A stretch of 29,951 nt of DNA from a virus. Of the stretch, positions 1 through 29,951 are shown in pieces. A program made the position numbers and the translations under genes. Where the stretch lies: IMG/VR virus record IMGVR_UViG_3300042673_001607, positions 1 through 29,951 of that record; one strand, given 5' to 3'. Within the stretch, counting starts at the first letter, position 1; every line of letters begins with the position of its first letter. Under the pieces are notes generated by a model. That model did not search any database. It was not told where the DNA came from and worked only from the letters and a program-made list of their open reading frames with translations.

Positions 1-1
1 A

Positions 2-118
2 GTCGTATCATTCATGACACGTTATGGCTTCGTTGAGTTGACCAACACAGCATCCAGCTTCGGTAACGCAGCTGACTATGTTGGCGAGATCGCAGTTCAG
101 AACTTGTCATTCTCCTAA
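2..118 (+). CDS. C-terminal end of an unrecognised, probably structural protein (partial)
   Basis: Only the last 38 codons lie in the window, open from base 2 to a TAA at 116-118, ending in VQNLSFS. The alternating hydrophobic/polar pattern (for example TRYGFVELTN) looks like beta strands of a virion protein. It is followed within 45 nt by a strong terminator, so it closes a transcription unit. T4-like phages often have a head or tail structural gene in such a place, but I do not recognise the C-terminus as gp23 or any other named protein. Confidence 0.6.
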   Translation, partial: VVSFMTRYGFVELTNTASSFGNAADYVGEIAVQNLSFS

Positions 119-157
119 TCAGAGAAGAAACAAAACTACCCAGGGATGGGAAGGCAA

Positions 158-182
158 GAAAGCACCGAAAGGTGCTTTTTTG
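158..182 (+). terminator. Rho-independent terminator
   Basis: AAGCACC (160-166), loop GAAA, GGTGCTT (171-177) is a perfect 7-bp stem with a stable GNRA-type tetraloop, followed by a T run to 181. It sits just after the partial gene ending at 118 and before the late box at 191, separating two transcription units. Confidence 0.88.
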
Positions 183-190
183 TTGGTCAA

Positions 191-197
191 ATAAATA
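191..197 (+). promoter_or_regulatory. T4-late-type promoter box ATAAATA
   Basis: ATAAATA matches the core of the T4 late promoter TATAAATA, which is read by a gp55-type sigma with the sliding clamp. It ends 5 nt before the ATG at 203. A start 5-7 nt downstream of the box would give an almost leaderless mRNA. No Shine-Dalgarno is present. Confidence 0.65.
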
Positions 198-202
198 TTA
201 CT

Positions 203-505
203 ATGGCAAATCCACCTCCACCATACGCAGACATTACTGGTATAACACGTACCGTAATGAAAGACAACGCTCAGGAAACTGTGGCCAATTACAACGGCAA
301 TGCACGTCCTGGAGAAATGACAATAAATCCCAACACCAGCCAAATCTACATTGGTAACACAAACGGAAATTTAAATTTTGTAATCAGTAGCAACGGAGCC
401 AATGTGTTTTTGGGCAATGCCAGGGTCAGTAACACAGTGCCATCTGGATTCTACCAAATGTATTTTAATCCAGCCACCGGCGAAGTAATTTACTATCAGC
501 CTTAG
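203..505 (+). CDS. Small structural-type protein of unknown function (100 aa)
   Basis: The start is taken at ATG 203 (MANPPPPYADITG), because the longer frame to 146 runs through the terminator hairpin. The protein is beta-rich and Asn/Gly-rich, with phrases such as RPGEMTINPNTSQIYIGN that resemble the 'PGE-lxxd-lyIGn' segments at the N-termini of phage fibre and virion proteins. This suggests a small fibre-associated or virion protein, but no family is certain. Its TAG stop (503-505) overlaps the TAA stop of the convergent glycosyltransferase gene (502-504). It has a late box directly upstream and no Shine-Dalgarno. Confidence 0.7.
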   Translation: MANPPPPYADITGITRTVMKDNAQETVANYNGNARPGEMTINPNTSQIYIGNTNGNLNFVISSNGANVFLGNARVSNTVPSGFYQMYFNPATGEVIYYQP

Positions 506-1653
506 ATTTTGAACCAGCTCAGATATTGATGAATTTTGTCGGTGACCGAGGTCCAGTCGCCGCGGCTGGGTTGCCTAAACAATCGTGCTGTCAAATACCA
601 AGGGCTTGAATCACGTTGCAACAACCAACGCCAGTCCACAGCTTGTGCCCCCAGCATGATCCAGGTAGGACGGCCCAAGGCCGCACCCAGGTGCGCTATG
701 GCTGTGTCCACGGAGATGACTACATCCAGGGTTGAAACCAAGGCCGCAGTGTCAGCAAATGAGGATACCGGCAAATTGTACTCAACCACACCAGCCGCGA
801 TCAACTGTTGTGTTTCTTCTTCCGTGGCATCCAGTTGCAAATTGATCCAGTCGTAGTTGGGATTGCGTTGGATCAAGGCCAGCATGTGACCCAGGTCCAT
901 GCCTTTGTAGCGATTGATCCAGGTGTCTCTACGACCCGACCAGCAAAATCCCACACGTAATCGATGTTTGGGACCCAGGTGTTTGAGCCAAGCATGATAC
1001 AGTTTTTCGTCAGCAATTAGATAGCTCTGCATCTGTGTTAGATTTTCCAAGGTCACACCCAGCACACGTGGCAAGCTCATGATAGGAATCCAGTAATCAA
1101 ACGCTTCGGGCGTTTGGCCAACATCCACAATCTGATCAAGTACAGGACTGTCACCAAACAATGGTGCCAGATTACGATTGACCTGCAAAACAATACGAGC
1201 ACCCAATTTGTGCAAGTTCCATAGGAATCTCACAAACTGTATGTTATCGCCGTGTCCTTGTTCGCCCAGGACCAGGATGATCTTGTCCGTGAGGTCTTCG
1301 CCGTTCCACTGTGGTTGAGAAAATGTAGGCAAGGTTCCTGCCAGGTGTTCAAAGTTCCACCGATGTTCGTACTGTGCCCATCCTTGGACATAGTCGCCTT
1401 GCAACAAGTAAGCCACAGCCAAATTAAACTGTGCTGTAGTGGCATTGGCAGGATTCAGTGTGATGCTTCGTTGCAAAAAAGGTATGGCACCCGCAGGATC
1501 TCCGCACTCACGCAACACATTGCCATAGTTGTTCCAGGCATGGCTGTTGAGTCGATCCTGCACAAACGCCTGTGCATAGTAGGCCAAGGCCTGTTCGGGG
1601 TCATCGTTTTCTCTACTGGTGTTGCCCAAGGCCACTAGTTCGTTTGCGGTCAT
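502..1653 (-). CDS. TPR-repeat glycosyltransferase (GT9/GT41-like)
   Basis: Predicted cytoplasmic glycosyltransferase, 383 aa. Residues ~3-105 form about three TPR helical hairpins (for example HAWNNYGNVLRECGDPAGAI). The rest resembles the heptosyltransferase/O-GlcNAc-transferase-like fold: a nucleotide-sugar glycine motif GEQGHGDNIQF at 130-140, a central GFCWSGR, and the C-terminal signature DTAIAHLGAALGRPTW at 316-331 followed by DWRWL. Proteins of this TPR+GT9 design occur in many bacteria and in marine phages. The acceptor could be host surface glycan or a virion protein; the sequence does not say which. It is alone on the minus strand, with TTAAATA 5 nt before its ATG, which points to late expression. 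Function class fairly sure, substrate unknown. Confidence 0.85.
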   Translation of the reverse strand: MTANELVALGNTSRENDDPEQALAYYAQAFVQDRLNSHAWNNYGNVLRECGDPAGAIPFLQRSITLNPANATTAQFNLAVAYLLQGDYVQGWAQYEHRWNFEHLAGTLPTFSQPQWNGEDLTDKIILVLGEQGHGDNIQFVRFLWNLHKLGARIVLQVNRNLAPLFGDSPVLDQIVDVGQTPEAFDYWIPIMSLPRVLGVTLENLTQMQSYLIADEKLYHAWLKHLGPKHRLRVGFCWSGRRDTWINRYKGMDLGHMLALIQRNPNYDWINLQLDATEEETQQLIAAGVVEYNLPVSSFADTAALVSTLDVVISVDTAIAHLGAALGRPTWIMLGAQAVDWRWLLQRDSSPWYLTARLFRQPSRGDWTSVTDKIHQYLSWFKI

Positions 1654-1658
1654 GGCAA

Positions 1659-1665
1659 TATTTAA
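1659..1665 (-). promoter_or_regulatory. Late-type box TTAAATA (minus strand)
   Basis: Read on the minus strand, TTAAATA lies 5 nt (TTGCC) before the ATG of the TPR-glycosyltransferase. It has the same geometry as several other late boxes here and no Shine-Dalgarno. Confidence 0.5.
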
Positions 1666-1690
1666 GAACCTGTGCCGGACCCTGTATAAT
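1662..1690 (+). promoter_or_regulatory. Possible sigma70-type promoter
   Basis: TTAAGA (1662-1667), 17-nt spacer, TATAAT (1685-1690). The -10 is perfect and the -35 matches four of six. It points toward the virion gene at 1801 and overlaps the minus-strand late box, so the AT-rich sequence may serve other purposes. Confidence 0.35.
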
Positions 1691-1702
1691 TTATGTTATT
1701 GC

Positions 1703-1709
1703 ATAAATA
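1703..1709 (+). promoter_or_regulatory. Late-type promoter box ATAAATA with a ~90-nt leader
   Basis: ATAAATA, 91 nt before the ATG at 1801. It overlaps the left arm of an inverted repeat, TGCATAAA (1700-1707) with TTTATGCA (1731-1738), which has an inner ACGC/GCGT pairing. The leader is much longer than at other late genes here. Confidence 0.55.
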
Positions 1710-1800
1710 CTTGTCAACGCAATAAGGCGTTTTATGCAGGCTTTAACCCCCTGCGTAGCGGCTAGAACCCGCATTGGGCTTCTTTAAAGGAGAAAACAAA

Positions 1801-2598
1801 ATGGGACGTCCTCTCAAAATTAAAAAAGTAATCGAAACCGGCGGCAACGTTGGTAAGGATATTGGATTCAATGCGTTTGATCAATTGACCAATCCTACTC
1901 TGCCAACCGGTGGAGCCATGAACAGTGATCAGTATCTTGGCGTGGTTGGTGGTGTACAGCCACCCACAGTGGCCACAGCCGCATATCCCATTGTCAAGTG
2001 CGAAGTATACATTGCCAACAGTGCCAGCGGTCAAACACCCGGCGTGATCATACGCCAAAAAGGTTCCAGAAAATATCTGGTAGCTACCACAACGCCTATT
2101 GATCCTTCCACGGCAGTGATCGGTGGGTCCCCAACTGTGAGCTTGCGTATTGCCGTCCTAGGCGACACTGACTGGCAAGCAATGGGTGCTCCAGCAGGTG
2201 CTATAGTTGGCACAACCTTTACACCCACAGCAGCAGCTCCTGGCGGTACCACAGGTACAGCACAAGAAGTTGGACAGTGTGTGTTGACCAGCGACTTGAC
2301 GCCCTCATCTGGCAACATGAGCATCAGCTTCTTTGCAGGTGCAACTGATTCCACAGAACAGGCCATCAGCAAGCTGACCAACAAGTTCTTGTCAGACTTT
2401 ACCGGCGGCGAAACCGGCGGTGACGCCAACACAGGAGATGTCTGGAATCCTAGTCTAGTAGCTCAAAACGTTCGCTTTGATGCCAACTTCTTCAGTGACG
2501 AAGGCTACGAAATCAAGTCAGGAACCACAGGCGGAGTCAACACTGCAGGTCAACAAAATCAGTTGAGCCTGGCACAAGTTGAAAAGTACAGTTCTTAA
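1801..2598 (+). CDS. Conserved T4-like virion protein, MGRPLKI family (265 aa)
   Basis: The start is ATG 1801, with a strong AAAGGAG at 1786-1792 (8-nt spacing). The in-frame ATG at 1774 lies upstream of that site and is rejected. The N-terminus MGRPLKIKK followed by a Gly/Thr/Ser-rich, beta-rich body (TPTAAAPGGTTGTAQ) resembles abundant virion proteins I recall from marine T4-like phages. The exact role (head or tail) is unknown. It forms a monocistronic unit between the late box at 1703 and the terminator at 2612-2646, a layout typical of a highly expressed structural gene. Confidence 0.75.
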   Translation: MGRPLKIKKVIETGGNVGKDIGFNAFDQLTNPTLPTGGAMNSDQYLGVVGGVQPPTVATAAYPIVKCEVYIANSASGQTPGVIIRQKGSRKYLVATTTPIDPSTAVIGGSPTVSLRIAVLGDTDWQAMGAPAGAIVGTTFTPTAAAPGGTTGTAQEVGQCVLTSDLTPSSGNMSISFFAGATDSTEQAISKLTNKFLSDFTGGETGGDANTGDVWNPSLVAQNVRFDANFFSDEGYEIKSGTTGGVNTAGQQNQLSLAQVEKYSS

Positions 2599-2611
2599 TT
2601 TGTACTCAACC

Positions 2612-2646
2612 AAAATCCTCACAGCTAAGTACTGTGAGGATTTTTT
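2612..2646 (+). terminator. Rho-independent terminator overlapping the next gene's ribosome site
   Basis: AAAATCCTCACAG (2612-2624), a 7-nt loop CTAAGTA (2625-2631) and CTGTGAGGATTTT (2632-2644) form a perfect 13-bp stem, then T to 2646. The 3' arm carries GAGGA (2636-2640), the only Shine-Dalgarno-like site for the ATG at 2647. The hairpin should therefore both end the upstream transcript and mask that site. Confidence 0.85.
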
Positions 2647-3234
2647 ATGACCATAGCATTTGCACTTGGCAACGGCATCAGCAGAAGAGAAGTACCATTG
2701 CTCCAGTTACAATCGCTGGGAAAAATCTACGGATGCAACGGGTTATACAGAGAATTCGTTCCAGATGTTTTGGTGGCCACAGACCGCCCCATAGCCACGG
2801 CCATACAAGAAAGTGGCTATGCAAAAATCAACAGATTTTACACTCGAAGGCCCCTGCCGGATCTGGGCGCACAAACAGTTCCACACGATTATTTTGGATA
2901 TAGTTCTGGCCCTATCGCGGTGAGCCTGGCCGCATTGGATCAGCACCGACGGATCTACTTGTTGGGTTTTGATCTAGGTCCTACCGCAACCCATGGATTC
3001 AACAATATCTATGCCGGCACACAGTTTTACAAAGCCACAAATGCCGCTCCGACCTACACAGGAAATTGGATCAAACAAATGTGCCGGGTCATGCGTGATC
3101 ATGCACACACAAAATTTTATCGAGTTTGCGGAGAAACCTCGGCACACATAGCCGAATTAAGTGCTTTGCCCAACCTGTTTACCATGGATTTGTCGGCCTT
3201 CCTAGACCGCATAAATAATCAAAAGGATTTGTAA
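2647..3234 (+). CDS. Rossmann-like phage protein, possibly glycan-related (DUF115/MptE-like or sialyltransferase-like)
   Basis: 195 aa. The N-terminus IAFALGNGISRREV has the GNGxSR loop seen in DUF115/MptE-like and GT29/GT42-like proteins. Next come YGCNGLYREF (~29-38), PDVLVATDRP (~40-49) and IYLLGFDLG (~103-111), a strand-loop resembling the GFD segment of those enzymes. It may act on sugars, nucleotides or surface glycans; no catalytic assignment is possible. Another glycosyltransferase lies nearby at 502-1653. The ATG directly follows the T run of a terminator, so translation from read-through RNA would be poor. Family assignment is tentative. Confidence 0.65.
   Translation: MTIAFALGNGISRREVPLLQLQSLGKIYGCNGLYREFVPDVLVATDRPIATAIQESGYAKINRFYTRRPLPDLGAQTVPHDYFGYSSGPIAVSLAALDQHRRIYLLGFDLGPTATHGFNNIYAGTQFYKATNAAPTYTGNWIKQMCRVMRDHAHTKFYRVCGETSAHIAELSALPNLFTMDLSAFLDRINNQKDL
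3211..3217 (+). promoter_or_regulatory. Late-type box ATAAATA inside a gene end
   Basis: ATAAATA within the last codons of the preceding gene. It is followed by AAAGGA (3222-3227) and ATG 3235, the start of an 18-codon frame. The box-SD-ATG order matches that of real late genes in the window. Confidence 0.4.
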
Positions 3235-3291
3235 ATGTCAGCAGGTGTGGATCAAGCTCGGCGGTTGTGTGTGATTTTTATTGCTAAATAA
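3235..3291 (+). CDS. Possible micro-ORF (18 aa)
   Basis: ATG 3235 directly follows the TAA of the preceding gene and has a good AAAGGA site 7 nt upstream. The frame encodes MSAGVDQARRLCVIFIAK and stops at TAA 3289-3291, within the next CTAAATA box. It could be a leader peptide, a remnant of a removed fibre gene start, or chance. Evidence is limited to the translation signals. Confidence 0.25.
   Translation: MSAGVDQARRLCVIFIAK
3284..3290 (+). promoter_or_regulatory. Late-type box CTAAATA before the fibre cluster
   Basis: CTAAATA, then an AAGGA-like site (3297-3301) and ATG 3308. It likely drives the fibre/tailspike operon 3308-7842. Confidence 0.55.
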
Positions 3292-3307
3292 GGCACAAGG
3301 ATTATAA

Positions 3308-3766
3308 ATGGCAACTTATAAGAATGTAAACGGCGATTTTATTTTATCAACAATAAATGTTGAAGATCAAATCATTGCCACGGCTGCCAACATCGTGCTC
3401 AACGGTAATGTAGGAATCAATGGCAATATCACCGCCGATTACTACTTTGGTGATGGACAATTTCTCAGCAACGTAGTGGCCAACATTGGAGCGGCCAGCA
3501 AGTTACAAAATGGCACATCAAACGTGGATATTCCAGTTCCCAGTGGAAATATTACCTTTGGTGTCAGTGGAGTAGGTAACCTCATAGTAATCAGCACTCA
3601 GACTGCCAACATAAGTGCCAATACAGCTTCTGTCAACAGATACACCGGAGCACTGGTGGTCGACGGCGGAGTTGGTATTGGCGGTAATCTCTACGGCGGA
3701 CAACTTTATGCAAACAATCAACAAGTGCTCAATGTGGCGTCGGTCATCAACGGTGGAACTTACTAG
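3308..3766 (+). CDS. Fibre-type structural protein (152 aa)
   Basis: Repetitive, beta-rich, Asn/Gly/Ile-rich sequence: NGNVGINGNITADYYFGDG (~33-51), QFLSNV, and TGALVVDGGVGIGGNLYGG near the C-terminus. These are typical modules of phage tail-fibre and tailspike stems, especially in T4-like marine phages. It is first in a same-strand run of four genes (3308-7842) all of fibre type, so I infer a tail-fibre component or stem. No receptor-binding domain or enzyme motif is visible. Confidence 0.75.
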   Translation: MATYKNVNGDFILSTINVEDQIIATAANIVLNGNVGINGNITADYYFGDGQFLSNVVANIGAASKLQNGTSNVDIPVPSGNITFGVSGVGNLIVISTQTANISANTASVNRYTGALVVDGGVGIGGNLYGGQLYANNQQVLNVASVINGGTY

Positions 3767-3777
3767 ATAGGCACAAC

Positions 3778-5451
3778 ATGGCAAATACAATCTTACTAAA
3801 ACAAAGCAATACGGCCAATGCCGCACCTTTGACCAGTGGTGTTGAGCTTGGAGAACTGGCCCTGAATACCTTTGACGGCAAGGCCTACATGAAAATTGAC
3901 ACCGGAGCCACTGACGAAATTGTTTTGGTCAACGATATTCCAGTGGCCAACACATTTTTTGTATCAAAAACTGGCAACGACACCAACACCGGTCGGTCCT
4001 CACTGTCGGCCCTGGCCACCATCGAACAGGCGTTGACCTTGGCCACGGCTGTCAAAGCAGTAGACGCAACAGCCATCCAACTGATTGAAGTGTCACCGGG
4101 TCGTTACGAAACTCAGGGACATTTAGATATGCCTGATGATTGTGTGATCAAATGCGCCCATCGTACTGTGATAATTTTTCCCGAAGTTGGCTACGAAGAA
4201 CGCAATGTTTTTCGCATGGGGTCTGGTTGTTTTATTGAAGGTTTTTTGTTTGAAGGGTTTAGTCTAGACGATCTTGAAGATCCCTCAGAAGGATTTGCTG
4301 TGTCATTCAGACCCGGCGCGATAATTCGACGTACCCCTTATGCACACAAAATTGCAGTGCGAACTGTTCCAGATTGGACATCGGTACCACCACCATTGGA
4401 CCCATTCAGCATACCACCCAATCCATTTGTACCTCGTGGTGCCGGAGTGGCCTTGGCCGACGGCTTGGTGTGTTCACCATACAGCATATTCCCCAATATC
4501 ATGACCTGGGGCGCCACACCAGTATCGGCCAATGGCATTGGATACTGTGCCAAAAACGGTGGCCTTGTCAATGCCATCAACGCAGTCAGTATCTGGTGTC
4601 ACAAGCATTTTCTTGCGCTCACCGGCGGTCAAATAATACTGTCAAGTTGTAGCACTCAATTTGGTGATTTCTCCATGGTCAGTGACGGATTCCGTCAAAT
4701 TGTTGCGCCCACCGGCGTCAGCAGTGTTACACTGACCCTTGAAATAGCTTCGGCTATAATTATTGATCCACTCAAGGGACCTGTTGGCACCATAGTCAAT
4801 GCAACCTACACAGCACTCAATACCACGGTCGATCCTGTCACTGGAGACGTTTACACCTTTGGTTGGACCTCTACAGACCAAGAAACATTTCGCAGCTATG
4901 GCGCCAATCTTGTCCAGGTCCTGATCTGGGTGTTGGCCAGTGCAGACGAACTGCCCATGGAAAATTATACCAAGACATTTTATAATACCATGGGAACGCC
5001 ATTGTTCACCAGCACAAACTTTGTTGATGCATACCTATTTGCATTTGAGTTTATCAGAGATTATGTCAATGCCTTGCCGGGCCTGAGTGCGAATGCCATT
5101 GCTATTGTTACAGCTCTAGTAGACGAATCTCTTATACCAACCTTTACTACCCCGCAATACACAATACAACCCAGCACTATTAGTGCGGTTGGCCACACTT
5201 GGTCTAGTACACTGGCAGGCGTGGCACTGACCAGGATTCCACCGGCATTCAACAGAACCAACATTGAAGCCAGTATCAGAGAAGTAAATGATGGCCAGGT
5301 AGTTGCCAGTGGACAGGACGATCAGGGAAATGCCTTGTTTGTGGGCGGAATGACAATTAATGCCGACACCGGAGAACTGTCAGGACCGCCATTTGATTCT
5401 GCAGTGGGCAGGATTGCCACAAAATCTGCCATTGCATTTGGTAACTTTTAA
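3778..5451 (+). CDS. Tailspike/fibre protein with probable beta-helix (557 aa)
   Basis: The N-terminus (ILLKQSNTANAAPL, SGVELGELALNTFDGKAYMK) resembles the short N-terminal attachment domain of phage tropism and fibre proteins. Residues ~61-300 read as a right-handed beta-helix: FVSKTGNDTNTGRSS, then the repetitive IQLIEVSPGRYE, CVIKCAHRTVIIFPE, GGQIILSSCSTQFGDF. Such helices form trimeric spikes that bind or cleave surface polysaccharide. I see no clear catalytic pair. The start follows a weak AGGCA site. It lies 11 nt after the previous fibre gene and 13 nt before the next. Likely host recognition. Confidence 0.75.
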   Translation: MANTILLKQSNTANAAPLTSGVELGELALNTFDGKAYMKIDTGATDEIVLVNDIPVANTFFVSKTGNDTNTGRSSLSALATIEQALTLATAVKAVDATAIQLIEVSPGRYETQGHLDMPDDCVIKCAHRTVIIFPEVGYEERNVFRMGSGCFIEGFLFEGFSLDDLEDPSEGFAVSFRPGAIIRRTPYAHKIAVRTVPDWTSVPPPLDPFSIPPNPFVPRGAGVALADGLVCSPYSIFPNIMTWGATPVSANGIGYCAKNGGLVNAINAVSIWCHKHFLALTGGQIILSSCSTQFGDFSMVSDGFRQIVAPTGVSSVTLTLEIASAIIIDPLKGPVGTIVNATYTALNTTVDPVTGDVYTFGWTSTDQETFRSYGANLVQVLIWVLASADELPMENYTKTFYNTMGTPLFTSTNFVDAYLFAFEFIRDYVNALPGLSANAIAIVTALVDESLIPTFTTPQYTIQPSTISAVGHTWSSTLAGVALTRIPPAFNRTNIEASIREVNDGQVVASGQDDQGNALFVGGMTINADTGELSGPPFDSAVGRIATKSAIAFGNF

Positions 5452-5464
5452 CATGGAGCAATAG

Positions 5465-5968
5465 ATGTCAAGAATTGTTTGTCGTACACCGTCCACAGGA
5501 TTGCCAGAAACACTATATTTGGTAGATGTTCCAGTCTCAATGACCACACTAGATGGAGGTCTTACCGGAGCAGATGCACCAGATTATAGTGTGCCAGATC
5601 CTTCTAACCAATACGAAGTAAGAGATCCCAGCGATCCTACACGGGCTATTTTGCCAGGACAGATATTTTTCCTTACTCCGTTGTCGGTCACCAACAAAAC
5701 CGCATCAGACGAAACCCTGGATGTGCAGATACTGCTGGAGGGTGGCAACACCACCATCAGTCTTGGCACTGTGGTGGTTCCGGCCTATGACACCGCCTAT
5801 GTTCCCCTCAACGGTAGAAGCCTGCTCAAATTTGATGCCAACAGTGTCAATGGAGACCAACTACAGGTCAGCGCCAGCACTGCCAACGTGTTTGACGTGG
5901 TGATATCGGGTGACTTGTCACCGGCCAGTCAAAATCTTGGAAACGTTACAATCATACCCACACCATAA
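5465..5968 (+). CDS. Fibre-cluster structural protein of unknown function (167 aa)
   Basis: An all-beta profile: [10 protein letters not shown], then a strand series around [12 protein letters not shown] (~68-79), DVQILLEGG and FDVVISGDL, reading like a small Ig- or jelly-roll-like domain. It sits between the beta-helix spike and the collagen fibre. Its TAA stop overlaps the next ATG (TAATG at 5966-5970), implying translational coupling, and it has a GGAGC ribosome site. Likely a fibre accessory or connector; no family recognised. Confidence 0.7.
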
Positions 5969-7842
5969 TGGCACGCTTACTTTCCGGTCGCGTCGCGACT
6001 ACTCCGCCCACAGAAGTTCCGGCCGATCGATATGATTGGACTGAAACCAGTATCTCTGAACCAAACTTGGGCGTGCCCGCAGCCAATGGATATATTCTGG
6101 CATCACAAACAGACGGCACTAGAAACTGGATACCAAACGCAGGAGCAACTGGACCACAAGGCCCACAAGGACCACAAGGACCAATAGGTGCTACAGGCGC
6201 AACTGGACCACAAGGACCACAAGGACCACAAGGACCAATAGGTGCTACAGGCGCAACTGGACCACAAGGACCACAAGGACCACAAGGAGCAGCAATTATT
6301 ATTCTTGGCAGTGTTCCAGACGTTAATGCTGTGTATCCTACTGGTGGACCCAACGATCCTCAAGGACTTCTTAATTATTATTTTCCAGCAGCCGTAACCG
6401 GCAACGGTGTGATCGATGTAGCCACTGGAAATTTTTGGGTGTATGATGGTGCTCTTTGGGATAATGTGGGACCAATTCAAGGACCACAAGGACCACAAGG
6501 ACCACAAGGACCAATAGGTGCTACAGGCGCAACTGGACCACAAGGACCACAAGGACCACAAGGACCAATAGGTGCTACAGGCGCAACTGGACCACAAGGA
6601 CCACAAGGACCACAAGGCCCAGATGGAGCCACAGGACCACAAGGACCTACAGGACCACAAGGACCACAGGGCCCACGCGGGCCACAAGGACCCATTGGTG
6701 CCACGGGTGCTACAGGCGCCACTGGGCCACAAGGCCCACAAGGACCCATTGGTGCCACAGGATTTTTAGGAGCAACCGGACAAGGCGCCACTGGCGCCAC
6801 TGGACCACAGGGACCACAAGGACCACAGGGGCCATTTGGACTTACAGGACCACAAGGACCACGCGGACCACAGGGACCCACAGGACCACAAGGACCAGAA
6901 GGAGCCACTGGATTTACTGGTAGCACTGGGCCCTCGGGTGGCCCAATCGGAGCCACTGGTGCATCTGGGCCCTCGGGACCACAAGGACCACAAGGACCAG
7001 ATGGAGCCACAGGACCATCGGGCGGTCCAATTGGTGCCACAGGCGCCACGGGCCCACAAGGCCCACAGGGATTTACCGGCCCACAGGGACCAGAAGGTAG
7101 CACTGGAGCAACCGGACCACAAGGACCACGTGGGCCACAGGGCCCACAGGGACCGCAAGGAGCCACCGGTCCAGGAGCCACAGGCGCCACTGGGCCACAG
7201 GGCTCACAAGGACCCATTGGTGCCACCGGACCACAAGGACCACAAGGACCCACAGGTCCTAATACGGCAATCAATGCCACATCTCAATCTACTAGTTTAT
7301 CTACATTCTATCCTGTGTTTTTATCAGTTGCTGGAGTAGCAGTAGCTCCGTTGGTCGACGACAATGCAGCAAATGCTGTCAGTGGACTTACTTACGTTCC
7401 GGGCAGCGGCACGCTGACATCGGCAATTTTTGCTGGCACAGCCAGTTCGGCCAGATACGCTGACTTGGCAGAAAGATATCTGTCAGATCAGACCTACGAT
7501 CCAGGCACTGTGATGGAGTTTGGCGGCGCCAAAGAAGTGACCATAAGTCAACATTCGCATTCTACGCGAGTGGCTGGCGCAGTTTCTACCGCACCTGCTT
7601 ACGAAATGAACACAGGATTAGAAGGTGAACATGTGGTGGCCATAGCCTTGACTGGTCGTGTGCCTTGTCAAGTGGTTGGTACCATACACAAAGGTGATCT
7701 GCTGGTGTCCAGTGATATGCCCGGCGTGGCTACTGTTTTAGATCTGACAAATTATCAACCGGGTTGTGTGTTGGGCAAAGCTCTTGAAGACTATGATTCT
7801 GACACAGTTGGCACAATCACTGTGGTAGTAGGCAAGACCTAA
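5968..7842 (+). CDS. Collagen-like tail fibre (624 aa)
   Basis: Residues 1-58 form an N-terminal attachment region. Residues 59-107 and 171-431 are Gly-X-Y collagen repeats dominated by GPQ, GPI, GAT and GPS, with a few phase breaks such as GPSGGPIG. Between them, residues 108-169 form a folded insert ([11 protein letters not shown] ... [14 protein letters not shown]) of a type seen in phage fibres. Residues 432-624 are a C-terminal head with RYADLAERY (~483-491), a motif common at the C-termini of marine phage fibres and loosely like autoproteolytic G2 heads. The repeats should form a trimeric triple helix. It is last in the fibre operon, and its stop overlaps the convergent Nudix stop. Confidence 0.88.
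6151..6617 (+). repeat. Direct repeat of 137 bp flanking the fibre insert
   Basis: Bases 6151-6287 and 6481-6617 are identical except at one position (6162 C, 6492 A), offset by 330 bp. Each copy holds 54-bp units coding [18 protein letters not shown]. Since 330 is a multiple of three, recombination between copies would remove the insert domain and keep the frame. Confidence 0.9.
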
Positions 7843-8276
7843 CCTGTTTGGATTTGTTGTTCTACCACGGCTATTTTGGTTTGAACAGCATCAAAGTTAA
7901 CAGTGCTCCACAGGCCAGGATGCATGGGTTTTGGCCATACTCCTGAAGCAATCCAGGCATAGCCCTGATGTTCGTGATTGAGAACAGGTATAAATTCCGA
8001 AGCAACGCTGCAAAAAAATGTATGGTATGCAAAACCGTGATCGTTGGTGGTAAACTTTTCCAACGGCACTAGACGCAGATATTCAGGCATTGATCCTAGT
8101 TCTTCGCAACACTCTCGTTTGATAGCTTGAATCAATGTTTCTCCGGGCTCAATCCTTCCGCCGGGCAGTCCCCAGGTATCTGGATGTTTTGGATCATTGC
8201 GCATGAGATACAAGTATCTGCCAGTGGCCACAGCATAAAACCAAACACCTACTGCATTTACAGAACTAGGTTCCAT
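7839..8276 (-). CDS. Nudix hydrolase (145 aa)
   Basis: A near-complete Nudix box spans residues 40-62: G-x5-E-x7-R-E-x2-E-E-x-G (GRIEPGE ... RECCEELGS), preceded by TWGLPGG. Nudix enzymes hydrolyse nucleoside diphosphates linked to X, such as oxidised dNTPs, ADP-ribose, NAD or capped RNA ends. The substrate cannot be read here. The length is normal for a single-domain family member. Its start overlaps the gp15 gene by 19 nt, so it is translated from the gp14-gp15 transcript. The stop overlaps the fibre gene stop. Confidence 0.92.
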
Positions 8277-9664
8277 TGTCCTCCCGGATATAGACCTTGA
8301 TAACTCTTGACCCAGGCATTAGCGATCCACTTGTATTGAATGCTTGTGGTTAGGTTGGTTACGTATTGTATGTTGTTGGGACTACTGTTGCTGGCAAAGC
8401 TGACTGCCCAATGAGTTCCTGTGTATTCAATGATGTCGTTGGCCTTGGCCACCAATGGTTGATTGTTTTGCCCTTGCCAAGCCACTGGAGATGTAGTTGA
8501 TTCATTTGATCCGGTATCTTCGGTCAGCAAGTATCGTTGTCCCTGTGCAGGTGGTGCCAGTCCTGCGTTGGGCCCACTGAGCAAAGGATTGATCACAGCA
8601 TTGACTGGTGCCAGGGTGTTTGCTGGCAAGGTATCTGGATCCACGTTAAACAACAAAAATCTATTGTCAGTGGGGTCATAGGCAACAGTGCCTATGACTT
8701 CGGTGTCGTCTTCTTGTGCTAATCTCACATAGCTAATACCGGGCCTTAGCACACCATACATGCCCACAATGGCCTGCCACATTAGATCACTGTCGGGGCT
8801 GTCGGGTGGCGCCAGACTAGTATTGGGTGGTTGAACGACTTCAGATTGTTTCAATGCCTGCAACCTGTTTCCAATCAACAACACTTGATAACTGTAAGGT
8901 GTTATCACTTGACGAGTGCCCAGCAATAAATCATTGTTCAACACTGCATTTGAAGCGTCTCCTTGGGCATCAAATATCTGAGCAATAATGCGTTCGACCA
9001 CACCCAGTTTCTTGACCTTGGCTGGACTTGAAATCCAAATGGGCAAGGCAAATGTTAGAGTGGCAATATCAATGGGATTTTCTGTGCCCTGAGGTATGAC
9101 ACGACTGGTCCACTGTGTGCTTTCTAATTCCACAATGCTGAGGCTGGTCCAATCAATGTAGTTGTCGGTGCTTTGTATTTCAAGGCTGGGATTGAACAAC
9201 ACCAACATCTGTTCAAGTATCTGCATTTTTTGATTGGTGTTGCTGGTCCAGATATCCAATTTTAATGTGAGCTTGTAAGGCACGGGCATCAAACGTTCAA
9301 TAGTAAATGCATTACCTTGCGTGGTTTCGTAGCTGTTGGTGGCTTCGTCGTAGGTTCTTTGACGCACATTGATCTTGCTGACAAAGTAAGGTTCCTGCAT
9401 TCTAGGACGGTCATAGTCAAGACCAGAAATATAAAAAGTCATCAAGGGTGTAGCTGGCATACCTGACGCTGAATTTTCTTGCAGGATGGTCTGTGCTTGT
9501 CGGGTGGCATCGCCATACCGTACTGGTACACGAACCAATGTGTGATCAGTGCCTTCTTCGTTGCGACCATACTCTACTTGGAAGTTTGAAAAAATCCTAG
9601 CAAACTGCAATAGGAATCTGCGTATCTGTTCGTCGTAAAAAAATATAGGAGTCAGTGCTGGCAT
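8258..9664 (-). CDS. 15: Tail sheath stabiliser and completion protein, T4 gp15-like
   Basis: T4 gp15 caps the tail tube and sheath and joins the tail to the neck. The N-terminus here (FFYDEQIRRFLLQFARIFSN, then LVRVPVRYGD) matches the T4 gp15 pattern of an FYN-type start, RRY, FSN and RVPI-Y. The core (MTFYISGLDYDRPRMQEPYF, then the NQKMQILEQMLVLFNP region) fits the family. At 468 aa it is much longer than T4 gp15 (272). The C-terminal ~130 residues are an extra Trp-rich segment (IQYKWIANAWVKSYQGLYPG). GGAGG lies 5' of the ATG. It is second in the minus-strand unit after gp14. Confidence 0.8.
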   Translation of the reverse strand: MPALTPIFFYDEQIRRFLLQFARIFSNFQVEYGRNEEGTDHTLVRVPVRYGDATRQAQTILQENSASGMPATPLMTFYISGLDYDRPRMQEPYFVSKINVRQRTYDEATNSYETTQGNAFTIERLMPVPYKLTLKLDIWTSNTNQKMQILEQMLVLFNPSLEIQSTDNYIDWTSLSIVELESTQWTSRVIPQGTENPIDIATLTFALPIWISSPAKVKKLGVVERIIAQIFDAQGDASNAVLNNDLLLGTRQVITPYSYQVLLIGNRLQALKQSEVVQPPNTSLAPPDSPDSDLMWQAIVGMYGVLRPGISYVRLAQEDDTEVIGTVAYDPTDNRFLLFNVDPDTLPANTLAPVNAVINPLLSGPNAGLAPPAQGQRYLLTEDTGSNESTTSPVAWQGQNNQPLVAKANDIIEYTGTHWAVSFASNSSPNNIQYVTNLTTSIQYKWIANAWVKSYQGLYPGGQWNLVL

Positions 9665-9666
9665 GA

Positions 9667-11013
9667 TTATCCTCCGTTGTCGGCTTGTGGTTTGAGTATT
9701 TCACTCAAGCTCTGGCGACTTGGAATCAAGCCACGATCATTGGTCAATACCTGATCAGTATTGTTGACAAAGCTGGCACGCTGGGTCTTGGCATCGGCTT
9801 CAAAATCCAACCCAGTGCGCACAGCGTCTTCAATTTTGACCCATCTAGCACCATCGTAACGAAACAAGCGATTGGGGAAATAATCCAGGCGCAGGGCATA
9901 ATCGCCCACTACCGGATTTGGAGGAAAACTTACCCCCGGTGTCACCGGCAAGCCATTGGGTGGTAGTATGCGACCCGTGGTGGGATCCACACTGTTGCTG
10001 AGATAGCCCATGGTGTAACCAAAACTTCTGGGCGTGGTCTCCAATCCGGCTTGAGTACTGGCAGTACTCACTGTGGTACTGTTTGTGTTGACTCCGGTGA
10101 CAGTGGCAGCTGGTTGGCCATCAGGGAAAGTTGGCAAAATATAAAATTTGGTTATGTCATATCCACTGAGTGGTAGTTCAATTTCGGCCTGAGCCAATAT
10201 GGCATCATTCAGTGCTAGATCTTTGTTGCGAGTGCTGGCACTATCACCCACGGTGTTGGGATTGGTGATCAAGGTCCAGTAAGGTTGACCGGTGCTGGGA
10301 TTTACAGCATCAATGGCAGTACCGGCTGGCACATTGCCGTTGGCCTGATAGTAAACATCTCCGTAGTTGACCCGGGTACCATTGGGATAAAAATTGCCCG
10401 GATCCCAGATGTTGTTGGTCACAAACGGCTGTTTCATTATGTCCTGGTACTCTTGTGCGTTGACCAAAGGTGTGGCTTTCACACGCCACAAGTGCGGCAA
10501 CCAGGTTTGACTGAATCCTTCACTGGCAAACGCCGCATCCTGTATCACGTAGTATCTGGGCAAGGGCAGGGGTATGCTGGAATTTAAAGGATTATAATCT
10601 TTTAAGTTGGGAAACTCTAACACATCACCACTCATGAGTTTGCGACCAAACGTATCAATCATATCGTTGTAGTGAAATGTAATAAACAAGGTATCGTTGT
10701 TCAAGAACAGACCAAATTGCGTGAGATCAAAATCAATGTCTTGCACACGGTACACACCACGCATGACATAGATGTTGGGATCGTAGGCTCTGTCACGGTT
10801 TTCCAACAACAACAGATCTTCGATGAACAGGGGATTCAGTTCTTCACGAACCGGTATGGTTATGTCGGCATCGCCGGGATCACCAGTTTTTGGACCCAGA
10901 TATTTGTGTACATAAATGTCAAGGCCACCCACGGTGTACATCTCACTGATATTGCGATCAATGTATTGATAATCGCTGGTACGATTGGGACGGTATAGAC
11001 TCAGGCGTGGCAT
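9667..11013 (-). CDS. 14: Neck protein, T4 gp14-like
   Basis: gp14 with gp13 closes the head portal and accepts the tail. The start is set at ATG 11013 (MPRLSLYRPNRTSDYQ), since the upstream frame extension runs through the late box. The TIPVREELNPLFIEDLL, FGLFLNND and LMSGDVLEFPNL segments line up in order with conserved T4 gp14 stretches (YVPRE.., FGMQVQDE, GDLIYFP). Its 448 aa exceed the 256 of T4. The extension holds a CBM5/12-like segment (~200-255) and a GDYALRLDYFPNRLFRYDG motif near the C-terminus. An ATAAATA box lies 7 nt before the ATG and there is no Shine-Dalgarno. Confidence 0.78.
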   Translation of the reverse strand: MPRLSLYRPNRTSDYQYIDRNISEMYTVGGLDIYVHKYLGPKTGDPGDADITIPVREELNPLFIEDLLLLENRDRAYDPNIYVMRGVYRVQDIDFDLTQFGLFLNNDTLFITFHYNDMIDTFGRKLMSGDVLEFPNLKDYNPLNSSIPLPLPRYYVIQDAAFASEGFSQTWLPHLWRVKATPLVNAQEYQDIMKQPFVTNNIWDPGNFYPNGTRVNYGDVYYQANGNVPAGTAIDAVNPSTGQPYWTLITNPNTVGDSASTRNKDLALNDAILAQAEIELPLSGYDITKFYILPTFPDGQPAATVTGVNTNSTTVSTASTQAGLETTPRSFGYTMGYLSNSVDPTTGRILPPNGLPVTPGVSFPPNPVVGDYALRLDYFPNRLFRYDGARWVKIEDAVRTGLDFEADAKTQRASFVNNTDQVLTNDRGLIPSRQSLSEILKPQADNGG

Positions 11014-11020
11014 AGTAGTA

Positions 11021-11027
11021 TATTTAT
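11021..11027 (-). promoter_or_regulatory. Late-type box ATAAATA (minus strand) for gp14-gp15-Nudix
   Basis: Read on the minus strand, CCATAAATA is followed by TACTACT and the gp14 ATG. It predicts an almost leaderless late transcript and is divergent from the sigma70 promoter at 11036-11064. Confidence 0.68.
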
Positions 11028-11035
11028 GGGCCGAT

Positions 11036-11064
11036 TTGACCAACAACTACAAAGCCAGTATAAT
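11036..11064 (+). promoter_or_regulatory. Sigma70-type promoter
   Basis: TTGACC (11036-11041), 17-nt spacer, TATAAT (11059-11064). It is near consensus. The expected start (~11071) falls on the ATG at 11072, so the mRNA would be leaderless or nearly so. Confidence 0.75.
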
Positions 11065-11071
11065 TACTTGC

Positions 11072-11326
11072 ATGGATGAGTTGTATCAACGATTAGATCG
11101 GGCAGAACGCCAAATAGCCACAATCAAAAACAAAGTTGCTCGCAAGGACTTGTTAAAAATGGTCAAAACTGTAGATGCAGCCATGGTGGCCGCAGACATG
11201 GAAAGTGTGGAATGCCGTAGGTTGCATCGAGAAACCGCACGCCACAAGGAATTGGTGCAAAATGCCACGGATCTAATTACCAATCTAGAGCAACACCTAA
11301 CATTTGCGGCCTTGCTAAACGGTTGA
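11072..11326 (+). CDS. Small coiled-coil protein, probably early (84 aa)
   Basis: The start is ATG 11072 (MDELYQRLDRAERQ); the upstream extension covers the sigma70 promoter. The sequence is helical and charged with heptad-like spacing throughout, no Cys clusters and no membrane segment. No family recognised. A host-type promoter with no late box suggests early expression, hence a host-takeover or regulatory role rather than a virion part, by inference only. Confidence 0.65.
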   Translation: MDELYQRLDRAERQIATIKNKVARKDLLKMVKTVDAAMVAADMESVECRRLHRETARHKELVQNATDLITNLEQHLTFAALLNG

Positions 11327-11351
11327 CCAAAAATGGCCCACATGCTATAAT
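11323..11351 (+). promoter_or_regulatory. Sigma70-type promoter with extended -10
   Basis: TTGACC (11323-11328), 17-nt spacer, TATAAT (11346-11351) preceded by TGC, giving TGnTATAAT. The -35 overlaps the stop of the 84-aa gene. AGGAG (11366-11370) precedes ATG 11376. Confidence 0.8.
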
Positions 11352-11375
11352 AATACTTTACACTTAGGAGAGCCC

Positions 11376-12521
11376 ATGAACGCACGAGCCGCAACTGTGA
11401 TCAAGCCTTTGAATCCCAAAGGTGCTGAAACCAAATATGTTGGGCACGAGCCTGACTGGAAATTCCAACCCACAGAAGAAAATCGCATCAGTGCATTCAG
11501 CAAGGCCTTTGCCTGGTACAACTATCACTATGGCAAAAAAGATGCCAAGGACATGCTGTGTCAGTACCTGGACATCAATCATCGAAGCAAAGACGCCAAG
11601 CTCATGCGTGGTATCCCTGACAGCCAGATTCGTTTGACTCCAGCCTGGGTGTGCAGGATGACCTTGATGGGCCTGACGCTCAATGAGCATGAACAGTGTA
11701 TCATTGACGAGCAGATCGCCACAATGCTAAAAATCAAACAAGAAATAAAAAAGATCATTGACGAAAACGAAGTGGCTGTAGCAAAACTCACAATACAAGA
11801 TCATCTGCGTGAGAAAGTGAGTGAATGTGCTGGCGAGCTGGAAGGCATGTTTGATGATTTCATCCGGGACGGTGCCAAGATGAGCGCAGACTGGAAACCC
11901 ATTGCACAGATCCGTGGCATGAACATCAGTCCCAACATGGTGGGCACCATTGCCGATGTGTGGAAGATCAAGTTGGCCGAGTTTGAAGAAGTATTAGCCG
12001 GTGAGGATGCTGATCTCGTAGAAGGCTACAGCCACCTTAACAAAAATCAAATCAAGCAGTGCATCAAATTCATTGAGCAAGTCATAGCTGACTGTGGAAA
12101 CTATGTACAGATCAAAAAAGTGGAACGCAAGCCCAGAGCCAAGAAATCTGTCAGCCCAGAAAAACTCGCATCCAAATTTAAGTACATGAAAGACTTTGCC
12201 GAGCTCAAGCTCACAAGCGTTGCACCAGCCCAATTGGTCAATGCCAGCGAAGCCTGGTTGTACGACACCAAGAAACGCAAGTTGATCCATGTGATGAGTG
12301 ACAGTCACCTGGGTTCGTTCAGCGTCAAAGGATCAGCTATTGTGGGCTTTGATACCATGCAAACTGTACAAAAAACTCTACGCAAGCCCGCAGAACAGCT
12401 CAAAGAGCTACTAAGTGGGGGCAAACCTGCGGCTCGTAAAGTGTTCAAAGACATCAAGGCCACAGAAACCAAGTACAACGGGCGTGGCAACGAGAATCTA
12501 ATCATACTGAAAGCCTGGTAA
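11376..12521 (+). CDS. Conserved T4-like phage protein of unknown function, early-type promoter (381 aa)
   Basis: A soluble, charged protein. The N-terminal half is mostly helical (AFAWYNYHYGKKDAKDMLCQ, then a Lys/Glu-rich helix ~100-160). A Lys/Arg-rich linker (KKVERKPRAKKSVSPEK, ~248-264) leads to a C-terminal domain containing SEAWLYDTKKRKLIHVMSD and VKGSAIVGFDTMQ. I recall similar hypothetical proteins in cyanophage-type T4-like genomes, but no function. The basic linker could bind nucleic acid. Expression from a strong sigma70 promoter with a good AGGAG suggests an early, non-virion role, although gp13 follows directly. Confidence 0.75.
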   Translation: MNARAATVIKPLNPKGAETKYVGHEPDWKFQPTEENRISAFSKAFAWYNYHYGKKDAKDMLCQYLDINHRSKDAKLMRGIPDSQIRLTPAWVCRMTLMGLTLNEHEQCIIDEQIATMLKIKQEIKKIIDENEVAVAKLTIQDHLREKVSECAGELEGMFDDFIRDGAKMSADWKPIAQIRGMNISPNMVGTIADVWKIKLAEFEEVLAGEDADLVEGYSHLNKNQIKQCIKFIEQVIADCGNYVQIKKVERKPRAKKSVSPEKLASKFKYMKDFAELKLTSVAPAQLVNASEAWLYDTKKRKLIHVMSDSHLGSFSVKGSAIVGFDTMQTVQKTLRKPAEQLKELLSGGKPAARKVFKDIKATETKYNGRGNENLIILKAW

Positions 12522-12524
12522 ATA
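12518..12524 (+). promoter_or_regulatory. Late-type box GTAAATA before gp13
   Basis: GTAAATA overlaps the TAA stop of the preceding gene. A start ~6 nt downstream (12530-12531) would fall inside the left arm of the hairpin 12527-12543. Confidence 0.5.
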
Positions 12525-12526
12525 CA

Positions 12527-12543
12527 GGGAACACGGAGTTCCC
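12527..12543 (+). promoter_or_regulatory. Hairpin abutting the gp13 start codon
   Basis: GGGAAC (12527-12532), loop ACGGA, GTTCCC (12538-12543) is a perfect 6-bp stem ending at the base before ATG 12544. The ribosome site GGAG (12535-12538) lies at the loop and the first stem base. Long transcripts would fold here; a late transcript would lack most of the left arm. Confidence 0.7.
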
Positions 12544-13311
12544 ATGGCACAAGCAGAATCGACACTACAAACCCTCAAACAAACGCTGATTGATTATGTC
12601 CAGTTACAACTGGGCAGTCAGATCGTTGACATTGAACTAGATGACGAACACTACGAAGCAGCCTACCAAAAAACCATAGGAACCTATCGCCAGCGGGCAC
12701 AAAATGCCTATGAAGAAAGCTATACTTTCATGGAGTTGGTCAGAGACGTAAACATCTATACCTTGCCGCAGGAAGTGATCACGGTACGCCAGATCTTTCG
12801 CAGGACCTTTGGTGACAGCACAGGACCATTTGCGTCAAACTTTGATCCGTTTAGCCAGGCCAGTATGAATGTGTATCTCATGAACTTCAACGTGGCCGGT
12901 GGCCTCGCCACTTATGATTTTTATGCAGGCTATGTGGAATTGGCAGCCAGAATGTTTGGTGGCTACATGAACTACACCTGGAACCCAGTCACAAAGAAAC
13001 TGCAACTGATCCGTGACCCCAAGGGCACCGGAGAGAATGTGTTGTTATGGTGTTACAATCTCAAACCCGAAGTAAATCTCCTACAGGATTTCCAAATCAG
13101 TCAATGGATACGTGACTACATGGTGGCCAATTGCAAGTACATCATTGGCGAAGCAAGAGAGAAGTTTGGTACCATAGCTGGTCCACAAGGTGGCGGCACA
13201 CTCAATGGGTCGGCCATGAAAGCCGAAGCTCAGGTCCAGATGGATGCTCAAATTGAACAACTCAAAAACTACATCGACGGCAGCCAGCCCATCACTTTTG
13301 TAATCGGTTAA
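12544..13311 (+). CDS. 13: Neck protein, T4 gp13-like
   Basis: gp13 with gp14 completes the head before tail joining. 255 aa. The N-terminal helical region (TLKQTLIDYVQLQLGSQIVD) is followed by a beta part with YTLPQEVITVRQIF (~72-85). The C-terminal signature AREKFGTIAGPQGGGTLNG (~203-221), then MKAEAQVQMD, is typical of gp13 in T4-like phages. It is slightly shorter than T4 gp13 (309). It follows the early-type 381-aa gene by 22 nt and has its own late box and a start-site hairpin, which suggests late-only translation. Confidence 0.78.
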   Translation: MAQAESTLQTLKQTLIDYVQLQLGSQIVDIELDDEHYEAAYQKTIGTYRQRAQNAYEESYTFMELVRDVNIYTLPQEVITVRQIFRRTFGDSTGPFASNFDPFSQASMNVYLMNFNVAGGLATYDFYAGYVELAARMFGGYMNYTWNPVTKKLQLIRDPKGTGENVLLWCYNLKPEVNLLQDFQISQWIRDYMVANCKYIIGEAREKFGTIAGPQGGGTLNGSAMKAEAQVQMDAQIEQLKNYIDGSQPITFVIG

Positions 13312-13341
13312 CGCACAGTAGATTTAATCCTAAATCCATGC

Positions 13342-13347
13342 TATAAT
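13342..13347 (+). promoter_or_regulatory. Extended -10 sigma70 element before dexA-like gene
   Basis: TGCTATAAT: an extended -10 with perfect TATAAT at 13342-13347. The -35 position (TAGATT, 13319-13324) is poor, as is normal for extended -10 promoters. The predicted start at about 13353 coincides with the ATG. The 11-base string CATGCTATAAT is also found at 11341-11351. Confidence 0.6.
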
Positions 13348-13352
13348 CAAGC

Positions 13353-13874
13353 ATGAGCTCACTGATGATCGACATAGAAGGCCTGGCCACTGGTCCGGAT
13401 GCCACCATACTGACCATAGCCGCACAGAGCTTTGATCCGTTTGGCACCGGCTACTATGACCGTTGCTACTATGCCAGAATCACTTTGGAAAGCCAAGAAA
13501 ATCGTGCCATTGAAGAAGGTACCTTGCAGTGGTGGTCAACTCAGAAAGAAGCACAGACAGAAGCCTTCATGGAAGAAGGGCGTGTGCCGTTGGACCAAGC
13601 CCTGGACAGCCTTTACAAATTGGCCTGGCAACACAAGTTTATATTCGCAAACGGGCCCACGTATGACATGAACATCTTGGAACACGCCTACAAGAGTTAC
13701 GGCAAACCTTTGCCCTGGCAATTTTACAATGTGCGTGATGCCAGAACCATCTACAGTTTATGGCCCGAGCTACCACGTCCTGCTACCAGTCATCATGCCC
13801 TTGAAGACTGCCGTAGACAGATTGACATGTTGCAGGCCACTCTTAGACACCTAAACGTAAAGGAAATAAGATGA
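13353..13874 (+). CDS. dexA: DnaQ-fold 3'-5' exonuclease, T4 DexA-like
   Basis: A DEDDh exonuclease of the DexA/Rv2179c-like group. Exo I is MIDIEGL (D7, E9). GTLQWWSTQ (56-64) matches the T4 DexA STIEWWKNQ region. Exo II includes D105 in GPTYDMNIL and Exo III is HHALED (H147, D152), so all catalytic acids are present. T4 DexA degrades single-stranded DNA in the cytoplasm; related enzymes act on RNA. At 173 aa it is shorter than T4 DexA (227). It overlaps gp1 by ATGA. The start has no Shine-Dalgarno and may be leaderless. Confidence 0.85.
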   Translation: MSSLMIDIEGLATGPDATILTIAAQSFDPFGTGYYDRCYYARITLESQENRAIEEGTLQWWSTQKEAQTEAFMEEGRVPLDQALDSLYKLAWQHKFIFANGPTYDMNILEHAYKSYGKPLPWQFYNVRDARTIYSLWPELPRPATSHHALEDCRRQIDMLQATLRHLNVKEIR

Positions 13875-14530
13875 TCATTGGGGTATGCGGCTTGATCGGT
13901 GCAGGCAAAGACACCATAGCAGACTATCTAGTAAACATACATCAATTTCGCAGAGAAAGTTTTGCCAACACACTCAAAGACGCTGTGAGTGCAGTGTTTG
14001 GTTGGGATCGTGAACTGCTGGAAGGGCGTACCAAACACAGTCGAGCCTGGCGTGAGCAAGTGGACCCATGGTGGGCGGCCCGCTTGAACATGCCCGATTT
14101 GACTCCAAGATGGGTGTTGCAATACTGGGGAACTGAAGTAGTGCGTAGAGGGTTCCATGATGATACCTGGATTGCCAGCCTGGAAAACAAACTGCGCAAG
14201 ACCACAGACGATGTGGTCATTTCAGACTGCCGTTTCCCCAACGAAATTGCCGCTATCAAGCGTGCTGGCGGTGTTGTGGTACGTGTGCATCGTGGCCCTG
14301 ATCCTGAGTGGTATTGCCTAGCAGAAACAGTGAATTCTGGCCCACAAAACATGGCCTGGACCACCAGCAAGATTGAGCTAGAAAAATATGCCATACATGC
14401 CAGCGAAACTGCCTGGATTGGCACTGAATTTGATGCTGTGGTAGACAACAATGCTACCATGGACCATCTTTACACACAGGTCAACGATCTGGTTCGAGAT
14501 CTCCAGGCCGCCATGGCAAATCACTCTTAG
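13871..14530 (+). CDS. 1: Deoxynucleoside monophosphate kinase, T4 gp1-like
   Basis: Phosphorylates dNMPs to dNDPs for phage DNA synthesis. The P-loop GLIGAGKDT is at residues 7-15, followed by ADYL. RRESFANTLKDAV (~28-40) and VLQYWGTEVVRRGF (~82-95) correspond to the LAGPIKDAL and LMQALGTDLI regions of T4 gp1. VVISDCRFPNEIAAIKRAGG (~116-135) matches the DTRQDHEMDAARAMGA region. At 219 aa it is near the family size. It is translationally coupled to DexA (ATGA), so the two form a nucleotide-metabolism pair on an early-type promoter inside the structural region. Confidence 0.88.
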   Translation: MIIGVCGLIGAGKDTIADYLVNIHQFRRESFANTLKDAVSAVFGWDRELLEGRTKHSRAWREQVDPWWAARLNMPDLTPRWVLQYWGTEVVRRGFHDDTWIASLENKLRKTTDDVVISDCRFPNEIAAIKRAGGVVVRVHRGPDPEWYCLAETVNSGPQNMAWTTSKIELEKYAIHASETAWIGTEFDAVVDNNATMDHLYTQVNDLVRDLQAAMANHS

Positions 14531-14825
14531 CAATCTCTATCACGCAGTTTTGACACACAGTTTTTAAATTGCGTAGTGTATTGTTGTTAAGATTGCCGTC
14601 CATGTGATAAACCAAGAGTTGTACAGAATATTTTGCACGAAAGCCACAGCGATCGCAGACGACTTTTTTCTTGTAACCTGCTGTTTTCCACCTAGGATCA
14701 ACTGGCTTGAGTCTGCGGCCGCGCCTGATACAGTGCTCACACAAACGTCGATACTGTATGCGGTCAGCACGGTGATAAGCCACAGCTCTAAATCGTTGAT
14801 TGCAGGCCATGCACATGGGTCTCAT
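14481..14825 (-). CDS. Zinc-ribbon / HNH-like protein (114 aa)
   Basis: Started at ATG 14825 (MRPMCMACNQRF), 5 nt after a TAAATA box. A first zinc pair set CMAC...CEHC lies at ~5-8 and ~33-36, and a second CDRC...CQNC at ~57-60 and ~89-92. The second encloses YHMDGNLNNNTLRNLKTVC, which resembles the H-x-DGN-x2-NN-x4-NL core of HNH nucleases, but the usual final His after the last CxxC is missing. It could be a small DNA-binding protein or a degenerate endonuclease. Its 3' end overlaps the gp1 gene by 50 nt, convergent. Confidence 0.75.
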   Translation of the reverse strand: MRPMCMACNQRFRAVAYHRADRIQYRRLCEHCIRRGRRLKPVDPRWKTAGYKKKVVCDRCGFRAKYSVQLLVYHMDGNLNNNTLRNLKTVCQNCVIEIAKSDLPWRPGDLEPDR

Positions 14826-14830
14826 AGGTA

Positions 14831-14837
14831 TATTTAC
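14831..14837 (-). promoter_or_regulatory. Late-type box GTAAATA (minus strand)
   Basis: Read on the minus strand, GTAAATA is followed by TACCT and the ATG at 14825. There is no Shine-Dalgarno. Confidence 0.5.
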
Positions 14838-14843
14838 CCTTAA

Positions 14844-14858
14844 CCCTACTGGGTAGGG
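14844..14858. other. Intergenic hairpin between divergent genes
   Basis: CCCTAC (14844-14849), loop TGG, GTAGGG (14853-14858). It lies between the divergent zinc-ribbon gene and gp18. No T run follows directly, so it is not a clear terminator. It could insulate gp18 from read-through. Confidence 0.4.
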
Positions 14859-14880
14859 GAGCAATCACGGCTTGTTTTTG

Positions 14881-14914
14881 CCTTTTTCCATAAATATCTT
14901 TAACTAGAAAAAGG
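14881..14914 (+). promoter_or_regulatory. Inverted repeat masking the gp18 ribosome site, with the late box in the loop
   Basis: CCTTTTTC (14881-14888) pairs perfectly with GAAAAAGG (14907-14914). The right arm covers the Shine-Dalgarno AAGGA (14911-14915). The 18-nt loop contains the late box ATAAATA (14890-14896), so a transcript begun there (~14902) lacks the left arm and leaves the site open. Confidence 0.7.
14890..14896 (+). promoter_or_regulatory. Late-type promoter box ATAAATA for gp18
   Basis: ATAAATA, 25 nt before ATG 14922, with AAGGA between them. This is the expected T4 late promoter arrangement for the sheath gene. Confidence 0.75.
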
Positions 14915-14921
14915 AATTACC

Positions 14922-17900
14922 ATGGCACTAATATCACCCGGCGTAGAAGTCACAATCATTGACGAAAGTCAGTATATCCCTTCCGCTACCAATTCGGTAC
15001 CTTATATTTTACTGGCCACGGCACAAAACAAAGTCAGCGGCGCCGGAGTTGGCGTGGCTGCTGGTACTCTTGCTGCCGAAGCCAACAAAGTCAAGCTCAT
15101 GTCCAGCCAGCGGGATCTATTGGCCACATATGGCAATCCCTTCTTTTACAAGACCACTGCTGGTACACCTATCAACGGTTACGAACTCAACGAATATGGT
15201 TTGTTGGCTGCTTTCAGTGCCCTGGGTGTATCCAATCGTTGTTATGTACAACGTGTGGACATTGACCTGGCCGAACTTACCGCTACCCTGGTCCGCCCAA
15301 CTGGAAATCCTGACAATGGAACATACTGGTTAGATACTGCCAACACGGCCTGGGGAATTTTTGAATGGAATTTGGTCACTGGTGCTTTTGCAAACAAGAT
15401 TCCATTGGTAATCACTGATGACAATGATTTAGAACCAGCCAGCACAGTACCATTGCAAAGCATTGGCAGCATAGGCGACTATGCAGTTGTGGCTACCAGC
15501 ACCCAGAATCCCATTTACTACAAGCGTGGAGGTCCTATATACCCCACACAAACCAGCGATGTGACCTTGGGCGATTTGTATAATACCTGGGTATTGGTTG
15601 GTAGCGATGACTGGAAAACAGCTTGGCCCACAGTGCAAGGCACTCTGGCACCCACCACCTTGACAGCAGGCGACACTGTCAGGATCAATGATAATCCTGT
15701 GGCTGTTCCTATTGCTCCAAACAACACCGTTGATGGACTCAGCGATGCCATCAACTCAGATGGTATACCTGGAGTGTATTCTGCAGTGATCGGTGGCAAG
15801 TTGCAAATTTATGCTGACAGCACAGCCAGCAATGATGGCAGTACCGCAGGCGAAGGTCTCGTATCACTTGAAAACGGCATTGGAAATCCATTGGCTGCTT
15901 TGGGCATTGCTCCAAGCGAATACGTAGCCACAGATTATCTAGCTCAATACAGCTATAATGCTCCACGTTGGGGCTCTACACAGACCAGTCCACGTCCCAC
16001 TGGATCAGTGTGGCAGAAGATCAACAATGTGAATTTGGGGACCAATCTTGTGGTGAAAAGATTCAACAGCACACTTGGCACCTTTGTTCAACAAGGCTGC
16101 CCGGTTTATTTCAATGATGCCTATGCAAATTATGGACTAGATCCTTCGGGCGGCGGCAGTGGCATCCCAGCCGGGACAACCTATGCCGAGGTAGATGTTT
16201 TGGCCAACAGTACCGGCAGTTTTACTATCTATGAAAAATTTGCTTCGGGTCCTACCATAATCACTGGAGCCGACAGCACGCCTGGTCCGTTTACAGTCGG
16301 CAACACATTTACCATTGCGGCTTCACAAGCTGGAGTGCAACCAACCTCACAGGTTACATTTTCCACACCAGTCACTGCAACCATTGGTGGCACAGGTACA
16401 GCCGTAGATTTTGTCTCTGCAGTGAGTGCGGCTGCAGTGCCCAATGTCAGTGCTGCCATTGCCAGTGACGGTTCTATAATAATTGAACATAGCCAGGGCG
16501 GCAGCATCCAATTGATCAATACCATTGGCAGTCCTGTTACTACGGCTGGATTTACTACCGCAGTTCGTGGAGTAAGAGTCAACTACGTCAATGGTGGTGC
16601 TTCTGGAGTAGTATTGAGTAATTGGGTCGGAACTCCAACATTTACCTATATTGCCAGCAACACCGCACCGGACCAAGATCCAGCCGACGGACGTTTATGG
16701 TATTACAGTGCAGCCACCACAGGCAGTGCAGATATCATGATTCAGGATGATGGTATTTGGCAAGGTTATCAAAACGTCACCAATGATGTACGCGGAGACG
16801 ACCTCAGCAATACCAATGCCACTGGACCAATTTTTAGTACCACGCCTCCATTGACACAGACTGACCAAAGTCAAAGTGCGTTGGTCTATGGTGATCTTTG
16901 GATCAACACCGGAGATTTGGAAAATTATCCAGTGATCAGTCGCTGGAGCAATGTGGATGGAACAGATCAATGGCTGTTGATTGACAACACTGATCAAACC
17001 ACACAAAACGGAATCTTGTTTACAGATGCACGCTGGGCTCCCAATGGTACAACCAATCCCATCAGTGATCCTATCCCAACTATAGTGAGCTTGTTGACCA
17101 GTAACTATCTGGATCTTGATGCACCCGATCCTAGCCTGTATCCACAAGGAACCTTGTTGTGGAACACACGCCGTAGTGGATTCAATGTCAAGGCATTCCA
17201 GGTAAACTACTTTAACTCCAGTGATTTTGCAGTAGACGCTTATGACACCACCACTGCATACGGTTTCAACGATTTTGTAAACTACAATGGTGTGATCTAT
17301 GTGGCCAAACAAAGCACGACCGGTAATGTACCAACTAATACCACGTACTGGGCAGCAATAGAAACCAATGCTTGGGTTTCACAAAATCCAGTCAAGGCCG
17401 ACGGTAGCCCATACATGGGTCGCCAGGCACAACGTGTACAGATTGTCCAGGCTCTTAGAGCCGGTATTGATACCAGTACCACTGCAAGAGAAGAGCAATT
17501 GGTTTATAACTTGATCAGTTGTCCACAGTACCCGGAATTGTTGCCCAACATGGTGGCACTCAACAACGAACGCAACAACACAGCATTTGTTGTGGCAGAC
17601 ACACCGTTGCGCCTGAGCCCAGAAGATATTTTGACTTGGTCCAGCAACAACAATGGACTGGGACTCAGCACAGGCGACGGATTCCTGACACGTGATGTAT
17701 ATGCTGGCGTGTTTTATCCAAGTTGCCAGACCACTGATACCACTGGTTCTCTAGTGGTACAACCACCCAGCCATATGATGATCAGAACAATCATCCGCAA
17801 CGACGAAGTGGCATTTCCATGGTTGGCACCAGCAGGAACACGCCGTGGAGTGGTAGACAATGCCATACAAATTGGTTACATCAATGCTGCCACTGGTGAA

Positions 17901-18362
17901 TTTGAAAGCCTGGGAGTTCGTCAAGGCCTACGTGATACCTTGTATGAAAACAGTATCAATCCTATCACTTTCATACCAGGAGTGGGTATCACCAATTTTG
18001 GTAACAAGACCACTACCACACTGACCAGTGCCTTGGATCGTATCAACGTGGCACGTTTGATAGCATTCATACGTGGTCGTTTGGAAACCATTGGCAAACA
18101 GTTTTTGTTTGAGCCCAATGATCAGATCACACGCAATGAAATTAGAAATGTTATTGATAGCTTGATGATTGATCTGGTGGCCAAGCGCGGCATCTACGAC
18201 TACCTGGTGATTTGTGATCTTACCAACAACACACCAGCACGTATCGATCGCAATGAACTATATGTGGATATTGCTATTGAACCAGTCAAGGCTGTAGAGT
18301 TTATCTACATACCGGTTCGTATCAAGAACACAGGAGAAATTGCTGCAGGTGCAGCGGTCTAA
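14922..18362 (+). CDS. 18: Tail sheath protein, T4 gp18-like, enlarged (1146 aa)
   Basis: The contractile sheath subunit. The N-terminus ALISPGVEVTIIDESQYIPS is the typical sheath start. The C-terminal part holds the conserved sheath domain: FIRGRLETIGKQFLFEPND (~1048-1066), RNEIRNVIDSLM, then the AIEPVKAVEFIYIPVRI strand that threads between subunits. It is far longer than T4 gp18 (659); the excess lies in the middle (~150-850). That part has Trp/Tyr-rich beta segments (GRLWYYSAATTGSADIMIQD, YGDLWINTGD) and a CBM5/12-like stretch at ~773-814. It is monocistronic, from a late promoter to a terminator. Confidence 0.92.
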   Translation: MALISPGVEVTIIDESQYIPSATNSVPYILLATAQNKVSGAGVGVAAGTLAAEANKVKLMSSQRDLLATYGNPFFYKTTAGTPINGYELNEYGLLAAFSALGVSNRCYVQRVDIDLAELTATLVRPTGNPDNGTYWLDTANTAWGIFEWNLVTGAFANKIPLVITDDNDLEPASTVPLQSIGSIGDYAVVATSTQNPIYYKRGGPIYPTQTSDVTLGDLYNTWVLVGSDDWKTAWPTVQGTLAPTTLTAGDTVRINDNPVAVPIAPNNTVDGLSDAINSDGIPGVYSAVIGGKLQIYADSTASNDGSTAGEGLVSLENGIGNPLAALGIAPSEYVATDYLAQYSYNAPRWGSTQTSPRPTGSVWQKINNVNLGTNLVVKRFNSTLGTFVQQGCPVYFNDAYANYGLDPSGGGSGIPAGTTYAEVDVLANSTGSFTIYEKFASGPTIITGADSTPGPFTVGNTFTIAASQAGVQPTSQVTFSTPVTATIGGTGTAVDFVSAVSAAAVPNVSAAIASDGSIIIEHSQGGSIQLINTIGSPVTTAGFTTAVRGVRVNYVNGGASGVVLSNWVGTPTFTYIASNTAPDQDPADGRLWYYSAATTGSADIMIQDDGIWQGYQNVTNDVRGDDLSNTNATGPIFSTTPPLTQTDQSQSALVYGDLWINTGDLENYPVISRWSNVDGTDQWLLIDNTDQTTQNGILFTDARWAPNGTTNPISDPIPTIVSLLTSNYLDLDAPDPSLYPQGTLLWNTRRSGFNVKAFQVNYFNSSDFAVDAYDTTTAYGFNDFVNYNGVIYVAKQSTTGNVPTNTTYWAAIETNAWVSQNPVKADGSPYMGRQAQRVQIVQALRAGIDTSTTAREEQLVYNLISCPQYPELLPNMVALNNERNNTAFVVADTPLRLSPEDILTWSSNNNGLGLSTGDGFLTRDVYAGVFYPSCQTTDTTGSLVVQPPSHMMIRTIIRNDEVAFPWLAPAGTRRGVVDNAIQIGYINAATGEFESLGVRQGLRDTLYENSINPITFIPGVGITNFGNKTTTTLTSALDRINVARLIAFIRGRLETIGKQFLFEPNDQITRNEIRNVIDSLMIDLVAKRGIYDYLVICDLTNNTPARIDRNELYVDIAIEPVKAVEFIYIPVRIKNTGEIAAGAAV

Positions 18363-18370
18363 TAGGAAAC

Positions 18371-18398
18371 AATCAGGGTTTCAACCACCCTGATTTTT
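18371..18398 (+). terminator. Rho-independent terminator after gp18
   Basis: AATCAGGGT (18371-18379), a 7-nt loop, ACCCTGATT (18387-18395) and a T run to 18398. A 9-bp perfect stem. Confidence 0.9.
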
Positions 18399-18413
18399 CA
18401 GACTCAAGCTACC

Positions 18414-18420
18414 ATAAATA
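18414..18420 (+). promoter_or_regulatory. Late-type promoter box ATAAATA for gp19
   Basis: ATAAATA, then AGGAG (18430-18434) and ATG 18442. It lies between the gp18 terminator and the tube gene and starts the unit gp19 to gp4. Confidence 0.75.
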
Positions 18421-18441
18421 ACAGTACACAGGAGATAACAA

Positions 18442-19059
18442 ATGGCCGTTTCATCGCTCAGTAGAATGACAGTGCCTTTGGCAAGTGACCAAAGCAGCCC
18501 AGTCCAAGGTTTATTAATGCCCAAGCTCAAGTATCGCTTTAGAGTGATATTTGAAAATTTTGGCGTTAGCACACCCCGCACAGAATTAACCAAACAAGTC
18601 ATGGACTTCACACGTCCAACTGTGAGTTTTGAACCCATTGATGTTCCAATCTACAACAGTACCATCAAGTTAGCTGGCAAATATTCGTGGGGCGATCTCA
18701 CTTGCCAAGTTCGCGACGACGCAGGCGGTCAAGTCAGCAGATTGGTCGGCGAGCAACTACAGAAACAGTTGGATTTCATGGAACAAAGCAGTGCTGCTGC
18801 TGGTATTGATTACAAGTTCCTTACACGCTTTGAAGTTCTAGATGGCGGCAACGGTGCCAACGAACCCATAGCATTGGAAACTTGGGAGATCTATGGTTGC
18901 TATCTCAGCGAAGTCAACTACAACAACATGGACTACGCCGAAAGCGCAGTGGCCACGATCAGCATGACCATACGCTTTGATAATGCGGTTCAAACTCCAG
19001 CTGGAAGTGGAGTTGGCGCTGTTATTGGAAGAACCATCGGCGATGTAGCCACAGGCTAA
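18442..19059 (+). CDS. 19: Tail tube protein, T4 gp19-like
   Basis: Forms the inner tail tube by hexamer stacking. 205 aa. LKYRFRVIFENFG (~28-40) is the first tube strand pair; VMDFTRPTVSFEPIDVPIYN (~53-72) is the family's PxxxFxxxxxP-N region; WGDLTCQVRDD and LETWEIYGCYLSEVNYNNMD (~145-164) follow, with a final TISMTIRFD strand. The order and spacing fit gp19-type tubes, and its place directly after the sheath gene is the usual one. It has a strong AGGAG. Confidence 0.9.
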   Translation: MAVSSLSRMTVPLASDQSSPVQGLLMPKLKYRFRVIFENFGVSTPRTELTKQVMDFTRPTVSFEPIDVPIYNSTIKLAGKYSWGDLTCQVRDDAGGQVSRLVGEQLQKQLDFMEQSSAAAGIDYKFLTRFEVLDGGNGANEPIALETWEIYGCYLSEVNYNNMDYAESAVATISMTIRFDNAVQTPAGSGVGAVIGRTIGDVATG

Positions 19060-19064
19060 AGCTC

Positions 19065-20213
19065 ATGAGCTTTGGTCAGGATTTTTTACAAGGGTTTTTT
19101 ACACCCGATGGGCTGAAAGATTATGCCCATGCGGCCAAGACATTCCGTACCAATGGCTACGAACTTAGCCCCAGGACCAAGTTCCTCTTTCATGTTTTCT
19201 TCAATATCAACACTGGACAGATTCCATCCTTGCAAAATGTGTTTGGCAATGGCGATATAGCCAGTGTAGGGCTCATGGTCAAGACAGCACAGTTACCGAC
19301 CTACACAGTCAGCATTGACACAATGAATCAGTACAATCGTAAACGTCTGGTACAAAGCAAAATACAATACAACCCAGTGCAAATAGTATTCAATGACGAT
19401 CAAGGAGACTTGATTCGCAACATGTGGTACAACTATTTCAGTTACTACTACAAGGATCCCAGCCAAAAATATCAAGGCAATCCTACCATCGATGGTAGCA
19501 TTGGCGCCCTGCAGACCTTGCAAAATGGGTTTGGCTACAACACTAGAGATACCTACAGCGGAGATCGTCAGGTCAACGATTGGGGCTACATCGGAGAAAG
19601 CTACAACGATGGCACTAAAAATATTGGTGCCGGCAAAGATGGAGGCAAGCCACCTTTCTTCAGAGACATAACCATATATGGACTCAGCCAGAAAAAATAT
19701 GCGAGCTATACCTTGATCAATCCCATGATCAAAGATTGGCAACATGACACCTATGATTACAGTCAAGGCAATGGCATCATGACCAATACCATGACCATAG
19801 AGTATGAAACAGTCAAGTACGGTCAAGGCGCAGTGGGCGGCGCAACCCCCAGCAATACTGTGGTGGGTTTTGGCGATCCAGCACACTACGATACTGTAAA
19901 AAGTGCCCTGGCTAGACCTGGAGCCACTGCCACAGTGTTTGGACAAGGAGGTCTCATTGACGCCATCGAAGGGACATTTGATGACTTGGCCTTGTTGGCC
20001 GACGGCAAGGGCGGAGTACAGAATGTGCTGGGAGCCATACAACAAGCTGGCACTGCCTATCAAACCTTTAAAGGTAGAAATCTTCGTAGCATTGTGGACC
20101 AAGAAGCCAGACAGGCCTCCAAAGACATCTTGCGAGCTCAATTGCCTGGAGCCGTGCGTGTGGCAGTGAACACAGCCAACGGCATGTTGTTTCCTAAACC
20201 ACCTCGGGGATAA
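19065..20213 (+). CDS. Tube-like/baseplate structural protein (382 aa), possible gp54 or gp48 analogue
   Basis: KFLFHVFFNIN (~39-49), then LMVKTAQLPTYTVSIDTMNQ (~73-92) and YNPVQIVFNDDQGDLIRNMW (~102-121), repeat the tube-domain pattern of gp19-like proteins (strand, P-x-x-x-x, strand, helix). That pattern is shared by T4 gp48/gp54, which start the tube on the baseplate. The C-terminal ~100 residues are helical. The start follows gp19 by 5 nt. A tube-initiator role is inferred from the fold pattern and context only; it could also be another virion protein with a tube fold. Confidence 0.7.
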   Translation: MSFGQDFLQGFFTPDGLKDYAHAAKTFRTNGYELSPRTKFLFHVFFNINTGQIPSLQNVFGNGDIASVGLMVKTAQLPTYTVSIDTMNQYNRKRLVQSKIQYNPVQIVFNDDQGDLIRNMWYNYFSYYYKDPSQKYQGNPTIDGSIGALQTLQNGFGYNTRDTYSGDRQVNDWGYIGESYNDGTKNIGAGKDGGKPPFFRDITIYGLSQKKYASYTLINPMIKDWQHDTYDYSQGNGIMTNTMTIEYETVKYGQGAVGGATPSNTVVGFGDPAHYDTVKSALARPGATATVFGQGGLIDAIEGTFDDLALLADGKGGVQNVLGAIQQAGTAYQTFKGRNLRSIVDQEARQASKDILRAQLPGAVRVAVNTANGMLFPKPPRG

Positions 20214-20215
20214 TC

Positions 20216-20575
20216 ATGGGCTCAGTCAATAGTTACAATCCACGAGTTGATCAGACTGTACAAATTTTTGATCGTTTCTACGAGTACGAAGCCACAGTAT
20301 CGTCCTTGGAATATGATGCGGTGTACAGTTATTTTCGCAGTGTGTTTGGCACAGCCGATGCTGCCGGTAACTTTACAGTGACCTTGTTTCGCATTTCAGA
20401 ACAAAGTGAAATTCCTGTGATGGATTTGCTACAACAATTTGAAGGAATGGGAGTTCCAGAACTTACCTTGACTTTGAGCTACTATCTCAACGGACTGAGA
20501 AGCAGCAGCACCTTGCTGGGACTGAATGCACCATTGACACCAAATTTCTATGTGGCTAGAAACGTGCGAGCATGA
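20216..20575 (+). CDS. Conserved small structural protein of the gp19-gp4 unit (119 aa)
   Basis: A compact alpha/beta protein: RFYEYEATVSSLEYDAVYSY (~21-40), FTVTLFRISEQSEIPVMDLL (~53-72), LTLTLSYYLNGLRSS. It lies 2 nt after the tube-like gene with GGGGA as ribosome site, and overlaps gp4 by ATGA. Homologue-like genes are recalled from cyanophage tail regions, with no function named. It may be a tail or baseplate part, or a chaperone for its neighbours. Confidence 0.7.
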   Translation: MGSVNSYNPRVDQTVQIFDRFYEYEATVSSLEYDAVYSYFRSVFGTADAAGNFTVTLFRISEQSEIPVMDLLQQFEGMGVPELTLTLSYYLNGLRSSSTLLGLNAPLTPNFYVARNVRA

Positions 20576-21003
20576 GCAAGTTTGCACAAGGACCTTACAC
20601 CATCAAAAATGCCTCCAAGTATGTGGGCAAAGGCACGCCCAGATATAGGTCGGGCTGGGAGCATGCATTCATGCGCTTTCTTGACAACAATGAACATGTG
20701 GTCAACTGGGCCAGTGAAAGCATCACGATACCTTACCGCAATCCTGTGACTGGCAAACAAAGCCTGTATGTGCCTGACTTCCTGATCACCTATAGAAACA
20801 AAAACAATCAGCTCATAGCCGAGCTGGTAGAAATCAAACCCAAAAAACAAAGCGTGATTGAAAGCAAAATGAGTGCCAGAGAAGGTGCTGTGGTAGCGGT
20901 GAACTACGCCAAATGGAACGCTGCTACCAAATGGGCTAGACGCAACGGGCTTACCTTTAGAGTCATAACCGAAGACGATATGTTCCGTAACGGCCGCGGG
21001 TGA
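20572..21003 (+). CDS. 4: Head completion protein, T4 gp4-like
   Basis: T4 gp4 acts after DNA packaging to complete heads before tail joining. KYVGKGTPRYRSGWEHAFMR (~16-35) and ESITIPYRNPVTGKQSLYVP (~49-68) match the T4 gp4 stretches KYKGRGTPIYRSSWEKAF and GVTIPYQNPVDGK. It also carries a PD-(D/E)xK-like set: PDF with D69, then E87-I-K89 in LVEIKPK, as in TnsA-like nucleases. At 143 aa it is very close to T4 length (150). Coupled to the preceding gene by ATGA. Confidence 0.9.
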   Translation: MSKFAQGPYTIKNASKYVGKGTPRYRSGWEHAFMRFLDNNEHVVNWASESITIPYRNPVTGKQSLYVPDFLITYRNKNNQLIAELVEIKPKKQSVIESKMSAREGAVVAVNYAKWNAATKWARRNGLTFRVITEDDMFRNGRG

Positions 21004-21008
21004 CACCG

Positions 21009-21015
21009 GTAAATA
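21009..21015 (+). promoter_or_regulatory. Late-type box GTAAATA before gp16
   Basis: GTAAATA followed by CGGT and ATG 21020, with only 4 nt between. It is flanked by a short ACCG/CGGT inverted repeat, which is probably too weak to matter. Confidence 0.5.
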
Positions 21016-21019
21016 CGGT

Positions 21020-21514
21020 ATGACACGCAAACTTGAAGAGTTGTTTGATCTGCCGCCTACTTCTGAAGAAGTTGACCAAGCCATACCTGCCTTGCCCGAA
21101 ACACGCTTGAGCTTGGCCGAGCTGGATTCAACCATTGACAAAATAGATGCGGCCCTGCCGGCTGTGCGTGATCTAGATGCCAGCGATCGAGAAATGGACG
21201 ATCTAGCAGACATGGCCAAAAGCAGCTACAATGATCTCATGGATTTGGGCATGCAGGTAGATTCAAGATTTGCCAGCGAAATTTTTGGTGTGGCCAGCAA
21301 CATGCTGGGTCATGCCATAACAGCCAAAACAGCCAAACTCAACAAAAAGCTCAAAATGATTGATCTCCAGTTGAAAAAAGCACGCATGGACCAGGATCGC
21401 AACAAGGACGAGCCCGTGGACACAGCACACGGCGAAGTGCTCAATCATCTCAGTCGCAATGAACTGTTGGAAAAGTTGATTGGCAACAGAGACCAAAACA
21501 ATAACAAAGCATAA
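21020..21514 (+). CDS. 16: Terminase small subunit, T4 gp16-like
   Basis: Recognises phage DNA and regulates the gp17 motor. 164 aa, the same length as T4 gp16. An acidic N-terminus (EELFDLPPTSEEVDQAIP) precedes a central long helical pair with YNDLMDLGMQVDSRFASEIF (~74-93) and NMLGHAITAKTAKLNKKLKM (~98-117), matching the T4 QQMLMDAA / [20 protein letters not shown] pattern. Unlike T4, it lies about 4.8 kb from the large-subunit gene. The start is 4 nt after a late box, without Shine-Dalgarno. Confidence 0.78.
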   Translation: MTRKLEELFDLPPTSEEVDQAIPALPETRLSLAELDSTIDKIDAALPAVRDLDASDREMDDLADMAKSSYNDLMDLGMQVDSRFASEIFGVASNMLGHAITAKTAKLNKKLKMIDLQLKKARMDQDRNKDEPVDTAHGEVLNHLSRNELLEKLIGNRDQNNNKA

Positions 21515-21517
21515 ATA
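21511..21517 (+). promoter_or_regulatory. Late-type promoter box ATAAATA
   Basis: ATAAATA overlaps the gp16 stop codon and is followed by AGGGA (21524-21528) and ATG 21536. It probably drives the capsid-targeted gene cluster 21536-25814. Confidence 0.68.
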
Positions 21518-21535
21518 TCATATAGGGATACAAAT

Positions 21536-22144
21536 ATGAAAAATTTTAAAGATTATCTAGCAGAAAGCGAAAGAACCTACAGTTATCGCATCAAAATCGT
21601 AGGTGACATTGAGCCAGACTTTATAAAAATGCTTGAAGAAAAGCTCAAGCAGTTTGATCCAGTCAAAGTGTCGGCTGTTAAAAAAACACCCATACAGCTC
21701 AAACCTGCTGACTTTCCTGCACACGCCAACGAAAGTGTGAACAGCATGGACTGCGAATTCCGCTATCCAGCCATTGAGCCACAGGTACAACAAATTGCAC
21801 AATTGTTGGGCCTTGATCCAAACCGTATCCGTTTGTTGACCACGGCCTATGAAGACAGCATGGCCGAAGAAAAAGTCAAGGTCGAAGAACAAAACAAAGA
21901 TCTACTCACTGACACAGACTTTCCTGCTCCAGATGCAGAACAAAAAGCACTCAGCAAAGATTATTCTGCAAACCCGTATCAACATGCAGTATTAAAAAAC
22001 ACATATCGCAGTGAATTTACCGTGGCTGGAGGCAAGACTCCGCCGGCCAAGACCACAAACGATTTGCCCATGGGTGACAAGAGTCCCATGACCAAGGTCA
22101 AGCGACCACCACGTCCGGCAACCGGCGCCAACCCAAGAGGATAA
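21536..22144 (+). CDS. Candidate internal head/core protein with capsid-targeting N-terminus (202 aa)
   Basis: The N-terminus MKNFKDYLAES resembles the T4 capsid-targeting sequence (IPIII: MKTYQEFIAE), with LAE|S matching the T4 gp21 prohead-protease site (L/I-x-E|A/G/S). Residues ~16-110 form an alpha/beta domain (YSYRIKIVGDIEPDFIKMLE ... FRYPAIEPQVQQIAQLLGL) with a ferredoxin-like strand-helix pattern. The C-terminal third is disordered and basic (KTPPAKTTNDLPMGDKSPMT, KRPPRP). I infer packaging in the prohead and cleavage at E10. I also recall similar proteins in marine T4-like phages. Confidence 0.68.
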   Translation: MKNFKDYLAESERTYSYRIKIVGDIEPDFIKMLEEKLKQFDPVKVSAVKKTPIQLKPADFPAHANESVNSMDCEFRYPAIEPQVQQIAQLLGLDPNRIRLLTTAYEDSMAEEKVKVEEQNKDLLTDTDFPAPDAEQKALSKDYSANPYQHAVLKNTYRSEFTVAGGKTPPAKTTNDLPMGDKSPMTKVKRPPRPATGANPRG

Positions 22145-22148
22145 CAGC

Positions 22149-24116
22149 ATGACATTTTTTTATGACCTAAACAAGAAACTAGCAGACTTGGCCAAGAAAC
22201 AAGAGCTTACTGAATCAGCTCAACCAGCAGTGGCCGAAGGCAGTACTGGCGACTACTCAGCTAAAAAAGCTGCCGCTGGCAAAGACATTGGCAAGCCAGG
22301 CAAAGCCTTTGCCAAGATTGCCAAGAGCGCAGGCCAACGTTATGGAAGCAAGGCTGCCGGTGAACGTGTAGCTGGCGCTGTGTTGAACAAGTTGCGTGCC
22401 AAGGAAAGTGTAGAAGAAAGTGACATGGATGAGTCAGCATTACAGGCATACTTGGGCAAGAAAAAATATGGAGAGACTGGCATGAAGGCTTTGCAAAAAG
22501 CCGGACGTGAAGGAGCCAGCAAAGAAACCATGGCTCGTATCCGTGCCAAGCATGACAAGATGGATGAACAAATGGCCGACGAAGGCAATGCATTTGGCAA
22601 GGCCGTCAGAGATGCCAAGGCTGATGGCATACAGTCTGGAGAAAAAATTCGTGTAGGCGGCAAAGAGTATCCTGTCAAAGAAGAAGGCGGCATACCAATG
22701 ACAGCCAAGCAAAAAAGTTTCGCCAAATTGGCACCACCTGCAGACAAGATCACATTTGCTGACAAGATTGCCGGAGCCAAAAAAGAAGTAGATGAAATGC
22801 TGGGTGATGTGGCCGCAGAAGCCATCAAGAAAGCTGTCAAGAAATCAGAACCACGCAGCAAAGGCACAGCCTTTGATCCAGAAGTGGCCAAAGGCATGTT
22901 CGCACACAAAGACGAGCACCCACGCCATGACGTCAAAGACACAGGTTACAGCAAGCGTTATACTAGAAAAGCCGAGCCCGAGGATGAAAAGGACGACGAA
23001 GTCAAAAGCGACATGCCCAAGAAAAAAGGTCGTCCAAAATCTGCAAAACCAAAAGATCAAGAACACGTAACTAAAGGTAGTTACAAATATAAAATGGTTG
23101 GCGGGAAGCGTGTGAAGAAAGAAAAGACCGAAGAAGATTTAGATACCGATGGTGTGATGATGACTCGCCCTAGCAACATGAGCAGTGAAGACATGTCGGT
23201 TAATCTCACCGACAAAGGTGAATACGATCAAGAAGGCGACATGGCCAAGGATCAATTGCACACACTAACCAAGGCTGCCAACGAACTCAGTGCTATCCTA
23301 GACGATGATCAAAACTTGCCAGAGTGGGTACAAAGCAAGATTACCAAGGCCCTGGACTATATCAACGCTGCCAACGACTACATGGATCAAGAAGAACATG
23401 ACAATGAAGAAGCTATTGCTGAAAAAGCTGTAAGCAAAAAACAACGCAGAGCCGCTGGCATAGCACATGCCGCTCAAAAGGGTGAGATTCCCAAAAAAGA
23501 ACTGCGTGGCGCTAGTAAAGAAATGGCCAAGATGCCTGGCGGCGAACTCAAAAAGTTTGCCAAGACCAAAGAAAAAGGTCTGCCAGAAAAAGCCAAAGCC
23601 AAGAAAGAAGAATCAGTGGAGGAAACCAGTGAAGCACCCAAAGAGAAAAAAAGCTCAGGTGGATTCCAGTTTGGCAAGGGTGTATATGAAAGCATGGACA
23701 AGCGTCTCACACAGGCACTCAACGAAGGCATGAATGTCAGCGTAAACATGAACTCGGGGGCCGACGGTAATCCTACCAAGAGCATCACAGTCAGCGCCGA
23801 AGGTGAAGATGCCGAAGCTCTAGCACAGTTGTTGAAAATGGCCGGACTTGGCGGCAACGCTGAAACATGCCCAACTTGCGGCAAAAGCGACTGTGGTTGT
23901 CAAGCAATAGATGAGAACTCACCAGATTGGCCTACCAACACAGAAACCAGCGACGATGCACTGCAATACTCAGGCGGCCTGAATAAACCAAAATCAACTG
24001 GCCAGACCACTGTGCCTGTGATCGCCAGCCAAATGCGTAGACAAGTTTCGATGGAAGAAAGCGTTGAACTTGAGCGTAGTCTGTTTAAACTTTATCAAAA
24101 CTACAAAGCCCGATGA
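22149..24116 (+). CDS. Large Lys/Glu-rich head-core type protein (655 aa)
   Basis: The N-terminus MTFFYDLNKKLADLAKKQ, then LTES and AVAEG, offers prohead-protease-like sites. Most of the protein is low-complexity, highly charged and Lys-rich, like T4 scaffold and internal proteins. A conserved helical island lies at ~370-420 (QLHTLTKAANELSAIL, NLPEWVQSKITKALDYINAA). The ESVEE motif recurs at ~80, ~494 and near the C-terminus (MEESVELERS). A Cys cluster CPTCGKSDCGC (~576-586) may bind zinc. The C-terminus is SLFKLYQNYKAR. Likely a core scaffold or injected protein, by inference. The start has AGAGGA upstream. Confidence 0.7.
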   Translation: MTFFYDLNKKLADLAKKQELTESAQPAVAEGSTGDYSAKKAAAGKDIGKPGKAFAKIAKSAGQRYGSKAAGERVAGAVLNKLRAKESVEESDMDESALQAYLGKKKYGETGMKALQKAGREGASKETMARIRAKHDKMDEQMADEGNAFGKAVRDAKADGIQSGEKIRVGGKEYPVKEEGGIPMTAKQKSFAKLAPPADKITFADKIAGAKKEVDEMLGDVAAEAIKKAVKKSEPRSKGTAFDPEVAKGMFAHKDEHPRHDVKDTGYSKRYTRKAEPEDEKDDEVKSDMPKKKGRPKSAKPKDQEHVTKGSYKYKMVGGKRVKKEKTEEDLDTDGVMMTRPSNMSSEDMSVNLTDKGEYDQEGDMAKDQLHTLTKAANELSAILDDDQNLPEWVQSKITKALDYINAANDYMDQEEHDNEEAIAEKAVSKKQRRAAGIAHAAQKGEIPKKELRGASKEMAKMPGGELKKFAKTKEKGLPEKAKAKKEESVEETSEAPKEKKSSGGFQFGKGVYESMDKRLTQALNEGMNVSVNMNSGADGNPTKSITVSAEGEDAEALAQLLKMAGLGGNAETCPTCGKSDCGCQAIDENSPDWPTNTETSDDALQYSGGLNKPKSTGQTTVPVIASQMRRQVSMEESVELERSLFKLYQNYKAR

Positions 24117-24718
24117 AAACATTACGAGATTACATGGTTGAAACACAGCAGTGGCTGGCAACACCGGCTGCTGGTGATGACTTTGCGATCGAGCTGGACG
24201 ATGGTACTTTGATTGAAACCTATATCATGGCCACCGAAGGCAATGCTGTGTTGTTGGATGCCACACCAGAAATATATGCGGCCCTGGGTCAGTGGGCACA
24301 ACTGTGTGAAGATGATGATGCACAAGATTCTGAATTGACTGTGTTGAGTGAAGGCCAAATGAAAGAAATCATGTGGCGCGATGCTGAACGCATGACACTG
24401 GATCAGTTTGTTGACAAGTACGGCGACGAAGAATGGATACGTGAATTTTGGAACGCTATCATGGGCGATATTGACGAAGCCAAGTACCAAGGACGTGAAG
24501 TACCTTTAGGTAAGCCCATGGCCGGCGATGTGAAAAAATCAAAAGTGTATGTGCGTGATCCCAGCACCGGCAACGTAAAAAAAGTAAATTTTGGTGATCC
24601 CAACATGAAAATCAAAAAATCAAACCCTGCTCGACGCAAGAGCTTTAGAGCCAGACACAATTGCGCAAACCCGGGTCCCAGAACCAAGGCTCGTTACTGG
24701 TCCTGCAGAGCCTGGTAA
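24113..24718 (+). CDS. Capsid-targeted candidate with basic KSFRARHNC domain (201 aa)
   Basis: The N-terminus MKTLRDYMVETQQ is the closest match here to the T4 IPIII targeting peptide MKTYQEFIAE. The middle is acidic (LCEDDDAQDSELTVL). The C-terminal ~70 residues form a basic domain (VYVRDPSTGNVKKVNFGDPN, MKIKKSNPARRKSFRARHNC, KARYWSCRAW) like the DUF5872-type module recalled from T4-like marine phages. It may bind DNA, and the two Cys could bind metal. It overlaps the previous stop by ATGA. I infer an internal head protein. Strong motif recognition, unproved role. Confidence 0.7.
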   Translation: MKTLRDYMVETQQWLATPAAGDDFAIELDDGTLIETYIMATEGNAVLLDATPEIYAALGQWAQLCEDDDAQDSELTVLSEGQMKEIMWRDAERMTLDQFVDKYGDEEWIREFWNAIMGDIDEAKYQGREVPLGKPMAGDVKKSKVYVRDPSTGNVKKVNFGDPNMKIKKSNPARRKSFRARHNCANPGPRTKARYWSCRAW

Positions 24719-24733
24719 ACAAGGAAAACAAAA

Positions 24734-25051
24734 ATGCCACAAGCAAATGTAATCAGCACAGCCTCCAACGCAACTTGGTATACCGACAAGGCAGAAATCA
24801 CAGCCCTGGACGCAGGAGTTACCTATCAAGTATATGCAGTAGGTTTGATCACTCCGTATGGTAATGGAACCACGTACACCAGCACTCCAGAAGGCAACAT
24901 CTGGAGCAACGCTGTCAGCGTGGGTGCCAACACCACTGTGCAAATCTATGTTGGTGCAGGCAACAAGCTCACAGTCACCGGCACATTCACAGCCGCAGAA
25001 TTAGGCACAGCCAGTTCGGCCACTGAAGGTGTAACTGGCGCAGGAAGCTGA
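24734..25051 (+). CDS. Small secreted-like or virion beta protein of unknown function (105 aa)
   Basis: Thr/Ala/Gly-rich beta sequence (ATWYTDKAEITALDAGVTYQ, TVQIYVGAGNKLTVTGTF) without charge clusters, Cys or membrane segments. The good AAGGA site and its place inside the capsid-targeted cluster suggest an abundant virion or decoration protein. It lacks the targeting-type N-terminus of its neighbours. No family recognised. Confidence 0.65.
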   Translation: MPQANVISTASNATWYTDKAEITALDAGVTYQVYAVGLITPYGNGTTYTSTPEGNIWSNAVSVGANTTVQIYVGAGNKLTVTGTFTAAELGTASSATEGVTGAGS

Positions 25052-25053
25052 TC

Positions 25054-25425
25054 GTGCGAGCCAGAGAGTTTGTGGCCGAGGCCAAAGTTGGCCCAGTCGG
25101 CAAACGCAGGAGTGCAGCCACACGTGGCTTACACAAGTTCAGAGATGAAACATTTGCTGATAGGTTCTACGAACTCAATAGAGTAATGATGGCTGTGGCC
25201 AGCACAGATGGAACTTTTGTGCCAGAGCTGGATGCAGAATCATGGTCAGGTCGTCACGACGTGGCAGCTCCTTATACCAAACAAGAATCTGACATGCTGA
25301 AACAAGCCTACAAAGCCACCGGTTCCTGGCACCAAGATCTCAACAGTGGTGACATGGAATCTGGGGAAGTATCATCAACCAATAAGATCAGTCCTGTGGT
25401 AGCGTTTAAAGGTTATCCCAGATGA
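25054..25425 (+). CDS. Tandem paralogue A with capsid-targeting-like N-terminus (123 aa, GTG start)
   Basis: Starts at GTG 25054, 2 nt after the previous stop: MRAREFVAEAKVG, where FVAE|A fits a prohead-protease cleavage. The body has ATRGLHKFRDETFADRFYEL (~23-42) and a polar middle. It ends SPVVAFKGYPR, the same tail as the next gene. Shared ends with a different middle suggest a family of cargo proteins using common head and tail signals. Coupled to the next gene by ATGA. Function unknown. Confidence 0.7.
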   Translation: MRAREFVAEAKVGPVGKRRSAATRGLHKFRDETFADRFYELNRVMMAVASTDGTFVPELDAESWSGRHDVAAPYTKQESDMLKQAYKATGSWHQDLNSGDMESGEVSSTNKISPVVAFKGYPR

Positions 25426-25814
25426 GAGCCAGAGAGTTTGTCACAGAACAACGTGAACTTCCGCCGGAGATCTCGGAACCCTTGCGTTACACCTATGTGT
25501 TGCCGGGACTCAGCGCCAGCGATCCTTACAACAACTACAGATTTGGTGTGGCCATGGCCCGTGCTAGAAGTGACCTAGGACAAGATGCAACCCAAGCGGA
25601 AAAATTTATGCCAGCCTGGAAAACAGAAACAGCCTTTGGTGAACACGGTGTTGTCAGCGGGTTTGATTCCAATGTGGATCCGGTGATTGACATGGCCTTG
25701 ACCATGACCCGAACACCCGGTGGCAAAAAGCTGATCAGTTCGGCTGACAGCCGCGAGCCAGCAGGTACAGAAACCACAAGCCCTGTTCGGGCTTTCAAAG
25801 GCTATCCAAGATAA
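25422..25814 (+). CDS. Tandem paralogue B with capsid-targeting-like N-terminus (130 aa)
   Basis: MRAREFVTEQRELPPE at the start and SPVRAFKGYPR at the end mirror the preceding gene. The middle (RYTYVLPGLSASDPYNNYRF, GVAMARARSD) is unrelated by eye and has the look of a small helical domain. It shares a 16-base identical string GAGCCAGAGAGTTTGT with paralogue A (25058-25073 and 25426-25441). I infer a virion-internal protein; biochemical role unknown. Confidence 0.7.
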   Translation: MRAREFVTEQRELPPEISEPLRYTYVLPGLSASDPYNNYRFGVAMARARSDLGQDATQAEKFMPAWKTETAFGEHGVVSGFDSNVDPVIDMALTMTRTPGGKKLISSADSREPAGTETTSPVRAFKGYPR

Positions 25815-25825
25815 GCCAAATTGAT

Positions 25826-25832
25826 GTAAATA
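25826..25832 (+). promoter_or_regulatory. Late-type box GTAAATA before the nuclease gene
   Basis: GTAAATA, then ACTGAT and ATG 25839. There is no Shine-Dalgarno, giving the near-leaderless geometry. Confidence 0.48.
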
Positions 25833-25838
25833 ACTGAT

Positions 25839-26279
25839 ATGAAAAAACTACTCTTGACCCTACTGTTAGTGCCGGCACTGGCTGTGGCACAAGGCAAGAT
25901 GCCCAAAAATTCTGCCACCTATGACGCACAGATCGTGCGTGTCAACGATGGTGATACTGTTGTGATAGCCGCACCGTTCCAACCCGCTCCACTCAAGCCT
26001 GAACTGGCTGTGCGTGTGTTTGGTGTGGACACTCCAGAAAAAGGACACCGTGCCCAATGCCCGTCAGAAGCACAACGTGGTGAGCAAGCAAGTGCATTTA
26101 CCAAAAACGCTGTGAAGAACGCCAAACGACATCAAGTCATATTATATTCCTGGGACAAGTTTGGCGGCCGTGTGCTGGGTGACATGATCCTGGACGGTGT
26201 GAGCTTGCGTAGTGAACTGATCCGCAATGGCTTTGCACGTGAATACTACGGCGACGCCAAACAAAGCTGGTGCCAATAA
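25839..26279 (+). CDS. Exported Staphylococcal-nuclease-type (SNase) nuclease
   Basis: Cleaves DNA or RNA with calcium. Residues 1-18 form a Sec signal peptide (MKK, hydrophobic LLLTLLLVPALAVA, A-V-A-Q cleavage site), so the mature enzyme should act in the periplasm or outside. The SNase fold follows: VNDGDT (35-40), R59 and D64-T-P-E67 in VRVFGVDTPE, R111 in DKFGGRV, corresponding to R35, D40, E43 and R87 of staphylococcal nuclease. All catalytic residues are present. 146 aa is a normal size. The mature protein has Cys74 and Cys145, able to form a disulphide. It sits between capsid-cargo genes and the large terminase. Confidence 0.92.
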   Translation: MKKLLLTLLLVPALAVAQGKMPKNSATYDAQIVRVNDGDTVVIAAPFQPAPLKPELAVRVFGVDTPEKGHRAQCPSEAQRGEQASAFTKNAVKNAKRHQVILYSWDKFGGRVLGDMILDGVSLRSELIRNGFAREYYGDAKQSWCQ

Positions 26280-26304
26280 TCCAACACTGTTGTCCAATCT
26301 CATC

Positions 26305-26311
26305 ATAAATT
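26305..26311 (+). promoter_or_regulatory. Late-type box variant ATAAATT before gp17
   Basis: ATAAATT, then AATGC and ATG 26317. One base off the common form, but at the same 5-nt distance. No Shine-Dalgarno. Confidence 0.4.
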
Positions 26312-26316
26312 AATGC

Positions 26317-27879
26317 ATGAGCGCAGAATCCACACTGGTCAAAGCCCCCCACCGCAGACAAACATTCACTGACGAACAACTAGAACAATTTGTTCGGTGC
26401 ACTGATCCTGTGACCGGTCCGCAGTATTTCATGGACAACTTTTTCCACATACAGCATCCCACACGTGGCAAGATGCTGTATCATCCGTTTGACTATCAGA
26501 AACGTCTGATAGATACCTACCACAACTATCGTTTTAGTATCAGCATGATGCCCAGGCAAACTGGCAAATCAACCAGTGCCGCTGGGTACTTGTTATGGTA
26601 TGCCATGTTTGTACCAGACTCAACAATCCTAATTGCCGCACACAAGTACACAGGCTCACAGGAGATCATGCAACGTATCCGTTATGCCTATGAACTGTGT
26701 CCCGACCACATACGTGCAGGGGCCACCAACTACAACAAAGGCAGCATAGACTTTGAAAACGGTAGCCGCATAATATCAGCCACCACAACCGAAACTACTG
26801 GTCGTGGTATGTCCATATCACTCTTATACTGTGACGAGTTCGCCTATGTGCGACCCACCATAGCCAAAGAATTCTGGACCTCCATCAGCCCTACCTTGGC
26901 CACTGGTGGTAAGGCCATTATCACAAGTACTCCCAGCAGTGACGAAGATCAGTTTGCTCTGCTGTGGAAAGGCGCCAACCGGTGTGAAGACGCCTATGGC
27001 AATCCTACCCGAGTGGGCATCAATGGATTCCGTGCTTATCGAAGTTACTGGAACGAACATCCAGATCGCGACGCCAAGTGGGCCGACGAACAACGGGCAC
27101 AGCTAGGCGATGATCGTTTCCGTCGAGAAATGGACTGTGAATTCATCATTGATGAGGAAACTCTAATAGCCCCAGCCAAACTGTTTGATCTCAACGGACA
27201 TGAACCTTTGTACAAACTGGGACAGGTGCGATGGTATCAGCGGCCACACAAGGATAGGATTTACGTGGTATCGCTGGATCCCAGCCTGGGCACTGGCGGA
27301 GATCCTGCGGCCATACAGGTATTCGAAGCCAACAACACTGAACAAGTGGCCGAATGGCGCCACAACCGGACCACCATTCCCGAACAGATACGTATCTTGG
27401 CCGACATTGTTCAACACCTAAATGAAACAGTACAGGAACCCAAGAACATTTACTTTAGTATAGAAAACAACACTATTGGCGAAGCTGCCTTGATCAGCAT
27501 AGCCGAATACGGGGAAGAACGCATACAGGGATATTTTCTTAGCGAACCAAAAAGCGGAGGCAACCGCAGATATCGCAAAGGATTCAACACCACACACAAA
27601 GAAAAACTCAATGCCTGCAACAAGTTAAAAATCCTGGTAGAAACAGGCCGCATGAAAATACGCAGTCCGGGCCTGGTCAGCGAGCTCAAAACGTTTGTGG
27701 CTTCGGGCACGGGTTATGCGGCCAAACTGGGCGAAACCGACGATTTAGTCATGAGTACCCTGCTGGCCATACGCATGTTGCTGTTGTTGCAGACTTTTGA
27801 CTCGGGCATAGACAATCAAATGCGTGATCATGGACAAGTTTTGGATCCGCCCATGCCCTTTATCAGTACACGATACTAG
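26317..27879 (+). CDS. 17: Terminase large subunit, T4 gp17-like
   Basis: The packaging motor ATPase and headful nuclease. 520 aa. Walker A MPRQTGKST at 78-86, Walker B SLLYCDEF at 168-175, coupling motif TSTP at 203-206. The C-terminal RNase H-like nuclease has D321 in SLDPSLG, E383 in SIENNTIG and D475-D476 in GETDDLVMS. All key residues are present. The length is below T4 gp17 (610), lacking part of the N-terminal region. An overlapping ATG at 26313 is out of frame. It is preceded by the SNase gene and followed by the conserved 556-aa gene. Confidence 0.96.
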   Translation: MSAESTLVKAPHRRQTFTDEQLEQFVRCTDPVTGPQYFMDNFFHIQHPTRGKMLYHPFDYQKRLIDTYHNYRFSISMMPRQTGKSTSAAGYLLWYAMFVPDSTILIAAHKYTGSQEIMQRIRYAYELCPDHIRAGATNYNKGSIDFENGSRIISATTTETTGRGMSISLLYCDEFAYVRPTIAKEFWTSISPTLATGGKAIITSTPSSDEDQFALLWKGANRCEDAYGNPTRVGINGFRAYRSYWNEHPDRDAKWADEQRAQLGDDRFRREMDCEFIIDEETLIAPAKLFDLNGHEPLYKLGQVRWYQRPHKDRIYVVSLDPSLGTGGDPAAIQVFEANNTEQVAEWRHNRTTIPEQIRILADIVQHLNETVQEPKNIYFSIENNTIGEAALISIAEYGEERIQGYFLSEPKSGGNRRYRKGFNTTHKEKLNACNKLKILVETGRMKIRSPGLVSELKTFVASGTGYAAKLGETDDLVMSTLLAIRMLLLLQTFDSGIDNQMRDHGQVLDPPMPFISTRY

Positions 27880-27886
27880 CTAAATA
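27880..27886 (+). promoter_or_regulatory. Late-type box CTAAATA
   Basis: GCTAAATA directly after the gp17 stop, then CATTACT and ATG 27894. No Shine-Dalgarno. Confidence 0.52.
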
Positions 27887-27893
27887 CATTACT

Positions 27894-29564
27894 ATGGCGC
27901 AACACACACCTGCACAACAACTGTATGACCTGCTGGTCAGCAGAAATTTTGATCCAGAATTGCTGGACAGCACTGGACGTCCCAGCGAAGACCCCAGCGA
28001 CACTGAAATTTTCAGCTTTGATTTCCAAACAGAATCCGGCAATGATTACGGAACTGTGGTCATCATGTTGGGCGACAACAACGACATGGAAATCTACTTT
28101 GGCGACAATATTGGACGTGGCATGGAAGTGGATGACAAACGAGAGTGGTTTGATTTCTTGTACCAGCTGAGAATGTTTGCCAAACGCAATCTAATGACTT
28201 TTGGACTTAAAAATCTCAATCGCCTGCGTTACAGCATGCAAGGCCAGGCAGCCATCAAAGAAGGCCTGTTTGAAAGCTGGAACGGTAAAAAAGACATTTC
28301 ATGGAACGCTGGTGCCACAGAAAGCCGACTCATGATCAAACACAAACGAGCCCTGGGTGAAGATGAAGCCAGATTCCGTTGTGTGGAAAGCCTGTTTATT
28401 GAAACTGCCGAAGGCGAACGTTACAAGTTACCATTTAAAAATCTAACTGGCGGAAAAGCCATGTTGGAACATGTCCGCAATGGCGGCCGTCCTTATGATA
28501 CTCGTGGACAACACATCGCTGAAATGGTCACTGAACTCAATGTGCTCAGCAGATTCCGCAGAGCCAATCATGGCCGAATATTTGAAGGCGACACCGCGGC
28601 CTTGGTAGATCAGACCAATGCCTATTATGAAACTGCACGCCGCACACTAAAAAGTTTGTCAACCAAATCAGGATACAACACCTATTTTGAAACTTGGGAT
28701 CCTGAACAGGTAACCGAAGAAGAAATGGTCATAGAAGGTCTCAAGCATTTGTTTATAACACAAACCTTGGATCAACGGATCGAAGAGGCCTTGCCAATCT
28801 TGGCCCGCATACAACAACAAGGAACTGAAATGAAAGAAGCCAACATATTTGAAGCCTGGGCCCGACAACTGGTAGAAGGCACCTGGGCCACGCCCGACAC
28901 CCCAGAAAAACGTGCCACCTTGGCACAGTTGATGAGCGCAGAGTTCCCAGTGGGACCCGATGCCACCAATGCCACAGAACAATTGTATGACATCCTGGGC
29001 GACGATGTGTTGTTTGATCGCTTGGAAACTTTGAGTACCCAAGATGCCGATGCCGATGCTAGACAAATAATCTATGATCGCATGCAAGAACTAGCAGACC
29101 ATCCAGATGTTCGTGCTGCCATGAGTGAATTTACCATGGATCAACAGGCTGAACCTGCTGAACCTGCTGAACCCATGGGCGAAACAGTCAAAGATCCTGC
29201 CGATCAAACCGAAGATCCCGAGGGAACCAAGCAACCCGATTACGATGAGTATGCGGATAGCCTGAAGAAAATACTTCAGCGTGCTGGTGTGGATGACACA
29301 GTCAAGGCCGCACCACCTTATGAAGCGTCAGTGGAAGAGGATGCCCAACCTGGTGTTGTGGCTGATTTTGATGAAGCTGAAAATCTTAGCCCATTCACTG
29401 AAGAAGCCAAATGCAACATGACCGAAGCCGGTGAGATGTGCCCAATGCATGGACTCAAAGAATGTGGCGCATACGAAGATGCGGCCATGACCACAGCTAC
29501 ACCACCCTTGGAAGAGAGTGATTTGGTCAGAATCAAAACTCTTGCTGGATTCATGATAAAATAA
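27894..29564 (+). CDS. Conserved T4-like phage protein, probably virion-associated (556 aa)
   Basis: The N-terminal domain (~1-115) contains DYGTVVIMLGDNNDMEIYFG and WFDFLYQLRMFAKRNLM. It is followed by GLFESWNGKKDISW (~124-137), RLMIKHKRALGE and the conserved ESLFIETAEGERYKLPFKNL (~165-184), GGKAMLEHVRNGG, features I recall from large cyanophage virion proteins of unknown role. The middle is helical. The C-terminal region is acidic, with AEPAEPAEP (encoded by three 9-bp repeats), a Cys motif MCPMHGLKECG, and ends VRIKTLAGFMIK. Probably packaged or structural; no enzyme motif is seen. Confidence 0.75.
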   Translation: MAQHTPAQQLYDLLVSRNFDPELLDSTGRPSEDPSDTEIFSFDFQTESGNDYGTVVIMLGDNNDMEIYFGDNIGRGMEVDDKREWFDFLYQLRMFAKRNLMTFGLKNLNRLRYSMQGQAAIKEGLFESWNGKKDISWNAGATESRLMIKHKRALGEDEARFRCVESLFIETAEGERYKLPFKNLTGGKAMLEHVRNGGRPYDTRGQHIAEMVTELNVLSRFRRANHGRIFEGDTAALVDQTNAYYETARRTLKSLSTKSGYNTYFETWDPEQVTEEEMVIEGLKHLFITQTLDQRIEEALPILARIQQQGTEMKEANIFEAWARQLVEGTWATPDTPEKRATLAQLMSAEFPVGPDATNATEQLYDILGDDVLFDRLETLSTQDADADARQIIYDRMQELADHPDVRAAMSEFTMDQQAEPAEPAEPMGETVKDPADQTEDPEGTKQPDYDEYADSLKKILQRAGVDDTVKAAPPYEASVEEDAQPGVVADFDEAENLSPFTEEAKCNMTEAGEMCPMHGLKECGAYEDAAMTTATPPLEESDLVRIKTLAGFMIK

Positions 29565-29584
29565 GCAGTCTGAACAACCGCGTC

Positions 29585-29591
29585 ATAAATA
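29585..29591 (+). promoter_or_regulatory. Late-type box ATAAATA before gp32
   Basis: ATAAATA, 4 nt upstream of the sigma70 -35 at 29595. gp32 may be transcribed by both programmes, as in T4, where gene 32 has more than one promoter. Confidence 0.5.
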
Positions 29592-29594
29592 AAC

Positions 29595-29623
29595 TTGACG
29601 CTCCTCAAACTAGCGTGTATACT
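29595..29623 (+). promoter_or_regulatory. Sigma70-type promoter for gp32
   Basis: TTGACG (29595-29600), 17-nt spacer, TATACT (29618-29623). Predicted start ~29630, giving a leader of about 95 nt. Confidence 0.8.
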
Positions 29624-29627
29624 TGTT

Positions 29628-29646
29628 AAAGTGTATGCGCTTTTTT
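29628..29646 (+). terminator. Weak terminator-like hairpin
   Basis: AAAGTG (29628-29633), loop TATG, CGCTTT (29638-29643, one G-U pair), then T to 29646. It could end transcripts from the 556-aa gene. It overlaps the start of the gp32 leader, so attenuation is unlikely. Confidence 0.4.
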
Positions 29647-29658
29647 GTTCAGCATCAC

Positions 29659-29718
29659 AGGCAACCAAAATCTAAACTTTAGATAGGCAACACATAGTAA
29701 AACTTTTAGAAAGGCAAC
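29659..29718 (+). repeat. Three AGGCAAC repeats in the gp32 leader
   Basis: AGGCAAC at 29659-29665, 29685-29691 and 29712-29718, spaced 26 and 27 nt. The third overlaps the AAAGG ribosome site. The second and third share more context (CTTTAGATAGGCAAC, CTTTTAGAAAGGCAAC). A small hairpin ATCTAA-ACT-TTAGAT (29670-29684) lies between copies 1 and 2. It may be an autoregulatory operator. Confidence 0.65.
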
Positions 29719-29724
29719 TTAACT

Positions 29725-29951
29725 ATGGCATCATTAGCAGAAATTCGCGCAAGACTAGCCGCTAGCGAATCCAAACAAGGCGGACAATCCACAGGCGGTG
29801 ACAATTCGATTTACCCACATTGGAACATGGACGAAGGCGCTAGTGCCACACTCCGTTTCTTGCCTGATGGCAATACCAAAAACACATTCTTTTGGCAAGA
29901 GCGGGCCATGATCCGTTTGCCATTCAATGGCATCAAAGGCGAAGCAGACTC
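29725..29951 (+). CDS. 32: Single-stranded DNA-binding protein, T4 gp32-like (partial)
   Basis: The first 75 residues are visible. The start MASLAEIRARLAASESK is the basic, cooperative-binding N-terminal domain. SIYPHWNMDEGASATLRFLP (~33-52), DGNTKNTFFWQERAMIRLPF follow, which is the beginning of the OB-fold core of gp32 in T4-like marine phages. It coats ssDNA during replication and recombination. AAAGG is 10 nt upstream of the ATG. The gene continues beyond the window. Confidence 0.93.
   Translation, partial: MASLAEIRARLAASESKQGGQSTGGDNSIYPHWNMDEGASATLRFLPDGNTKNTFFWQERAMIRLPFNGIKGEAD

Follow-up and report, generated by a model that had tools for sequence, protein, structure and literature searches.

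A hairpin around the late promoter of a phage tail sheath gene: a probable translational gate with counterparts in distant jumbo phages

In the window (the whole stretch of T4-like phage DNA analysed here, an IMG/VR contig spanning 29,951 bases), a tail sheath gene lies downstream of genes whose RNA may run into it, which raises the question of whether its leader distinguishes RNA arriving from upstream from RNA started at the gene's own late promoter. The gp18-like gene (14922..18362, + strand; 1146 aa; Pfam PF17482, phrog_10581) is preceded on the same strand by two perfectly complementary 8-bp arms, CCTTTTTC (5' arm, 14881..14888) and GAAAAAGG (3' arm, 14907..14914), spaced by 18 nt. The late-promoter box ATAAATA (14890..14896) occupies the loop between them, and the 3' arm holds the AAGG of the ribosome site, a Shine-Dalgarno sequence AAGGA (14911..14915) recognised from the sequence and from predicted opening energies, ahead of the sheath ATG at 14922. 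This is the anatomy that the initial annotation had described, with an 8-bp repeat enclosing the box and one arm over the gp18 ribosome site. ATAAATA occurs eight times in the window, seven of them on the + strand, against 2.8 expected in all, a count matched by 1 of 100 shuffles of the window, and the sites at 14890, 18414 and 21511, at least, lie 18–25 nt ahead of a gene's ATG; given this excess and spacing, it is reasonable to take the box for a late promoter. Transcription from T4 late promoters starts about 6 nt after the box, which would place the late start at 14902 on the + strand.

Hairpins of this kind gate the T4 genes e, soc, 49 and I-TevI; at e, soc and 49 the late promoter is found in the loop or in the 5' arm, the ribosome site lies in the 3' arm, and the late RNA lacks the 5' arm (PMC3014915). 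The sheath hairpin shares the placement of the late promoter (ATAAATA, between the arms), the ribosome site within the 3' arm (GAAAAAGG overlaps AAGGA) and a late RNA that would lack the 5' arm, but differs in belonging to a tail sheath gene, in its unrelated arm sequences and in its weaker helix (8 bp, −5.3 kcal/mol alone). Hairpins at the homing-endonuclease genes I-TevI and segB of T4 and mobE of Aeh1 likewise hide the ribosome site and leave it free in late RNA (PMC2988022); those hairpins gate mobile endonuclease genes, whereas here a structural gene would be gated, and the HNH-like gene next to it runs on the opposite strand and has a late box to itself. A search of open-access papers turned up no description of such a hairpin at a sheath gene. 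In every feature visible in the sequence, the sheath hairpin appears to resemble that of gene e, and it may be counted as a further example of the e/soc/49 device, with moderate confidence for this phage and more firmly for the jumbo phages described below whose arms are 10 bp long.

We consider it probable that the hairpin is a translational gate of the gene-e kind. An RNA started upstream would carry CCTTTTTC, which would pair with GAAAAAGG, burying the ribosome site and keeping sheath translation low, while an RNA from the late box, starting at about 14902, would lack the 5' arm; with its ribosome site open, such RNA, driven by the gene's own promoter, would be the source of sheath protein. 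The same silencing would extend to late RNA that starts further upstream. Sheath protein can polymerise alone, as in T4 polysheath, and a likely purpose of the gate would be to avoid premature sheath protein. In this scheme, we infer where late RNA starts, that read-through RNA exists, that it is early and how strongly translation is affected.

Read-through RNA would presumably come from 13353..14530, which holds two genes on the + strand, one dexA-like (exonuclease, 13353-13874) and one gp1-like (dNMP kinase, 13871-14530). On the opposite strand, between gp1 and the sheath gene, sits an HNH-like gene (14481..14825; phrog_2255 HNH endonuclease), divergent from the sheath gene, with a TAAATA late box (14825-14836, − strand) a few nucleotides before its ATG; judging by this arrangement, RNA running from gp1 into the sheath gene would have to cross the HNH-like gene in antisense. 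Gene order around the sheath gene is mostly kept among relatives. In 47 of 50 relatives the TAAATA of the HNH-like gene lies only 4–5 nt before its ATG, so that late transcription would begin at the start codon or within it and give a leaderless RNA. Further upstream, the head-tail adaptor gene (12544-13311, + strand) has its own late box at 12519 and a late leader (12527-12543, + strand) that forms a small hairpin with the ribosome site in the loop (GGGAAC acgga GTTCCC). The stem of this leader varies on both sides among relatives (TAGGGAC/GTCCCTA, ATAGGAAC/GTTCCTAT, GGGGC/GCCCC, TTGCTAC/GTGGCAA), and 12 of 25 distinct adaptor leaders fell at p ≤ 0.05; it is possibly an RNA that binds a protein or presents the site for translation.

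Since the hairpin sits at a junction of transcription units and read-through would be undesirable there, it might instead be a transcription terminator or an RNA-processing site that parts the upstream RNA from the sheath unit. We find this very improbable: the 3' arm is followed by AATTACC and no T run, terminator calling yielded none on the + strand from gp1 to the sheath gene, and in relatives and distant phages alike it is the ribosome site that becomes closed. Comparison with Rfam gave no match in 14400-15000 at E ≤ 1. A repeat can also form where the ribosome sites of divergent late genes face each other, as at 113360/113411 in the T4-like phage AR1; this artefact was rejected here, where 56 nt separate the left arm from the start of the divergent gene, and for Munch-type phages, in which the upstream genes share the strand of the sheath gene.

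Folding of 14870-14940, a check that the initial annotation had proposed, gave the arm helix as the minimum-energy structure (−10.4 kcal/mol), though 12 of 200 shuffles of the segment folded equally well (z −1.75); shuffling the upstream part only gave p = 0.12. On its own sequence alone, the hairpin of this phage is suggestive and not beyond chance, and significance comes only from relatives. The predicted energy for opening the ribosome site was 3.6–5.1 kcal/mol in RNAs with 5' ends at 14601-14841 and 0.8–1.4 kcal/mol in RNAs starting at 14900-14904, which agrees with the earlier expectation of a site closed in RNA from upstream and open in late RNA, as in a gene-e-type hairpin. The shuffling results speak for a repeat that is incidental here, an A-rich ribosome site facing a T-rich stretch kept for some other reason, with no regulatory role in this phage even if other phages use such hairpins. 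We regard this explanation as possible, if unlikely, and the comparison with relatives bears on it from both sides.

By scanning IMG/VR with the sheath protein, we obtained 80 loci with sheaths 52–100% identical; nearly all have TAAATA and a ribosome site ahead of the sheath ATG, and they vary in sequence upstream of the box. Opening energies were compared between a 'long' RNA that includes upstream DNA and a 'late' RNA whose 5' end was set 5 nt past the box, near the predicted late start. Sheath leaders of 39 non-redundant relatives gave 4.00 kcal/mol (long), 1.07 kcal/mol (late) and 2.63 kcal/mol (long, upstream shuffled), an excess over simple shuffles of 1.37 ± 0.29, and 11 of the 39 reached p ≤ 0.05 individually. 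At 44 further late promoters from these loci the corresponding values were 1.80, 1.36 and 2.39, with an excess of −0.59 ± 0.14 and 0/44 at p ≤ 0.05. That the sheath excess survives dinucleotide shuffling of the upstream DNA (+1.67 ± 0.35, 39 relatives) and is absent at these other promoters argues against an incidental repeat. Reversed upstream segments still exceeded dinucleotide shuffles by 0.63 ± 0.20, so part, not all, of the signal in the clade reflects T-rich composition, as an incidental repeat would have it. Little or no closure beyond shuffles was seen in at least six relatives (L034, L036, L037, L065, L074 and L077), and genome-wide ranking in two large relative contigs (G001, G002) did not mark the sheath gene as an outlier. 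When the upstream segment of one relative was joined to the leader of another, native combinations beat swapped ones (duplex energy z −4.3; opening energy z 2.4–2.9); reversed segments also beat swaps, and this result is therefore not counted as proof of covariation.

The arms themselves tell a similarly mixed story. The right arm, being the ribosome site, hardly varies among close relatives, and their left-arm changes are mostly one-sided, with no matching change on the right; a conserved T tract before the late box, moreover, persists where pairing is gone, and both observations favour an incidental repeat. Between subclades, both arms differ and still match: CTTTTTCTA/TAGAAAAAG in L009, TCTTTTTTCAAT/ATTGAAAAAAGG in L024, CTTTCCG/CGGAAGG in L049 and GCAATCCTT/AAGGATTGT in L072, the left arm shifting by 10 nt or more. 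In L024, L049 and L072, a different ribosome site is met by a different matching arm, which speaks against coincidence. The co-variation of the arms anticipated by the initial annotation is thus borne out only in a loose sense, the arms being exchanged and displaced between subclades without pair-by-pair change, and several relatives lack a strong helix; the arms evolve by swapping one matching arm for another.

More distant phages point in the same direction as the gene-e-type gate. Over the aligned parts, the sheaths of Atu_ph07, Phosso and PA5oct are 42–45% identical to that of this phage. The sheath genes of K64-1, Munch and SNUABM_47 are preceded by AATCCTCCAA-TAAATA...TTGGAGGATT, with 10-bp arms of unrelated sequence, and that of GAP32 by arms of the same type (AATCCTCCAA/TTGGAGGATT) with one G-U pair; Atu_ph07 has the 10-bp arms ATATAACCCC...GGGGTTATAT, and PA5oct and Phosso have 8–9 bp arms that adjoin or partly cover the ribosome site. 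No such arms were seen at the sheath genes of SCTP-2 and Vibrio 2.275.O. An annotated dNMP kinase or kinase lies directly upstream of the sheath gene in K64-1, Munch, GAP32 and SNUABM_47.

These distant cases also bear on the view that the stretch ahead of the box is maintained at the DNA level, serving late transcription of the sheath gene as an upstream promoter element, with pairing as a by-product. A palindrome, CCTACTGGGTAGG (14845..14857), putatively the site of a dimeric protein, lies outside the hairpin, 33 nt before the sheath late box, and about 60 relatives (L002-L081) carry a CCT...AGG palindrome in the same place (CCTACTGGGTAGG, CCTTTGCAAAGG, CCTTAATTAAGG, CCTATATATAGG and others). 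Its distance to TAAATA is 32–34 nt, nearly always 33, with a conserved T tract between them 11–12 nt before the late box, and the spacing of palindrome, T tract and box is fixed down to about 58% sheath identity; each long contig has the palindrome once, bar one chance-like extra match. A DNA element of this sort accounts for these regularities but cannot explain the box-adjacent match to the ribosome site in Munch, K64-1 and Atu_ph07, which lack the palindrome, and we hold it improbable as the reason for the pairing. The inner bases of the palindrome vary yet remain self-complementary right to the centre, a pattern that points to DNA bound by a dimeric protein more than to an RNA hairpin, and the palindrome could regulate both divergent late promoters, those of the sheath and HNH-like genes.

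Returning to the translational gate, we applied the opening-energy comparison to further sets of sheath genes in IMG/VR. Against dinucleotide shuffles, the excess was +1.73 ± 0.36 in the PA5oct-like set and +2.70 ± 0.84 in the Munch-like set, and no excess appeared in the T-even (−0.13 ± 0.14) or cyanophage (0.01 ± 0.37) sets; the T-even sheath genes are without the device. With simple shuffles, the PA5oct-like set gave +1.61 ± 0.37 at sheath genes and +0.63 ± 0.30 at other late promoters, the latter fitting use beyond the sheath gene. Some cyanophage sheath genes (L178, L185, L316-L395) carry a variant in which the 5' arm, TCCTAGA, directly follows the late box and pairs with TCTAGGA, which overlies the ribosome site; in this position the late start itself would cut the 5' arm. 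Shuffling the 10 nt after the box lowers closure by 1.61 ± 0.37. We considered a rule by which the device accompanies an upstream gp1 (early) and is missing where gp17 (late) is upstream. Counts at p ≤ 0.05 agree with it (T-evens 0/35 vs 30/102 in the other jumbo-type sets), but the groups are different clades and the cyanophages, with gp17 upstream, have the variant, so the rule is only suggestive and was set aside.

We finally surveyed five jumbo genomes (Atu_ph07 up to 396 kb, sheath region included) for stems that cover the ribosome site and enclose a late box; genes without a late box served as controls, and since no enclosed box was required of them, the comparison is conservative. Stems of at least 9 bp were found at 25 of 273 late-box genes, against 23 of the 1339 genes that lack the box (p = 1.5e-8), and those of at least 8 bp at 35/273 and 56/1339, respectively (p = 3.4e-7); PA5oct taken alone showed no enrichment. 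Gene e is the textbook case of the device, and in AR1, scanned as a T4-like control with genes e and 49 recognised by their N-terminal sequences, the longest stem was that of the lysozyme gene e, and gene 49 gave 9.8 kcal/mol for the long and 1.1 kcal/mol for the late RNA. The method therefore finds the known device, and in jumbo phages the sheath gene falls into that class. The resemblance to T4 gene e that the initial annotation proposed accordingly holds in this control as well as in the published descriptions (PMC3014915).

K64-1 has a stem at each of its neck, sheath and tube genes, and the neck-gene arms differ between phages (GCACCCCTAT/ATAGGGGTGC in Munch, ATAGCACCTC/GAGGTGCTAT in K64-1, CCCCTAAATATG/CATGTTTAGGGG in GAP32). 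We lean towards a reading in which late promoters nested in ribosome-site-hiding hairpins form a genome-wide timing layer in jumbo T4-like phages, affecting roughly a tenth of late-box genes and recurring at the neck-sheath-tube cluster that is interleaved with an early-type dNMP kinase gene, the arms being continually remade and conserved by function, not sequence. The suggestion that the device is a general one gained support from the recurrence of this anatomy, with arms of unrelated sequence, in several distant jumbo phages at the sheath gene and from the genome-wide enrichment. Recurrence at sheaths 42–45% identical, together with the jumbo-wide enrichment, suggests a shared means of silencing structural genes that lie downstream of other transcription units, and the device appears to be in wider use than the two reviews record, which name a handful of T4 genes (PMC3014915, PMC2988022). 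GAP32, K64-1, PA5oct and Atu_ph07 are cultured phages in which the prediction is open to testing. Separately, one gene of 177–186 aa (Munch 239064, GAP32 235913, K64-1 139430) has perfect arms of 12–14 bp around its late box, for example AACTCCAAGGTT/AACCTTGGAGTT, which are among the longest stems in each of the three genomes.
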